Assembly (NCBI GenBank): GCA_016783825.1
Contig: JADHVV010000005.1
Location: forward strand, 1-56,834
Reading direction: 5' to 3'
Length of the DNA: 56,834 bases
Origin: Candidatus Zhuqueibacterota bacterium
GTDB lineage: Bacteria; Zhuqueibacterota; Zhuqueibacteria; Thermofontimicrobiales; Thermofontimicrobiaceae
The translations under genes were made by a program, and so were the position numbers. The number at the start of each line of letters is the position of its first letter. The first letter of the stretch is position 1. The notes under the pieces were generated by a model, which saw only the letters and a program-made list of their open reading frames with translations, searched no databases and was not told the DNA's origin. Shown in pieces: positions 1 through 56,834 of this stretch.

Positions 1-167
1 ATATTGGCAGCGATTAGAGATAAACCGATAAGGGGCCAAACAAGTCCGCGACTTGCCAGAAAGAAATCCTCACTGGTTTCTTCTTTTCTGCTTTTGTACA
101 TGCTGACGCTGATAACAATGCCGAAGAATATTATAAACGTAGTAATATCGAGTAATCCTAATTGCAT
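1..167 (-). CDS. Sodium:solute symporter (SSF) family, N-terminal fragment cut by window edge
   Basis: This gene is absent from the ORF track because it leaves the window at position 1. On the minus strand an ATG at 167 opens about 55 residues: a first membrane segment (LDITTFIIFFGIVISVSMY) followed by SEDFFLASRGLVWPLIGLSLIAAN. That last stretch matches the conserved start of SSF symporters, where an amphipathic linker reading (D/E)(Y/F)FLAxR precedes membrane segment 2. A good Shine-Dalgarno (AAAGGGA) lies upstream of the ATG. SSF proteins import sugars, uronates, amino acids or vitamins with sodium. The gene lies downstream of uxaC on the same strand, so a uronate is the likely substrate; that is inference from context. 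The plus-strand ORF 4-195 is its shadow. Confidence 0.8.
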   Translation of the reverse strand, partial: MQLGLLDITTFIIFFGIVISVSMYKSRKEETSEDFFLASRGLVWPLIGLSLIAAN

Positions 168-257
168 TTTTTGTCCCTTTCTGTTTTGGGTTTAATTTTT
201 ATTTAGCATAGCGGATTTATTTTAGAACTATGCAAACAACAGCAAGACGCTATTTGA

Positions 258-405
258 CATGGCGACAAGGTGAGTGGGAGACAAGGTGAGAGGGAGAATT
301 TCAATCACGATATAAATTCTCTTTCTCCAATTCACCCTTTCTCCCACTCTCCCACTCTCACTCTCTCCCCTTCTCCATGTCTCCCACACACGCCATGCTC
401 CATGC
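258..405. repeat. Word-iterated inverted repeat (ggtgagtgggag type)
   Basis: The left arm iterates ggtgagtgggag / ggtgagagggag and the right arm iterates ctcccactctcccactctc. The arms are complementary but built of degenerate tandem words. It fills the gap between the symporter fragment and uxaC and ends at a 'catgctccatgcg' patch next to the uxaC stop codon. No U-tract follows, so it is not an obvious terminator. Confidence 0.75.
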
Positions 406-407
406 GA

Positions 408-1829
408 TCAAAGCTTATACGCCTGTTTCACCAAATCATAAGCCAGTGCCCTGCTCATAACCCGGGCTTCTTCCATATCAACAATATGACGAGTCACCAG
501 TCCGGCGAGAAAATTGCTATCTACACGGCGTGATAAATCATGCCTGGCTGGAATTGATGGGAAGGCGCGGGTATCATCGTTAAAGCCAACGGTGTTAAAT
601 ATGCCGGCTGTTTCCGTAACCATTTGTCGGTATCTGGTCATTCCTTCAATGGAGTCGTGAAACCACCAGGCAGGGCCTAACTTCATCGCAGGATAATGAC
701 CGGCTAACGGGGCTAATTCCCTGGTATAAGAATCTTCGTCTAAAGTAAAAACGATCAGGGTTAATCTCGGATCATTGCCATATTTATTTAATAAAGCGCG
801 CAAATTTCTTGTGTATTCTGTTTGTAAAGGAATGTCACATCCTTTGTCAGCGCCGAATTTATCAAAAACAGGTTGATTGTGATTCCGATATGATCCAGGG
901 TGAATTTGCATGACCAGCCCATCTTCAATGCTCAAACGAGCCATTTCCATTAAAATATTTCCGGTGAATTGCGCCTGATCCGCCCCATTTGTTTCACCTT
1001 TCAGCGCTTTTTGAAATAATTTATTTGCATCTGATTTTGTTAATTCAAAAGTATAAGGACTGGTTACTCCCTGGTCAGTGGAAACCGCGCCCATTGATTT
1101 AAAAAATTCTCTTCGATTTTCAAACGCTTTAATGAAATCATCATAAGAATTAATTTCAAAACCACATCTTTCGCTTAATAGGTCTATATTTTCTTTCCAC
1201 CCTTTAGCGGAGATGTTGACGACGCCATCCGGTCGGAAACAGGTAATTACCTTTCCTCCCCATCCGGAGTCTTTGATTGTTTTGTGGAATCGTAAATCAT
1301 CTTCTGCGCCTTCGGTTGTGGTAAGCGCTTCGATATTAAAACGATCGAACATGGCACGGGGTAAAAATTCCGGGGATTTCAGTTTTTCATCTATTTGATC
1401 ATAAATGGATTGTGCAGTCTCCCCGGATAATTTTTCCTTTATTCCAAAAACAGCAGAAAACACGTGGCTTAACCAGGCCCAGGTCGGCGTGCCATAAAAA
1501 AGGTAAAAATTATCGCCAAAAGTTTGCCAGATCTTTCGGAAATCAGTTTCCATAGGGCTGCCGTCCTTTGTTGGAATGCCCAGCGATTCCAGGCTAATGC
1601 CCTGTGAATAAAGCATCCGGAAAATGTAGTGATCCGGGATAAGTATTAATTCAGTCGGATTAGGAAAAGGCTTGTTGTCCGCTAATATTGATGGATCAAC
1701 GTGACCATGGGGACTGACGATTGGTAAGTCTTTTACACCCTCATACAATTCTCTGGCAATTTTGCGAATTGCCAGATCTGGGTCAAAGAATCTATTCTCA
1801 TTGACTACTAAGGTATTTGATTGTGACAA
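408..1829 (-). CDS. uxaC: Glucuronate isomerase (uronate isomerase)
   Basis: A 473-residue protein of normal UxaC length. UxaC converts D-glucuronate to D-fructuronate and D-galacturonate to D-tagaturonate in the cytoplasm, the first step of hexuronate breakdown. The metal-binding motif SPHGHVDP lies at about residues 39-46. The fold is the amidohydrolase-type TIM barrel, with further family motifs QIHPGSYRNHN and GFNDDTRAFPSIPARHDLSRR near the C-terminus. A symporter gene follows on the same strand after a repeat-filled gap of about 240 bp, consistent with a uptake-plus-isomerisation pair. The following pathway genes (uxuB/uxaB, uxuA/uxaA, kdgK) are not in this window. Identification is firm; the preferred uronate cannot be told from sequence. 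Confidence 0.96.
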   Translation of the reverse strand: MSQSNTLVVNENRFFDPDLAIRKIARELYEGVKDLPIVSPHGHVDPSILADNKPFPNPTELILIPDHYIFRMLYSQGISLESLGIPTKDGSPMETDFRKIWQTFGDNFYLFYGTPTWAWLSHVFSAVFGIKEKLSGETAQSIYDQIDEKLKSPEFLPRAMFDRFNIEALTTTEGAEDDLRFHKTIKDSGWGGKVITCFRPDGVVNISAKGWKENIDLLSERCGFEINSYDDFIKAFENRREFFKSMGAVSTDQGVTSPYTFELTKSDANKLFQKALKGETNGADQAQFTGNILMEMARLSIEDGLVMQIHPGSYRNHNQPVFDKFGADKGCDIPLQTEYTRNLRALLNKYGNDPRLTLIVFTLDEDSYTRELAPLAGHYPAMKLGPAWWFHDSIEGMTRYRQMVTETAGIFNTVGFNDDTRAFPSIPARHDLSRRVDSNFLAGLVTRHIVDMEEARVMSRALAYDLVKQAYKL

Positions 1830-1860
1830 ATTTTTCCTCTTCTAACATTACTAATTCTGA

Positions 1861-1991
1861 ACCACGAATCCGCCAAAAAGACGGCGGATCTACCTTCGGC
1901 AGATTTTTATTATGAATTGATTCGCCGAAGGAGAACTTTCAGTTTCACTAATTGATTTATTTTTTCTTCGTAAAATTAGTATAATTCGTGA
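1861..1991. repeat. Nested inverted repeat (attcgtg type) in the uxaC-galU gap
   Basis: Outer arms 'accacgaat' and 'attagtataattcgtg' belong to the same family as the repeat at 44364-44437. A second palindrome (gccgaagg / ccttcggc and ccgcc/ggcgg words) lies inside the left half. The arrangement suggests one element inserted in another. The gap 1830-2190 holds this element and the one at 2006-2170 and no gene. Confidence 0.6.
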
Positions 1992-2005
1992 TTGTTGCTT
2001 TTTAT

Positions 2006-2170
2006 GTAAGAGATCAGTGAACGCCTTCCAATGTATCATTATTAATAATTAATTCCATGGTTGTCATGCCCGAATGTTTCTATCGGGCATCCAGTTCGTT
2101 ATCATACAATGGATTCCCGCTAAAAACGTGCGGGAATGACAAAGTCAGACGGACTTCAGTGAACTCTTAC
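2006..2170. repeat. Inverted-repeat element with GTAAGAG.TCA ends and a 'gtcat..cgggaatgac' core
   Basis: Outer arms gtaagagatcagtgaa (2006-2021) and ttcagtgaactcttac (2155-2170) pair at 14 of 16 positions. The inner part runs from gtcatgcccgaatg to cgggaatgac and is related to the cores at 15688, 32971 and 51974. It has the size of a small non-autonomous element. It lies just downstream of galU, transcribed from the other side. Confidence 0.65.
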
Positions 2171-2190
2171 CTATTTATCAAGTGATCTAA

Positions 2191-3060
2191 TTAATTTTTT
2201 GAACTTAACCGTTCTTTTAAAAATGCCCTGAATTCTTTGGAAAATTCTTTTCGTTTCAAACCAAATTCAACAATAGTTTTTAAATAATCAATTTTACTTC
2301 CGATGTCGTATCTTTTACCTTCGATAGTATAGGAATAAATATTCTCTCTTTTGAGCAAAATTTTTAACGCATCGGTCAATTGTAGTTCATTATTCTTCCC
2401 TGGTTTGGTTTGTTCAAGCGCTTTGTATATTTCCGGTGTTAGGATATATCTACCGGCGATGGCTAAATTGGATGGGGCTTGCTTCACCGTTGGTTTTTCA
2501 ACAAGGTTGGATATTTCCATTATTCTGTCACTGATATTATTTCCACCAACAATACCATAACGGTTAACCTTTTCCTGGGGTACAACTTCAACGCCTAAAA
2601 TAGATTGTTGATATTGGTTATAAATATCAGCTAATTGCTGTGTCACCGGAATAATGGAATCGATCACTGTATCTCCCAGCAGTACGGCAAAAGGTTCATC
2701 GCCGGTATGAAGCCTGGCATGATAAATTGCATCACCTAAGCCTTTCATTTCTTTTTGACGAATGAAATGAATATTAGCCATATCCGAAATACGGCGGATC
2801 TCATTTAATACGCCGCCATTATTTTTATTTTCCAGCATATATTCAAGCTCAAAATTTCTATCAAAATGATCTTCAATGGCTCTTTTACCTTTTCCGGAAA
2901 TAATGAGAATATCTTCAATCCCTGAATCAACTGCCTCTTGAACAACATATTGTATTGTCGGTGTATCAATTATGGGCAGCATTTCTTTTGGTTGTGCTTT
3001 AGTTGCCGGTAAAAAACGGGTACCAATTCCTGCGGCTGGTATAACTGCTTTTTTTATCAT
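2191..3060 (-). CDS. galU: UTP--glucose-1-phosphate uridylyltransferase (GalU family)
   Basis: A 289-residue cytoplasmic nucleotidyltransferase of typical bacterial GalU length. It makes UDP-glucose from UTP and glucose-1-phosphate. The N-terminal nucleotide-binding loop AAGIGTRFLPATKAQPKEMLP is diagnostic, and GLGDAIYHAR, VLLGDTVID and VEKP are further family motifs. A strong Shine-Dalgarno (AAGGAGTG) precedes the ATG at 3060. It lies 14 bp downstream of a glucuronokinase-like kinase and is probably cotranscribed with it. Because a glucuronokinase needs a partner pyrophosphorylase, this enzyme might also accept glucuronate-1-phosphate. That is inference: canonical GalU is glucose-specific. 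Confidence 0.93.
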   Translation of the reverse strand: MIKKAVIPAAGIGTRFLPATKAQPKEMLPIIDTPTIQYVVQEAVDSGIEDILIISGKGKRAIEDHFDRNFELEYMLENKNNGGVLNEIRRISDMANIHFIRQKEMKGLGDAIYHARLHTGDEPFAVLLGDTVIDSIIPVTQQLADIYNQYQQSILGVEVVPQEKVNRYGIVGGNNISDRIMEISNLVEKPTVKQAPSNLAIAGRYILTPEIYKALEQTKPGKNNELQLTDALKILLKRENIYSYTIEGKRYDIGSKIDYLKTIVEFGLKRKEFSKEFRAFLKERLSSKN

Positions 3061-3074
3061 TTATTTATCACTCC

Positions 3075-4070
3075 TTACATAATATATGGTTTTATAACGC
3101 GCGCTTTTATCTTTTTTAACTCAACGATTAAATTTGTCAACATTTCATCATCTTTGTACGTGCCGATTATTGATCCTCCCGAACCGGTAAATTTTGCCGG
3201 AGCGCCACATTTTCTGGCAGTTTCGATTAATTCCATATTGCTCTTATTAATGTTCATTATTTCAGCCCGAAGATCAAAATTATTATTCATAATTTTATTT
3301 AACTTTTTATAATCCTTTTTCAAAATTGCTTTTTTGCCCTGCTCCGCACAGTCCGCAATTTGACGTAATTTATCAACAACAAACGAATCACCCTTTTCAA
3401 AACGGGTACGAATATCGTTCAAAACCTTGCCGGAAACTTTGCCTAACTCTATCTTGTATGCGATATAAAGATTGGGCAGTAATTTAGGATCAATCCGTTC
3501 ATATTTTCCGGTCTTATTTTCTTCTATGTATTGTTTATCAAAATCCATAAAAACGCATCCCTCGTACGCCTGAATCACACGATCCTGTAACCCGGCGCTG
3601 ATTCCCAATTCATCAATTTCGGCTGCAAGCACAACATTCGGTAAAATTTCCACAGGGATTTTGACATTGTAGAATTTCATCAACGCTTTCATCGTCGCAG
3701 TAATAATAGCGCTTGAGCCGGCTAATCCCACCTGTCTGGGGATTGAAGAATGATAACGAATGGTAAAATTTTTATTCACCAATTTAATTTCGTTTTCTTC
3801 ACAATAGTCGAGAAATTTCTTTATCGCAGCTTTAATCAAACGTTGACCACCATAATAGCCAAGCAGATTAACAGACTCTGCTAAATGGTACACACTTTTG
3901 TATTCATGGAGGTCCTCTTCAATCGGTTCAATATTTAATTCCGGTGTTTGATACAGGGTTACATGCGCGCCAAAATTCCGAACAATAATAGAAATGGTTT
4001 TTCCAAAATACCCATCCGAAGGATTACCCAATAATCCAGCCCTGGCATAAGCGCTTGATTCGATGATCAT
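3075..4070 (-). CDS. GHMP kinase, glucuronokinase-like
   Basis: A 331-residue GHMP-superfamily small-molecule kinase. The N-terminus carries ARAGLLGNPSDGYFGKTIS, closely resembling plant glucuronokinase, which phosphorylates D-glucuronate at C1. GHMP motif 2 is visible as PRQVGLAGSSAIITA (the ATP phosphate loop) and motif 3 as KFTGSGGSIIG. Shine-Dalgarno AAGGAAAA precedes the ATG. It sits between galU and a second GHMP kinase, close to uxaC, which supports a uronate or sugar-1-phosphate substrate. The superfamily is certain. Glucuronate as substrate rests on the N-terminal motif and context; another sugar, for example a heptose phosphate, is possible. Confidence 0.8.
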   Translation of the reverse strand: MIIESSAYARAGLLGNPSDGYFGKTISIIVRNFGAHVTLYQTPELNIEPIEEDLHEYKSVYHLAESVNLLGYYGGQRLIKAAIKKFLDYCEENEIKLVNKNFTIRYHSSIPRQVGLAGSSAIITATMKALMKFYNVKIPVEILPNVVLAAEIDELGISAGLQDRVIQAYEGCVFMDFDKQYIEENKTGKYERIDPKLLPNLYIAYKIELGKVSGKVLNDIRTRFEKGDSFVVDKLRQIADCAEQGKKAILKKDYKKLNKIMNNNFDLRAEIMNINKSNMELIETARKCGAPAKFTGSGGSIIGTYKDDEMLTNLIVELKKIKARVIKPYIM

Positions 4071-4215
4071 TTATTTTCCTTTCTTATTATTAATGGGTGA
4101 AGTTCTTAATTTTTTGGTTGTTGGTAAAGCATATAATTTAAAAAAAATTATATAATTTGCAAGTCATTTTTTTATATGAATGCTAAACCTTTATTCGTCA
4201 ACTACCAATTAGTAA

Positions 4216-4312
4216 AGACAAAATAATGGACGACAAAATAATCCCGCCCCCCTCTTTTAATTATTTTGTCGTCTATCCCCGGAAAAAACTCGGGACAGGC
4301 ATTTTGTCTCTT
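4216..4312. repeat. Word-iterated inverted repeat (gacaaaataat type)
   Basis: The left arm repeats gacaaaataat twice (agacaaaataatgg, acgacaaaataat). The right arm has attattttgtcgtc and cattttgtctc. It occupies the gap 4071-4378 between the two kinases. No ORF, tRNA or convincing terminator was seen in the rest of this gap. Confidence 0.7.
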
Positions 4313-4378
4313 TATTTTTTTGCTTGAAAACTAATAAATAATATTTGATGATAAAATTATAGATGACAGAATCATAAT

Positions 4379-5464
4379 TTAATGAAAATAGTCCAACCTT
4401 ACTCCTTCATCCACTTCAATTATAAATGGTTTTCCCCCAACATGTGATATTGCCTGTGCAACTTTTCCCGGATCATTCGGCGCACAAACAAACATGCAAC
4501 CACCGCCACCCGAACCATTTAGTTTTCCCCCGGTTGCTCCGGCATCGATAGCAGCATTTATCATTCTGTCCAGTTTTGGAGTTGAAATATAAAGCTTATC
4601 TCTAAGGATTGATTGGCAGTCACTTAAGAGTGATCCAACTACCTTTGTTTCAATATTATCCTGGTGAAATAATTTATATGCTTTTAGTGTAACTTCCCTG
4701 TTAGACAAAGCTCCCTCAACAAGGGCAATTTTATCTGCCGAAAGATGTTGTATTTTTGATTTTATTTCAGGAAATAAAGTTTTTTCAAGATTTATGTCCA
4801 CTCCATTGCTTTTAATATCTTTCAATATATCTAAAACACCATCCTTTACCCTGGCTAAAATTCCCGTCGTATCTTTTGGTTCTTCTGAATCTCCAAGAAC
4901 AAAACTTCCCAAATTTGATTTCAACTTTTCAACTTTTACCGGGTTTTTAAACTCAATGAATAAAACGCCTCCCAAACTGGTAGCATAATGATCCATCATT
5001 CCCCCCGGTTCATTGAATTCTATAACCTCAGCCCGATGAGCTAATTTTGCGATCTCCATTGGGTCATCTGCTCTGTAGTCTTCTGCAATTGTTAGTAAAA
5101 ATTTTATCCAGACAACAATTAGCGCGGACGAACTTGATGTCCCCGAGTTAATCGGAATTTTACCTCGAATCGTACAATCGTAACCCGACGGGATGTTTAC
5201 GTTTTCCCGTACCAGCACATTAAAAGCGCTTCGTAGGTAATCTCTTTCTTTGGTGTATTTCACAGTACCATCAAAGGAAAAACGATCTGTTTCATTTAAA
5301 TCAGGTAGATCAAATGTGAATTTTCTGTCGTTCCTTTTTGTGCCTTCAATTTCTATTCGCAGATTAATTGCGGCTGTAATGACTGGTAAATGTAAATAGT
5401 CCTGGTGTTCCCCAAAAAGGCAAATTCTGCCTGGCGCTGATGTTTTTAATTTTTGTATTTCCAC
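4379..5464 (-). CDS. GHMP-family sugar kinase (galactokinase-like)
   Basis: A 361-residue GHMP kinase. Motif 1 is SAPGRICLFGEHQDYLHLPVI, the galactokinase-type substrate loop; the canonical form is PGRVNLIGEHTDY. Motif 2 is PINSGTSSSSALIV and motif 3 is GKLNGSGGGGCMFV. It would transfer the ATP gamma-phosphate to a sugar, probably at C1, making a substrate for a nucleotidyltransferase such as the adjacent GalU. Translation probably begins at GTG 5464 after an AAAGGG site. The sequence differs enough from GalK that the sugar cannot be named; arabinose, galactose or a heptose are open. No GalT or GalE was found nearby. Confidence 0.8.
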   Translation of the reverse strand: MEIQKLKTSAPGRICLFGEHQDYLHLPVITAAINLRIEIEGTKRNDRKFTFDLPDLNETDRFSFDGTVKYTKERDYLRSAFNVLVRENVNIPSGYDCTIRGKIPINSGTSSSSALIVVWIKFLLTIAEDYRADDPMEIAKLAHRAEVIEFNEPGGMMDHYATSLGGVLFIEFKNPVKVEKLKSNLGSFVLGDSEEPKDTTGILARVKDGVLDILKDIKSNGVDINLEKTLFPEIKSKIQHLSADKIALVEGALSNREVTLKAYKLFHQDNIETKVVGSLLSDCQSILRDKLYISTPKLDRMINAAIDAGATGGKLNGSGGGGCMFVCAPNDPGKVAQAISHVGGKPFIIEVDEGVRLDYFH

Positions 5465-5495
5465 TTAATTACCCTTTCGGTTATTTAGTATTTAT

Positions 5496-5663
5496 CCTGA
5501 ATTATTCTTTCGCCACAAAGACACAAAGGCACAAAGTTTTAAAAAACAATGAATAAGAATATTATTCATAAATTATTAAAATAAAAATGAGTTTAAAATT
5601 TAATTAGCTTCTATCTTATTGTTTCTTCGTGTCTTGGTGGCAAGAATTCATGAATAATTCAGG
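5496..5663. repeat. Small inverted-repeat element with 12-bp perfect ends and 'cacaaagacacaaag' core
   Basis: Ends cctgaattattc (5496-5507) and gaataattcagg (5652-5663) are perfect inverted repeats. Inside lie gccacaaagacacaaagg and cttcgtgtcttggtggc, complementary word repeats of a family seen again at 15873, 26600-26975, 32918 and 45607. Its right end overlaps the dinB stop codon (5659-5661), so the element supplies the end of that gene. Confidence 0.75.
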
Positions 5664-6861
5664 TTATATCACCTTCATCAATCCTTCTCGAATGTTTATT
5701 CAACAAACTCGCTTTTTTTATTTTGTCAACTCCAAATTTATTTTGAACCATATCAATCACTTTATCAATTTTTTGCTGTTCCCTGTTTGATTCATCAAAA
5801 AAACCAAGTTGGTCGCCGCTTTCCGTATTTAGGTTGGACACGGCTACGCCAAGTAACCTGACATTTTTTCCTTTCCTGTCGAAATTGTGATATAAGTCCA
5901 TACAAACCGAGGCAATAATTTGAGATGAGTCGATAAGACTTTTGTAACTATGTGCCCGCGTAAAGGTGCTGAAATCTCCCAACCTGATCTTTAATGTAAT
6001 TGTTTTTCCCCTGAACTTTTTCTTTCTGAGAATTCGGCTGACATTATCTGATAGACTTCTAATAGATTCTTCAATTATCTTCTCATTTTCAACATCTTCA
6101 TAATACGTATTTTCCAGGCTGACAGATTTAACTTTGTGCCCTATCTCAACATCCCGATCATCGATGCCATTAGCTAAACTCCAAAAATGAAGTCCCACTT
6201 TGCCCATTCTTTTCACGATTGTTTCCCTGGGAATTTGAGCCAGTTTGCCAATGGTATCGATTCCTTTTGCTTTTAATTTCACTTCGGTTTTCTTTCCAAC
6301 ACCCCACATTTTTGAAATAGGCAAAGGTTTTAAAAATTCAATCACTTTCCCTTCTTCGACAACCACCAGTCCATCCGGTTTATCTAAATCTGATGCTATT
6401 TTCGCGACAAATTTAATAGGTGCCACGCCAACCGAAGCGGTCAATCCTGTTTGGCTTTTAATTCGTTGTTTGATTTTTTTAGCAATTTCAACAGGTTCGC
6501 CCAAAAGACGAATACAGCCGCTCACATCTAAAAAAGCCTCATCGATACTGATCGGTTCAACTTTAGGCGTGAATTCATAAAAAATTGAATGTATCTTTTT
6601 TGAAAATTCAACATATCGCTTCATACGAGGAAACGCATAGATTGCAGATGGACATCTCTTATAAGCCTGGGATATCGGCATGGCTGAATGGATGCCATAT
6701 TTCCGCGCCTCATAATTACATGTTGATACAACGCCCCTGCCTTTACCATCTTTAGGATCTGCCCCGACAACAACCGGTTTTCCGCGGTATTCCGGAAAAT
6801 CCAATTCTTCGATTGCGGCGAAGAATGCATCCATATCGATATGTAGGATTACTTTATTCAT
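5659..6861 (-). CDS. dinB: DNA polymerase IV (Y-family translesion polymerase)
   Basis: A 400-residue Y-family polymerase that copies past lesions, with no proofreading. The palm motif HIDMDAFFAAIEE holds the first metal-binding Asp, and SIDEAFLDVSG holds the catalytic Asp-Glu pair. The thumb has GVGKKTEVKLKAKGIDTIGKLA (helix-hairpin-helix), followed by a little-finger domain. Near residue 372 QLGFFDE resembles a sliding-clamp binding peptide. The length is slightly above the E. coli enzyme. The last residues and TGA stop overlap the terminal repeat of the element at 5496-5663, so the original C-terminus may have been altered. No LexA box was recognised upstream. Confidence 0.96.
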   Translation of the reverse strand: MNKVILHIDMDAFFAAIEELDFPEYRGKPVVVGADPKDGKGRGVVSTCNYEARKYGIHSAMPISQAYKRCPSAIYAFPRMKRYVEFSKKIHSIFYEFTPKVEPISIDEAFLDVSGCIRLLGEPVEIAKKIKQRIKSQTGLTASVGVAPIKFVAKIASDLDKPDGLVVVEEGKVIEFLKPLPISKMWGVGKKTEVKLKAKGIDTIGKLAQIPRETIVKRMGKVGLHFWSLANGIDDRDVEIGHKVKSVSLENTYYEDVENEKIIEESIRSLSDNVSRILRKKKFRGKTITLKIRLGDFSTFTRAHSYKSLIDSSQIIASVCMDLYHNFDRKGKNVRLLGVAVSNLNTESGDQLGFFDESNREQQKIDKVIDMVQNKFGVDKIKKASLLNKHSRRIDEGDIT

Positions 6862-6886
6862 TTAAATAATTTTGACTCTAATTATT

Positions 6887-7705
6887 TTAACTTTTCTTAA
6901 CCAAAATGTATGAACGAACGCCATCGGTAAAAATTTTGAGCAAAATTTTCTCTATTTTCAGTATTCGACATCCATGATAAATGAGTAATGTTAAATTATC
7001 AAACACTTGCTGGTTCATTTGATTGAATTTTTGGGAGCGAAAGATTTTGTTCACAAATCTTCCAAATAGAAGAATAGCCGCAGGAATTTTTGCAGCATAT
7101 TTTACTTCTTTTTCCAATGTACCGGATTCGACTATCTTTAGCCCTGCTTTTTTTGCAAATTCGACTAATTGCTCAGGACGATATGCAGTGTGAAAATATC
7201 CGTCTTTATTGTCAAAGGACACACCGTATTGAGGCAACCTTCCTAATCCTATCCACTTCGGTCGATAGCGCTTATAATTGGGGGTTGTTAACAGAGCATA
7301 ACCATCATCTATTAATACGTGAGATATGCCTTTAAAAATTTCTATTGGATTTAAACAGTGTTCAAGCACTTCGCTGCATAAAACATTATCAAATGAGGAC
7401 TTTTTAAAGCATTGCAATTGTTCAGCATCAGCAACAACTAAATGTTGTATCTTTTTTTTACTCGTTTTTTTAAGAACATTAAAGCTAATATCAACACCAA
7501 AACGACTTCCCCCCTCATATTCATCCAAATACATGCCTTGGTTGCAGCCAATGTCGAGCAAAGAACCTTTAAAGTTATTTAAATAAGTGAGTATAAATTT
7601 TTTCCTTAATTTACCTCTTAGCGTTTTATAAACAATCTCTTCTTCGGGGTATTTTTCTCCGACTTCTTCATAAAATATTTTTAATTTTCTTTTTATTGTA
7701 TTCAT
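6887..7705 (-). CDS. SAM-dependent methyltransferase, class I
   Basis: A 272-residue protein with a class I Rossmann methyltransferase domain. Motif I is LLDIGCNQGMYLDEY (residues about 46-60), the acidic strand-2 end follows at RFGVDIS, and the motif IV region is FDNVLCSEVLEHCLNP. The N-terminal part is short and basic. It leads into a polysaccharide gene cluster (flippase, deacetylase-like, acyltransferase, epimerase), so it may methylate a glycan, a lipid carrier intermediate or a small molecule. Substrate cannot be inferred from the sequence. A hydrophobic C-terminal patch suggests membrane association but not a clear transmembrane helix. Confidence 0.85.
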   Translation of the reverse strand: MNTIKRKLKIFYEEVGEKYPEEEIVYKTLRGKLRKKFILTYLNNFKGSLLDIGCNQGMYLDEYEGGSRFGVDISFNVLKKTSKKKIQHLVVADAEQLQCFKKSSFDNVLCSEVLEHCLNPIEIFKGISHVLIDDGYALLTTPNYKRYRPKWIGLGRLPQYGVSFDNKDGYFHTAYRPEQLVEFAKKAGLKIVESGTLEKEVKYAAKIPAAILLFGRFVNKIFRSQKFNQMNQQVFDNLTLLIYHGCRILKIEKILLKIFTDGVRSYILVKKS

Positions 7706-7812
7706 CTAACTCTTATTCCTCTCAAATCAGTTGGCTGCTCATCCGTTGGTTTTTCCATTCAAATCTTCAATTTCACCTAGCGAACGTTTACACCAACAAA
7801 AATTTCATGATT

Positions 7813-9306
7813 TTAGAATTTCCACTTTATCTTTTTGATATATTGCTTTAGACTATTAATCTCGTTAGTTTCAAAAAATCCTGAAAAATATAGTAAAACG
7901 ATATAAGACAATAGTAACAGGATTTTTGTTAGGTAGACAAACGGAAGATTAATATAAGAATAAATCGAATAAATCACAGCACTGAATAATAATATTTTTA
8001 GTAATTTCCCAAATTCGTAATCAATTGGGTAATATTTTCGGGATAAAAAATAAATAAAAATTGCCATAAAAACAAATGAAATAATAGTAGAATAAGCAGC
8101 ACCCATGATATCAAACATTGGGATTAATATAAAATTTCCGATGATATTTACAACCGCGCCGCTGCCAGTTATTAATACTAACAGCTTTGTCTTTTCTTTC
8201 AAATAAATGCCAACCAAAAAATTCAAATATAAACCATAAGCAATATAAGCTAAAACAATGAATGGGACGATTACGGTGCTTCCCCAATATTGCTCACCAA
8301 AAATCGTTAATCCAAAAATACGTATTCGAACAATTTGGTTTATGTAAAAGGTGACAGCTAAAAATATAACACTGCAAATAAGGGAAAAATAGGTTAAAAT
8401 TTTTGAAAATATTTCTTTTGCATTCTCTTGTTTTGCAGTTGAAATAAAAAAAGGTATCCAGGCAAATTGAAAACCATTGATGAACATTTTCACTATCAAT
8501 CCCAGCTTATACCCGGCGCCATAATCTGCAGATGCTTCCATCCCAATAAATTCTTTTACAAATATTTTGTCGATTGAATTCATGAGAACCACGGACATTG
8601 TTGCTGGGATAAATGGAAGTCCGAACTGTAGCATTTTGTTCAGCAAGTTAAGTGATATTCCATGTTTCAGATGCTTCAAGGTGACGGGCAATAAAAATAA
8701 AAAGATCAATACTGAAGAAAAAATATTGGCTAAAAAGATACCTCTTACTCCCATTTGCCAACGTGCTACAAAAATAACATTAAAAATTAAATTCAATCCA
8801 ACATTCATAACGCTGAAAAATGCAAAACTTGCTGACTTTTCTTCGGCGCGCAGAATATTAAATGAGAGAAGAACAAGCGCATCAAATGTAAGGATGCCTA
8901 AACTAAAGACGATCAAATGGGAAAAGTCAACTGACTCGAACAGTAATTTAGCCACCGGGTTTTGAAAAATGAATAAAATTGCAGACAAAGTAATGGACGT
9001 GAAAATCGTGGAAAAGAAAGCAGTAGAGAAAAATCTATTTTTTTTCTCTTCATCAGGTTCCTGAATATAATATTGTAAGCAGGCAGTATTTAATCCATAA
9101 GAATAGATGATTGATGCAATCGCCAGAAATGCAAATAGTTGTGTCGCTATACCGTACTCAAACTTGTTTACATAATTAGTGTGAACAGGGAGTAAAAGGA
9201 TACTCAAAGATTTGGTAATAACATGCCCAACTCCGTAAATCGCCGAATGCCTGGTCAACTTTACTATTGATTTAATTTTAGATTCACCTGGCATTATAAC
9301 GGCCAT
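7813..9306 (-). CDS. Polysaccharide/oligosaccharide flippase (Wzx-like, MATE/PST superfamily)
   Basis: A protein of up to 497 residues with 12-14 predicted membrane segments spread along its length, typical of Wzx/PST transporters that flip lipid-linked oligosaccharide repeat units to the periplasm. The N-terminal TRHSAIYGVGHVITKSLSILLLPV is the characteristic first helix. Stop and start codons of the upstream deacetylase-like gene and an internal ATG (9294) overlap as TAATG, so translation may begin at MPGESK (493 residues) by reinitiation rather than at 9306. Neither start has a good Shine-Dalgarno. The neighbours are cell-surface polysaccharide genes. No Wzy-like polymerase is in the window. 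Confidence 0.9.
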   Translation of the reverse strand: MAVIMPGESKIKSIVKLTRHSAIYGVGHVITKSLSILLLPVHTNYVNKFEYGIATQLFAFLAIASIIYSYGLNTACLQYYIQEPDEEKKNRFFSTAFFSTIFTSITLSAILFIFQNPVAKLLFESVDFSHLIVFSLGILTFDALVLLSFNILRAEEKSASFAFFSVMNVGLNLIFNVIFVARWQMGVRGIFLANIFSSVLIFLFLLPVTLKHLKHGISLNLLNKMLQFGLPFIPATMSVVLMNSIDKIFVKEFIGMEASADYGAGYKLGLIVKMFINGFQFAWIPFFISTAKQENAKEIFSKILTYFSLICSVIFLAVTFYINQIVRIRIFGLTIFGEQYWGSTVIVPFIVLAYIAYGLYLNFLVGIYLKEKTKLLVLITGSGAVVNIIGNFILIPMFDIMGAAYSTIISFVFMAIFIYFLSRKYYPIDYEFGKLLKILLFSAVIYSIYSYINLPFVYLTKILLLLSYIVLLYFSGFFETNEINSLKQYIKKIKWKF

Positions 9307-10610
9307 TCAATTGGAATTAATGGAAACATAGCTATTTGATAAGTGGATTTTTTGACTATTTTAGGATTTATTTTTTGTTCATTGAAAAAGACTTCCACCT
9401 GTTTATTTGCCGGAATTTTAAAACTAATTCCCTGGAAATCATCAATAGATGGGGAAAAAAAAGAGCTGAATTTATTGATCCCATTAATGTTAATAACATA
9501 CTTGCTATCCGTATCAGAATATTGCCAATCCAGGTTCTGATTTACGAGATTATATGTTAAGATTCGACTTGTTGTTCCAATCCAGACTCGCTCGGAAAAA
9601 AATAACTCCGCCAAGTCTCGAAATCTATCTACGACTGCTTTTCCCAATGGTAAATTATCATTTTTGTTTTTGCGATCGCCAAGATGGATGTACAGAATTA
9701 AATAACCGTGTTTTTCAAGTAACCGTTTTAATACTTTGTCGCTCAATAGATCAGAGAAATCGTCCTGCCAATCCAATCTCCCATTGCCAAATCTTTTAAA
9801 ACGGAATATGGGTGTACCATCTCTCAATTTTTCATTTTGAATAAGCGCATTTTGAAAATCAATTGGCTGCCAGGGAATAAAATGTTTGTGTGAAATTTTA
9901 TTATATCCATTATCAAGGAGTGATATAATCCCTTTAGTGACACTTTTACTTTTATTTTTAAAACCCTTGTAAAGAGGACTTCCCCAGTACGCTTCACTCC
10001 ATTTGCTTTTTCTGTTTTGCCCAACAATACCGGTTAAAGACAACTCACAATCCCAGTAAAATTTTATTCCGTATTCAGATAATAAATCCGAGTGATAATA
10101 AGGTGAAATGTTCTTTTCATTCAAATCTGAAGGTTCATTAAGAATTTCACCTTTACCCGATGAAAAAGCACCGATATTCTGTACACTTTCAACGCCGCCA
10201 TGATTTGTCCAAACCTTTAATTTCAAACCATATTTATCCAGTTCTTCAATTGCCTGAAGCGCCAATTTCCTGGAAAAATCCTGGGGGGAAGTAAAATTAC
10301 CATAACTATGAAGAACATCAATTATCCCCGCACGGATCAAATCACGAATCGCAGGGGCGTTTTTGGATTTTCTGCCTTTAAAATCTTTGAAATAAGAGAA
10401 TGCTGCATTCGCATTTCCCTCTTTGTCATACATCCAGAACGAATCGCCAACAGGCAGTGACAAGCCTCGTCCGAGAGCTGTTTTTTGATTTGAATTTAAA
10501 AATTTATGGATCGTTAAAAAATTATCCCATGATGTACTGTCAATGTCGCTGCAAATTGCTAAGGCAGCCTGAAAAGGATAGGGAAATTTTAAAAGCTCAA
10601 TATTGTTCAT
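9294..10610 (-). CDS. Polysaccharide deacetylase-fold protein (NodB/glycoside hydrolase-like), uncertain
   Basis: A 438-residue soluble protein with no signal peptide. The N-terminal AALAICSDIDSTSWDNFLTIHKFLN has the Asp-Asp-like metal pair position of polysaccharide deacetylase barrels. VLHSYGNF and VWTNHGGVESVQNIGAF could supply barrel-strand His residues. The C-terminal 100 residues (from about 340) look like a small beta domain. It overlaps the flippase by the TAATG junction, and the hexapeptide acyltransferase stop lies 7 bp from its start on the upstream side. A role in trimming or editing surface polysaccharide is inferred from context. The fold call is by motif resemblance only. Confidence 0.55.
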   Translation of the reverse strand: MNNIELLKFPYPFQAALAICSDIDSTSWDNFLTIHKFLNSNQKTALGRGLSLPVGDSFWMYDKEGNANAAFSYFKDFKGRKSKNAPAIRDLIRAGIIDVLHSYGNFTSPQDFSRKLALQAIEELDKYGLKLKVWTNHGGVESVQNIGAFSSGKGEILNEPSDLNEKNISPYYHSDLLSEYGIKFYWDCELSLTGIVGQNRKSKWSEAYWGSPLYKGFKNKSKSVTKGIISLLDNGYNKISHKHFIPWQPIDFQNALIQNEKLRDGTPIFRFKRFGNGRLDWQDDFSDLLSDKVLKRLLEKHGYLILYIHLGDRKNKNDNLPLGKAVVDRFRDLAELFFSERVWIGTTSRILTYNLVNQNLDWQYSDTDSKYVININGINKFSSFFSPSIDDFQGISFKIPANKQVEVFFNEQKINPKIVKKSTYQIAMFPLIPIEWPL

Positions 10611-10616
10611 TTAAGA

Positions 10617-11135
10617 TTACTTTCTTTCCCCGATTTGTTTAGCAGGTACTCCACCAACAATGGTATAAGGCTGAACACTCTTTGTAACCACCGATCCTGC
10701 GGCAACTACAGCACCATTGCCGATTTCAATCCCGGGGAGAATAATTGAATATGCTCCCAACCAGACATCAGAACCAATATTTATATCCTGTTCAACGCCG
10801 TCCTGATCCCTAATTAGCTGTTCCTTTTTCAGTCCATGATTGTCAGAAGTAATAAATGATCCCGGCCCTATAATTGTATTATCACCCACTGTAACTTTTG
10901 ATTTTTTACCAGCCCAGATATAAACATTTCTTTGAACATGTACATTATCTCCCAGGAAAATATTTTCGGAATAAGCCAAAGACGCAGATGGACGCACATT
11001 GGTTTTCTTCCCACAAGCGCCCAAATGTTTTATGCCATAAACATTATCTGTGAAGAACAAGGCAATGAACTGTCTCAATTGAAACCAAAATACTTTTGAA
11101 AAAATAAGTGATAAATACTTAATAATTTTTTTCAC
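10617..11135 (-). CDS. Hexapeptide-repeat (left-handed beta-helix) O-acyltransferase
   Basis: A 172-residue member of the LbH acyltransferase family (maltose/galactoside O-acetyltransferase-like). Repeating hexads run through NIFLGDNVHVQRNVYIWAG, VTVGDNTIIGPGSFITSDNHG, INIGSDVWLGAYSIILPG and IGNGAVVAAGSVVTKSV, ending in the usual PYTIVGGVPAKQIG. The SDNHG segment carries the likely catalytic His. A hydrophobic stretch in the first 30 residues may tether it to the membrane. It would transfer an acetyl or similar group from acyl-CoA to a sugar of the polysaccharide made by neighbouring genes. The substrate is unknown. Confidence 0.88.
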   Translation of the reverse strand: MKKIIKYLSLIFSKVFWFQLRQFIALFFTDNVYGIKHLGACGKKTNVRPSASLAYSENIFLGDNVHVQRNVYIWAGKKSKVTVGDNTIIGPGSFITSDNHGLKKEQLIRDQDGVEQDINIGSDVWLGAYSIILPGIEIGNGAVVAAGSVVTKSVQPYTIVGGVPAKQIGERK

Positions 11136-11144
11136 AACAACTCC

Positions 11145-12011
11145 TCAGATTTGGACTACCAGTTTTTGATGAACTTTTTTCAAAAACCATTTGAAATTTG
11201 AGAAAGGAGAGAATAGATATTTTTGCCATCGTTCAGCAAATTGTTTAAAAAACGGATCATTAGTTATTCGAAATAATGATTCCAACTGTTTAATATGGAT
11301 TCGATGATAAAACTTTGCAGTTAAGCGGCGTGGATTTGCAAGCTCATAATAAGACCAATAACCACTGTCATATCGAAACATATTTTCTTTCAAACTTTCA
11401 ATAAACAGGTGAAATTTTTTTTGAGCGTCCTTATCCTGCAAATAAACGAAATAATCATAAACACCAAAAATCGCAAAGATAAATCCGTTTAAGACAGAGG
11501 AACGTTTTGAAGATGATGGGTATTCTTCAATTAATGGCAAACCGTCAGGAAATTCTGAAATAATCCCACCATCCTTTACCTTCACGTCAAAAATTCTCCA
11601 AGCAGCTTGAGCTGCTTCTAAATATTTTTTTTCACCCGAAATTTGAAACGCACGCAGTAAAACAGATATTGCTTGTCCCTGTGCCATTCCTGAAATCCAT
11701 GGCGCTTTAATATCGTAAAATGGGAGATCAAATTGATAAAACCAAACCGCAGACTTGTTTGGCCCATCTTTAGCATGTTCCAACAACCAATTTGCCTGGG
11801 ATAAAAAAATATCTTTGGATAAAGAAGATGAAGTTCTTAAATAATTATTAAAATGAAATAAACCATATTGGCATACTGTGATCGGATTATGTTTCCAACC
11901 AGGTAACCTGTGAAAACGACTTAACGGCACTCCATTATCATCAAATTCATACTCAGAAAAATCTTCGCCGAGGCGTTTATTCAAATCAATATAGTAAAAT
12001 CCTAATTTCAT
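11145..12011 (-). CDS. D-glucuronyl C5-epimerase C-terminal domain protein
   Basis: A 288-residue protein resembling the C-terminal alpha/alpha-barrel domain of heparosan/heparan D-glucuronyl C5-epimerase, which converts GlcA to L-IdoA within a polymer. Supporting motifs are WISGMAQGQAISVLLRAF, EYPSSSKRSSVLNGFIFAIFG and RRLTAKFYHRIHIKQLESL, which match the conserved substrate-binding regions. It lacks the N-terminal domain of the animal enzyme and has no signal peptide, so action may be cytoplasmic on a lipid-linked chain. Its ATG overlaps the nitrilase TGA by 4 bp, giving translational coupling. Activity is inferred; related bacterial proteins include non-epimerase barrel enzymes. Confidence 0.75.
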   Translation of the reverse strand: MKLGFYYIDLNKRLGEDFSEYEFDDNGVPLSRFHRLPGWKHNPITVCQYGLFHFNNYLRTSSSLSKDIFLSQANWLLEHAKDGPNKSAVWFYQFDLPFYDIKAPWISGMAQGQAISVLLRAFQISGEKKYLEAAQAAWRIFDVKVKDGGIISEFPDGLPLIEEYPSSSKRSSVLNGFIFAIFGVYDYFVYLQDKDAQKKFHLFIESLKENMFRYDSGYWSYYELANPRRLTAKFYHRIHIKQLESLFRITNDPFFKQFAERWQKYLFSPFSNFKWFLKKVHQKLVVQI

Positions 12012-12793
12012 TCGTACATCCGGATGCGACGGTCATTGAAAATATCATTATTTTCTGTTATATATTTATTTTTTGCCAACAAAGGATCTATTTCACATAC
12101 AAATGTCTGCTCTTCTTTCGCTTTTGCCCGGTGAATTATTTCGCCCAAACAACCGGTAATTTGACTGCAACCGGAAAATTTCAGTTCCTGCCCATTTCGT
12201 ACTTCTTTTCCAATACGATTGGCAGTAATTGCAAATACTCTATTCTCAATGCATCTCGTAACCATAGCATCTTGACAAAATGGAAGCACTAAATTTGACG
12301 GATGACAAATAATATCAGCGCCGCGCAAAGCCAATGTTCGTGTTGCTTCCGGGAAAATCCAATCAAAACAGATCATTACACCAATTTTTGCAGTTCCAAT
12401 ATCCCACACTTGAAATGGTAAATTTCCCGGAGCAAACCATTTCTTTTCATTATCAAATAAATGAATCTTTCGATAAAAACCGATAACTTTACCCTCTTTG
12501 ACAACAACAGCCGAATTATAAAAATGATTTTTATCTTTTTCAGCCAACCCGGCTACAATGGTACAATTATTTTCGTTTGATAATTTTTTAAGAAATTCTG
12601 TAGTTACCCCATTGGGAATATCTTCTGATAAGTTTTCAACTTCGTCCTGGGAAGTGAATAAATAGCCTGTATTAAACAATTCAGGAAACACCCATAAATC
12701 TGCACTTTCATTTTTTATGAGGTGGGTAACAGTTTCGAAATTTCGATCCTTTTTTCCAAAGGCTATATTAAACTGAAGAAGTCCGATGCGCAT
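12008..12793 (-). CDS. Carbon-nitrogen hydrolase (nitrilase superfamily)
   Basis: A 261-residue nitrilase-superfamily amidase with the full catalytic triad: Glu in VFPELFNTGY, Lys in FYRKIHLFDNEKKW and Cys in GVMICFDWIFPEATRTLA. Such enzymes hydrolyse amides of small molecules, and the best-studied relatives act on omega-amido acids or N-carbamoyl amino acids. The ORF track starts at a TTG (12823) whose first ten residues come from a repeat element. The natural start is ATG 12793, MRIGLLQFN, which matches the family N-terminus. It leads the polysaccharide operon and is coupled to the epimerase gene by ATGA. Its metabolic role here is unclear. Confidence 0.9.
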   Translation of the reverse strand: MRIGLLQFNIAFGKKDRNFETVTHLIKNESADLWVFPELFNTGYLFTSQDEVENLSEDIPNGVTTEFLKKLSNENNCTIVAGLAEKDKNHFYNSAVVVKEGKVIGFYRKIHLFDNEKKWFAPGNLPFQVWDIGTAKIGVMICFDWIFPEATRTLALRGADIICHPSNLVLPFCQDAMVTRCIENRVFAITANRIGKEVRNGQELKFSGCSQITGCLGEIIHRAKAKEEQTFVCEIDPLLAKNKYITENNDIFNDRRIRMYE

Positions 12794-12810
12794 AATTAAT
12801 TTCCCATAAT

Positions 12811-12975
12811 CCAACCTGGACAAGCCAGAACCAATAAGCTAACTGGGTAATTAGTTTATTGGGTAATTGGGAATTCATAATATTGATTAATCTATTATTA
12901 CCCAATTTCCTTATTAGCAAATTACCTTTCAAGGGCTCTATTCTAATTTAGTAACTTTTTGCCCATTGTTTAACG
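12811..12975. repeat. Modular repeat element, copy 1 (cctggacaagccagaacc frame, gggtaattag core)
   Basis: The left boundary is cctggacaagccagaacc (from about 12815) and the right boundary is tttgcccattgt (12958-12969). The core is a hairpin of ggtaattagtttattgggtaatt-type words with a right arm attacccaatttccttattagcaaatta. The same core recurs at 13852-14060 and 35643-35835. The same left and right boundaries recur at 15838-15985 with a different core. It begins 17 bp upstream of the nitrilase ATG and so probably contains that operon's promoter. Confidence 0.8.
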
Positions 12976-13000
12976 ATTTCACTTTGTAGGATCTAAACTA

Positions 13001-13744
13001 TCATACCAGTGTCTTATTTATTCTTTTAATCAATTGAACCGCACGCTCGTTTCTTGGATTAATTTGCAAAAATTCCTTTAAAACTTCCAATGCTTTTTCA
13101 TTCCATCCGCTATCCACATAATATTCAGCTGCCATCAAGTAGGGATTTGCTGTTTTATCTTCACCAGTCAGTTTTATTATTATTGCATCATATTTCTCTT
13201 TGAAAATTGGTAAAATTTCCTCTCTATTATCGATAAAATACGAAATTAAATTGATATTTTCCTGGTGATCGGTTAACAATTGAATTAACAAATCAGCCCC
13301 TTGGTCAAACAACTCGGTAATTTTTCTAATGTTTGTGTTATAAGACTTTTTTGATTCCTGGTAAAATTCACTGTCTTTTTCATAATAATCGATTAAATAT
13401 TTAAGCTCCCTGGTAACCAGAACACGATGGAATAAAAGACCGATATTATTCATAAAATTTATTTCTCGCTCATTGGGAGTTATCTTATCAACTGCTTCAA
13501 AAATTTGTTTTTGGGGATTTAAAACTCTTTTGTAGATTAAATGGAAATTCTCTTTTGTTTCATATAAAATATCGCACATCTTTCTCAAATTACTAAAAGT
13601 TATCTGTTGCCGGGAACGATTTGACTTTAAACATTTACTGAATATCAAGAATGCATTTATGTACCCACTTATAATTTCCTGGATTTTCCAATCCTTTATT
13701 CCTGAAATATATGAGCTTACGTTGCTATCGTTATTCTCCGCCAT
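13001..13744 (-). CDS. Hypothetical protein with C-terminal TPR-like repeat
   Basis: A 247-residue, mostly helical, charged cytoplasmic protein that I do not recognise. The final 50 residues (NPYLMAAEYYVDSGWNEKALEVLKEFLQINPRNERAVQLI) fit one and a half tetratricopeptide repeats, which usually mediate protein contacts. The upstream part has long amphipathic helices without catalytic motifs. It is flanked on both sides by copies of the same repeat element (12811-12975 and 13852-14060). That isolates it from the polysaccharide operon and suggests an inserted or rearranged unit. No signal peptide or membrane segment. Confidence 0.7.
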   Translation of the reverse strand: MAENNDSNVSSYISGIKDWKIQEIISGYINAFLIFSKCLKSNRSRQQITFSNLRKMCDILYETKENFHLIYKRVLNPQKQIFEAVDKITPNEREINFMNNIGLLFHRVLVTRELKYLIDYYEKDSEFYQESKKSYNTNIRKITELFDQGADLLIQLLTDHQENINLISYFIDNREEILPIFKEKYDAIIIKLTGEDKTANPYLMAAEYYVDSGWNEKALEVLKEFLQINPRNERAVQLIKRINKTLV

Positions 13745-13851
13745 ACAAAATATCCTTATTTTTTGATTGCAAATTATTTTATGTGATCATTCAATATAAT
13801 AAAATTACTTCATATTTTCAAGTAAAATTAGATTTTTTTCTGGTAAAACCA

Positions 13852-14060
13852 AACCAGGACAAGCCAAAACTAATCAGTTGAGAATGACTTTGTAAACGAA
13901 TTGAGTCTTTTGTAACGCTCTAAAAGGTAACTTGGTAATTAGTTTATCGGGTAATAAGGAATTCATAATGCTGATAATTTTTTATTACCCAATTTCCTTA
14001 TTACCAAATTACTTTTCAAATGTTCTTTTTTTGTATTCCGTATGCTTATGCCCAATGTTA
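13852..14060. repeat. Modular repeat element, copy 2 (ggtaattagtttatcgggtaat core)
   Basis: Core arms ggtaacttggtaattag and ttattaccaaattac match copies 1 and 3 closely. The left boundary ccaggacaagcc and right boundary gcccaatgtta are diverged forms of the boundaries in copy 1. It fills the gap 13745-14081 between the TPR-like gene and the GIY-YIG gene; no gene is seen there. Confidence 0.8.
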
Positions 14061-14081
14061 AGGAATTTGTCTGTTCAAGAA

Positions 14082-15530
14082 CTAACAGTGATGGATTTTC
14101 TCCAGAAATAATTTATTTTCACTAATGTAACGGCGAGTTATTTCCAGGCACTTGTCTAAAGTTCCGCAATCATCCACATTAAAAAAATTCACCTTATTTT
14201 TATTCAAGTACAACCACCTCCAGATGATCTCTATTTGTTCCGAAGAAAAAGAATTCTCATTTTTACTATTTTTGAAGAAGAATTGTTGAACAGTATTTTT
14301 CAGCACAATAATATCAGGCTTGTCCTTATTAAAAGAATATCGTATTGCTGATTTTATTCCGTTAACTAAAAACAGGGTGATGGTGTTTAACATTTGAGAT
14401 GGCAGAAAAGCAATAACTCTCCTTTCTAAATATTTTTGTTCTTTTAAATGATGAATCTTGAATTGTCTATTCAATTCCGGTTGATATTGGTTTATATATT
14501 TATTTTCAAGCAGCAAAGCCTCCAATTCAGAACCAGTAGTTTCAATTTGTAAATCATAAATATCACTTAAAACTTTTTTACCTTTTTCGTCCACATCATA
14601 TCTATTTGCAAAATAAGATTCTACACGAGATTTCAGATTTTTAGCTTTGCCCACATAAAATACTTCACCTTCTTTATTTTTCATTAAGTATACACCTGGA
14701 GAAGATGGCAAATCTTTAATAAACTGCTCATCGAAATTATAGTTAGAAAAATTTACCCATTCAAATGTATCAGTTAAAAATATATTCAAATCTTCAATTG
14801 ATTCAATATTTATTTTTTTTAATTTATCTAATAATTCAATCCAGATATCAATAAAAAGATCAGTACGTTCAGAAAAATTTAGAGGTGAATGATAAGAAAT
14901 ATTTAATCCATCAGCAATATCTTCCACGGTTTTATTTTTATGACCAGGTATTAATTTCCTGGATAAATCTTTCAAATTTATTTTCTCAATCTCTAATTCA
15001 AATTTCCCATTCTGCCTGAAAAACCAGTTTAATCTATCCATGGTTTTACATGGCGAATCACTAACCAAAACAGAACCTGTTAGGCTCTCATAAATTGTAT
15101 CCAAATTGGTTAAAAATTTTCCATCAATTTCTGTTTGAGAGATTAGCGTTTCTCTCTTATTTTGAATTTCGTTTGAAATTTTAATTGGAATATCTATTGT
15201 GAATATTTTTTTAGATACCGGTTTAAAATTCTTAACTTGAGCAATCGCCAGTAAAACGGGCAATTCTTTTTTATTATTGATGGGAATAGTTTTGTATTCA
15301 ATGATTGAGAAGACAATATCATGCAAGCTCTGTTTTTTTTCTTGTTTTTTAACCGACCAAAAACCAGATTCTTCTTTCACAAATCGAACGTCATCTGATA
15401 ATATTGAATCAACAATTTTCTCTGCCTGGGGAATCGGTTTATCAAAAGTGTAAAAAAATTTTTCTAATATTTGCTCGGGTGTTATTGTCTCGTGTTTTTC
15501 AAGAAGGTATTTGTAGATTTTTTCTTTCAT
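14082..15530 (-). CDS. UvrC-type GIY-YIG endonuclease domain protein with winged-helix and degenerate DnaQ-like regions
   Basis: A 482-residue protein in three parts. Residues about 1-65 look like a winged-helix domain. About 70-250 follow the layout of a DnaQ/DEDD exonuclease (LVSDSP, LNLKDLSRKLIPGH, ISYHSPLNFSERTDL) but the metal-binding acids are largely absent. About 275-360 is an intact GIY-YIG nuclease of UvrC/Cho type: GVYLMKN, FYVGKAKNLKSRVESYF and the catalytic Glu in SELEALLLENKYINQYQPELN. Exonuclease plus GIY-YIG fusions are known in bacteria; here the exonuclease part appears dead. A DNA repair role is plausible. The C-terminal 120 residues are unassigned. The gene is flanked by related repeat elements. 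Confidence 0.75.
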   Translation of the reverse strand: MKEKIYKYLLEKHETITPEQILEKFFYTFDKPIPQAEKIVDSILSDDVRFVKEESGFWSVKKQEKKQSLHDIVFSIIEYKTIPINNKKELPVLLAIAQVKNFKPVSKKIFTIDIPIKISNEIQNKRETLISQTEIDGKFLTNLDTIYESLTGSVLVSDSPCKTMDRLNWFFRQNGKFELEIEKINLKDLSRKLIPGHKNKTVEDIADGLNISYHSPLNFSERTDLFIDIWIELLDKLKKINIESIEDLNIFLTDTFEWVNFSNYNFDEQFIKDLPSSPGVYLMKNKEGEVFYVGKAKNLKSRVESYFANRYDVDEKGKKVLSDIYDLQIETTGSELEALLLENKYINQYQPELNRQFKIHHLKEQKYLERRVIAFLPSQMLNTITLFLVNGIKSAIRYSFNKDKPDIIVLKNTVQQFFFKNSKNENSFSSEQIEIIWRWLYLNKNKVNFFNVDDCGTLDKCLEITRRYISENKLFLEKIHHC

Positions 15531-15616
15531 ATCTCAAAAGTAAGAAAAATATTTGAAAAATCAAAATGATTTTATTATACTTTTTAAAATGTAATACCTC
15601 AATTATTGGTGGTAAA

Positions 15617-15649
15617 AACTTTACTAAACCTTGAAGGTTTAGTAAAGTT
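15617..15649. repeat. 33-nt perfect palindrome (actttactaaacctt)
   Basis: A 16-bp perfect stem around a single central base. An almost identical palindrome lies at 51903-51935, where it contains the apbE stop codon. No U-tract follows. Confidence 0.8.
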
Positions 15650-15658
15650 GCTCTTTCC

Positions 15659-15830
15659 GTAATAGTTCGCCACCCTAAACTAATGCTGTCATTCCGGCAT
15701 GTTTGTAGCCGGAATCTCCGGATGTTTTATACTGTTTGCGCAAAATAAACGTCCAAAAGTTGTATTATAGAGATTCCGGCATTCCTCCGCCAGCTGGCGG
15801 ATCCAGTCGGAATGACAGATGAACTATTAC
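15659..15830. repeat. Inverted-repeat element with GTAATAGTTC ends and gtcattccgg core
   Basis: Perfect 10-bp outer ends gtaatagttc and gaactattac enclose gtcattccggcatg ... cggaatgac. The inner hairpin is the same family as those at 2062, 32971 and 51974. The outer ends resemble GTAACTGTTCAG at 33486. ORFs 15727-15987 and 15765-15980 run through this repeat and are not genes. Confidence 0.75.
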
Positions 15831-15837
15831 CTCTTTC

Positions 15838-15985
15838 CCAACCTGGACAAGCCAGAACCGACTGAAAAAGAATCTCACGCAAAGTCGCGAAGCCGCAAAG
15901 AAATCGCAAAGTTTTTTTAGATTTTCTTTGCGTAATCTTTGCGTTTCTGCGGCTTTGCGTGAATTTTTTTTTTTGCCCATTGTGC
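15838..15985. repeat. Modular repeat element, copy 4: same frame, different core (cgcaaagtcgcgaagccgcaaag)
   Basis: The left frame cctggacaagccagaacc is identical to copy 1 at 12811 and the right frame tttgcccattgt is also identical. The core, however, is a hairpin of cgcaaag-type words (cacgcaaagtcgcg / gcggctttgcgtg). This is direct evidence that frame and core are separable modules. Confidence 0.8.
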
Positions 15986-16192
15986 AAGAAAATAACTTTT
16001 TAGATACTAATACTGATCCAAGAATGATGTTTTACCTAAAAATGTAAAACCTCAGTTACATGTGGAAACAAGCACATTTACTTTGTGCCTTTGAAATATA
16101 ATTTCGAATGAAACATCAAGACGAATTTTTTAATGCAGTGATTTTTCTACTTCATTGTGGGATTGATAAAAAATCACCTGTATGACGTTATG

Positions 16193-16476
16193 AAACCTTA
16201 TTCTTGTTTTTTAAACCTTAGTAGTAAAAAACCAAGCCCCATTTTTACCTTATTACCTTATTCTTCTGCAAAGTCTCATGGTAATGTTTTATGAATTGTT
16301 CATAGTCATCAGCAAACGTTTCTTTTTTGTGATTCTCAGGTTGATTAAGCATACTGAATACAAAATGGGTGTCTAAGTTGTTATATTCTACTTTCATATC
16401 AAATAAGGTAATAAGGTTTACGGATTTAGTTGATTTTCATATTCTACTAAGGTTTTAAAGATAAAAATAAGGTTTT
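16193..16476. mobile_element. Remnant IS200/RAYT-like element with ~30-bp imperfect terminal inverted repeats
   Basis: The ends aaaccttattcttg...aaaccttagtag (16193-16225) and tactaaggttttaaag...aaataaggttt (about 16443-16474) are inverted repeats. A second inner pair, accttattaccttatt / aataaggtaataaggt, borders the coding remnant. The element encloses an internally deleted transposase reading frame on the minus strand. It lies within the 1.2-kb gap 15531-16768, which otherwise holds only repeats; I see nothing definite in 16480-16768. Confidence 0.6.
16245..16397 (-). pseudogene. Internally deleted Y1 (IS200/REP-associated) transposase remnant
   Basis: A 50-codon frame not in the ORF track. 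Its first 14 residues, MKVEYNNLDTHFVF, match the N-terminus of IS200/RAYT Y1 transposases. They run directly into SMLNQPENHKKETFADDYEQF, which matches the family C-terminus (usual pattern NQxEHHKKxTFxxEYxxF). About 90 central residues are missing, including the HUH metal-binding motif and the catalytic Tyr region, so it cannot be active. The deletion is in frame, so a short peptide could still be made. The ends suggest deletion inside a once-complete element. Family recognition is from memory of the motifs; a profile search would settle it. Confidence 0.65.
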
Positions 16477-16768
16477 TATTAACTCAACAAGTAGCTCAGA
16501 TTTGATAACAACTGTCTCTCTTGCTCAGGGATGTGAGTGCACTGGACGCTAATACAACGATAGACTTTATATTTATAGTTTAACTGCCATCCCGGCAACA
16601 ATGCGTCATATAAAATAAAAGCAAAGCTACATTAATCTACCGATAACTGAGGTATTGCCTAAAAATTCAAATAATGCTTGACTCGTTGTTAAATATTGTT
16701 TAAATTCAATGTGAAAAATTATTTTGATAATTATTAAGTCGGTTATTTACGCATAAAATTATTTATAT

Positions 16769-17179
16769 ATGAAAACTTTAACCAAAGAATTTAAAAAAAC
16801 TATTGAAGCCTGGCATGTTGTTTCAAATATATTATCAACCATTCATACTGAAGAGCAGTATAACAATGCTGTCGATCTTCTGGATACCTTAATAAACAAG
16901 GTTACGAAAGGGGAGAATTTTATAATTGAATCATTAATTGATACATTGGGTACATTAATTAAAGATTATGAAGATAGGAATTTTCCTGAACCTGAAGGAG
17001 ATCCGATAGGATGCTTAAAATTCCTGATGAACGAGCATGATATTAAAGAGTATGAGTTAATAGAACTTGGAAGTAGAAATGATATATTGAATATTTTAGA
17101 AGGAAAAAAACATCTAAATGTAGAACAGATCAAAGCATTGAGCAAAAAATTTCATGTTTCTCCTGCTGTATTTATTTGA
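16769..17179 (+). CDS. HigA-like antitoxin / HTH transcriptional regulator
   Basis: A 136-residue protein resembling HigA-type antitoxins. Residues about 1-75 are helical and acidic. Residues about 85-136 form a short helix-turn-helix: LKFLMNEHDIKEYELIELGSRNDILNILEGKKHLNVEQIKALSKKFHVSPAVFI, in which the last stretch is the usual HigA/XRE end. Such proteins bind toxin and their own promoter. No HigB toxin gene lies upstream or downstream; the next genes are small unrelated frames. It may be an orphan antitoxin or a solitary regulator. It opens a four-gene plus-strand cluster that is oriented against its neighbours. Confidence 0.75.
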   Translation: MKTLTKEFKKTIEAWHVVSNILSTIHTEEQYNNAVDLLDTLINKVTKGENFIIESLIDTLGTLIKDYEDRNFPEPEGDPIGCLKFLMNEHDIKEYELIELGSRNDILNILEGKKHLNVEQIKALSKKFHVSPAVFI

Positions 17180-17200
17180 ATAATTGATAAGAGATAAGAA

Positions 17201-17446
17201 ATGAAGAATATTATTAATTTGCTCGATGTAGTTGCACTTACTGTTGACTTGCCTGAATATAAATTATATAGAGGGCAAGTTGGCACAGTGGTTGAAATAC
17301 TTGCAAATGGTAAAGCGTATGAAGTAGAATTCAGCGATCAAAATGGTCGTACTTTTGAATCTATCGGCTTACGATCTGATCATATCATGGTATTGCATTA
17401 TGAGCCAATAACCGATGATTCAGTTCTTGTTGCAAATGCAGTATAG
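17201..17446 (+). CDS. DUF4926 family protein
   Basis: An 81-residue small protein matching the DUF4926 pattern: LLDVVALTVDLPEYKLYRGQVGTVVEIL followed by AYEVEFSDQNGRTFESIGL. This gives a small beta-barrel-like fold, possibly SH3/Tudor-like. Family members are commonly found next to toxin-antitoxin or polymorphic-toxin genes, and here it follows a HigA-like gene by 21 bp. Function is unknown. The spacing and shared strand suggest one transcript with the two following genes. Confidence 0.75.
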   Translation: MKNIINLLDVVALTVDLPEYKLYRGQVGTVVEILANGKAYEVEFSDQNGRTFESIGLRSDHIMVLHYEPITDDSVLVANAV

Positions 17447-17454
17447 AGGAAAAA

Positions 17455-17697
17455 ATGGAATTCATCATAAGAGATGTCTTAAAAAACTGTCCAATATGTG
17501 ATTCTCATCGAATCAAACGTGTGGAAGGTACGGTTAAAAGAAAAATTCGCCGAAAAGTTATCCGAATACCTAAAGTAATATATTGGGTTTGTGAAAGTTG
17601 TGGTGAAAAGATTTTCTTTCCAGATTCTTTGAAACAAATGAGAACGTATGTAAAACAACATGCTGATTTGGAGACAGAAAGATTACAAACTTCATAG
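17455..17697 (+). CDS. Small zinc-ribbon protein (MqsA/YgiT N-terminal-like)
   Basis: An 80-residue protein with two Cys pairs, CPICDSHRIKRVEG and WVCESCGEKIF, that would bind one zinc. The arrangement resembles the YgiT/MqsA-type zinc finger at the N-terminus of MqsA antitoxins. The C-terminal HTH of MqsA is missing; only a short helix (LKQMRTYVKQH) follows. It starts 9 bp after the DUF4926 stop. It could be an antitoxin lacking its toxin, or a free-standing zinc ribbon. No adjacent MqsR-like toxin was seen. Confidence 0.65.
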   Translation: MEFIIRDVLKNCPICDSHRIKRVEGTVKRKIRRKVIRIPKVIYWVCESCGEKIFFPDSLKQMRTYVKQHADLETERLQTS

Positions 17698-17718
17698 GTT
17701 AAGTAGTTGAGAAAATTT

Positions 17719-17895
17719 ATGAACTTTTTAATTGAGAAGTTAGAGACAAGACTCAAGCCGCGTATTTCCGAAGGAGTAAAGGAACGGCTTGAAGAAATAA
17801 TTGAATTAGCTGACAATGATGTTTTAGATTTAATTCGCCCAAGAAATATTGAACAAGAAGTATTGGACATAATTGATGAAATTAAAACCAATTGA
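17719..17895 (+). CDS. Small hypothetical protein
   Basis: A 58-residue acidic helical protein (MNFLIEKLETRLKPRISEGVKERLEEII...) that I do not recognise. The ORF track begins at TTG 17707; the ATG at 17719 looks more likely, although neither has a strong Shine-Dalgarno. It is the last gene before a clear terminator, 22 bp after the zinc-ribbon gene, so it probably belongs to the same transcript. It could be a partner subunit for one of the preceding proteins. Confidence 0.5.
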   Translation: MNFLIEKLETRLKPRISEGVKERLEEIIELADNDVLDLIRPRNIEQEVLDIIDEIKTN

Positions 17896-17921
17896 ATTTC
17901 AGTCCACAAACCTGGTATAAT

Positions 17922-17958
17922 AAAAAAGTCTCACTATTTTCACAGCGAGACTTTTTTT
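17922..17958 (+). terminator. Rho-independent terminator
   Basis: The stem aaaaaagtctc / gagacttttttt has a 14-nt loop and a T-run, 27 bp after the stop of the last gene in the 16769-17895 cluster. It is one of the few hairpins in the window with a real U-tract. Confidence 0.85.
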
Positions 17959-18033
17959 ATTTAAATTAAACTAATAAAAACCAAGCGCGACAAATTGCGG
18001 TAATAGAGACATTCATAATCGTTCAATTTAAAG

Positions 18034-18206
18034 ACTACTGCAACTGCTACTTTATGAATAATACTGATAAATTTATTTTAAAACTTTTGTACAGTCTCTA
18101 CCATTTTAAAAATAGTAATGTAACTGCACAGGCACAGTCTGTATTCCTTTTAAAAAAATAAAGTAACTGTACAGGCAAAGAAACCGAAGATTTAACTGAT
18201 AACAAA
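18034..18206. repeat. actgcaactgctac element adjacent to the frdA-like stop, with an inserted segment
   Basis: The stretch ctgcaactgctactttatgaata...actgataaatttatttt...aaacttttg matches 30948-31010. The following segment up to 'aactgataacaaac' resembles the segment just before the stop of the small membrane protein at 31038. About 90 bp between them here (gtacagtctc ... gtaactgtacaggca) is absent at 30948 but appears in reverse at about 32985-33034. The gap 17959-18206 holds only this. Confidence 0.65.
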
Positions 18207-19880
18207 CTACCGCATCGTACCCAAATATTCAGTGGTTAACTGTCGTTTCCTCACATCTGGATTACTATAATCAGGAAGCAGCATCGGGCCAACCTTGTCT
18301 TTGATTCCAGCGCCTTCAACTTCTTTATTAAATTTTTTAACATGATCCAACGACAAGTTCCCATTCCCAGCAAATCCTTTAATATATTCAGCAGCATTTA
18401 TGCCTGCAATTCTGCCGAATACAGTTACGTCAAGCAGTGAATTTCCCATCAAACGATTTTGACCATGAATTCCGCCTAAAACTTCACCAGCCATGTACAA
18501 ACCTGGGACTTTAGTTTCGCCCTTATTATTGGCTTCCATTCCCCCATTTTGATAATGAAGCGTCGGGTAAATCAACATGGGTTCTTTTGAAATATTAATT
18601 CCGTATCTCCTGAACAAAATACTTTTTCCTGGAAATTCCCTTGCTACGGTTCCTTCGCCCGATAACATATCGATCATTGGAGCATCCAACCACACACCGA
18701 ATTTTCCTGTGGGCGTTGGAACACCATTATTTCTATCTTTTGAACACTCCCGAATGATCGCCGAAGCTTCAACATCTCGCGGCTCACGCTCAAACACAAA
18801 TTGTTCGCCATGAACATTGACAATATTAGCGCCAGCGCCGCGCACTTTTTCAGTAATTAACAATCCTTCTGCCTGCTCTGGAAATACAGCGCCAGTTGGG
18901 TGATATTGTACGGTATGCAAGAAACAAACTGGCACTCCTGCACGGTAACTCATCACCAACCCATCACCTGTTGCGCCATAATGATTTGTGGTCATAAAAT
19001 CTTGAATGTGAAGTCTGCCAGTGCCGCCAGTCGCCATAATAACTGCTTTTGCTTTAATGATAAAATATTCTTCAGTTTCCAGATTATACATCACAGCGCC
19101 AACACATCTGCCACTGTCATCCAATAATAATTCCACGGCTGGTGAGAATTCAACAACTTTTATATCTTCAGGATGATTGCGCACTTCATCCCGAACTGTA
19201 CGCATAATTTCAGCGCCAGTAATGTCACCAGCATAATGCATTCTTTTACGTGATGTACCACCACCATGCATAGAATGAAGTTTTCCATCAGGATATTTAC
19301 TGAAAATCATTCCCAATTTTTCTAACCATTGCAAAGCTTTAGGGGCTTCAGTAACTAAAGTATAAACCAACTCTGGATCATTAACAAAATGTCCGCCGCC
19401 CAATACATCGAGGTAATGATAATATGGAGAATCTTTCCATGTTTTGCTTGCGCCTTGTATTCCGCCTTCTGCCATCATTGTATTAGCATCACCGTTGCGC
19501 AGCTTTGTCGCTAAAATAACTTTTGCACCGTTTTCCCTGGCAAGAAGAGCTGCCGAATTACCTGCGCCTCCCCCTCCGATAACCAGTACATCTGTCTCCA
19601 TGGCAACTTTTGAAAGATCAATTTTATCAGGATCGACCCTGCTTTTCGTTTCTAAAATATATGCATATTCCTGTGCAATGGCATATCCTTTACTGGCGCC
19701 GACTTTTAATTCTTTCCGGGTTCCAGCAATGAAATCAGGATGGTATTTTTTTAATATGTCCTGTCTTTTATCAACAGGAATACCAGTAAACTCTTCACCT
19801 TTCTTTTTTCTTTCGACTCGAGCGGGACGAGTTTCTTCAACTTTTTTGATTAAATTTTTTAATTCTGGTGTATATGGCAT
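18207..19880 (-). CDS. Fumarate reductase/succinate dehydrogenase flavoprotein-like subunit lacking the covalent-FAD histidine
   Basis: A 557-residue flavoprotein of the FrdA/SdhA family. The FAD-binding GGGGAGNSAALLAREN lies at about residues 98-113. Active-site residues match fumarate reductases: QYHPTG, the Arg of EPRDV, the His of PTLHYQNGG and the Arg of GQNRLMGNSL. At the position of the covalent flavinylation His (SHT in E. coli FrdA) the sequence is ANTMMAEGG, so FAD is probably bound non-covalently, as in L-aspartate oxidase and soluble fumarate reductases. No Tat signal, so it is cytoplasmic. It is last in a long redox cluster, after an FrdB-like protein; no SdhC/D haem-b anchor is present. 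The direction (fumarate reduction or succinate oxidation) is unknown. Confidence 0.85.
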   Translation of the reverse strand: MPYTPELKNLIKKVEETRPARVERKKKGEEFTGIPVDKRQDILKKYHPDFIAGTRKELKVGASKGYAIAQEYAYILETKSRVDPDKIDLSKVAMETDVLVIGGGGAGNSAALLARENGAKVILATKLRNGDANTMMAEGGIQGASKTWKDSPYYHYLDVLGGGHFVNDPELVYTLVTEAPKALQWLEKLGMIFSKYPDGKLHSMHGGGTSRKRMHYAGDITGAEIMRTVRDEVRNHPEDIKVVEFSPAVELLLDDSGRCVGAVMYNLETEEYFIIKAKAVIMATGGTGRLHIQDFMTTNHYGATGDGLVMSYRAGVPVCFLHTVQYHPTGAVFPEQAEGLLITEKVRGAGANIVNVHGEQFVFEREPRDVEASAIIRECSKDRNNGVPTPTGKFGVWLDAPMIDMLSGEGTVAREFPGKSILFRRYGINISKEPMLIYPTLHYQNGGMEANNKGETKVPGLYMAGEVLGGIHGQNRLMGNSLLDVTVFGRIAGINAAEYIKGFAGNGNLSLDHVKKFNKEVEGAGIKDKVGPMLLPDYSNPDVRKRQLTTEYLGTMR

Positions 19881-19954
19881 TCTAATACCTCACGGGTTTT
19901 TATTACCACTAAATTCGTTTTTTTATTAATAATTTCTATTGTCTTTAAGCAAAA

Positions 19955-20060
19955 GTTTGAAGTGCCTAAATTGCCTAAAGTGCACTAAAGTACTTTTCTA
20001 TTATTAACTTTAGACTTGTACTTTAGTGCACTTTAAACTTTAGAGCACTTTAGATCACTT
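19955..20060. repeat. Word-iterated inverted repeat (aagtgcctaaagtgcactaaagt type)
   Basis: The left arm is gaagtgcctaaattgcctaaagtgcactaaagt and the right arm is actttagtgcactttaaactttagagcacttt. A second member lies at 22634-22725. It separates the FrdB-like and FrdA-like genes. Confidence 0.8.
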
Positions 20061-20063
20061 GTA

Positions 20064-20810
20064 TCATAAATATTTTTTTTCATCAGGTTCCCACATTTCA
20101 TCTACATTATCCGGTTCCGGTTGTCTCTTAATATACAATTCTCTCAATTGATCTTTATCCATTCCCATTAAATCTTTGAGCATGGACTCATAACGACCTT
20201 CTTCAACCTGTTGCACCCGTTCTTCTAAATGTTCAGATTTTGGAAGCACATGGCGTCCATAAATTCGTCGTGCCATAATTCCAATATTATATTGAACTTC
20301 TTCAGCAGGACAACGGGCAGAACATAATCCGCACATCACACAATCAAAAGACATTTCAGCCGCTTCTTTTATATTACCTGCCATCGCCATTGCCACATAA
20401 TCCATCACTTTTATATCCATGGGACAGCTCAACGTACAATTATTACATCCCATACATTTGAAAATCTCTGGATAATAATCGGAAATAACACTTTCAGTTG
20501 GTTCTAATTTTTCCAAATCATAAGTCGCCTTATTTCCTGGAAAAAAGGGGATTTGGGTAATATACATATTTGATTCGACCACTGTCTGACAGGCAAGTCC
20601 GTAATATAATTTAGAATCATTGGGAAAGCGATAAATTGTTCCACAAGCGCCACAAATTCCACCACGACAACCACAGCCCCGGATAAGCTGGTAACCAGCA
20701 TATTCTGTTGCTTTTTGAATTGTCAGGGAATCAGGAACATCGTATCGTTTTCCCATTAAAAATATTGGAATTAAATTTCTTTTAGTTTCTTTGTCATTTG
20801 ATTTCTTCAT
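20064..20810 (-). CDS. Fumarate reductase/succinate dehydrogenase iron-sulfur subunit-like protein
   Basis: A 248-residue FrdB/SdhB/TfrB-like protein. The N-terminal [2Fe-2S] domain has CGCRGGICGAC and a distant LAC. The C-terminal dicluster domain has CMGCNNCTLSCP (about residue 118) and CVMCGLCSARCP (about 156). The second motif has the CxxCxxCxxxCP form of a [4Fe-4S] site rather than the [3Fe-4S] site of classical SdhB. It would carry electrons between the flavoprotein and a membrane partner. It precedes the FrdA-like gene across a repeat-filled gap. The C-terminal tail is long and acidic. There is no CCG domain, so it is not a full thiol:fumarate reductase subunit. Confidence 0.85.
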   Translation of the reverse strand: MKKSNDKETKRNLIPIFLMGKRYDVPDSLTIQKATEYAGYQLIRGCGCRGGICGACGTIYRFPNDSKLYYGLACQTVVESNMYITQIPFFPGNKATYDLEKLEPTESVISDYYPEIFKCMGCNNCTLSCPMDIKVMDYVAMAMAGNIKEAAEMSFDCVMCGLCSARCPAEEVQYNIGIMARRIYGRHVLPKSEHLEERVQQVEEGRYESMLKDLMGMDKDQLRELYIKRQPEPDNVDEMWEPDEKKYL

Positions 20811-20824
20811 TTACACCCTCCTGA

Positions 20825-20955
20825 ATTCTGGATACTTGCTACTGGATGCTTGATTCTGGATACTGGAAGCCCGATTCAAGATGCTGGATGGAATTGGTAA
20901 AGCAAGTATCGAGCATCAAGAAACAAGCATCGAGTATCCAGCATCAAGTATCTTT
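20825..20955. repeat. Word-iterated inverted repeat (gatgcttgattctggatact type)
   Basis: The left arm cycles through gatacttgctactggatgcttgattctgg and the right arm through gcatcaagaaacaagcatcgagtatccagcatc. A shorter relative lies at 28968-29025. It fills most of the gap 20811-21022. Confidence 0.8.
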
Positions 20956-21022
20956 TCTCCAAATGAAAGTAATATTTAATAATAAGCTTAAAAAGAACTA
21001 CATTATTTAAAAACTTATCAAG

Positions 21023-21505
21023 TTACCACGTAACAAAAACACCGATAATAATTCCTAAAATAACAGCAACAAGCATCATAAAATAGTTATCAAGCGCTCT
21101 TGCTTTTTTTGATTGGGGAATAACCTCAACAACTCGATCTTCAACAATATAATCTTTGATCCCTGTATCAACCTGGGGGCATGCCATTACACAAGCATAA
21201 CATTGCTCGCAATCTTCCGCCACAATTGCCTCTAAAGCAAAAGATGTCCGCTGTACAGTGCGCGCTCGTCGGTCAGGTTCTCTGCGTAATACAGGACAGG
21301 AATCAACACAATTGCCGCAACCGATACAAGCGCGATCACCATCAATCCCCAAACCGTCTGGTAAATAAAGTCTGTGGTACGGTTCGATACCAGTCGAAAG
21401 CAATCTGCAACGGGCAACTGGCGGCTCTTTAATGTCCAAAATTGAATTTAGTACATTTATTTTTTGGGGAGTTAAAAATTCTTCTTTCCTGGTTATATAC
21501 TCCAC
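21023..21505 (-). CDS. Membrane-anchored 4Fe-4S dicluster ferredoxin
   Basis: A 160-residue protein with two [4Fe-4S] motifs, CIGCGNCVDSCP (about residue 60) and CEQCYACVMACP (about 98), and one C-terminal membrane helix (FMMLVAVILGIIIGVFVTW). The clusters would face the cytoplasm if the C-terminus is a simple tail anchor. It lies between the cytochrome c gene and the FrdB-like gene, so it could connect the cytoplasmic fumarate-reductase-like pair to the membrane in place of an SdhC/D anchor. This role is inferred. No haem or quinone site is visible. Confidence 0.85.
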   Translation of the reverse strand: MEYITRKEEFLTPQKINVLNSILDIKEPPVARCRLLSTGIEPYHRLYLPDGLGIDGDRACIGCGNCVDSCPVLRREPDRRARTVQRTSFALEAIVAEDCEQCYACVMACPQVDTGIKDYIVEDRVVEVIPQSKKARALDNYFMMLVAVILGIIIGVFVTW

Positions 21506-21536
21506 AATTTACTCCTTACACTAAATTTTGTTAGTC

Positions 21537-21683
21537 TTCTGCAAAATTAAGCAAAATCTAATTCATCTTCGACTCCGCTCAGGATGAAGCTTCGCTTAAG
21601 TGATTGATAATTAAAGTCCGAAAGACTTCATGGTGAGCGGAGTCGAACCATGAAATTACAGTACTTTTACAAATTTTGCAGAA
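21537..21683. repeat. Inverted-repeat element with 12-bp perfect ends (ttctgcaaaatt)
   Basis: Ends ttctgcaaaatt (21537-21548) and aattttgcagaa (21672-21683) are perfect. Inside, cttcgactccgctcaggatgaag pairs loosely with cttcatggtgagcggagtcgaa. It occupies the gap between the ferredoxin and cytochrome genes. Confidence 0.8.
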
Positions 21684-21701
21684 CTCTATAAATTTTGTTT
21701 T

Positions 21702-22598
21702 CTAATCAACATTCAGTTGTATATTCGGATGACACTTGACACAATTTTCTGTATTAGTCAAATCTTCACATTCAGCCTTAAAAATTTGAAACTTGCCATG
21801 AATTTTTCCATGATGACATTTTTGACATGTTTCTTTAGACGGAAATTTCATATCATTGCCCGGGTGTGTTGTCGGCAGGGCATCTTCATGGCAGCCAGCA
21901 CAGCTAATTGGATTGCGCGCTGTATAATTTACTGTTTTATCAACAACATTTTTACCTATCTCATCCTTTTTAGATTGAATATGACAGGTCTCGCAATTTC
22001 CTATTCTAATTTTTTCCAGTAGTGTAAATTCTTCCTGTTCATCTTTATTCAAATTATCCTTAACTCGAAGCTGCTTCCAACGTTGTTCATCTTCCGCCCT
22101 GAAATGTTCAAATCGATAATGAATGTTATGGTCATATCTTAAACCGATGTCTTTAACTTGAAGCGGTAAATTCGGTTCATCGACTTCAGCCAAACTTAAA
22201 ATTTCAGGGTGGCAGCTAATACATTCTTCATCCTGGTAAATATTTTGAGAATCAACGCTTTCTTTTACACGAAGATTGGCAACACGTTGAGAATACTTTG
22301 GCACTTTTTTTAGACTTCTTATTAAAAGCATTTCCACAGCTTTATCGGGATGGCAGGAAACGCAAGTAGGTCCACCTTTATTGATATCTTTATGGGCAGG
22401 GATGCGCATATCTAACGAGACATAAGTGCCTTGATTTTTGTGGCATTTCTGGCAAAAAGTTTCAGACTGATTATATAACACCATTCCGCTAAATACAACA
22501 ATCCCGCCGATTGGCGCAATAATTAACACCAGCATAATGTGCCGTTTTATAATGAAATTTTTAACTTTCTCAAAAATTTCTTTTCTGTTGATTTGCAT
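21702..22598 (-). CDS. Membrane-anchored seven-haem cytochrome c
   Basis: A 298-residue multihaem cytochrome with seven CxxCH motifs: CQKCH, CVSCH, CISCH, CETCH, CAGCH, CQKCH and CVKCH. One N-terminal membrane helix (MLVLIIAPIGGIVVFSGMVLY, about residues 21-41) acts as signal anchor, placing the haems in the periplasm. The number of haems fits no classical NapC/NirT (4) or QrcA (6) pattern exactly. It lies directly downstream of the molybdopterin-family gene, as cytochromes do in Qrc- and Act-type complexes. It would pass electrons between that complex and other periplasmic carriers. Donor and acceptor are unknown. Confidence 0.9.
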   Translation of the reverse strand: MQINRKEIFEKVKNFIIKRHIMLVLIIAPIGGIVVFSGMVLYNQSETFCQKCHKNQGTYVSLDMRIPAHKDINKGGPTCVSCHPDKAVEMLLIRSLKKVPKYSQRVANLRVKESVDSQNIYQDEECISCHPEILSLAEVDEPNLPLQVKDIGLRYDHNIHYRFEHFRAEDEQRWKQLRVKDNLNKDEQEEFTLLEKIRIGNCETCHIQSKKDEIGKNVVDKTVNYTARNPISCAGCHEDALPTTHPGNDMKFPSKETCQKCHHGKIHGKFQIFKAECEDLTNTENCVKCHPNIQLNVD

Positions 22599-22633
22599 AA
22601 TTTATTTTAATTCCTAGATTACGGTGTACTTAT

Positions 22634-22725
22634 GACAGAAGTTTGAAGTGCCAAAAGTGCCTAAAGTGAGATAAAGAAATAATTCTTTAGGCACTTCAAA
22701 CTTTAGGCACTTTAGCTCACTTTAT
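22634..22725. repeat. Word-iterated inverted repeat (gaagtgccaaaagtgcc type), second copy
   Basis: The left arm is gtttgaagtgccaaaagtgcctaaagtgag and the right arm is ttaggcacttcaaactttaggcactttagctcac. The right end overlaps the last codons and TAA of the molybdopterin-family gene. Confidence 0.8.
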
Positions 22726-24934
22726 TAACTTTAACTTTTACATCCTTCCACGCCTGCCCTTTGCCCGATGGGTCGATAGAAACTGGAATAACAAAATTGG
22801 GATTAGTGCCGTTGCCATCCTTTTCCCACCAGATAAATTCTGTATCCGGGTCTTCACTTTTAAACTTTTTCGATTGAGCAATTCTTCCGTATTCCCAATG
22901 TCCCAATCCTTTGGAAATGGCAATCGCTCCCGGATAAATACCCTGTGTAATGTGCGCTTTGATAACAATTTTTCCAATTTCAGATTCCAACATTACATAG
23001 TCGCCCTCTGCAATTCTCAATCGTCGGGCAGTTTTGGCATTTATTAAAGCTTTATTAGTATGATTGATTTCAGCCAACCATTTTAAATTGGTCAAATCCT
23101 GACGCATCACATTTGTGCTGTACGAAATTAAAAAAAGTTCATTTTTAGAAACGTTAATATGTTCCGTAATTGGTTCATATTTCGGCAAACCATTTGACCC
23201 GGCAATTTCAAATTTTCTTGAGCGAGTAGCGAATCGCTGTTTTTTATAAAGCTCATATTCTGGATTGGCATTTTTATCGTACCAGATACCCTGTTTTTTC
23301 AATTTATTAAATTGTTTCTCATCAGATAAACCAGGTATTTGGGCAACTGATTGTTTAATAAAATCTTCGACACTTTCATAATTCATCGAATTGCTAATGC
23401 TCTCCCCCATTCTCCGCGACAATTTAAGAAAAACATCATTAAGGGATAAAGCTTGCCCGTGCGGTTTTATTACTGGTTGCGCCAGCGAAACAAAGGGAAC
23501 CATTTCAAAGGATGGCGTTGAATCCAAATCCCAGCTTTCTACAAAAGTCGCTGCTGGAAGAATCAAATCTGCCAGCGCCGCTGTTTCACTTTTTACGGTA
23601 TCCATCACCACAGTAAACGGCATCAGGCTTTCGTCTTTCATCACTTGCTGGGTGAAATTGCAGTCCGGATATTCATAAACAGGATTATTTTTATAAGCGA
23701 AATATAAATCGACCTTTTGTTTTTCTTTCTTAATCCTCTCGAAAAATTGGACGGTTGACGGTTCGTTTTCATTAATTTCTATTGGAGAAAAATCGTTTAA
23801 CTGATAAGTTCGGGCAAGGCAGACACCGCCTTTTTTATCAATATTTCCCACCAGCGCATTGAGCAGCATAATGCTCCGTTCAGTCTCAAAACCGTTAACG
23901 TGCTGGGCAACACCTGAGCCTGAAAAAGCAACGGCGGGTCTGTTAGCGGCAAACTCGATGGCAATTCGTTCGATAGTGGCTGCGTCGATGGCGCTGATTT
24001 TTGCCGCTTTTTCGATAGTGTATTGAGACAGGTGCGACTTCAGTTGGGAAATAGGAATGTTTGTCCAGCGGCTGATAAATTCAGCGTCATATAAACCTTT
24101 CTGCACGATAACATTCGCCATTGCCAGCGCCACAATACCATCAGTTCCGGGTTTTATTGGAATCCACTCATCACTTTTACCGGCGGTATTGGATAACAGC
24201 GGGTCCATGGTAATCAATTTTGCATAATTATTTATTCTTGCTTCAGCCAGGCGTTGATTAAAACTTACAAAATAGGAATGGGACTCAAACGGATTGCTGC
24301 CGAAATTTAGAAAATATCTACAATTTTCAGCATCGATTATTTCTCTTTCTTCGCCCCAAATTGATTTTTGAGCAGTAGTTTTATTTAAGTCATTTAAAGC
24401 AGATGAGTTTAATATTGTCGCATTTTCAAAATTATTCAAAAACCTGCGCGCTAAACCGCGGTAATTTTGAGTATCAGTATGAAAGACAAATTCATGGTTA
24501 CGGTTTTCATTATTAATCGTTTGCAGGCGGTTGGAAATTTCAGTTAATGCTTGTTCCCAGCTAATTTTTTTCCATTTTCCCTCTCCCCGAGCTCCAACAC
24601 GTTTCAGTGGATGAAGCAATCTATCCGGGTCATAAACCTGGTTTACGCCGGCAATTCCCCGCGCACAAATTTTACCCTGGTTATTAATATGGTGGGGATT
24701 CCCTTGAATAGCCGCTAAATCTTCATATCTTAAAAAACCAATTACGCCGCATCTGTTTGGACAAAGATTACAAATTGTTGGAATGCCTTTACGAAACTTG
24801 CTGGTAAACATTGATACATTTCTGCCCCGCATGCCAACAATGGGAATCACTCCTCCAAACGAAGCTCCGAACGAGATTGCGGTTGCGCCTAATGTTCCTA
24901 TTTTTAAAAATTTTCGACGATTTATTTCTTTCAT
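22712..24934 (-). CDS. Molybdopterin-oxidoreductase-family catalytic-type subunit (Psr/Qrc-like), possible loss of Mo ligand
   Basis: A 740-residue CISM-superfamily protein. A Tat signal (NRRKFLKIG) exports it. The N-terminal [4Fe-4S] site is CNLCPNRCGV ... KICARG. Family motifs YFLNFGSNPFESH, MDPLLSNTAGKSDEWIPIKPGTDG and a C-terminal dinucleotide-binding domain (about 610-740) follow. At the place where polysulfide-reductase relatives carry the Cys/Ser/Sec ligand (pattern STCxxxK) hand alignment gives ALNDLNK, with Asn. This recalls QrcB and ActB, which bind no molybdenum. Order with NrfD, PsrB-like ferredoxin and cytochrome c also resembles Qrc. Function as quinone:cytochrome oxidoreductase or a true Mo enzyme is undecided. 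Confidence 0.85.
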   Translation of the reverse strand: MKEINRRKFLKIGTLGATAISFGASFGGVIPIVGMRGRNVSMFTSKFRKGIPTICNLCPNRCGVIGFLRYEDLAAIQGNPHHINNQGKICARGIAGVNQVYDPDRLLHPLKRVGARGEGKWKKISWEQALTEISNRLQTINNENRNHEFVFHTDTQNYRGLARRFLNNFENATILNSSALNDLNKTTAQKSIWGEEREIIDAENCRYFLNFGSNPFESHSYFVSFNQRLAEARINNYAKLITMDPLLSNTAGKSDEWIPIKPGTDGIVALAMANVIVQKGLYDAEFISRWTNIPISQLKSHLSQYTIEKAAKISAIDAATIERIAIEFAANRPAVAFSGSGVAQHVNGFETERSIMLLNALVGNIDKKGGVCLARTYQLNDFSPIEINENEPSTVQFFERIKKEKQKVDLYFAYKNNPVYEYPDCNFTQQVMKDESLMPFTVVMDTVKSETAALADLILPAATFVESWDLDSTPSFEMVPFVSLAQPVIKPHGQALSLNDVFLKLSRRMGESISNSMNYESVEDFIKQSVAQIPGLSDEKQFNKLKKQGIWYDKNANPEYELYKKQRFATRSRKFEIAGSNGLPKYEPITEHINVSKNELFLISYSTNVMRQDLTNLKWLAEINHTNKALINAKTARRLRIAEGDYVMLESEIGKIVIKAHITQGIYPGAIAISKGLGHWEYGRIAQSKKFKSEDPDTEFIWWEKDGNGTNPNFVIPVSIDPSGKGQAWKDVKVKVNKVS

Positions 24935-24946
24935 ATTAATTCCTGA

Positions 24947-25843
24947 TTAAATTATCGGCAACGCCTGTCCACCATAAACTACAACAAATCTCATAAATAA
25001 AATTCCCACAACCACCAATGCGGAAGCGATAGCTATATTTCTAATAGACCTGAGTTTAGGCGTGAGTACAATTATCATCGGTACAAATTTACCAAAGAAA
25101 TTTTCAACTCCTAAAAACAAAGGACTCAATTCCCCGGCTATGAGTAGATGTGTCGTTTCTTTTGCTTCTGCATGAGATACGGATAAAGTAGAAATATCAC
25201 AAAAAACCAACACCAAATCAAAAACAATCAACCAGCCTAACATACTGGCAAGAGTATAAATAATTTCTTTATTAATTATTTTCTCTTTAGAGAAAAATTT
25301 ATCTTTTATCATTAAAATTAGTATCATTACAGCGATACCGGACACAATGGCTGAAACCAAAAATAAGAACGGCATTAATGCTGTATTCCATAAGGCGCGG
25401 GCTTTACCGAATGCAAGAATAAACCCGGTATAGCCGTGAACGGTAATCGCCAGTGGGATGCCAATCATACCGAACATTTTAGTTTTTTTCATATCACCTT
25501 TAAACATGAAGTAGCCGTAAATCATACAATTTACCGGGTACGCCATTAATAAAAAAGCGCCGTAGGACATTGGAGAATGAAAATTTAAAAAAGTAAAATG
25601 GTTCCATACTGAACGAACGGGCCAGCCCACCTGAAGAAGAAGCATTACTGGAGCAATAAATAAAAGCAGTGTCGCCATAACAACGCCGACTTTACCGGCT
25701 GGTTTAAACTTCTCCAACCCAAAGCCATAAGCCAGTGTTGAAATAACAAATGAACCAGCGCTCATGCCGGTAAAATAAAAATATAACGCGATTAACCATC
25801 TAAAAGTAACCTGGTGATGAACATCGTAAACCAGTTCTGTCAT
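24947..25843 (-). CDS. NrfD/PsrC-family quinone-interacting membrane subunit
   Basis: A 298-residue integral membrane protein with about eight hydrophobic segments, of NrfD/PsrC/QrcD type. Such subunits bind menaquinone and exchange electrons with a periplasmic ferredoxin subunit. The N-terminus HHQVTFRWLIALYFYFTGMSAGSFVIS matches the family opening. It overlaps the upstream PsrB-like ferredoxin gene by ATGA and is followed 12 bp later by the molybdopterin-family gene, so the three subunits are translationally coupled. No haem-b ligands are expected in this family. Confidence 0.9.
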   Translation of the reverse strand: MTELVYDVHHQVTFRWLIALYFYFTGMSAGSFVISTLAYGFGLEKFKPAGKVGVVMATLLLFIAPVMLLLQVGWPVRSVWNHFTFLNFHSPMSYGAFLLMAYPVNCMIYGYFMFKGDMKKTKMFGMIGIPLAITVHGYTGFILAFGKARALWNTALMPFLFLVSAIVSGIAVMILILMIKDKFFSKEKIINKEIIYTLASMLGWLIVFDLVLVFCDISTLSVSHAEAKETTHLLIAGELSPLFLGVENFFGKFVPMIIVLTPKLRSIRNIAIASALVVVGILFMRFVVVYGGQALPII

Positions 25844-26430
25844 AGTACATCGACCTCTCGTTTTATTTCTACTGCATCATGGTCTAAATTTATATAAAAA
25901 ACATGCGGTTTGGTGCCGATTTCTGGTTTAAGTACTTGAACCGGTTGTTTGGCTAATAATTTAGAAACTTCACTTTCCGGGTCATTCAAATCGCCAAAAA
26001 TCCGTGCACCGCTGGGGCAGGCTTCAACGCAGGCTGGCTGCAATCCCACTTTAACGCGATGCAGACACCAATTGCATTTTTCGACTATTTTCTTAATAGG
26101 ATGCACATAGCGCACTTCATACGGACAGGCAGCCATACAATATCTGCAAGCCACACACCTGTGCGGGTCAGTGCTAACAATGCCATTTTCTTCAACTCTA
26201 TTGGCATTAACAGGACAGACTGTTACACAAATCGGTTCCTCACAATTATTACAAAGCAATGGCAAAAACGACTTGCTTACATTTGGATACTCGCCTTTTT
26301 GAATGTGCTTCACCCACGATTTCCATACGCCGATGTGTACTGCATTTTCACTTTTACATGCTACCGAACACGTATTACAACCAATACATTTTCGCAAATC
26401 AATTACCATTGCATATCGGATTTTTGACAA
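25840..26430 (-). CDS. Four-cluster 4Fe-4S ferredoxin subunit (PsrB/DmsB/QrcC-like)
   Basis: A 196-residue electron-transfer subunit with four [4Fe-4S] motifs: CIGCNTCSVACK, CNNCEEPICVTVCP, CVACRYCMAACP and CNWCLHRVKVG...CVEACP. It lacks its own signal peptide and would be exported with the Tat-dependent catalytic partner. It connects the molybdopterin-family protein to NrfD. Its stop overlaps the NrfD start. The gap upstream (26431-26897) is filled by repeats, so a promoter for the downstream module may lie there. Confidence 0.93.
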   Translation of the reverse strand: MSKIRYAMVIDLRKCIGCNTCSVACKSENAVHIGVWKSWVKHIQKGEYPNVSKSFLPLLCNNCEEPICVTVCPVNANRVEENGIVSTDPHRCVACRYCMAACPYEVRYVHPIKKIVEKCNWCLHRVKVGLQPACVEACPSGARIFGDLNDPESEVSKLLAKQPVQVLKPEIGTKPHVFYINLDHDAVEIKREVDVL

Positions 26431-26489
26431 AACTTAAATCTCCTCGTAAGAAAATATATTTAATCTCTGTGGCTGACTTATATCATTAT

Positions 26490-26720
26490 GTAAATTTTTT
26501 GTTTCTAAAAGCACCAAATTACAAGTACCAAATTTCAAATAAAACTCAAATTCAAAATTTCAATGACCGAAACATTTTTTTTATACACATAAATAAAAAA
26601 ATTCTTACACCGTAAAGGCGCAAAGTTCTAAAAAATAATTTGTTTTGAATTTTGAATTTTGGTTTTTGTTATTTATTTGTAATTTGTTTTTTGTTATTTG
26701 TAATTTTATTTATTCCCTAT
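26490..26720. repeat. AT-rich word-iterated inverted repeat (aaattacaagtaccaaatttcaaat type) with inserted aaggcgcaaag fragment
   Basis: The left arm cycles caaattacaagtaccaaatttcaaataaaactcaaattcaaaa and the right arm cycles ttgaattttgaattttgg...tttgttatttgtaatttg. A short piece of the cacaaag family (cgtaaaggcgcaaag) sits inside. The rest of 26720-26897 is another cacaaag-type repeat (gccacaaagactcgaagacacc). No gene is seen in 26431-26897. Confidence 0.65.
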
Positions 26721-26897
26721 TCAAAATAAAAAATCTAACCTTCCGCTAATGCCCTTTCTCGCTTTTTCTCTTTTATCCCAAATAATGCAATAGAAATAAT
26801 AAAAATTGCCACAAAGACTCGAAGACACCAAGAATCACAAAGATAAACAGAGTTCATTTTTTTAAAATTATAGGACAAAAAAGTGAAAAAATCTTAT

Positions 26898-27344
26898 TTA
26901 TAAATGATTTTTAAATTCTTTAAAAATCAACCCTTTGAGTCTTGGAGTCTTCGTGGCTATTGCATTATCTGGGTTTATGAAATATGCATTAGCCGCTGCC
27001 GCGATACTCGGTCCTGAATCACCTACTGGACATTTTCCCGCACAGCGAGAACAAGCCACACAAAATTTTGAAAGATATTTTACTTTTTCATAATCTCCCA
27101 ATCGTGCAGCCAAAATCATTGTCATGGGATAGGGTTCACCATCAACGACTTTTATGGGACAAACACCAACGCAGGTCTGGCAATTGTAACAATTTAACGC
27201 CTGACCAGTACCTTTCACCAATACAGGCTGCAATGTATAATCAAATACCAACTCAATACAGAAAAGAATTGCCAATGCATTGAATGTTGGCAGATCAAGT
27301 CTGAATTTTGAAATAACACAAATTGTGTGTTGCAGTTTGTACAT
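26898..27344 (-). pseudogene. Truncated duplicate of the FMN-binding membrane ferredoxin
   Basis: A 148-residue frame whose residues about 12-122 repeat the C-terminal part of the protein at 27974-28948 with only five differences in about 110 positions. It keeps one membrane helix and both cluster motifs (CYNCQTCVGVCP, CVACSRCAGKCP) but has lost the N-terminal helices and FMN-binding domain. Its last residues (DNAIATKTPRL...) are encoded by a cacaaag/ataatgcaatag repeat, so both ends are abnormal. It might still make a small ferredoxin. A ParE-type toxin pair lies between the two copies. Confidence 0.8.
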
Positions 27345-27382
27345 TCCACACCAACGAATTGTTAGCCCAATTTTTCAATATT

Positions 27383-27679
27383 CTAAAATTTTCTATGCTT
27401 CCAATACCCTGATCTTCGGCTTAAATGCATAAGAGCAAATAACCGGATTTTATTCTTTTCGTTTCGAAATATGATTGCGAAAGGAAAGCGATGTATAAGA
27501 AAACGCCGACAACCTTCACAATAGAGCGACCATGTATTTGGAAACTTTCGAATGAGATCAATTGCACGATCAACTTCATCCAGGAATTCGATTCCCAATC
27601 TTTTTGCCTGATTTTCGTACCATGCCCTGGATTGCTCTAATTCTTTATAAACTTCAGGATGTACTTCAACCTGTAACAA
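27383..27679 (-). CDS. ParE/RelE-type toxin
   Basis: A 98-residue toxin of the RelE/ParE superfamily: VEVHPEVYKELEQSRAWYENQAKRLGIEFLDEVDRAIDLI, then IHRFPFAIIFRNEKNKIRLFALMHLSRR. The second part is the conserved C-terminal strand pair. RelE-like members cleave ribosome-bound mRNA and ParE-like members inhibit gyrase; the pattern here is closer to ParE. It overlaps its antitoxin gene by 14 bp. It stands between two copies of a ferredoxin in a respiratory cluster, on the same strand. Confidence 0.9.
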   Translation of the reverse strand: MLQVEVHPEVYKELEQSRAWYENQAKRLGIEFLDEVDRAIDLIRKFPNTWSLYCEGCRRFLIHRFPFAIIFRNEKNKIRLFALMHLSRRSGYWKHRKF

Positions 27680-27917
27680 CGCTATTTCTCCGAAGTCTTT
27701 CCCGTACTACTTCCCATGGAAGGCAGTCCACAATTCCATTATCAACTTCCTTAATTCGGTTGCTAATTTCATTTTGCCATGCAATTTCTACATTTAAATC
27801 TGCTTCTGTATCCAGGCTGGAGATGAGCCGTTCTGCGATGAAAGCACGATCTTTTGGTTTTGTCTGCAAAGCTTGTGTTAATATTTTCTCTACAGCCTTT
27901 TCCATTTTTTTCTCCAT
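27666..27917 (-). CDS. Addiction-module antitoxin (Unstab_antitox family)
   Basis: An 83-residue antitoxin. AKDRAFIAERLISSLD-like and AWQNEISNRIKEVDNGIVDCLPWEVVRERLRR match the addiction-module protein family (PF09720-type), whose C-terminus wraps the toxin. It is upstream of, and overlaps, the ParE-like toxin gene, the usual order. A Shine-Dalgarno (GGAGAAA) precedes the ATG. Confidence 0.88.
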   Translation of the reverse strand: MEKKMEKAVEKILTQALQTKPKDRAFIAERLISSLDTEADLNVEIAWQNEISNRIKEVDNGIVDCLPWEVVRERLRRNSVVTG

Positions 27918-27973
27918 TTATATTTTTTTTGACTTACATTGTTTAAACTATCTAACTTCACTCAATATCCAAA

Positions 27974-28948
27974 TTAAACATCAGCCAAATCTTTCTTCCT
28001 CTGTTTTTCCTTCTTAAAATAAGCATTTGCCTGCGCCGCAATGCTGGGCCCCGAATCCCCAACCGGACATTTCCCGGCACAGCGAGAACAAGCTACACAA
28101 AATTTTGATAAATATTTTACCTTTTCATAATCTCCCAACCTGGCTGCCAGAATCATTGTCATGGGATAGGGTTCGCCATCAACAATTTTAATGGGACAAA
28201 CACCAACGCAGGTCTGGCAGTTGTAGCAATTTAACGCCTGACCGGTTCCTTTCACCAGTACAGGCTGCATTGTATAATCAAATACCAACACAATACAGAA
28301 AAGAATTGCCAATGCATTAAATGTTGGTAGATCAAGTTTGAATTTTGAAAAATAGTGCATCACTTTTGTAAATGAAGAATATTCGGGTTTTTCAGGAACA
28401 CCTTCCCACAGTGCATAACTCACTGCTTCAAGAAAACCGCTTGTGGCTTCAATTGAACCGTGAGTTGTCGAAGGGATAAGATCAGCAGCTAATGAATTTT
28501 GTACAATAATCTGCTCTTCCAAATCATCAAGAGCTGTTATCATTTCCTGGTGCTGCAGAACTTTAATGTTCAATATTTTGTGATCTTCAATTTCAACTTT
28601 GACTTTGATGGGACCACGCAATCCCTGACCAGTTCCCTCATAAGTACCATCCAAAACTAATTCAAGATCAAGCGGTGAATGATCGAGTATGTAGCTGCTT
28701 ACCCGATTATAATCAATAATAAAATAAACGCCTGAAATCAAAAGCAAGACAATTAATGGAATTATAATCCCAAAATATGATTTTTTTTCAACAAATAATA
28801 CTTTAATCGCGCTGATAAACAGGACGATTCCTAAAACTGAAAAAAGAATCAACCTGCCGTAAACAAAAGCAAGCGCAAATATAATCAACAAAATTGTTAA
28901 TCGCCAGGGACGTAAAATTAGGTTTTGTAGCTGTAATTTTATTTTCAA
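27974..28948 (-). CDS. Membrane FMN-binding domain protein with C-terminal 4Fe-4S dicluster ferredoxin (NosR/RnfG-like)
   Basis: A 324-residue membrane protein. Helices lie at about 15-32, 36-52 and 60-82. A periplasmic FMN-binding domain follows (about 95-185: LDGTYEGTGQGLRGPIKVKVEIE...), ending in SIEATSGFLEAVSYAL. This corresponds to the flavinylation motif, usually SGATxT; the Thr is kept. Another helix at about 212-235 leads to a cytoplasmic-type ferredoxin domain with CYNCQTCVGVCP and CVACSRCAGKCP. The plan resembles NosR and related flavin-ferredoxin membrane proteins that pass electrons across the membrane. An apbE gene at 50913 could supply the FMN transferase. Partner and direction are unknown. 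Confidence 0.85.
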   Translation of the reverse strand: MKIKLQLQNLILRPWRLTILLIIFALAFVYGRLILFSVLGIVLFISAIKVLFVEKKSYFGIIIPLIVLLLISGVYFIIDYNRVSSYILDHSPLDLELVLDGTYEGTGQGLRGPIKVKVEIEDHKILNIKVLQHQEMITALDDLEEQIIVQNSLAADLIPSTTHGSIEATSGFLEAVSYALWEGVPEKPEYSSFTKVMHYFSKFKLDLPTFNALAILFCIVLVFDYTMQPVLVKGTGQALNCYNCQTCVGVCPIKIVDGEPYPMTMILAARLGDYEKVKYLSKFCVACSRCAGKCPVGDSGPSIAAQANAYFKKEKQRKKDLADV

Positions 28949-28967
28949 ATTTAATACCTTTTAAAAA

Positions 28968-29025
28968 AACGATGCTTGATTCTGGATACTTGTTTCTGGA
29001 TATTTTTTACCCGCATCGAGTATCT
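28968..29025. repeat. Short inverted repeat of the gatgcttgattctggatact family
   Basis: gatgcttgattctggatacttg pairs in part with cgcatcgagtatct. It is a short relative of the element at 20825-20955. Confidence 0.6.
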
Positions 29026-29060
29026 ATGAAATTAATGAAATTTTGACAAAGTAGATACAA

Positions 29061-29375
29061 TTATAAGCTTCTTCTTTTAAGATTTTTTACTATCCAGGCA
29101 GGATCGCGCCGCATTGGTAAAACAGCAACAACCCTTGCAATATCACCTTTGACTTCATAATAAATTGAATATGGGAACCGCTTGGATATCATCCGATGGT
29201 AACCTGATTTTTTAATATGAATTCCAGCAAAAAGATAGAGTGATTCAATATCTGCCATCAAACTATCCCAAAAATAATCCCCTAAACCAGGAGTTCGTCT
29301 ATCGTAAAAGGCTTTGCCATCGTTTAAATCTTCGGACACTTCATATAGAGTAATAATACCTCTTATCCTGATCAT
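29061..29375 (-). CDS. RelE/ParE-type toxin
   Basis: A 104-residue toxin-family protein. FYDRRTPGLGDYFWDSLMADIESL and ISKRFPYSIYYEVKGDIARVVAVLPMRRDPAW match the RelE/ParE fold, with the last strand carrying the usual VVAVLPMRRDP ending. Its ATG overlaps the antitoxin TGA by 4 bp. This is the second toxin-antitoxin pair between genes of the redox cluster. It is only distantly similar to the toxin at 27383, so the two pairs are not a recent duplication. Confidence 0.9.
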   Translation of the reverse strand: MIRIRGIITLYEVSEDLNDGKAFYDRRTPGLGDYFWDSLMADIESLYLFAGIHIKKSGYHRMISKRFPYSIYYEVKGDIARVVAVLPMRRDPAWIVKNLKRRSL

Positions 29376-29575
29376 TTACGACTCGCCTTCAACTCGTCAA
29401 GTGAAATAAATTTTGCTTCATCATTATTGATGTTCTCCATACGTTCCCGGAGAACATCTTCATGCCATGCAGGAGATTCTATTTTGGATTCATCTTCTAA
29501 CAAAGAATCCCAAAGCATTTCCATAGCTTGCAGGCGTTCAGTAAAATTCATTCTTTTTATTTCTGAAGCCGTCAT
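29372..29575 (-). CDS. Addiction-module antitoxin
   Basis: A 67-residue antitoxin. MNFTERLQAMEMLWDSL and SPAWHEDVLRERMENINNDEAKFISLDELK fit the addiction-module family that pairs with ParE/RelE toxins. It overlaps the toxin by ATGA. It lies 28 bp downstream of the ferredoxin gene at 29603. Confidence 0.85.
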   Translation of the reverse strand: MTASEIKRMNFTERLQAMEMLWDSLLEDESKIESPAWHEDVLRERMENINNDEAKFISLDELKASRK

Positions 29576-29602
29576 TTTATGTCCTTTTATTACCTTGTTT
29601 GA

Positions 29603-30148
29603 TTATGTTAAAAACGCAGCCACATCATCAATAAAATCTTTATTAATTAACCCTTTTTCAAAAGCATTTTGAATCATGCGTTTGGGAATTTTTCCTTGTT
29701 TCAAAGCTTTCATGGTTTGAAGCTGCATGGTGCCAAAAATTTGGGCAAGATTCAAATATTGTACACAGAAACTCTGGCACGAGCCGCAACGAATGCATCG
29801 CAAACCACCATTTTTCAAAAAGCGATCGTAATCACTGACACGAGCTGCTACTACCAACTCTGCCTGAAATGCAATCCCAACAGGACACTTATCCTGTGTG
29901 CCGTAACAAGCACGGCATTCGTAACAATAGATAGTCTGCGGATTTTTATTAACGACAGCTTTTCCAACATCAACCGCCAAAACAGCAGCAATCCCAAACA
30001 TCGCTGTCCGATTTAGATTTTTGGTTAAAGCACGATCATCAACGTTAGTGAAAAATTGGAAGCGTCGAATGCCAGGCATAACAATTGGTTGATCTTCGTC
30101 GCTGCGGACACCGATTTTTGTTTTTTTATTTTCTTCTTTTTCTTTCAT
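29603..30148 (-). CDS. Membrane-associated 4Fe-4S dicluster ferredoxin
   Basis: A 181-residue protein with one probable helix (AMFGIAAVLAVDVGKAVV, about 49-66) and two cluster motifs, CYECRACYGTQDKCP and CIRCGSCQSFCVQY. The layout, with cluster pair, AARVSDYDRF spacer and second cluster, parallels the C-terminal domain of the FMN-binding ferredoxin at 27974, so they are paralogues. The second motif lacks the usual final Pro. It probably works with that protein in moving electrons between the quinone pool and the complex encoded downstream. It is bracketed by toxin-antitoxin genes. Confidence 0.85.
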   Translation of the reverse strand: MKEKEENKKTKIGVRSDEDQPIVMPGIRRFQFFTNVDDRALTKNLNRTAMFGIAAVLAVDVGKAVVNKNPQTIYCYECRACYGTQDKCPVGIAFQAELVVAARVSDYDRFLKNGGLRCIRCGSCQSFCVQYLNLAQIFGTMQLQTMKALKQGKIPKRMIQNAFEKGLINKDFIDDVAAFLT

Positions 30149-30197
30149 TGTTTTTTGAGTGTATTAAAATTATATTTTTTAATAAAGATAAACTCTC

Positions 30198-30686
30198 TTA
30201 ATTCTCATTGGCAATTTCTAAAATTCGTGAATACAATTTTTCACTAATCCAGAAACCTGCTCTCTTTTTTAAATCATCCAACAATGGTTTAATATTACCT
30301 ACCATACCATTAGATTTTGCATCTATTAATAAACCTAATAATCCAACATATTTTAGATTAAATCGCGAGGCGACTTTACGACCAATTTTTTCATCAATTA
30401 ACAATAAATCTGCATTCAACTCTTTTGCAAGTGCGATTGCTTCGGCTTCACCATCGTCTAATTCAAGTTGAAATGCTTTTACTAATGACTTATTTGATAC
30501 TTTTTTTGTAGTTATCCAATCATATTTTCTAACTTCATTCGCGCCAGGTTGTCCAGCTCCAATTATAACTATTTCATGATACACAGCTTCTGCAATAATG
30601 ATATTCCCAAAGAGCTTGTGTAGTATATCAAGTCTATCTATAGCTGCAAGATTTATTATTGGAGATGTATTACTCACAATTATCAC
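30198..30686 (-). CDS. PIN-domain-like toxin (DUF3368 family)
   Basis: A 162-residue protein with the PIN-like pattern: VSNTSPIINLAAIDRLDIL (first Asp replaced by Asn-Thr-Ser of this family), ELDDGEAEAIALAKELNADLLLIDEKIGRKVA and VGLLGLLIDAKSNG. DUF3368 proteins pair with UPF0175 antitoxins, exactly the arrangement here (4-bp overlap). PIN toxins are Mg-dependent RNases. It is the third toxin-antitoxin unit in the redox cluster. Confidence 0.9.
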   Translation of the reverse strand: MIIVSNTSPIINLAAIDRLDILHKLFGNIIIAEAVYHEIVIIGAGQPGANEVRKYDWITTKKVSNKSLVKAFQLELDDGEAEAIALAKELNADLLLIDEKIGRKVASRFNLKYVGLLGLLIDAKSNGMVGNIKPLLDDLKKRAGFWISEKLYSRILEIANEN

Positions 30687-30928
30687 AGTCGCCCAAGCTC
30701 CTTTAATGTCGCTATATCATCCTTTAAATCATTTTCATCATAATGCAAAGGAATTTGACGAGCTGAAATAAGATGTTGAAATTGAAATTGACTCACATCA
30801 GCCAACCGACTGGCTTGTCCTAATGTTAATTTCTCTTTTTGAAAAAGCATTATGGCTATTTCTTGAGTCAATTCTGGAATTGTCATTCGAGTAGATTGAA
30901 TTATTTCATCGGGAATAGTTAAACTCAT
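30683..30928 (-). CDS. UPF0175 family antitoxin
   Basis: An 81-residue protein with the UPF0175 pattern: LTIPDEIIQSTRMTIPELTQEIAIMLFQKEKLTLGQASRLADVSQFQFQHLISARQIPLHY. It includes a small HTH (LGQASRLADVSQFQFQHLI) for autoregulation. It overlaps the DUF3368 toxin by 4 bp. Upstream lies a repeat and the small membrane protein of 31038. Confidence 0.9.
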   Translation of the reverse strand: MSLTIPDEIIQSTRMTIPELTQEIAIMLFQKEKLTLGQASRLADVSQFQFQHLISARQIPLHYDENDLKDDIATLKELGRL

Positions 30929-30942
30929 TTTTATTATCCTTT

Positions 30943-31037
30943 ATTTTACTGCCACTGCCACTGCTACTTTTTGAATGGTACTGATAAATTTATTTAAAAA
31001 CTTTTGCCAAAAAAACTAAAATTGAACTGACAACAGA
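30943..31037. repeat. actgccactgctac element adjacent to a stop codon
   Basis: Matches 18034-18206 over about 60 bp (ctgctactttttgaatggtactgataaatttattt...cttttg), followed by gaactgacaacaga directly before the stop of the small membrane protein. The conserved position next to two unrelated stop codons is notable. Confidence 0.65.
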
Positions 31038-31190
31038 TTACCTCGGCAACATCATCGCCATTAAAAATCCAGCAATCAAGCCTCCAGCCGCACCCTGTAA
31101 TAACTCTTTCGGGGTTTTCATGTCCATGGCATAGGCAATAATTACACCTGACAGAGCCCCTGCAAATAAAAATGATAATATCGTTAACAC
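31038..31190 (-). CDS. 50-residue membrane protein paralogous to the C-terminus of the adjacent transporter
   Basis: This gene is not in the ORF track. GTG at 31190 follows AGAAGGAA by 6 nt. The protein (MLTILSFLFAGALSGVIIAY, then MDMKTPKELLQGAAGGLIAG, FLMAMMLPR) aligns from end to end with the last 45 residues of the transporter just upstream (FLFSGGIAGAVLAFAVYELQ...QGFVGGVFAAFLIGVMIPK). Two short membrane helices are predicted. It starts 16 bp after the transporter stop on the same strand. It could be an accessory subunit or a detached duplicate of the terminal hairpin. Coding status is supported by the Shine-Dalgarno, position and protein-level similarity. Confidence 0.8.
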   Translation of the reverse strand: MLTILSFLFAGALSGVIIAYAMDMKTPKELLQGAAGGLIAGFLMAMMLPR

Positions 31191-31206
31191 AAATAAATTC
31201 CTTCTA

Positions 31207-32898
31207 TTATGCTGTTTTTCTCACTACTGAAAGTGTTTTGGGAATCATTACCCCAATTAAAAATGCCGCAAAAACACCACCGACGAATCCCTGGATAATT
31301 TCAAGATATTGCAATTCGTAAACTGCAAAAGCGAGCACTGCACCGGCAATTCCACCACTGAATAAAAAATAGATCAACTGCAGCCGCCAATTTTTTTTAT
31401 TGTTATTGGAGACCATTTTGCTCATAAGTGACATCATCCCAATTGATACACCGATAATGACAAATGTGTATAAAATTATAGTAACTATATTTTGTGAAAA
31501 TTCAGGGTTATTGGGAGAAAAAACTGTAAAATTCATAAATTTCATATAAAGTGCTGCCAGTGGCGCCATAATTGCCATCGAAGTATAAGTATAGGCGCCT
31601 TTGATGAATCCTGATTCTGCCCGCATTTGTCCTTCTCCCATCGTGCCACCACCGCCAAGTGGTGATGGACCGCAGGATGTTGTTGCATTAATCATGTAAG
31701 CAGCCATCACAATCGCTAATTGAGGCCAGGTCAGCAAATTAAATTTTGCCGGACCAAAAAGGTACAAAACAGGAACCAATGCTGCCGTTAAAATTCGAGA
31801 ACAGGAAAGCGGTAAAATCGTTTGCATTTGGACAAAGATAGCTAACATTCCTGCGACGCCAAGGATTTGTATGGTGGAAAGACTTTTCAGAAGCACCCCA
31901 AGTGCATCAAAACCGCCAGTGGCTGCCAGCGCACCTGCTGCCATAAATCCCGAAGCCATTGCCGTAACAGGCAGCAGAATAATCCCGTTCATCAAATCCT
32001 GAATTTTAGCCTGACAAAAAATAATAATAAAAATTCCGCCTGCTACGAGTATGGTTTGTACTGGCATCGCTTTTCCAAAAGGTTGAAAAATCGCAATCAT
32101 TAATGATGCGACAAAGATGAAAAGCGATAAATATCCTCGGAACGGAGCGGTTACTTTTGGCAAAGTAATCTTATCGGTCTCTTCTGAATTTTCTGGTTTG
32201 TCACGTAAGGTCACATCATCAGGATATAATTTTTCAGAAATGAATTTTATAAAAAGGGCGGTTACAGCAGTTCCTATCATCAGAGCAAACGCCTGGGGAG
32301 ATCGCAAAATTCCATCGCTGGCAGTTGGGAAAAACGCGCCGAGAAATCCTTCGCCAATTTGCCCCACGCCGCCGATGGGAGATGGACCGCATGAACCCAT
32401 TGCATTACGTGTAAAAGCTGCAATGAGAACCACAAGTTGAGTTTTTGTTAAAATGCCCATTCCGCCTTCATAACCAAACGAGAATAATAAAGGCAGAAGC
32501 GCAGCAGCGATAATTCTTCCACATGGCAATGAAGCGATCACAGGCAAATTTATGAGTATCACCACAGTCCCTGCTAATCCGATGGGCGACTTTTTTAATT
32601 TATCGATGATAACTTTCAGCGCATCAAATCCCTGTGTGGCATCAAGCGCGCCCGCTAAAAACAATCCTCCCAACAGCGCCGTAATCGGATGTAAGATGAT
32701 CCCTCCGATCATCTCATTGGGTAGCAGTACAGCGCTGTTAAATCCTTCCGTCATAAACCTGAAAATAGCGCCGATGATTAAACACACAAAACTCACTAAT
32801 ACAAGAACAGTCTGAACTGGTAGATTTATTTTCCTGAACAAAGTCAGGACCATGGTTACAATAAAAATCGTTAAAGTAATATATCCTAAATATTCCAC
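31207..32898 (-). CDS. Ion-transporter-type permease with internal duplication, substrate unknown
   Basis: A 563-residue membrane protein with about 14 helices. It contains two homologous halves: HPITALLGGLFLAGALDATQGFDAL ... ASLPCGRIIAAALLPLLFSFG ... SCGPSPIGGVGQIGEG, and LPVTAMASGFMAAGALAATGGFDAL ... LPLSCSRILTAALVPVLYLFG ... SCGPSPLGGGGTMGEG. Inverted or repeated halves with paired SxxPxGG loops are typical of the ion transporter superfamily, which includes organic-acid and anion carriers. It heads the redox cluster and might import a dicarboxylate for the fumarate-reductase-like enzyme; that is inference. I cannot assign a named family. The last 45 residues recur as a separate gene. Confidence 0.75.
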   Translation of the reverse strand: MEYLGYITLTIFIVTMVLTLFRKINLPVQTVLVLVSFVCLIIGAIFRFMTEGFNSAVLLPNEMIGGIILHPITALLGGLFLAGALDATQGFDALKVIIDKLKKSPIGLAGTVVILINLPVIASLPCGRIIAAALLPLLFSFGYEGGMGILTKTQLVVLIAAFTRNAMGSCGPSPIGGVGQIGEGFLGAFFPTASDGILRSPQAFALMIGTAVTALFIKFISEKLYPDDVTLRDKPENSEETDKITLPKVTAPFRGYLSLFIFVASLMIAIFQPFGKAMPVQTILVAGGIFIIIFCQAKIQDLMNGIILLPVTAMASGFMAAGALAATGGFDALGVLLKSLSTIQILGVAGMLAIFVQMQTILPLSCSRILTAALVPVLYLFGPAKFNLLTWPQLAIVMAAYMINATTSCGPSPLGGGGTMGEGQMRAESGFIKGAYTYTSMAIMAPLAALYMKFMNFTVFSPNNPEFSQNIVTIILYTFVIIGVSIGMMSLMSKMVSNNNKKNWRLQLIYFLFSGGIAGAVLAFAVYELQYLEIIQGFVGGVFAAFLIGVMIPKTLSVVRKTA

Positions 32899-32970
32899 CT
32901 ATTCCTCTTTTCGTTATAAAAGAATTGCCACGAAGACACGAAGTTCAATAACTTAATCTTACGAATCAAT

Positions 32971-33093
32971 GTCATTCCGGCAATCCTGTACAGTTACATT
33001 ATAAAAAAAAACAAGGAAATACAGACTGTGCTTTTAGCCGGAATCTCTTGTATTTATTAAGGAGATTCCCGCTAAAAACATGCGGGAATGACA
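32971..33093. repeat. gtcattccgg inverted repeat with a nested gtaactgtacag segment
   Basis: The outer hairpin runs from gtcattccggca to gcgggaatgac. Within the left half a segment ctgtacagttacatt...caaggaaatacagactgtgc is present, which in reverse matches 18119-18178. One repeat has inserted into another. The flanking sequence 32918-32945 is a cacgaagacacgaag fragment. The gap 32899-33126 holds no gene. Confidence 0.7.
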
Positions 33094-33126
33094 GCCGTAG
33101 TGTGACACTCATTCGGTGTACGATGC

Positions 33127-33453
33127 CTAAATATTTTTACAAGCAGAAATTTTTCTTTTCAACCTGAACGGTAAATTTATTTGATATTTCCCTTTCGCAT
33201 AAATAAGATAAACTTCATCGCCAACATTAAAATCACCAAGACACACCGTGCACTTAAACGCTTCAGCATCTACCTCTCTGCCATCTGTCAATCTTACCTT
33301 CATTTGTCCTGAAATCGAATTTTCAATTCCCAAAAGTGATGGATAAATATAAACAACTTCACCCTTGATGTAATGGCGAGCCCGATATATTTCCACCGCA
33401 ATAAAAAATATAATCAAAGCAATAAATGTATAAAATACAATTAGGTCATGCAT
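33127..33453 (-). CDS. Small membrane protein with soluble beta domain
   Basis: A 108-residue protein: one N-terminal membrane helix (LIVFYTFIALIIFFIAVEIY), then a beta-rich domain (KGEVVYIYPSLLGIENSISGQMKVRLTDGREVDAEA...VGDEVYLIYAKG) with a small OB-like or NfeD-like pattern. A Cys pair (CTVC) lies in the middle. I do not recognise the family. It stands alone between repeat-filled gaps. Yip- or NfeD-type scaffolding is a possibility only. Confidence 0.65.
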   Translation of the reverse strand: MHDLIVFYTFIALIIFFIAVEIYRARHYIKGEVVYIYPSLLGIENSISGQMKVRLTDGREVDAEAFKCTVCLGDFNVGDEVYLIYAKGKYQINLPFRLKRKISACKNI

Positions 33454-33485
33454 CAGGAGTATTTTTCCCTTTGTTAAAATTTTAG

Positions 33486-33652
33486 TAACTGTTCAGTTGT
33501 TGGTGAATAAATGTCATTCTGAACGAGGGATGTGATTGGGGATGATGGGAAGTGAAGAATCTCACAGTATACTAGAAAATGTAGAATAATTGTGGAGATT
33601 CTTCGGTCGCAAGCTCCCTCAGAATGACATTTAAGACCACGCTGAACAGTTA
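33486..33652. repeat. Inverted-repeat element with TAACTGTTCAG ends
   Basis: Perfect 11-bp ends taactgttcag and ctgaacagtta enclose gtcattctgaacgaggga ... tccctcagaatgac, itself a hairpin with gaagaatctcaca/tggagattcttc inside. The outer ends resemble those of the elements at 2006 and 15659. Confidence 0.8.
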
Positions 33653-33667
33653 TAAATTTTATTTATT

Positions 33668-33760
33668 TTGAAGGAGTATTGGATTAATGGAGTTTTGCAT
33701 ATTAAAATCTCACTCTATTCACAATACTCCAATAATCCATCACTCTATTTCTCCCCGCCA
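33668..33760. repeat. Word-iterated inverted repeat (ggagtattggattaatggag type)
   Basis: The left arm ggagtattggattaatggag pairs with tactccaataatccatcactc on the right. Together with the preceding element it fills the 329-bp gap 33454-33782. Confidence 0.6.
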
Positions 33761-33782
33761 AAAAAATTAGATTTTATAAAAG

Positions 33783-34754
33783 TTATGATTCCCACTTTGT
33801 GATTAAAACTTGTTTTAATTCTGCATCAACAATATAGAATGTATTTTCTGAATTAATTTGAAGAGTCGTGGGCTTTTTCAATCCATCTGTCTTTGCACTG
33901 ATGAATTTTCCATCAGGACTAAATTTTTGAATACGGCTGTTTAAAGAATCGCAGACATAAATATTTTGTTTTGTATCGATCGCTATTCCTTCAGGCGTAT
34001 TGAATTGTCCATCACTGCTACCCAGTTCACCAAATCTGAATAAAAATCGTCCTTCCGAATCCAGCACTTTCACCTGACCATGTTTGCTGTCAACGACATA
34101 AATTTTCCCATCATTTGATGTAACAACATCTGTTGGCAGCCGAAAATGGTAATCCAAACTTCCTTCAAACAAATCTTTCGGATCATCACCCAGATCACCA
34201 TACTTTGCAATTAAACGAAACGTGTTTTTTTCATAAACTGCAATGAAATGGTTTCGGGTATTGCAGACATAGATTTTATCCGTAATATGAATCCCTTTTG
34301 GCGTGTAAAAAGCATCAGGATATCCGCCTATTTTTCCAAACGAAGTTTTGTAATTTCCATCAAGATCGTAAATGGAAACTCTGCCATTATTTGAATCCAT
34401 CACGTATATCAAACCGTTTTCATCAATACCCAATCCCTGGGGATAATTAAAAGCTCCTTCCCTGCTGCCTGGCTTGCCAATAGATTTTAAAAGCGTGCCA
34501 TTGCGATCAAATATTTTCAAACAATATCCTGCCGCATCGGAAACATAAATTCGACCATCGGCGCCAAGTGCAACACCGTAGGGCTCTTTAAAATCGATTA
34601 TATTTTTTGCGGTAATATTTGAATTGGATTGACTGAATATAGATTTGGTGAAAGTAAAGCTAACGGCTGATGCAGCGCTTACAGCGATGCTTTTTTTCAG
34701 GAATTGTCTTCGCGATAAAGTTTTCTTCGGGGAAACTTCTGTATTTTTTTTCAT
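33783..34754 (-). CDS. Tat-exported NHL-repeat beta-propeller protein
   Basis: A 323-residue protein with a Tat signal (SRRQFLKKS at about 14-22, then a hydrophobic core to AASAVSFTFTKS) and six NHL-type blades. Repeats read GVALGADGRIYVSDAAGYCLKIFD, GLGIDENGLIYVMDSNNGRVSIYD, GIHITDKIYVCNTRNHFIAVYE, DVVTSNDGKIYVVDSKHGQVKVLD and GIAIDTKQNIYVCDSLNSRIQKFS. NHL propellers act as protein-binding platforms. Tat export suggests folding before export or passage with a partner. No catalytic residues are evident. The gene may cooperate with the nearby Tat-dependent redox complex, but the repeat-filled gap and lack of overlap leave that open. Confidence 0.88.
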   Translation of the reverse strand: MKKNTEVSPKKTLSRRQFLKKSIAVSAASAVSFTFTKSIFSQSNSNITAKNIIDFKEPYGVALGADGRIYVSDAAGYCLKIFDRNGTLLKSIGKPGSREGAFNYPQGLGIDENGLIYVMDSNNGRVSIYDLDGNYKTSFGKIGGYPDAFYTPKGIHITDKIYVCNTRNHFIAVYEKNTFRLIAKYGDLGDDPKDLFEGSLDYHFRLPTDVVTSNDGKIYVVDSKHGQVKVLDSEGRFLFRFGELGSSDGQFNTPEGIAIDTKQNIYVCDSLNSRIQKFSPDGKFISAKTDGLKKPTTLQINSENTFYIVDAELKQVLITKWES

Positions 34755-34782
34755 CGGCTAAAAAGTTTCTTCTGTATTAAAA

Positions 34783-34838
34783 ATAAAAAAAGACCATAAA
34801 ATTTGCATTTAGCTAATGCTTCATTTTATAGTCTTCAA
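34783..34838 (-). terminator. Probable Rho-independent terminator of the pentapeptide gene
   Basis: Read on the minus strand, aagactataaaatg ... attttatggtctt forms a stem followed by a T-rich run (tttttttattttt). It lies about 210 bp beyond the stop of the pentapeptide gene. The rest of 34755-35048 shows nothing else. Confidence 0.65.
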
Positions 34839-35048
34839 AGTTTATCCGTAATAAGATTGTGGACATTGTTGTTTATCTTGCCTAAAAAATATTCACTTTG
34901 ACATTTAATTTAAGGTCATTAATATAATCTAACAATAAATAAAAGTCAAGTAAAAAAATAAATAAATGTGATTTTTCCAGGTCATCGTGCGCGATATTTT
35001 TAAAACATTAATAAACTTTATCCAAATACTGACAAAAAATACTTCAGC

Positions 35049-35618
35049 CTATATTACTAAATCATTTGTATTAGCACCTTCCATGGTTGCATTATCCAAT
35101 TGAGCCGGTTTCATAAAAGCGCCTGAAAGATTAGCATTATTCAAATTCGCATTACGAAGATCAGATCGTTCCAAATGTGCATTGGATAAGTTAGCGCCCT
35201 GAAAATTGGCATTCTTTAAATTGGAACGTTTTAACCTTCCTGTTGCCAAATCAGCTTTTTCAAAATTTGCGTTTTCACCCTGCACACCAAATAATTTAGC
35301 ATGAAAAAGGTTTGCTTCTTTAAAGCTGGTTTTTTCAAGATTCGTGTCCTGCAAATTCCCTTCAGCAATATTAGCCCGATCCAAACAAGCACCGGCTAAA
35401 TTTGCGCCAAACAGAAAAATGCTTTTCATTTGAGCATCGGCAAAGTTTGCACCTTCTAAATTCGCATTTTGCAAATGAGCGTCAGATAAATTAGCTCCTG
35501 AAAAATCTGCGCCCTTAAAACTCTCATACGACAAATCAATGCCAGACAGGTCCAAATCTTTAAATGATTCCCCTTGCTCATATTTTTTAAAAATCTCTTC
35601 ACGAGATAATTGTGACAT
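35049..35618 (-). CDS. Pentapeptide-repeat protein
   Basis: A 189-residue protein made almost entirely of A(D/N)LXX pentapeptides (ADFSGANLSDAHLQNANLEGANFADAQ...), starting at about residue 18 and running to the end. It forms a right-handed quadrilateral beta-helix. No signal peptide. Some family members mimic DNA and shield gyrase; most have no known role. The upstream side carries the third copy of the ggtaattag repeat element, about 25 bp from the ATG, so regulatory sites probably lie in that element. It is monocistronic by layout. Confidence 0.93.
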   Translation of the reverse strand: MSQLSREEIFKKYEQGESFKDLDLSGIDLSYESFKGADFSGANLSDAHLQNANLEGANFADAQMKSIFLFGANLAGACLDRANIAEGNLQDTNLEKTSFKEANLFHAKLFGVQGENANFEKADLATGRLKRSNLKNANFQGANLSNAHLERSDLRNANLNNANLSGAFMKPAQLDNATMEGANTNDLVI

Positions 35619-35642
35619 ACTTATTCTCCTTAAATAAACTCA

Positions 35643-35835
35643 ATCTGGACGAGCCAGTTCAAATTAGATGAAAAAACTAAGTAAATGAAGTGAGTGTTTT
35701 ATACCAGTCAAAAAGGTAATTTGGTAATTAGTTTATTGGGTAATTAGGAATTCATAATGCTGATAAATTTTATATTACCAAATTTCCCAATTACCTTTCA
35801 AATGCTTTTATTTTATTCAGTATTTTATTTGGCTC
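35643..35835. repeat. Modular repeat element, copy 3 (ggtaattagtttattgggtaattag core)
   Basis: The core ggtaatttggtaattagtttattgggtaattagg ... ttaccaaatttcccaattacc closely matches copies 1 and 2. The left boundary ctggacgagccag is a diverged version of theirs. It lies upstream of the pentapeptide gene. Confidence 0.8.
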
Positions 35836-35862
35836 GATTATAAAATGTCCCCCGGTTATGAA

Positions 35863-36198
35863 CTAATAACTGTTAACAGCCTCATCAATTGATTCAAAGG
35901 ATGAAAAAACAGATTCCAGTTTTGTTATCTCAAGTGTTCTTCTGACTCTATCCGACACATTTGCCAACCTCATATCGCCGCCGCTGCTTCTTATTGTTGT
36001 TAATCCACTGATTAAAAGACCCAAGCCGGAACTGTTCATCCAGTTAACATTTGCTAAATCGATTACAATGTTAACGGTATCATTTTCAATTGCATCGTAA
36101 ATAATGTTCCGAAAATCTCCGGATTCAGCGCCTCCCATAATATCTCCATTCAGTTCGACAATTAAAACATTGTCAATTTTGCGTGTATTCATTTCCAT
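35863..36198 (-). CDS. STAS-domain anti-sigma-factor antagonist (SpoIIAA-like)
   Basis: A 111-residue STAS protein. VIDLANVNWMNSSGLGLLISG contains the loop whose Ser (SSGLG) is phosphorylated in anti-anti-sigma factors. The ORF track starts at 36219, which overlaps the permease stop (TAATG). An in-frame ATG at 36198 follows GGAGGAAA by a normal distance, and MEMNTRKIDNVLIVELNG gives the usual family start, so I prefer it. No partner kinase or sigma factor is in the window. It is placed at the end of the exporter operon. Confidence 0.85.
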   Translation of the reverse strand: MEMNTRKIDNVLIVELNGDIMGGAESGDFRNIIYDAIENDTVNIVIDLANVNWMNSSGLGLLISGLTTIRSSGGDMRLANVSDRVRRTLEITKLESVFSSFESIDEAVNSY

Positions 36199-36218
36199 AA
36201 AAATTTCCTCCAAGCTCA

Positions 36219-37442
36219 TTATTCATATCTTAAAGCAACAATCGGATCCAATCGAGCCGCTTTTGCTGCCGGATAAATACCAAAAAATAATCCTACAACT
36301 GAACAAAAACCTACCCCCAAAAATATCGCCCAAATAGGAATTGCAGTTGGTAATGGTGTAACAGCTCCAATAAAAACACCAATTAATACGCCAAAAATAA
36401 TGCCAAGAAAACCGCCTAAATTTCCTAAAATTACTGCTTCGGTAATGAACTGCCATAAAATATCACGTCGTTTTGCGCCAATTGATTTTCTTATTCCAAT
36501 TTCCCGTGTTCTTTCTGTAACTGAAACCAACATAATATTCATTATCCCGATCCCCCCAACAAGCAACGAGATAAACGCTATCCCGATCGCTGCAATTTTT
36601 ACATATCGCGACATATCATTAAAGGTATCAATTAAAGATTCACTTGTGAAAATTTCAAAATCATTGGGTTTACCGGGTAGCACTTTCCGAACAGCACGCA
36701 AAACCCCTGTAACCTGGTCAATCGCTTCATTCATCCGGGAAGGATCTTTCACTTGCACTGTAATATGTAAACTTCTTTTTTCGCCAAATATTTTATGAAA
36801 TGTTGTTATCGGAATTAATACACGATTATCTTTGCTTTGCCCAAAAGAACTTCCCTGCTTTTCCACTGTTCCAATCACTTTAAACTTATTCGCTCCAATT
36901 CGGACATATTGTCCAAGTGGGCTTGTGTGGGGAAATAGTATCTCAACAATATCGAGTCCAAGAACTACGACTGATCGATTAAATTCAACATCGATTTCAT
37001 TAACAAATCTTCCTTCATCAGCAAAATAGTTATTGGCAGCCTGAAATTCCGGAGTTACACCAACAGTCAGTACATCAGGATTTGTCTTTTTATCTTTATA
37101 TTTAATAACCTGCCCCCAATTCCAGGTTTCCGGTCCAACCGATTGTACAAGAGATGCATATTCTTTTATGGCATAGGCATGATCTAAAGTCAATATTTTT
37201 CGATTTCTGTATTTTTCATCAAGATGCCCCATTTGAATCGCCGGATTCTTTTGAACTTGAAAAGTATTTGAACCCAAAACGCTCAACTCATTCACCATAA
37301 AATTCTGCAGTCCCTGGATGATTGACATCATTCCGATAATTGTAGTTACCCCAATAATAATGCCCAGTGTTGTTAACGCCGACCGCATTTTATTGGATCG
37401 TAATGCATCTAATGAAACTGATAAACTTTCTTTAAAATCCAT
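36219..37442 (-). CDS. MacB-family ABC transporter permease (second of two)
   Basis: A 407-residue permease with the MacB plan. An N-terminal helix ([23 protein letters not shown]) is followed by a periplasmic MacB_PCD domain (about 50-270) and three C-terminal FtsX-type helices ([21 protein letters not shown], then [22 protein letters not shown], then the last). The ATPase domain present in E. coli MacB is absent and is encoded separately at 38989. It is a paralogue of the permease at 37563. The two could form a heterodimer with one ATPase pair, or alternative homodimers. Confidence 0.9.
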
Positions 37443-37480
37443 AAACTTGTTTTTATTTTAAGTAAGAAGTTTAGTTTTTT

Positions 37481-37560
37481 TGCATGGCGCATAGTGCAAG
37501 GCGCATGGCGTTTGGTTTAAAATACATCCCTACTGTGCGCCAAGCCCTCTGCGCCATGCC
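37481..37560. repeat. Word-iterated inverted repeat (gcatggcgcatagtgcaaggcgcatggcg type)
   Basis: The left arm gcatggcgcatagtgcaaggcgcatggcg pairs with gtgcgccaagccctctgcgccatgc. Related copies lie at 43696-43764 and 56500-56571. It separates the two permease genes and reaches to 2 bp from the upstream permease stop. Confidence 0.85.
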
Positions 37561-37562
37561 CA

Positions 37563-38792
37563 TCATTCATACCTCAACGCCTCAATCGGATCTAACTTCG
37601 CCGCTTTATAGGCTGGATAAATGCCAAAAAATAGTCCCACCATGCTAATGAAAATTATTCCGATCAGTACAGAAACTATCGAGACAGAGGCAGATAAAAA
37701 TGTAGCAGAGGCAACCAATTTCGCTAATAAAAAACCACAAATAATACCAATAATTCCCCCGACTGCGCTTATTGCTACAGATTCAATTAGAAATTGCCAG
37801 AGAATATCCCTTTTGCGTGCCCCGAGCGCTTTTCTGATACCGATTTCACGTGTTCGTTCAGTAACAGAAACCAGGAGAATATTCATAATTCCAATTCCAC
37901 CAACAATTAGCGCGATTGCGCCGACTCCAAAAGCAACAGCATACAGGGCAGTTGTTAAACTCATATATAATTCCGCAATCATATCTTGCTGATTAATGGC
38001 AAAATCGTTGTCTTCACCGGGCGGTACTTTTCTCACTCTTCGCAAAATTCCTGTTATCTCATCCTTTGCTTCATCAATGAGTTCCGGTGAAGCAACTTTC
38101 ACTTCAATGGTAATCCATCTCCGCGAACCGTATAATTTTTGAAACAATCCGATGGGAATAACTATTTCTGTATCCAAATTATGTCCAAAAATACTGCCGC
38201 GTTTTTCTAATACACCAATTACACGGAATTTATACGAACCGATGCTTATCCTTCTGCTAAGAGGACTAACATTTTTAAACAATTTGTCTGCTATTTCCCA
38301 CCCGATAATGCAGACATTTCGGCGATGTTTTACATCCCCTGCAGAAAGATTTCGCCCGTATTCCGGGTTGATGTTGGAAGTGATTGCATACTCATCATTT
38401 GTGCCGATTACAACTATATTTGATAACTTTTCACTTTTATATTTTACTGTTCGGCGAGTGCCCACGGTTGGCGCTACAGCTTTCACCAATGTGGCGTGTT
38501 CTTTGATAGCGTTTCCTTCTCTCTTTAACGTAATGTCTTTCCTATTTCGCGCCTCTATCCAATCGGTTCGCGACATCCATGAAAATTTTCCAACATACAA
38601 TGTGTCTGAACCCAATGCAGAAATTGAAGTATAAAATGCATCGTTCAGTCCCTGGATAATTGAATGAATCCCGATCACGGTAGTGATGCCAATAACGATA
38701 CCCAGCGTTGTGAGCAAAGAACGCATTTTATTTGCTCTCAAAGCCTGAAAGGCAATTTTAATTCCTTCCCAAATGTCGGTAAATAGTCTCAT
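37563..38792 (-). CDS. MacB-family ABC transporter permease (first of two)
   Basis: A 409-residue MacB/FtsX permease with the same layout as the gene downstream: N-terminal helix (MRSLLTTLGIVIGITTVIGIHSI), periplasmic domain, three C-terminal helices ([25 protein letters not shown] onward), and the conserved ending [23 protein letters not shown]. MacB permeases do not move substrate through the membrane but drive efflux through TolC by mechanotransmission. It lies in an operon of TolC, adaptor, ATPase and permeases. Substrates may be lipids, peptides or antibiotics. Confidence 0.92.
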   Translation of the reverse strand: MRLFTDIWEGIKIAFQALRANKMRSLLTTLGIVIGITTVIGIHSIIQGLNDAFYTSISALGSDTLYVGKFSWMSRTDWIEARNRKDITLKREGNAIKEHATLVKAVAPTVGTRRTVKYKSEKLSNIVVIGTNDEYAITSNINPEYGRNLSAGDVKHRRNVCIIGWEIADKLFKNVSPLSRRISIGSYKFRVIGVLEKRGSIFGHNLDTEIVIPIGLFQKLYGSRRWITIEVKVASPELIDEAKDEITGILRRVRKVPPGEDNDFAINQQDMIAELYMSLTTALYAVAFGVGAIALIVGGIGIMNILLVSVTERTREIGIRKALGARKRDILWQFLIESVAISAVGGIIGIICGFLLAKLVASATFLSASVSIVSVLIGIIFISMVGLFFGIYPAYKAAKLDPIEALRYE

Positions 38793-38850
38793 AGTTTTTT
38801 GGTATATTTATGCCCTATGGGCTCCATGGTTCATTATTTGATGTTTTAAA

Positions 38851-38922
38851 AGGTCAAGGTTAAGATCGAGATTGAGAAAAAAAGTAATCTTAATTTCTTC
38901 TTGATCTCGACCTTGACCTTTT
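38851..38922. repeat. Word-iterated inverted repeat (aggtcaaggttaagatcgagattgag type)
   Basis: The arms aggtcaaggttaagatcgagattgag and cttcttgatctcgaccttgacct are nearly complementary. It lies between the ATPase and first permease genes, with no U-tract. Confidence 0.85.
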
Positions 38923-38988
38923 CTGTTTTCAAAATCAATTCGAGTATTTCATTTTAATACAACGATTTACATAAAATGGGAAGATGAA

Positions 38989-39675
38989 TCAATCTCCATT
39001 CTTCGATTCATCTCTTTCAACTTTACCGTCCCTCAACCTGACTATTCTGTTCGTATGTTCGGCAATGTATTCTTCATGGGTTACTAAAATAATGGTATTC
39101 CCATTGTCGTGAAGATCTTCAAAAATTTCCATAATTTCTTCACCGGTACGTGTGTCCAAATTTCCGGTTGGTTCATCAGCTAAAATAATTTTTGGACTAT
39201 TCACCAGCGCCCTGGCGATGGCTACTCTTTGCCGTTGTCCACCCGAAAGTTCGTTGGGACGGTGAGTTACCCTGTCAGATAAGCCAACACGATCCAGCGC
39301 TTCTTTTGCAATTTTCTTCCTTTTTGCTGCTGGTGTACCGTTATAAATCAACGGTAATTCAACATTATGTAAAGCTGTAGCTCTGGGAAGTAAGTTGAAT
39401 GTTTGAAATACAAAGCCGATTTCCCGATTTCGAATATCCGCTAACTGGTCATCACTCATTTCACCTATCGATTCATTGACAAACTTATACGTACCGTTAC
39501 TCGGTGTATCCAGGCAGCCAAGCACATTCATTAATGTTGATTTACCCGAACCTGAAGGTCCCATGATTGCCAGGTATTCATTATCTTCAATATTCATTGA
39601 GACGCCGCGCAAAGCGTGCACTTCCTGGGTGCCGACTTCGTAAACCTTAGTGATATTATCAATTTTAATTAACAT
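38989..39675 (-). CDS. MacB/LolD-type ABC transporter ATPase
   Basis: A 228-residue ABC ATPase of standard length. Walker [11 protein letters not shown]-loop [26 protein letters not shown], signature [16 protein letters not shown], Walker [12 protein letters not shown] and the switch VTHE are all intact. The phrase FNLLP...NVELPL is typical of the LolD/MacB subfamily. It is followed by two permeases and preceded by the adaptor gene, so it powers a MacAB-type tripartite exporter. Confidence 0.95.
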
Positions 39676-39713
39676 GACTTAAACCTTTATTAATTTTTTT
39701 ATTAGTGTTCCAT

Positions 39714-40952
39714 TTATTCTTCAGATTTTGATTTATCTTTCTTAGAAATTTTTATAGGGCTGCCATCCTTTAATGTTTTTGTAAGCACCCGATAGCTTCC
39801 AATAACAACCTGTTGATCCACTTCTAAACCGCTTTTGACTTCAATATCCGTATCACTTGAAATACCTGTTTCAACCGGAATAATTTTGGCAGTGCCTTCT
39901 TCAACAATAAATACAACCTCGATCATTTCATCTTTATCAGTTGATTTTGTTTCAGATTCATCTTGCTTCACTTGAACAGAATCATCCTTCGCTTCCTGTT
40001 CTTCTTCATCTGATGGGATATCTTTGGGGGCACGAACCGTAACCGATTGTATGGGGATTTGAAGAATATTCCTTCTAATTTCCGTTCTGATATCCACTGT
40101 TGAAGACATTCCCGGGCGAAGCTTTTCTACTTCATCCACAATCGCTATCTTAACTTTAAAATTTGTGATTTCTTCCTGTGTCCCCCTCCCCCTGGTATTG
40201 CCTGCCAAAGCCATTTCAGAAACAATGCCAATAAATGTAGTATCAGGAATGGCGTCGATTTCTATATCGGTTGTATCCCCAATTTCAACTAATGGAATAT
40301 CATTCTCATCGATTTCAGCCAATACTTCCATTCGGGAAAGATCAGCCACTTCCAGAATAACATCAGCCTGAAACATGGAACCAAGCGCTATCTCTCCAAT
40401 TTCTTTATTAATGATGGTTACTGTGCCATTAAAAGGGGAAAAAAGCTTAGTTTTTACCAAATCATCATTAGCCTGATCCAAGCTGGCAATTGCCTGCTCC
40501 AACTGGCTTTCAGCAAGTTTTAAATTTGCCTCAGCGTTTTCCAGATCAGCCGTTGACGAAAGCTTTTGATTATAAAGGTCTTTTGCCCTTTGAAAATCAT
40601 TTTCCGCTTTTTTGAGACTTGCTTCGGCAGCTTTTTTGGTAGATTTTGCTCTTTGAACCGCAGCTTGATATTTTGTACGATCCAGCTCAATTAAAAGCTG
40701 TCCCTTTTCTACCATCTCCCCTTCTTTGACGTAGAGACCGATTATTTCAGCGCTGACATTTGCAGAAATTTTAACATCAGTTTCTGGTTGAATTTTACCA
40801 GAAGCGGAAACAACCTGGGTGATATCTCCCCGCTTGACTTTTTCAACCTGGACAGAGATTTCACCTCCGCGTCCTTTTTTCATATTCACTATTACAAAAA
40901 CTGCAATAATGATTACTACACCGATTATAATGAATATTTTTTTCTTAGTCAT
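39714..40952 (-). CDS. Periplasmic adaptor (MacA/HlyD-type membrane fusion protein)
   Basis: A 412-residue membrane fusion protein. One N-terminal helix (KIFIIIGVVIIIAVFVIV) is followed by a barrel-sandwich/lipoyl half-motif (VVSASGKIQPETDVKISANVSAEI) and an alpha-hairpin coiled coil (about 90-170, rich in Ala, Lys and Glu). The second lipoyl half reads LFSPFNGTVTIINKEIGEIA and beta-barrel domains follow. An acidic linker (about 325-350) interrupts the C-terminal domain. It joins inner-membrane permease to TolC. The upstream TolC-like gene and downstream ATPase support a full exporter. Confidence 0.93.
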   Translation of the reverse strand: MTKKKIFIIIGVVIIIAVFVIVNMKKGRGGEISVQVEKVKRGDITQVVSASGKIQPETDVKISANVSAEIIGLYVKEGEMVEKGQLLIELDRTKYQAAVQRAKSTKKAAEASLKKAENDFQRAKDLYNQKLSSTADLENAEANLKLAESQLEQAIASLDQANDDLVKTKLFSPFNGTVTIINKEIGEIALGSMFQADVILEVADLSRMEVLAEIDENDIPLVEIGDTTDIEIDAIPDTTFIGIVSEMALAGNTRGRGTQEEITNFKVKIAIVDEVEKLRPGMSSTVDIRTEIRRNILQIPIQSVTVRAPKDIPSDEEEQEAKDDSVQVKQDESETKSTDKDEMIEVVFIVEEGTAKIIPVETGISSDTDIEVKSGLEVDQQVVIGSYRVLTKTLKDGSPIKISKKDKSKSEE

Positions 40953-41037
40953 TCATGTTCTCCTAACTATTCCTTTATTCTTTGTTTTTCTCTTTTTGTA
41001 AAACTAATGTACCAAACCCGCTAGAGGTAAATTCAAA

Positions 41038-41125
41038 AGTAGCAGTCGCTAGTGGCAGTAGCAGTGGGATCACAGTAACTAGAACTCTTAAAAAACTGCT
41101 TCTGCTACTGCAACTGCTACTTATC
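41038..41125. repeat. Word-iterated inverted repeat (agtagcagtcgctagtggcagtagcagt type)
   Basis: The left arm agtagcagtcgctagtggcagtagcagt pairs with actgcttctgctactgcaactgctact. It shares words with 18036, 30948 and 44778. Confidence 0.85.
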
Positions 41126-41192
41126 AGGTTTACAGTTACTTTTTACCTAAGTTGTCGGATGTTACATTTTAACCCATAACAAGTATATATTA

Positions 41193-42512
41193 CTACCAAC
41201 TCAATCTTCCCACAGCTAAATCAAGAACAGTAATCGCGTATTTGTAATCATAAATTGCCTGAATCCTGTTAACACGCGCCCTGGTTAATGAATTTTGCGC
41301 GGTGAGTTGTTCTATCAATGTGCCGGCGCCAATGCGGTATCTTTCACTTGCCAGGCGGTAATCCTCTTCTGCGGAAATAACATTTTCTTTTGTAACATCG
41401 ATATTTTCTTTTGCTTTTTCAATTTCAAGAACAGCTTGTTTCACATCCAAAATGACCTGTCTTTTCGCCTGCTCCAGGTCTGCTTCGGCAGCGACAACCT
41501 GTGCTTTTGCCTGCTGAATATTGGAACTTGTCTTTAGACCATTAAACAAATTCAAATTCATACTTACGCCAAAACTGTATGTATCGAATTCGTCAATATC
41601 TCGTTTGCTCTGCGGGAACTGAACATCCCACCAACTATAGTTACCAAAGAAAGATATTGAAGGCAAATGCGCGCTGCGCTGAATTGTTACCGAAGATTTT
41701 GTGCTTGTTAGATTGTTTTGATATGATTTAAAATCCAAACGATTCTGTAAAGCTTGTTCAACAGAATTATCAAAATCAATGTCTATTATACTCACTTCAG
41801 TTTCAATTGGTTCTCGAACCAAATCAATCTCTTCGGTAATATCGATACCCAGTGTATGATTAACATGAGTCTTTGCAGTTATATAAGCATTTCTTGCATT
41901 TACTAAAGCGAGTTTGTTTTCACCAACACGAACTTTTTGCTGGTAAACTTCCGCTCGAGATACTACGCCAATTTTTTCCATTGTTTCAATTCTGTTGAGT
42001 TCTTTGTTACTTGTTTGCAACGCTTCTTCTGCCACTTTTAATAGTTGTTCATTTTTAAGTACATTGTAGTATTTTAATTTCACATCAAGAACAACAGTTT
42101 GCTGAGTCCATGTCAAAGTGTTTTTGTAGCGCTCATTTTCAGCTTTACTTTGCTTTAAAGTTGCATAATTTCGTAATCCGGTAAAAATAGGCTGGTCAAT
42201 CCTTACTTGATAGTAGTATGATTCTTTAGAAGTTACTAACTGATCAAACCGAATTGTGTACATATTCTGCTCTCTTTTCTGCCATTGGGAATAAGCACCG
42301 ATTGTCGGCAAAAAATTTCCAATTGAAGACTTTAAACCGGCTTGTGCAATTTTTGAATAACTTTTTGCCGAAACAATACTGGTGTTGTTTTTCAGCGCTA
42401 TTTTTATGCAATCGTCTAATGAAAGCTTTTTAATTGTCTGGGAAAATAGCGCTGAACTAAAAAGAGAAACTGTTAAAATTATTACAGATATCATAAAGTG
42501 AAACTTTTTCAT
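41193..42512 (-). CDS. TolC-family outer-membrane efflux protein
   Basis: A 439-residue TolC-like protein. The ORF track starts at 42554. An ATG at 42512 follows AGGAGTTATAAC directly and begins a proper signal peptide (MKKFHFMISVIILTVSLFSSALFSQ), so I use it. Two repeated helical-barrel halves are visible: LDDCIKIALKNNTSIVSAKS..., and later VEQALQNRLDFKSYQNNL and ...YRLASERYRIGAGTLIEQLTAQNSLTRA. It forms the outer-membrane exit duct for the adaptor and permeases encoded downstream. Confidence 0.93.
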   Translation of the reverse strand: MKKFHFMISVIILTVSLFSSALFSQTIKKLSLDDCIKIALKNNTSIVSAKSYSKIAQAGLKSSIGNFLPTIGAYSQWQKREQNMYTIRFDQLVTSKESYYYQVRIDQPIFTGLRNYATLKQSKAENERYKNTLTWTQQTVVLDVKLKYYNVLKNEQLLKVAEEALQTSNKELNRIETMEKIGVVSRAEVYQQKVRVGENKLALVNARNAYITAKTHVNHTLGIDITEEIDLVREPIETEVSIIDIDFDNSVEQALQNRLDFKSYQNNLTSTKSSVTIQRSAHLPSISFFGNYSWWDVQFPQSKRDIDEFDTYSFGVSMNLNLFNGLKTSSNIQQAKAQVVAAEADLEQAKRQVILDVKQAVLEIEKAKENIDVTKENVISAEEDYRLASERYRIGAGTLIEQLTAQNSLTRARVNRIQAIYDYKYAITVLDLAVGRLSW

Positions 42513-42546
42513 GTTATAACTCCTATTCATATATTTGTGCGTTATC

Positions 42547-43251
42547 CTATCCAAACATTTGTGAAAAACCAGCTGATATTAAAATAGTGATCAAAAATAA
42601 AACAGCCATGGTCCAGCCGGATTTTTTCATACTAAATTTATAAATGACCGCAAATCCGATGGCTAAAACGATGTACTGCCAGATAGCAAATATATCAAAA
42701 CCTTTGAGAATATTATAAACAAATGTTTTCGATTGATCAGCAGGTAAAAATGAAGCTATACTAAAGTGAACATCTGCTGTTTGTTTGGACAGAATTAATG
42801 GAATTCTCAGCAGCAACCCGAACATCCCGATAAGTGATGAATAAGTATAAACAGAAAACATCTTTTTGAATGTTGTTTGTCCGCCTAAAACGATATTTCC
42901 CACGAACCAAAAAATAAGCGCAAAAATAAGAAGCATAATTGGTACTACTATAACAGCGCCAATTGGTCCAGAAATTTTACCTATCTTTTCACCCATTGCC
43001 ATTGCCTGATCGATTTCATCATCAGACATGCCTCGCTCCTCAAACTTTACTCGTTGTTTTTCCATTTGTTCGGGCATAGTTATTGGCAAAGTAACCATTG
43101 TAAAAATAAGGGTAATAAGAACGACAACAATAAGCGGCACCAACCAATCTGGTTTTCTATCAATGGATTCAAAAGAATCTCTTGGTGAGAAGAAAACACC
43201 GACTAATTTTTGAACGACACTCAAATCTTTACTTGTGTTATTCTCTTCCAT
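42547..43251 (-). CDS. Yip1-domain membrane protein
   Basis: A 234-residue membrane protein with about five helices. KLVGVFFSPRDSFESIDRKPDWLVPLIVVVLITLIFTMV is the typical Yip1 (PF04893-like) opening, in which a short 'SPxxxFxxI' leader precedes the first helix. Function of bacterial Yip1 proteins is unknown. It is the first gene of the exporter operon, 34 bp upstream of the tolC-like start. A repeat-containing 689-bp divergent gap lies upstream, where promoters for both directions are expected. Confidence 0.85.
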   Translation of the reverse strand: MEENNTSKDLSVVQKLVGVFFSPRDSFESIDRKPDWLVPLIVVVLITLIFTMVTLPITMPEQMEKQRVKFEERGMSDDEIDQAMAMGEKIGKISGPIGAVIVVPIMLLIFALIFWFVGNIVLGGQTTFKKMFSVYTYSSLIGMFGLLLRIPLILSKQTADVHFSIASFLPADQSKTFVYNILKGFDIFAIWQYIVLAIGFAVIYKFSMKKSGWTMAVLFLITILISAGFSQMFG

Positions 43252-43695
43252 TTTATCCTCCGGTTTTTAAAATTCATTAGATTAAGGTTATACTGAAAAG
43301 GTACTACGTTGATTTGGAATTTAAAGTTGTTTGACCATTAGGAACGGAATATAACATTAAAAGTTTCAAAAATAAACATAGCGAAAATATTTGAATTATG
43401 CAAGATATATTCGTTAACTAAATGTCCCCCAAAAATTTAGGACAAAAGCTCTTCAAATCCCATAAAATAAGGATCTTTTGGGGATTGGAATGTGAAAATA
43501 AAATTTTGAAAAGTTAACACTATTTTGATAGAAAAATATAATTTATATGCCGTAAGGATACTATTTACAATACAGCTGATTTTTGAAATCCTAAATTTTA
43601 AAAAAAATGGGGGTCATTCAGATATTCGTTAAGGGTTAAAATGTAACAATCATCTAAAATATTTCTTTTGACTGTTATTATCTGTTACCATAAAT

Positions 43696-43764
43696 GCATG
43701 GCGCAAAGAGCATGGCGCATGGCGTAAAATATGCGTTTAGCACCATGCTCTATGCGCCTTGCTT
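43696..43764. repeat. Word-iterated inverted repeat (gcatggcgcaaagagcatggcgcatggcg), second copy
   Basis: The left arm gcatggcgcaaagagcatggcg pairs with gcaccatgctctatgcgccttgc. The 689-bp gap 43252-43940 separates divergent genes and must hold two promoters, but none could be assigned by eye. No ORF with coding character is seen there. Confidence 0.85.
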
Positions 43765-43940
43765 TTCTTGACAGGCCTCTTTACTTAAGAAAAGGAATGT
43801 TTTATATGTTACAAAATAAACCTCAACGAGTATAATATCAAATTATCTGAATCTTTTTATTTTATACTACATCTAATTGATTTGAATTTAAAAACCTTTT
43901 TTTTATAAACTGGAACAATTAATTTCGGAGACTTTTATCA

Positions 43941-44177
43941 GTGAAACATTTTAAGAAAATTGCAGTTGTTGTAATAGGCGCAGCATTAGGATTTGCGTAC
44001 TATCGATTTGTTGGCTGCCAGTCCGGAGTTTGTCCGTTAACAAGCAATCCCTGGATAAGCACCGGTTATGGCGCATTAATTGGTTTTGTTTTTACCATTA
44101 ACGGTAAACAGAAGGAACAAACTCTTAACGGAAAACAGGGCGAGCAAAAAAACGATCAGGAAAAGGAGAGTAATTAA
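43941..44177 (+). CDS. DUF6132 family membrane protein
   Basis: A 78-residue protein from GTG 43941. KIAVVVIGAALGFAYYRFVGCQSGVCPLTSNPWISTGYGALIGFVFT matches the DUF6132 pattern of two short helices around a conserved GCxSGxCPxTSNP loop. The Cys pair suggests metal or thiol chemistry. The C-terminal tail is polar. Its stop is followed at once by the ATG of the tiny UGA-containing gene, behind a Shine-Dalgarno (AAGGAG) inside this gene, so the two are cotranscribed. Confidence 0.8.
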   Translation: MKHFKKIAVVVIGAALGFAYYRFVGCQSGVCPLTSNPWISTGYGALIGFVFTINGKQKEQTLNGKQGEQKNDQEKESN

Positions 44178-44342
44178 ATGGACTTTTGGGAAATAATCAT
44201 ATTTTTCGCTGCTTATTTTGTTGTAATGAAATATATCCTGCCCAAAATGGGTATGCCAACCTGAATGTCCACATCATGCGACCTTCCGGGTGAAAGTCAA
44301 AAAAAATCTGAAACTGAAATTATCGAAAATAAAAATGAATAA
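44178..44342 (+). CDS. Tiny membrane protein with in-frame UGA, candidate selenoprotein
   Basis: Not in the ORF track. ATG 44178 follows AAGGAG and encodes one membrane helix (MDFWEIIIFFAAYFVVMKYIL, then PKMGMPT). Codon 29 is TGA (44262-44264). The same frame then continues as MSTSCDLPGESQKK... for 25 residues to a TAA. Reading UGA as selenocysteine gives a UxxxxC motif, TUMSTSC, in a 54-residue protein. A hairpin with a GG-containing loop lies 15 nt downstream. Alternatives are a Cys codon mutated to opal, or two separate short frames. Family members with Cys at this position would be the key test. Operon partner: DUF6132. Confidence 0.5.
44280..44298 (+). promoter_or_regulatory. Candidate bacterial SECIS hairpin
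   Basis: GACCTTC and GAAAGTC pair (one C-A mismatch) around the 5-nt loop CGGGT. The loop begins 22 nt after the UGA and has G among its first bases. Bacterial SECIS elements sit in the coding region just after the UGA with a G in the apical loop, so position and form agree. The stem is short and could arise by chance. Confidence 0.35.
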
Positions 44343-44363
44343 TTGATTCAGTTCAAAAAAAAT

Positions 44364-44437
44364 CTAAACCTCGAATTACACTAATTTCACTGATTATTTC
44401 TTTTTAATTCGTGCAATTCGTGTAAATTAGTGGTTTA
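44364..44437. repeat. Inverted repeat of the attcgtgtaaattagtg family
   Basis: The left arm aaacctcgaattacactaattt pairs with aattcgtgtaaattagtggttt. It is related to the outer arms at 1861-1991. Confidence 0.75.
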
Positions 44438-44475
44438 TCAGTGAACTTATTATTTAATGGAGGATTGTTTAAGAA

Positions 44476-44679
44476 ATGCCGATTTATGAATACCGTTGTA
44501 ACAAATGTGATCACAAGTTTGAAATGTTTCAAAGTATTGGCGCATCAAATGAATCATTGAATTGCCCAAACTGTAATGAACCAAAACCCGATAGAATTTT
44601 TTCTGTTTTTGGTTCTGCCAGTGGTGGTGATTCAGCATTCAGTGGTGGTGGATGCAGCCCATCCAGCCCATTTTCGTGA
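44476..44679 (+). CDS. FmdB-family zinc-ribbon protein
   Basis: A 67-residue protein with the FmdB/CxxC_CxxC_SSSS pattern: MPIYEYRCNKCDHKFEMFQSI, CPNCNEPKPDRIFS, and a Ser/Gly-rich tail with one more Cys. It binds one zinc. FmdB-type proteins were first linked to amidase/formamidase regulation, but most have no assigned function. A Shine-Dalgarno (TGGAGGA) precedes the ATG. It is separated from the preceding tiny gene by a repeat. Confidence 0.9.
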   Translation: MPIYEYRCNKCDHKFEMFQSIGASNESLNCPNCNEPKPDRIFSVFGSASGGDSAFSGGGCSPSSPFS

Positions 44680-44777
44680 GGTTAGAAACAATAAAGCAGT
44701 TTGCTTTAAATTTGATTTGATAGGAATGTTATTATTATCTTTTTAAAAATTTTAAAATTAATCATCCGGCATTATTG

Positions 44778-44850
44778 AAAAGCAGCAGTTGTAGTAGCAG
44801 GAAAAATTTTGACGTACGATTATTACTGCCGCTGCTTCTGCTACTTGCAA
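44778..44850. repeat. Word-iterated inverted repeat (agcagcagttgtagtagcagg type)
   Basis: The left arm aagcagcagttgtagtagcagg pairs with actgccgctgcttctgctacttgc. It is a member of the ctgcaactgctac family. Confidence 0.8.
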
Positions 44851-44887
44851 CACACTATGCTGGGAATTCTAAATATATGGAGGTATC

Positions 44888-45475
44888 ATGAAAAAATTAT
44901 CAACTATGTTTTTAATATTAGCAATCGTCTTTGTCTGGGGCTGTTCGGGTACTGATAGTGAATCAATCGCTCAGGACAGTAAAGAGAAGAAAGTTGAGAA
45001 AGCGCATGAAGAAGTAGTTTGGACAACTTTTGATGAAGGTCTGGCAAAAGGCGTCAAAGAGAATAAAAATATCATTGTGGATTTCTACACCGATTGGTGT
45101 CACTGGTGTAAAGTGATGGATGAAAAAACATTCGGTGAGAAAAAAGTAGCTGCCAAATTAAAAGAAAGATTTGCCACTGTTCGGCTTAATGCTGAAAGTA
45201 ACAGTGAGTTTGCAAATTATAAAGGAAAGAAATATTCAAACATGGAGTTGACAAGAGCTTTCCAGGTTACAGGATTTCCTTCTTTAGCATTTCTCAGCCC
45301 TGAAAAAGAAATCATTACTGTTATTCCCGGCTACGTTCCGGCAGATCAATTTTATCATATTCTCGACTTCATTGATAAAGAATGCTATAAAAAGAAAATG
45401 ACGCTTGAAGAATTCATCAAGAAAAAAGGTGAATGCGAAGAATCTAAAAAAGAAGAGTCAAAGAATGAGAAATAA
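44888..45475 (+). CDS. Thioredoxin-fold lipoprotein
   Basis: A 195-residue lipoprotein: signal peptide MKKLSTMFLILAIVFVWG with lipobox Cys at residue 19, then a thioredoxin-like domain with DFYTDWCHWCKVMDEKTF. The CHWC active site is of the DsbD-gamma/thioredoxin_7 type, and the cis-Pro loop is TGFPSLAFL. The C-terminal 35 residues are highly charged with one Cys. It would act in the periplasm as a disulfide reductase or chaperone, for example in cytochrome c maturation. A Shine-Dalgarno (ATGGAGG) precedes the ATG and a terminator follows. Confidence 0.92.
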   Translation: MKKLSTMFLILAIVFVWGCSGTDSESIAQDSKEKKVEKAHEEVVWTTFDEGLAKGVKENKNIIVDFYTDWCHWCKVMDEKTFGEKKVAAKLKERFATVRLNAESNSEFANYKGKKYSNMELTRAFQVTGFPSLAFLSPEKEIITVIPGYVPADQFYHILDFIDKECYKKKMTLEEFIKKKGECEESKKEESKNEK

Positions 45476-45505
45476 AGTCATTGCGACAAATTAAGAATCA
45501 GCATT

Positions 45506-45554
45506 AAAAGGCAAAATGAATTATTGGCATAATAATCATTTTGCCTTTTTTTTT
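45506..45554 (+). terminator. Rho-independent terminator
   Basis: The stem aaaggcaaaatga / tcattttgccttt is followed by a long T-run (ttttttttt), 30 bp after the thioredoxin lipoprotein stop. A clear case. Confidence 0.9.
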
Positions 45555-45598
45555 GTCAAATTATTTTGACTTCAATCATTTTGACTTTGAATTTTTTA

Positions 45599-45817
45599 AT
45601 CCAAATAATGCAATAGCCACGAAGACACGAAGGTTTTAATACCCGAAGGGTGCACAAAGAATTAAATTATAATTAGTTATGAATACATATTTAGCAAACT
45701 TTTTTCATTTTTTTATACATCAACTTTACAACAGAACTTATGTTTTTCCTTTGTGTTTCTTGGTGGCTTTGTGTCTTTGTGGCAACTCTTTTTTTCTACT
45801 GCATTATCTGGGTTTAA
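45599..45817. repeat. cacgaagacacgaag inverted-repeat element with ataatgcaatag ends
   Basis: The ends ccaaataatgcaatag and ctactgcattatctggg frame gccacgaagacacgaagg on the left and cctttgtgtttcttggtggctttgtgtctttgtggc on the right. It belongs to the same family as 5496-5663 and as the repeat that encodes the end of the truncated ferredoxin at 26898. The gap 45476-45963 contains this and the terminator only. Confidence 0.75.
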
Positions 45818-45963
45818 GTAACATTACATTTGTAGCTAATATTCTCCCGCAGAAATAAAAAAACACTTGCTTAATGTAAATTTATTTTTAAATTATAGGC
45901 TTACAAGCATATTTAAAATAAATTGGCTGCAAATGAATTATTGCAAACAAAAGGCATTTATAA

Positions 45964-48315
45964 ATGGAAAACAAATACACATTAGATTCTATCGTTGAAA
46001 AAACGATACTTGAAAAAACAGGGCAACAAGCTATTTACCCGGCTCACGAAAAAATCCCGGTTATTATTGTAGAAAATTTTCCCACATTAGGAAAATTCAC
46101 AGCGATTCGTTTTATTGAGTGGGTACAAAAAAATCCCGATGGCGTTATTTCCTTGCCTACAGGTAAAACACCGGAACATTTCATCAAGTGGGTTCGACAC
46201 TACATTAGAAACTGGAATAAAACAGAAACTAAAAAAGACCTTGAATCCTGGGGAATTGATCCATCGAAAAAACCGGAAATGAATAAATTGCATTTTGTCC
46301 AAATCGATGAATTCTATCCCATCAATCCGCTGCAAAACAACAGCTTCTACCATTACATCAATCGTTTTTATATTAAGGGATTTGGACTAGACAAAAATAA
46401 AGCGCTATTGATCAATGCGTATCGAATTGGGGTGCCAAAAGAGATGGATCCCCAGCAAGTGTTCCCGGATGACAAGATTGATCTTAGCCTCAGAACAAGA
46501 CAGCCAAATAACAAAATAGAAAGAATTCAAAAAAAAGTTATTGAAGATGTTGATCAATATTGTACCGAATATGAAAACAGAATTCGGGATTTGGGAGGAA
46601 TTGGTTTTTTCCTCGGTGGAATAGGACCCGATGGACATATCGCTTTTAACATCAAAGGCTCTGACCATTATTCAACAACCCGCCTCATGCCTACAAACTA
46701 TGAAACCCAGGCAGCCGCGGCTTCTGACATGGGTGGAATTGAGGTTGCACGAAACAGACTGGTGATAACCATTGGATTGAGTACCATTGTTCATAATAAA
46801 GAAGCCGTTACAATCATTATCGCATCAGGCGAAGCAAAAGCAAAAATTGTTGCCCAGGCAGTGGAAAATGAAGATAACAATCTTTACCCGGCAACTGTGC
46901 TTCAATCGTTGGAAAACTCCCGATTCTACATAACACAAGGCGCGGCAAAACATTTGGTGGAAAGACGCTTCCACGCATTGACTACGAAAGAGCAGATAAG
47001 TGACCAGGATATTGAGCGAGTTGTCACAAACCTTTCATTGCTTATTAATATTCCAATCAACAGCTTGAGCGATAAAAATTTCAAGGATAATAAATTTGGG
47101 AACGAGATTCTATTAAAAACCGAAAAATCATCAGCGGTTTTAAAAAAGGAAGTGGAAAAATCTATTCTCGCTAAAATAGAAGATGGGCTGCAACCTGTTG
47201 AAGGAAAAATTTTCCTGCACACTGCGCCCCATCATGATGACATCATGTTAGGTTTTTGGCCCTACATGGTTCACCTGGTTAGAGATCCCAAAAACAGCCA
47301 CTATTTCAATTACATGACCAGTGGATTCACTGCTGTCACCAATAAACATGTGCTTGACTTATTGGTAACTCTGAAGCATCTCGTTGATACTCCAAAATTC
47401 CACAAATTAATGGGAAGAAATTATTTTGATCCTGACGCTGAAATGGGCAAAAATAGAGATGTGTATCATTATCTCGATGGCATTGCGGCACATAGTCGTT
47501 CAATAAAAGAAGAAGCTGAAAGCAGACGTTTACTCCGAAACCTTATTTCTATTTTTGAAGAAGACAGCCTTGACCATCTGAAAGATCGTGTTAGCGAAAT
47601 GATCAACTACTTCAAAACACAATATCCCGGAAAAAAAGATATTCAGTATATTCAAGATTTAAAAGGAATGATTCGTGAATGGGAAGCTGATTTACTGTGG
47701 GCTTACCTGGGATTCAACTGTTCCAATGTTAAGCATTTACGGTTAGGATTTTACAAAGGTGAAATTTTTACAGAAGAGCCGGATATAAATCGCGATGTAC
47801 CACCAATATTAGAAATGATTGAAAAAATCCGTCCTAACATTGTAACAGTTGCACTTGACCCGGAAGGCAGCGGCCCTGACACCCATTACAAAGTAATGCA
47901 AGCTATTAGCGAAGCATTGAGAATTTATCAAAAGAAAAATAAAAGAAAAGATATCGAAGTATGGGGTTACAGAAATGTTTGGTTTCGTTTTCATCCATCT
48001 GAAGTAACTACGGCTGTTCCGGTCTCATTGAATTCCTATGCCAGCCTGGAATATGCGTTTATGAATTGTTTCGGTTCACAACGTGCTGCTTCATTCCCCA
48101 GTTATGAAATGGATGGACCTTTTTCAAGGTTAGCGCAGCAAATAATGGTAGAACAGTATCAGAATATTAAAACATGCCTTGGCAGGGAATATTTATTTAA
48201 CCACGATCATCCGCGCTTACGGGCAGCACGTGGATTTAATTTTCTCAAAAAAATGTCGTTGGATGAGTTTTTTGAGCATTCAATGGAGTTGAAGAAATCT
48301 ACGGAGAATAGATGA
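45964..48315 (+). CDS. Glucosamine-6-phosphate deaminase (NagB)-like / PIG-L (LmbE) deacetylase fusion
   Basis: A 783-residue two-domain protein. Residues about 1-370 resemble NagB: SLPTGKTPEHF, VQIDEFYPI and GIGPDGHIAFN are the substrate and catalytic loops. NagB converts glucosamine-6-phosphate to fructose-6-phosphate and ammonia. Residues about 410-770 resemble PIG-L/LmbE zinc deacetylases, with the metal motif APHHDDIMLG and a later PDTHYK. Fusions of this kind are known in Bacteroidetes and relatives. The two activities could act in sequence on N-acetylglucosamine derivatives. It is monocistronic, with repeats on both sides and a weak start context. Confidence 0.85.
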   Translation: MENKYTLDSIVEKTILEKTGQQAIYPAHEKIPVIIVENFPTLGKFTAIRFIEWVQKNPDGVISLPTGKTPEHFIKWVRHYIRNWNKTETKKDLESWGIDPSKKPEMNKLHFVQIDEFYPINPLQNNSFYHYINRFYIKGFGLDKNKALLINAYRIGVPKEMDPQQVFPDDKIDLSLRTRQPNNKIERIQKKVIEDVDQYCTEYENRIRDLGGIGFFLGGIGPDGHIAFNIKGSDHYSTTRLMPTNYETQAAAASDMGGIEVARNRLVITIGLSTIVHNKEAVTIIIASGEAKAKIVAQAVENEDNNLYPATVLQSLENSRFYITQGAAKHLVERRFHALTTKEQISDQDIERVVTNLSLLINIPINSLSDKNFKDNKFGNEILLKTEKSSAVLKKEVEKSILAKIEDGLQPVEGKIFLHTAPHHDDIMLGFWPYMVHLVRDPKNSHYFNYMTSGFTAVTNKHVLDLLVTLKHLVDTPKFHKLMGRNYFDPDAEMGKNRDVYHYLDGIAAHSRSIKEEAESRRLLRNLISIFEEDSLDHLKDRVSEMINYFKTQYPGKKDIQYIQDLKGMIREWEADLLWAYLGFNCSNVKHLRLGFYKGEIFTEEPDINRDVPPILEMIEKIRPNIVTVALDPEGSGPDTHYKVMQAISEALRIYQKKNKRKDIEVWGYRNVWFRFHPSEVTTAVPVSLNSYASLEYAFMNCFGSQRAASFPSYEMDGPFSRLAQQIMVEQYQNIKTCLGREYLFNHDHPRLRAARGFNFLKKMSLDEFFEHSMELKKSTENR

Positions 48316-48424
48316 TTGATGGGAGATTTTTGGGAGTATTTTAATTGTGATGGTTACCTTGAAAAACAAATCCAATCCGCCGCGGCGGAAAACAACCCAA
48401 CGGATAAAAAATTAAAGATGTGAA

Positions 48425-49069
48425 ATGGAATTATTACATAAAGATTTGTCGCATGATTTGATCGGGTGTTTCTTTCATGTGCATAATACATTAGGAGTGG
48501 GATTTGATGAAAAAACTTACCATAATGCTTTGGAGTACCACTTGGGAAAATGTGGGATAAATCATTTTTCAAGGGAGAGAAAAGCACTTTATCATCGCGG
48601 CTATCAGGTGAGGTCGTTTGAAACAGATTTTGTAATTTCAGGAAAGATAATTTTAGAATTAAAAGCTATTCAATCCCGCTTTATTCAAGCAAATTATGTA
48701 CAAATTCTTTCGGAGTTGAAATTATGGAAAATGCAATTGGGATTGCTTGTTAATTTTGGTTTACAAAAAGTTATTATTGAAAGAATACCCTTTTCAGAAA
48801 AACCAAAAACGATTTATGAAAACTATGATCATATCAAAGATAATATTGATGAGAATGATAGAAAAATATTGGCAGCGGTTCGTGACAGTATTCTTTATGT
48901 TTTCGAGGTTCATGGTTTGGGTTATGGCGGCGCTCTCTATCGTAAATTGATCGAAACAGAACTTGAATTTAAGAAACTAAATTATCAGAAAAAAATTCCT
49001 ATCTCAGTGAAATACGAGGGTGAAGTAATATCAGAATTCAAAATGAAACCAATGGCAGTAGAGAATTGA
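48425..49069 (+). CDS. GxxExxY-family protein, tandem domains, ending at an in-frame TGA
   Basis: A 214-residue protein. Residues about 1-118 are a complete GxxExxY domain: FFHVHNTLGVGFDEKTYHNALEYHL, VRSFETDFVISGKIILELKAI and LLVNFGLQKVIIERI, with the PD-(D/E)xK-like Asp, Glu and Lys. A second copy begins at about 155 (VFEVHGLGYGGALYRKLIETEL) and is cut by TGA at 49067. The family's role is unknown; members are often found in repeats and near rRNA genes. It lies inside a perfect 18-bp inverted repeat. The second domain has lost the ETD/ELK residues, so only the first could be a nuclease. Confidence 0.8.
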   Translation: MELLHKDLSHDLIGCFFHVHNTLGVGFDEKTYHNALEYHLGKCGINHFSRERKALYHRGYQVRSFETDFVISGKIILELKAIQSRFIQANYVQILSELKLWKMQLGLLVNFGLQKVIIERIPFSEKPKTIYENYDHIKDNIDENDRKILAAVRDSILYVFEVHGLGYGGALYRKLIETELEFKKLNYQKKIPISVKYEGEVISEFKMKPMAVEN

Positions 49070-49219
49070 ATTATCTGTGCCATAAATGCACTCGGGGATA
49101 AAATTGATTTTTATGACATTGCAAAAATCAAATCTTACTTAAGAGTGTTAGGCTTACAAATTGGTATTATCGTTAATTTTGGAAAAAGCAAATTAGAAAT
49201 AAGAGCTATTTCTATCTAA
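49070..49219 (+). pseudogene. In-frame continuation of the second GxxExxY domain
   Basis: Directly after the TGA at 49067-49069 the same frame continues without interruption: IICAINALGDKIDFYDIAKIKSYLRVLGLQIGIIVNFGKSKLEIRAISI and a TAA. It supplies the missing C-terminal half of the second GxxExxY domain (compare LGLLVNFG in the first). TGG mutated to TGA, or stop-codon readthrough, would explain it. It is not in the ORF track. Confidence 0.75.
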
Positions 49220-49337
49220 TATTCAAAAAAAATCTTTTATCCGTTGGGTTGTTTCTATCCGTTGGTTTTGCCTATAACTTCCAATATTTTAATCAATTAA
49301 ATATCACAGAACAAAAACAGTTAACCCGGAGACCACA

Positions 49338-49682
49338 ATGAAAAAATTAACTTTTAGCCTCACAACAATTCTACTAATCGCTCTGATAAGCTGTGCCGCC
49401 AGAACAAGAATATTTGATATTAAACAAACCCCGAGAAGATTTCATGATAAAACGGTTACGGTTGCAGGAACGGTTACTAATACAATTTCACTTCCTGTTC
49501 TCAAAGTAGGTGTATTTCAAATTGATGACGGCTCAGGGAAAATTTGGGTAAAACCAAAACATAACACCCCATTCAAAGGTGACCGGGTGGCAGTAACCGG
49601 AACAATCAAAGTTGGTATCACCATTTCCGGGCGTAGTTTTGGTGTAATTCTATTTGAGTCTGACACTGATGAACCGTTGTAA
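49338..49682 (+). CDS. Small lipoprotein with OB-fold domain
   Basis: A 114-residue lipoprotein: signal peptide MKKLTFSLTTILLIALIS with lipobox Cys 19, then an OB-type domain (RFHDKTVTVAGTVTNTIS ... FQIDDGSGKIWVKPK ... GDRVAVTGTIKVG). The pattern of DDGSGxIWV and GxxVxVxGxV is that of tRNA-anticodon-type OB folds used in exported small proteins (YdeI/BOF-like). The function is unknown; metal or oligosaccharide binding is possible. A Shine-Dalgarno (CCGGAGA) precedes the ATG. Confidence 0.8.
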   Translation: MKKLTFSLTTILLIALISCAARTRIFDIKQTPRRFHDKTVTVAGTVTNTISLPVLKVGVFQIDDGSGKIWVKPKHNTPFKGDRVAVTGTIKVGITISGRSFGVILFESDTDEPL

Positions 49683-49763
49683 ATTTATAATTTGAAAATT
49701 TTTTAATTGACTATAATTGTTTTTATTACTATCTTTATCTTTTAAAATTTCGCACAGAATTTC

Positions 49764-49893
49764 ATTAATGACTCTGTTGATTTAGTCAATTTTTTGGATT
49801 TGAACTACACTATATAGTTGCACACAAGATTATGCAATATAATATATTGACAATTTGAATGTTATAAGGCATAAAATCAACAGAGTCATTAAT
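49764..49893. repeat. 130-bp element with perfect 20-bp inverted ends
   Basis: attaatgactctgttgattt (49764-49783) and its exact reverse complement (49874-49893) enclose 90 bp of AT-rich DNA without a gene. Unlike most others its arms are not iterated words. It lies about 45 bp upstream of the polyprenyl synthase start and so probably overlaps that promoter. Confidence 0.85.
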
Positions 49894-49937
49894 ATTTAAA
49901 ATCAGTTATTATTTGCATAGAGGAGAGGCACCCGATA

Positions 49938-50909
49938 GTGTTAGAAAAAATTTGTCTGCCAATCAAGAAAGAATTAGAGGAACTCGAACAGGAATTTTCA
50001 TCAATTATAGAAACAGACGTTAAACTCATCCAGGATATTTTTTCTTATGTAATTTCTAATAAGGGTAAACGGTTACGCCCGATACTCTTATTATTATGTA
50101 GTGGCTTAAAAGGAAAATCCACTGAAATATCATTGAAAACTGCTATGATCGTTGAGTTATTGCACTCCGCCACCTTAATTCATGATGATGTGGTGGATAA
50201 CTCAAATTTGAGAAGAGGTAATCCTTCAGTCAACTCAATTTGGGAAAACAAGATATCTGTTCTGATTGGCGATTTTTTATTTGCTCACATTTTTGGCAGT
50301 TTGGTGGGAATGAAGGACAACCGGCTGATTAAAATCATTGCGGAAGTAACTTCACAAATGAGCCAGGGGGAACTGCTCCAAATGGAGCGGGTACAAGATT
50401 TTCAAATGGATGAAGAAACTTACATGAAGTTAATTTCTCGTAAAACAGCCTCGCTTTTAGCAGCCACCTGTCAAATTGGCGCCATTACATCATCAGTTGA
50501 TAATGAAACAAAACACATTGAAAACATGAGGATGTTTGGAGAAAATCTTGGTATCGCATTTCAGATAAAAGATGATTTATTAGATTTTTATGGAAGTCAG
50601 GACGACCTGGGAAAGCCGATTGGAAAAGATTTAATTGAAAATATCATCACTCTGCCTGTTTTATACAGTCTGAAAAACACAGATGAAGACACCCGGGAAA
50701 AAATGCTCTCAATTCTTGAAAATGGCAAAGAAGACGAGATGCAAACCATCATTGAATTTGTAAAAAAATCAGGCGGTCTTAATTATGCCGAAAAGAAAGC
50801 AAATTTTTATATCAAGAGTGCATTAGATTGTTTGGACAACTATCCCCCATCTTTATACAAAGAATCACTTATTCTTTTATCAGAATACATTACTGCACGG
50901 AATAAATAG
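49938..50909 (+). CDS. Polyprenyl (long-chain trans-isoprenyl) diphosphate synthase
   Basis: A 323-residue trans-isoprenyl diphosphate synthase from GTG 49938. The first Asp-rich motif is LIHDDVVDNSNLRRG (DDxxD) and the second is FQIKDDLLDFYG; GKRLRPILLLL binds the substrate diphosphate. Length and the pattern GNPSVNSIW fit octaprenyl/heptaprenyl synthases that make quinone side chains. It would supply the menaquinone used by the NrfD complex; that link is biological inference. apbE follows after 3 bp, so the two are cotranscribed. Confidence 0.93.
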   Translation: MLEKICLPIKKELEELEQEFSSIIETDVKLIQDIFSYVISNKGKRLRPILLLLCSGLKGKSTEISLKTAMIVELLHSATLIHDDVVDNSNLRRGNPSVNSIWENKISVLIGDFLFAHIFGSLVGMKDNRLIKIIAEVTSQMSQGELLQMERVQDFQMDEETYMKLISRKTASLLAATCQIGAITSSVDNETKHIENMRMFGENLGIAFQIKDDLLDFYGSQDDLGKPIGKDLIENIITLPVLYSLKNTDEDTREKMLSILENGKEDEMQTIIEFVKKSGGLNYAEKKANFYIKSALDCLDNYPPSLYKESLILLSEYITARNK

Positions 50910-50912
50910 TTT

Positions 50913-51920
50913 ATGAGAAAAATCCCCCGGTTCGTTGTAATAATTTTAATATTTATAAGTTGTTCATCCTCCCAAAAATTTAATCCGGTGGAACAGACAA
51001 GAATTTTAATGGACACTTTTGTCCAGGTTCAAATTTTCGACCAGGACAAACCGGAAGAAGAACTTAAAAGAATAATCGAAGCAACTTTTCAGCGTATAGA
51101 AGAGATTGATAGTATTACAAACAATTACAACGACTCAAGTTTGATTGCGTTTATCAATCGTAATGCCGGTTTAAAGTCAGTGGTGTTGGACAGTATTTTA
51201 GAATACATCATTCAAACAAGTGAAAAAATATCAGAAGAATCCAATGGTTTGTTTGATATCACCATTGGCAGCATCAAACAGTTATGGAATTTTTCTTCTG
51301 ATAACCACCGGATACCAAAATCCGATGAAATTGAAAAGAAACTTAACGATGTAAATTATCAACTCATCAAACTAAAAAATCATAAGATTAAATTTCTTTC
51401 ACCCGGGATCGAAATTGATTTAGGCGCCATTGCCAAAGGATTTGCTATTGATGAAGCAATCCGGGTTTTAAAGAAAAACAATATTACAGATGCAATGGTA
51501 AATGCCGGGGGTGATTTGCGGGCAATTTGCAGTGAATTAACCAGAGGGAAAAGAAAGGTGTGGATCAGGCATCCCAGAATTGAAAATCGCCGCTTTGGTT
51601 ATTTTCAAATGGATAACGGCAGTGTTGCCACATCAGGAGATTATGAACGATTTTTTTTCCAGGATTCAATTCGGTACCATCACATTTTAAATCCCGGAAC
51701 AGGCTATCCAGCCAACGAATGTGTTAGTGTTACTGTCCAAACAGAAGAGGCAATTTACGCTGATGGGTTGTCAACCGCGATATTTGTTTTGGGTCCGAAA
51801 ATGGGAATGGAATTAGTTAAAAAATTAACCGGCGTTGAGGCTGTTATTCTTTTCCTGCGCAATGGAGAACTGGATTGGATTGTTTCAAGTGGTTTAAAAA
51901 ATAGCTTTACTAAACCTTAA
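50913..51920 (+). CDS. apbE: FAD:protein FMN transferase (ApbE), lipoprotein
   Basis: A 335-residue ApbE-family lipoprotein: signal peptide to FISC (lipobox), then MDTFVQVQIF, IDLGAIAKGFAIDEAI, AMVNAGGDLRAIC and a C-terminal YADGLSTAIFVLG, all family hallmarks of FAD and Mg binding. ApbE attaches FMN covalently to a Thr/Ser of FMN-binding domains in the periplasm. The probable target in this window is the FMN-binding ferredoxin at 27974. The stop codon (51918-51920) lies inside a 33-nt perfect palindrome, so the last residues TKP are palindrome-encoded. Confidence 0.94.
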   Translation: MRKIPRFVVIILIFISCSSSQKFNPVEQTRILMDTFVQVQIFDQDKPEEELKRIIEATFQRIEEIDSITNNYNDSSLIAFINRNAGLKSVVLDSILEYIIQTSEKISEESNGLFDITIGSIKQLWNFSSDNHRIPKSDEIEKKLNDVNYQLIKLKNHKIKFLSPGIEIDLGAIAKGFAIDEAIRVLKKNNITDAMVNAGGDLRAICSELTRGKRKVWIRHPRIENRRFGYFQMDNGSVATSGDYERFFFQDSIRYHHILNPGTGYPANECVSVTVQTEEAIYADGLSTAIFVLGPKMGMELVKKLTGVEAVILFLRNGELDWIVSSGLKNSFTKP

Positions 51921-51935
51921 AGGTTTAGTAAAGCT
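51903..51935. repeat. 33-nt perfect palindrome containing the apbE stop
   Basis: A 16-bp perfect stem (agctttactaaacctt) around one central A. The inner 14 bp of each arm are identical to the palindrome at 15617-15649. A short T-rich stretch follows but no proper U-tract. Confidence 0.85.
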
Positions 51936-51973
51936 AATTCTATTTTGTCAGATTAGAAAAATTACCAAAAAGT

Positions 51974-52060
51974 GTCATTCCGGCACGTTTTTTTGCCGGA
52001 ATCTCCTGCTAAATTCTAACGAGATTCCGGTATTCCGCTTCGCTTCAACCGGAATGACAA
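51974..52060. repeat. gtcattccggca inverted repeat
   Basis: gtcattccggcacg ... gccggaatctc on the left and gagattccggtattcc ... ccggaatgac on the right form a double hairpin. It is of the same family as 15688 and 32971. The gap 51921-52185 has no gene. Confidence 0.85.
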
Positions 52061-52185
52061 ACGAATTGTGGTAATGTGACAAAGTAGAACTAATATGCCA
52101 TAAATAACTCATTCTCAAAATTGTGATTAACTAAGATTTTTTTGAACATCAACCGTGATTTATGATTATAACGGAGACGATAATT

Positions 52186-53121
52186 ATGCCAAGAACTTTA
52201 GTAACAGGTGGAGCCGGATTTTTAGGCTCTCACATTTGTGAATATCTTCTGAATAAAGGTCACCAGGTTATTGCAATAGATAATCTGCTTACTGGCTCTA
52301 TCAAAAATATTGAACCGTTGCAATGTGACAATTTTAAATTCATCAAACAAGATGTTACCGAATATTTATACATTGGAGGAGAAATTGATTACATTCTCCA
52401 TTTTGCTTCTCCAGCAAGTCCATTAGATTATTTAGAACTGCCAATACAAACATTGAAAGTTGGCGCCCTGGGGACTCATAAAGCGCTTGGATTGGCATTG
52501 TCAAAAGGAGCACGGTTTCTATTAGCGTCCACTTCTGAAATTTATGGAGATCCATTAATTCACCCGCAGAGTGAAGACTATTGGGGAAATGTAAATCCTG
52601 TTGGTCCACGAGGAGTTTATGATGAAGCAAAACGTTATGGAGAAGCATTAACCATGGCATATCACAGGTACCATAATGTTGATGCAAAAATTGTAAGGAT
52701 TTTCAATACGTATGGTCCAAGGATGCGTCCTAAAGACGGCAGGGCTATTCCAACTTTTATTCCCCAGGCGTTAAAGAATGAACCGATAACTATTTTTGGT
52801 GATGGTTCTCAAACCCGCAGCTTTTGTTATGTATCCGACCTGGTTGAAGGTCTTTACCGATTAATTGTGTCTGACACGAATGAACCCGTTAATATTGGCA
52901 ATCCAATTGAAATGACCATTAAAGAGATGGCAGAAACTGTTATAAAAATTTTAGGAAGCACAAGTCAACTAATCTATAAAGATTTACCAGTTGATGATCC
53001 CAAAATAAGACAGCCAAATATTAGCAGGGCAAAAGAAATATTAGACTGGGAACCAAAAATTGACTTTGAAGAGGGCATAACAAAAACGATTGAGTGGTTC
53101 AAAACACAACAATTAGATTGA
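52186..53121 (+). CDS. UDP-glucuronate decarboxylase (UDP-xylose synthase-type SDR epimerase)
   Basis: A 311-residue extended SDR enzyme. The track's start at 52162 precedes the Shine-Dalgarno; GGAGACG lies 9 nt before ATG 52186, which begins [16 protein letters not shown], so I use it. GGAGFLGSH binds [12 protein letters not shown] holds the catalytic Ser/Thr region and YDEAKR holds Tyr and Lys. [19 protein letters not shown] and [16 protein letters not shown] match UDP-glucuronate decarboxylases, which make UDP-xylose. A dTDP-glucose dehydratase is a less likely alternative. The GT9 gene follows after 1 bp, so the product may feed surface glycan synthesis. Confidence 0.85.
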
Positions 53122-53122
53122 T

Positions 53123-54205
53123 ATGAGAGATGATTCATCAACAAAACCACCTCAAAAAATTCTGCTAATTCGTTTAAGTTCAATTGGTGACATATTATTA
53201 ACAACGCCTGTTATCAGGGTTTTGAAATTAACTTTTCCCAACTGTACAATTGATTTTGTGGTCAAAAATCAATTTGCTGAATTATTAGAAAATCATCCAT
53301 CGCTGAACCGGTTGTACAAATTAGAGAAAGGAAACAATAACCAAACATTAAAAAAAATTAAGCGCCAAATAAAAAATAATAATTACGATCTTATTGTTGA
53401 TCTTCACAAGAATTTTCGCAGCTATTGTTTGACTTTTCGAGTCGGGGCAAAAAAGATTGTACGATACACAAAATTTGTATTCCGCCGATTTTTATTCGTC
53501 AAACTAAAGATCAATTTATTCAAACAAATTATTCCCATTTTTGAGCGTTATTTTTTGGCCCTTGTTCCGTTTAACATCCAATACGATGATTCAGGATTGG
53601 AAATATATTTTAATAAACAAACCGAAAAAAAAATAAAAACAACTTATGAACATTTTATAAATAATCAGGATGATATTTTTATCGGCATTGCCCCGGGCGC
53701 CAGTTTCGCAACCAAACGGTGGACTATTGAGGGCTTCCAAAATGTGATCACTTATTTTATTGAGCAGCAAAATGTTAAAATCATCCTTTTTGGTAATAAG
53801 CTTGACAGGGAACTTATTGAATCATTACACATAACAAAAAATCAAAATATATTAAATAGCGCAGGAAATCTTTCCATTTCAGAAACAGGTGTATTGATGG
53901 ATCGATGCCACGTTGTTCTGACAAATGACAGTGGTCTATTGCATTTGGCATCGGCGCTAAAAAAACCGGTTGTCGCCATCTTTGGAAGTACAACTGAAGA
54001 ACTTGGATTTTTTCCATCAACTACGAAAAATATTGTAATACAAAATAGTAATTTAAAATGCCGTCCCTGTTCACATGTTGGCAGGAACAAATGTCTAAAA
54101 GATCATTTTAAATGTATGAAAGATATCACTTCAAATGAAGTAATAAAAGCGGTTGAAAAATTGGTAACCGTTCATAAAGTGAGTAATACAAATTCCAACG
54201 GATGA
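53123..54205 (+). CDS. Glycosyltransferase family 9 (heptosyltransferase-like)
   Basis: A 360-residue GT-B enzyme of family 9. The N-terminal domain begins KILLIRLSSIGDILLTTPVIRVLK, the family signature. The C-terminal donor-binding domain has IGIAPGASFATKRWTIEGFQNVI and VLTNDSGLLHLASALKKPVVAIFGSTTEELGFFP, the ADP-heptose-type site, followed by a Cys-rich segment (CRPCSHVGRNKC). It adds a heptose to lipopolysaccharide core. It is coupled to the UDP-glucuronate decarboxylase gene. The last codons (NGA stop: AAC GGA TGA) come from the caacggat repeat that follows, so the natural end may have been different. Confidence 0.93.
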   Translation: MRDDSSTKPPQKILLIRLSSIGDILLTTPVIRVLKLTFPNCTIDFVVKNQFAELLENHPSLNRLYKLEKGNNNQTLKKIKRQIKNNNYDLIVDLHKNFRSYCLTFRVGAKKIVRYTKFVFRRFLFVKLKINLFKQIIPIFERYFLALVPFNIQYDDSGLEIYFNKQTEKKIKTTYEHFINNQDDIFIGIAPGASFATKRWTIEGFQNVITYFIEQQNVKIILFGNKLDRELIESLHITKNQNILNSAGNLSISETGVLMDRCHVVLTNDSGLLHLASALKKPVVAIFGSTTEELGFFPSTTKNIVIQNSNLKCRPCSHVGRNKCLKDHFKCMKDITSNEVIKAVEKLVTVHKVSNTNSNG

Positions 54206-54358
54206 GCGGCCAACGGATACGAATTTAAATTTCTGATGAACTTAAATTGTTTTTTTACTGAATGTCTGATGATGTTTTCGTTTAATCAATTTTTTTTAAG
54301 AGGCATTCTAATAAAAAAAATTACAATAGCCAAAATCCGTTGGCTGCTCATCCGTTGG
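54195..54358. repeat. Inverted repeat of the caacggat family containing the GT9 stop
   Basis: ccaacggatgagcggccaac (54195-54214) and its near-exact complement at 54339-54358 (23 of 24 positions over the longer arms) enclose about 115 bp with no gene. The GT9 stop TGA (54203-54205) lies in the left arm. It is the non-coding counterpart of the GxxExxY-bearing element at 48392-49252. The rest of the gap to 54498 holds no gene. Confidence 0.85.
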
Positions 54359-54498
54359 GCATAATTTTTCTTTTTTACCAGCATGATTTTATCCACTCTT
54401 TATTTATCAGATGAACGGATACAAAAACTGATTTTAATAAAACAAAAATCACCAATAACAAATCACCATTAACCAAACACAAGGAGGTTATTCCCATT

Positions 54499-54846
54499 TT
54501 GGAATCAAAGGAATTAGCCAAATTAATTGCAGATTATTCACTTGAAAAAAAAGCTGAAGATGTTGTTTTACTAAATCTCAAAGATGTTACAACAATAACC
54601 GACTACTTCATTATCTGTTCAGCCGATTCTGATGTTCAGGTGAAAGCCATAACCGATAATATTATTGGAAGATTAAAAGAACAGAAAATAAAGGTTTGGC
54701 ACACTGAAGGTTATCAATCATTGAAATGGGTGCTTCTCGATTTAGTTGATGTTGTTGTCCATGTTTTTCAACCTGAAACACGTGATTTTTTTGGTCTGGA
54801 AAAATTATGGGGAGATGCAGAAATTACGAAAGTGGAAGATTTATGA
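54499..54846 (+). CDS. rsfS: Ribosomal silencing factor RsfS (Iojap)
   Basis: A 115-residue RsfS protein: DVVLLNLKDVTTITDYFIICSADSDVQVKAITDNI and WVLLDLVDVVVHVFQPETRDFFGLEKLWGDA are the family signatures. It binds ribosomal protein L14 and blocks subunit joining when nutrients are scarce. The start is TTG 54499 behind an unusually strong AAGGAGG with an 11-nt spacer. The stop overlaps the argS ATG by ATGA, a translational coupling. Confidence 0.95.
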   Translation: MESKELAKLIADYSLEKKAEDVVLLNLKDVTTITDYFIICSADSDVQVKAITDNIIGRLKEQKIKVWHTEGYQSLKWVLLDLVDVVVHVFQPETRDFFGLEKLWGDAEITKVEDL

Positions 54847-56495
54847 AAAATATTCAGGAAATATTAGGCGAAATAATCACTAATGCGCTTCAACAACTCA
54901 ACGTTGATATTGATAAATACAAGATTATTTTGGAGCGTCCGAAACAGGAAAATCACGGCGATTGGTCTGTGAACATTGCCATGCAATTGGCTTCTGTTCT
55001 AAAAAAAGCGCCACGACAAATTGCCGAAGAAATAAAAAACAATATTCCTTTTGATTCAGGTTTGATTGAAAAAATTGAAATTGCCGGCCCGGGTTTTATA
55101 AATTTCTACCTGGGGTGGGATTATTTTCGGGAAGCGCTTGGCGCTATAATTCAGCAAAAGCAAAATTATGGTCAAACGGATTGGGGAAAAAACGAAAAAC
55201 TTCAAATAGAATTTGTAAGTGCTAATCCCACAGGGCCTCTCAATGTCGTAAGCGCCCGCGCTGCGACAATCGGCGATATTATGGTGAACCTGTATAATGC
55301 TGTCGGTTTTAAAGCTGATCGTGAAAATTATTTGAACGATTGCGGAAGACAGGTACGGCTGTTAGGTGAATCAGTCAGTAGTCATTATATGGCGATTTTC
55401 AATCGAAATGAAGAATTCCCGGAAGAAGGTTACCACGGAGAATATGTTAAAGAAATCGCCCGTGATATTGCAGATGAACATGGTAATAAGTTCATTGAGT
55501 TGGAAAAGAAAGTGCGAACTCAAAAACTGGCGGACATTGCTCTAAAAGAAATGATCCGGCTGCAAAAAGAGATCATGGACTTATATCGCGTCAATTTCCA
55601 GACCTGGTTTCCGGAAAGTAATGTGCGTGATACAAACAAACACCTTGAAGTCTTGGATTTACTTAAACAGAGGGGATACACTTTCGAACAAGATGGCGCT
55701 ACCTGGTTTCAATCGAGCAAATTTGGCGATGAAAAAGACCGGGTGTTGCTGACCCAGGAAAACGAGCCGACCTATTTTTTAGTTGATATTGCCTATCATC
55801 AGACGAAATACGAACGCGGCTACAAAAAAATGTTTGACATTTGGGGACCGGATCATCACGGTTATGTCCCCAGGATGAAAGCAGCGCTCCAGGCGCTTGG
55901 TTATCCGCAAGACAGTTTTGATGTTGAAATTGTTCAACAAGTTAATCTGTTACGCGGCGGAGAGGCGGTGAAGATGTCAAAGCGAGCAGGGCAGATCATC
56001 GAGATGAAAGAAGTCATCGATGAAGTTGGTGTTGATGCTGCCCGGTTCTTTTTTGTAAATCGAAAAAGCTCCAGCCACCTGGATTTCGATATCGACCTGG
56101 CAAAAAAAGAGACTGATGAAAATCCTGTCTATTACGTTCAATATGCCCACGCCAGGATATGCAACATAATTAAATTTGCCGGAGAGCAGGGGATAATTCC
56201 TGACGACCAGGTTGATTTGAATTTATTAGTAAAAGATGAAGAAAAACAATTGATCAAAAAACTGCTTCAATACCCGGATGTGATTTCCGGCGCAGCTCAA
56301 TCGTGGGAACCTCATCGGTTGACAACTTATCTCCAGGAACTGGCGGCAACCTTTCATCGTTTTTATCATTTTCACCGCGTTGTTTCGGAAGATAAATCGT
56401 TAAGCAAGGCACGCTTGACTTTAACAAAAGCCACTAAAATTGTGTTGGCAAATGGATTTAAGATTTTAGGAATTTCAGCGCCGGAGAATATGTAA
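54843..56495 (+). CDS. argS: Arginine--tRNA ligase with variant HIGH motif
   Basis: A 550-residue class I aminoacyl-tRNA synthetase. The ORF track start (54807) is too early; ATG 54843 overlaps the rsfS stop and starts the usual N-terminal additional domain (MKNIQEILGEIITNAL). Motifs are SANPTGPLNVVSARAATIGD at the HIGH position, where the pattern is normally GPLHVGH, the KMSKR loop (VKMSKRAGQ), and a helical C-terminal anticodon-binding domain with a DALRP-like fold ending ...GFKILGISAPENM. The HIGH replacement NVVS is unusual; whether it is a lineage variant needs an alignment. Essential gene. Confidence 0.95.
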   Translation: MKNIQEILGEIITNALQQLNVDIDKYKIILERPKQENHGDWSVNIAMQLASVLKKAPRQIAEEIKNNIPFDSGLIEKIEIAGPGFINFYLGWDYFREALGAIIQQKQNYGQTDWGKNEKLQIEFVSANPTGPLNVVSARAATIGDIMVNLYNAVGFKADRENYLNDCGRQVRLLGESVSSHYMAIFNRNEEFPEEGYHGEYVKEIARDIADEHGNKFIELEKKVRTQKLADIALKEMIRLQKEIMDLYRVNFQTWFPESNVRDTNKHLEVLDLLKQRGYTFEQDGATWFQSSKFGDEKDRVLLTQENEPTYFLVDIAYHQTKYERGYKKMFDIWGPDHHGYVPRMKAALQALGYPQDSFDVEIVQQVNLLRGGEAVKMSKRAGQIIEMKEVIDEVGVDAARFFFVNRKSSSHLDFDIDLAKKETDENPVYYVQYAHARICNIIKFAGEQGIIPDDQVDLNLLVKDEEKQLIKKLLQYPDVISGAAQSWEPHRLTTYLQELAATFHRFYHFHRVVSEDKSLSKARLTLTKATKIVLANGFKILGISAPENM

Positions 56496-56499
56496 CTTT

Positions 56500-56571
56500 G
56501 GCATGGTGCATGGAGCAAAGCGCATGGCATAATATCACAATCCTATGCGCCATGCGCCTTGCTCCATGCGT
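56500..56571. repeat. Word-iterated inverted repeat (gcatggtgcatggagcaaagcgcatggc), third copy
   Basis: gcatggtgcatggagcaaagcgcatggc pairs with gcgccatgcgccttgctccatgc. It starts 5 bp after the argS stop codon. Confidence 0.85.
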
Positions 56572-56608
56572 TTTTATTAACAAACAGATGCTAACATATT
56601 AAATTACC

Positions 56609-56720
56609 ATAACGCACTAAAGTGCAGGCGAAGGCTGAGGCGAAGGCGAAGGAAAAAAAAGAATATCCTTGAATCTTATACCTTGCTTCGCCTTTGCCTT
56701 CGCCTCAGCCTTTTCGTTGT
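56609..56720. repeat. Word-iterated inverted repeat (gcgaaggctgaggcgaaggcgaagg type)
   Basis: The left arm gcgaaggctgaggcgaaggcgaagg pairs with cgcctttgccttcgcctcagcctt. The lead-in ataacgcactaaagtgcag recurs at 56783. Confidence 0.85.
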
Positions 56721-56782
56721 AATAGTAATTGATCTTTATTAAAAAACTTTTGCATAAAAAACAAAGATTCAACTGGTAATAC

Positions 56783-56834
56783 TATAACGCACTAAAGTGC
56801 AGGCGAAGGCTGAGGCGAAGGCGAAGGAAAAAAA
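56783..56834. repeat. Second copy of the gcgaaggctgagg repeat, cut by window edge
   Basis: About 50 bp identical to the beginning of the 56609 element (ataacgcactaaagtgcag then gcgaaggctgaggcgaagg...), in direct orientation, running off the right edge. The stretch from 56721 to 56782 between copies has no gene. Confidence 0.85.

Follow-up and report, generated by a model that had tools for sequence, protein, structure and literature searches.

A GxxExxY gene between word-array arms: probable gene-bearing copy of a two-component nuclease–hairpin element

The window analysed here, the whole 56,834-nucleotide stretch of Candidatus Zhuqueibacterota DNA, carries a GxxExxY gene between inverted arms made of short words, and this feature is probably one gene-bearing copy of a two-component element that pairs a PD-(D/E)XK nuclease with its own word hairpins, spread in trans. 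GxxExxY genes are associated with such arms, the words covary with the protein, copies are bounded by their arms, and elements are present in one genome and absent from a close relative. We infer that the GxxExxY protein binds, cleaves and mobilises the hairpins. Taken together, this appears to be a nuclease not described so far, with scattered target hairpins of its own; in the open-access literature outside bioRxiv, GxxExxY receives passing mentions alone and the repeats are not described.

The two arms of the window element pair 48390-48413 with 49231-49254, 24 nt at 96% identity including 20 nt that match perfectly (AAACAACCCAACGGATAAAA). An inverted repeat around the gene, put at 18 bp in an earlier note on this DNA, is thus borne out and slightly longer than claimed. 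The right (3') arm, at 49231-49265, extends outward by one more word, and its minus strand reads CCAACGGAT AGAAACAAC CCAACGGAT, with the inner A word at 49239-49247, the B word at 49248-49256 and the outer A word at 49257-49265; it matches the A-B-A site pattern exactly (C171:49239-49264). The left (5') arm, at 48379-48413 on the plus strand, was judged against the intact right arm and against further copies from this genome. Its outer word slot is degenerate (GCCGCGGCG, 48379-48387) and is followed by the B word GAAAACAAC (48388-48396) and the inner A word CCAACGGAT (48397-48405). The element sits between protein-coding genes and not within a 23S rRNA gene.

The enclosed open reading frame is a GxxExxY gene by profile, scoring 115 bits with both Pfam PF13366 and TIGR04256 (cut-offs 22 and 35). 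It runs from 48425 to 49069 on the plus strand and encodes 214 aa of GxxExxY/PDDEXK_3 protein, in which the first domain is complete and a second has begun when an in-frame TGA is reached at 49067-49069. A profile search of the genome found two GxxExxY domains in one frame, at 48440-48784 and 48866-49204 (plus strand), the second scoring 58 bits with one stop, this TGA, inside it. Inspection of the aligned translation shows that key catalytic residues of the second domain are gone, namely the E of GxxExxY, the D, and the K of ExK. An unbroken two-domain homologue, found in another family of the class, shares 59% identity over 258 aa spanning both domains and has Arg at the TGA position, so the window copy is a two-domain gene that a nonsense change has broken. 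This Arg and the otherwise decayed second domain speak against recoding of the TGA; a sequencing error may be the source of the stop. The window protein is probably no longer complete, and its first domain could still be made. The enclosed gene of the earlier note therefore stands, corrected to a two-domain form whose reading frame is not intact.

An arm score was defined as the best inverted match between the 200 bp upstream and the 200 bp downstream of each GxxExxY domain. At the 95 loci of the class the median score was 19, with 66% at 16 or more; 208 control ORFs from those loci had a median of 10, with 2.4% at 16 or more (p=3e-33), and swapped flanks gave a median of 10, with 7.1% at 16 or more. 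About a fifth of the class genes score below 14, that is, have no clear arms by this score. At 77 loci from public genomes of many phyla and archaea (among them Planctomycetes, Acidobacteria, Chloroflexi, Cyanobacteria, Bacteroidetes, Proteobacteria, Verrucomicrobia and Methanothrix/Methanosarcinales archaea) the median was 20 versus 11, and a later held-out set of 45 loci had a median of 18. The earlier note had linked GxxExxY genes with hairpins, naming an absence of flanking inverted repeats from related genomes as the mark of coincidence. The repeats are present there, and the link is strongly supported and broader than suspected, reaching from the class to its phylum and to many other bacterial and archaeal lineages. 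As such hairpins are common in these genomes, chance neighbourhood had to be considered, with the arms as coincidental intergenic repeats or ordinary terminators beside an unrelated gene. The control ORFs rule this out together with the words, which vary with the protein and can be predicted from it, so that its probability is negligible.

A typical arm consists of three words of about 7 nt, C-R-C-N-R-A-(G/T/A), spaced 8-11 nt apart and mostly pointing inward, and the letters vary within one arm. Of 48 unambiguous elements, 96% have one and the same spacing pattern in their two arms, and different elements agree in it in proportion to the similarity of their proteins. In arm autocorrelation the peak lies at 9 nt where the gene has one domain and at 17-18 nt where it has two. 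Base counts reveal no GTAG or GTGG foot; the bases outside the first word are T/A-rich, then A-C. At variable word positions, identity is 0.831 between hairpin-paired words, 0.825 between crossed words and 0.816 between words of the same arm, against 0.48 between elements. This near equality means that it is the word that is conserved and not the base pairing, and conserved pairing was accordingly rejected as the cause of arm similarity. The same figures weigh against a system at the RNA level, in which the hairpins would be transcribed and the protein would bind or process RNA, as in the S23-bearing intervening sequences of 23S rRNA. The flexible spacing of 8-11 nt would suit such a system, S23/IVP genes follow the same plan with 7-nt words, and in Coxiella the intervening sequence forms an RNA hairpin that RNase III cuts (PMC4990558). 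The nearest folds to GxxExxY are mostly DNA nucleases, however, and with pairing not conserved an RNA-level system appears improbable.

Empty copies are abundant. The source genome contains 117 T-type and 178 G-type triple-word arrays and none for the reversed-pattern control; per genome, empty versions number from tens to hundreds, with the reversed-pattern control near 0. Many arrays are inverted pairs with loops from 6 nt to more than 100 nt. T arrays have a median of 3 in genomes without a PF13366 gene versus 26 in the others (p=0.0025), and the rank correlation over all genomes is 0.46. Arrays also occur in some genomes without a detected GxxExxY gene (G046, with 84 of the G type, G045 and G050).

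The window element belongs to a subtype in which two-domain genes go with A-B-A arms whose A words lie 17-18 nt apart. The full A-B-A arm pattern has 78 matches in the source genome versus none for the reversed pattern, and the arm pattern of the window element is therefore not due to chance. Window-type homologues, defined as two-domain proteins with at least 160 bits over the full length, occur once in each of eight genomes and have an A-B-A arm or a remnant of one, for example CCAACGGAT-TGAAACAAC-CCAGCGGAT in G058 and CCAACGGAT-AGATTAAG-ACCAACGGAT in G055-G057. The window A-B-A site is present in 11 of 63 class genomes, including all eight with the window-type protein (Fisher p=4e-8). The other three genomes have window-type sites and no detected window-type protein; all three are 78-85% complete. 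These A-B-A copies, together with the triple-word arrays, strongly support the proposal that one repeat family has both empty and gene-bearing forms.

The hairpin first taken for the empty form in the window, at 54195-54358, is real and has the CAACGGAT word of the window element. Its arm reads CCAACGGAT-GAGCGG-CCAACGGAT, with two words 15 nt apart and the spacer GAGCGGC, and because of this distance and the different spacer it belongs to a sister subfamily and is not the window element's empty form. True empty counterparts, which have the GAAACAAC spacer, are found at other places of the genome (contig C48:2664-2835 is one). An empty hairpin of the one-domain type is found at 15878-15959, with CGCAAAG CGCGAAG CGCAAAG and inverted CGCAAAG CGCAGAA CGCAAAG. 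Further triple-word arrays of the one-domain type were noticed in the window at 5514-5536, 44416-44443 and 45759-45781 (CACAAAG, CACTGAT/CACGAAT and CACAAAG/CACCAAG). Just downstream of the next gene, at 49764-49893, the 20-bp arms of another inverted repeat (ATTAATGACTCTGTTGATTT) match perfectly around a 90-nt loop; as it has no CRCNRA words, this is a different palindromic element. Outside the window, nesting was seen at L351 (G000:C160:10800-12200). The loop of this window-type empty hairpin contains a further insert, whose ends are GTAACCAATCACAGGG/CCCTGTGATCGGTTAC; it lies between the copies of a possible 8-bp direct repeat TCTTTTTA and has words like CCCACAGAAA inside. At L154 (G061:C371), a one-domain GxxExxY element abuts one half of a CAACGGAT-GAAACAAC-CAACGGAT hairpin and has the look of an insertion into it.

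From element to element the words vary, and they do so in step with the protein. For a tree built on 153 domains, the observed numbers of letter changes versus shuffled ones were 4 versus 28 for letter 7, 13 versus 31 for letter 4, 22 versus 43 for letter 5 and 24 versus 39 for letter 2. Mutual information connects residues 3 and 4 with base 4 and residues 7 and 8 with base 5, all at the N-terminus. The signal is kept with words of the downstream arm alone, which excludes overlap of the words with the N-terminal codons as its cause. A rule for base 5 was fixed on the first set: T at residue 7, or E, G, Q or D at residue 8, gives G; otherwise the base is A. It was right in all 23 held-out elements, where the base rate is 52%. 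Over all data the rule is right in 92% of cases versus 83% for the nearest neighbour by the rest of the protein, and of the cases in which they give different answers, 23 go to the rule and 8 to the neighbour. Base 5 is clearly separable from phylogeny, with few well-supported independent contrasts, and the associations of base 4 and base 7 are not separable from descent in the comparison of rule with nearest neighbour.

The structure of GxxExxY, predicted with confidence (pLDDT 94.5), places the code residues in a helix at positions 2-21, and the invariant residues include G, E, Y, D, K and Q. Foldseek returned Cas4 SSO0001, LHK-Exo, Hjc resolvase and lambda exonuclease among the nearest solved structures, with a best E of 3e-3, which is weak. 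The model has the PD-(D/E)XK fold, and nuclease activity is putative. Likeness to Cas4, Hjc and lambda exonuclease lies in the predicted fold and in the E...D...ExK...Q pattern, whereas PF13366 forms a family of its own and the structural scores are no more than modest. No PD-(D/E)XK nuclease of this kind is known to have word hairpins of its own. That the protein acts on the hairpins, as the earlier note supposed, is thus favoured by a DNA-nuclease fold and by word–protein covariation, with the activity itself predicted.

Evidence for movement is indirect. Two window-type empty hairpins (L016 and L031) align at 86% over positions 120-293, where the hairpin itself occupies 121-292, and have unrelated flanks, so that these copies are bounded by their terminal inverted repeats; some other pairs share flank too. 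G055 and G056, which are 96-98% identical, differ by a one-domain element, a two-domain element and an empty hairpin, each of which one genome has and the other lacks. No clean empty/filled junction was found between these two genomes, as the intergenic flanks at the presence/absence sites differ too. G055 also has CGCGAAT-type hairpins within a larger repeat of about 150 bp with its own outer inverted ends, about CCATTTAAATAACTTACTCATTT (L268-L295). Among 63 elements there was no target-site duplication, direct repeats of at least 5 bp occurring in 6% versus 5% for shuffled sequences. The idea that the gene moves with the hairpins therefore keeps the arm-bounded copies and presence/absence differences on its side, and has neither a clean junction nor a target-site duplication.

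The absence of duplications weighs against a cut-and-paste transposon with terminal inverted repeats, in which GxxExxY would be the transposase and the empty hairpins its MITEs. A gene between inverted arms accompanied by many gene-less copies with those arms is what such a transposon would produce, and MITEs with their parent insertion sequences are indeed bounded by the same inverted ends. Yet PDDEXK_3 alone was matched, with no known transposase domain, and the arms are built as word arrays, with short words that can differ in letters inside one arm. A transposon of this kind is very unlikely.

Less easily set aside, though still unlikely, is a protein that reads the words without moving them, a host-serving or self-regulating nuclease or binder (cutting cruciforms, for example), while another enzyme or replication slippage copies the hairpins. 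The lack of target-site duplications suits it. GxxExxY genes hardly occur in phage, plasmid and viral collections, which led us to reject carriage by phages or plasmids and indicates that GxxExxY behaves as a chromosomal gene; further, most paralogues within a genome are less than 55% identical, so the gene itself rarely duplicates. A non-moving reader would be at ease with both, and RAYT genes are likewise described as mainly vertical (PMC6006769). Against it are the gene-bearing copies present or absent between genomes 96-98% identical, and the co-occurrence of the window-type protein with its sites.

In the two-component element that we prefer, each hairpin arm would offer three slots of a short word read by the nuclease. 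Most copies in a genome would be empty hairpins with a short non-coding loop, a few holding the nuclease gene in the loop. The protein would most likely bind the words through its N-terminal helix (residues 3, 4, 7 and 8), one domain per slot. One-domain proteins go with like words about 9 nt apart and two-domain fusions with A-B-A arms having 17-18 nt between the A words. The bound protein would then cut or process the folded hairpin or the paired ends, and the hairpins would spread in trans, as is thought for REPINs with RAYTs.

REPIN/RAYT (TnpA-REP) systems comprise many small intergenic inverted-repeat hairpins, each type with its own repeat-flanked protein gene; there are several types per genome, and the protein is mostly chromosomal (PMC6006769, PMC3733652). 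The GxxExxY system likewise has many dispersed hairpins and a cognate gene flanked by the same repeats. It differs in its enzyme, which is PD-(D/E)XK (the sole match being PDDEXK_3) where RAYT is HUH/Y1, in hairpins without a GTAG/GTGG foot, and in arms of three short tandem words where a REPIN is one palindrome. The best reading is that it works like REPIN/RAYT and lies outside that class by enzyme and foot. If true, a very common protein family, named by its motif alone, would gain a function, and the abundant intergenic repeats of the CACGGAT, CGCAAAG or CACGAAT type would gain an agent. The REPIN/RAYT way of life would then have a second solution, with an unrelated enzyme, in archaea as in bacteria. 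The readable relation between residue and base makes specificity directly testable.

A parallel comes from the unrelated S23/23S-IVP genes (PF05635), which also have inverted arms (28 loci, median score 17.5 versus 9 for swapped flanks) with a word period of 7. Like the window element, 23S rRNA intervening sequences with S23p have a terminal inverted repeat, with a small gene in its loop, and tandem short words. Unlike the PDDEXK_3 product of the window element, S23p is a four-helix bundle; the period is 7 versus 9 or 17-18 for GxxExxY; and the described cases lie inside rRNA, whereas the window element is intergenic. It is conceivable, and we offer it tentatively, that word-coded hairpin elements form an unrecognised class, with GxxExxY and S23/IVP as two founders not related to each other. 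In this class a small protein would read a tandem short word by a simple residue-to-base code, domain number would set the register of the array, and the protein would spread its own hairpins across bacteria and archaea. The S23 parallel points to the 23S rRNA intervening sequences, long a puzzle, as one particular form of a broader class. Tandem heptamers (GACAGAT) have been reported in the Coxiella intervening sequence (PMC4990558), from which the general word pattern has apparently not been drawn. At L066-L095, S23 four-helix-bundle genes were seen between arms of tandem 7-nt words such as GGTTGCT, GCCAAAA and TATAGGG.
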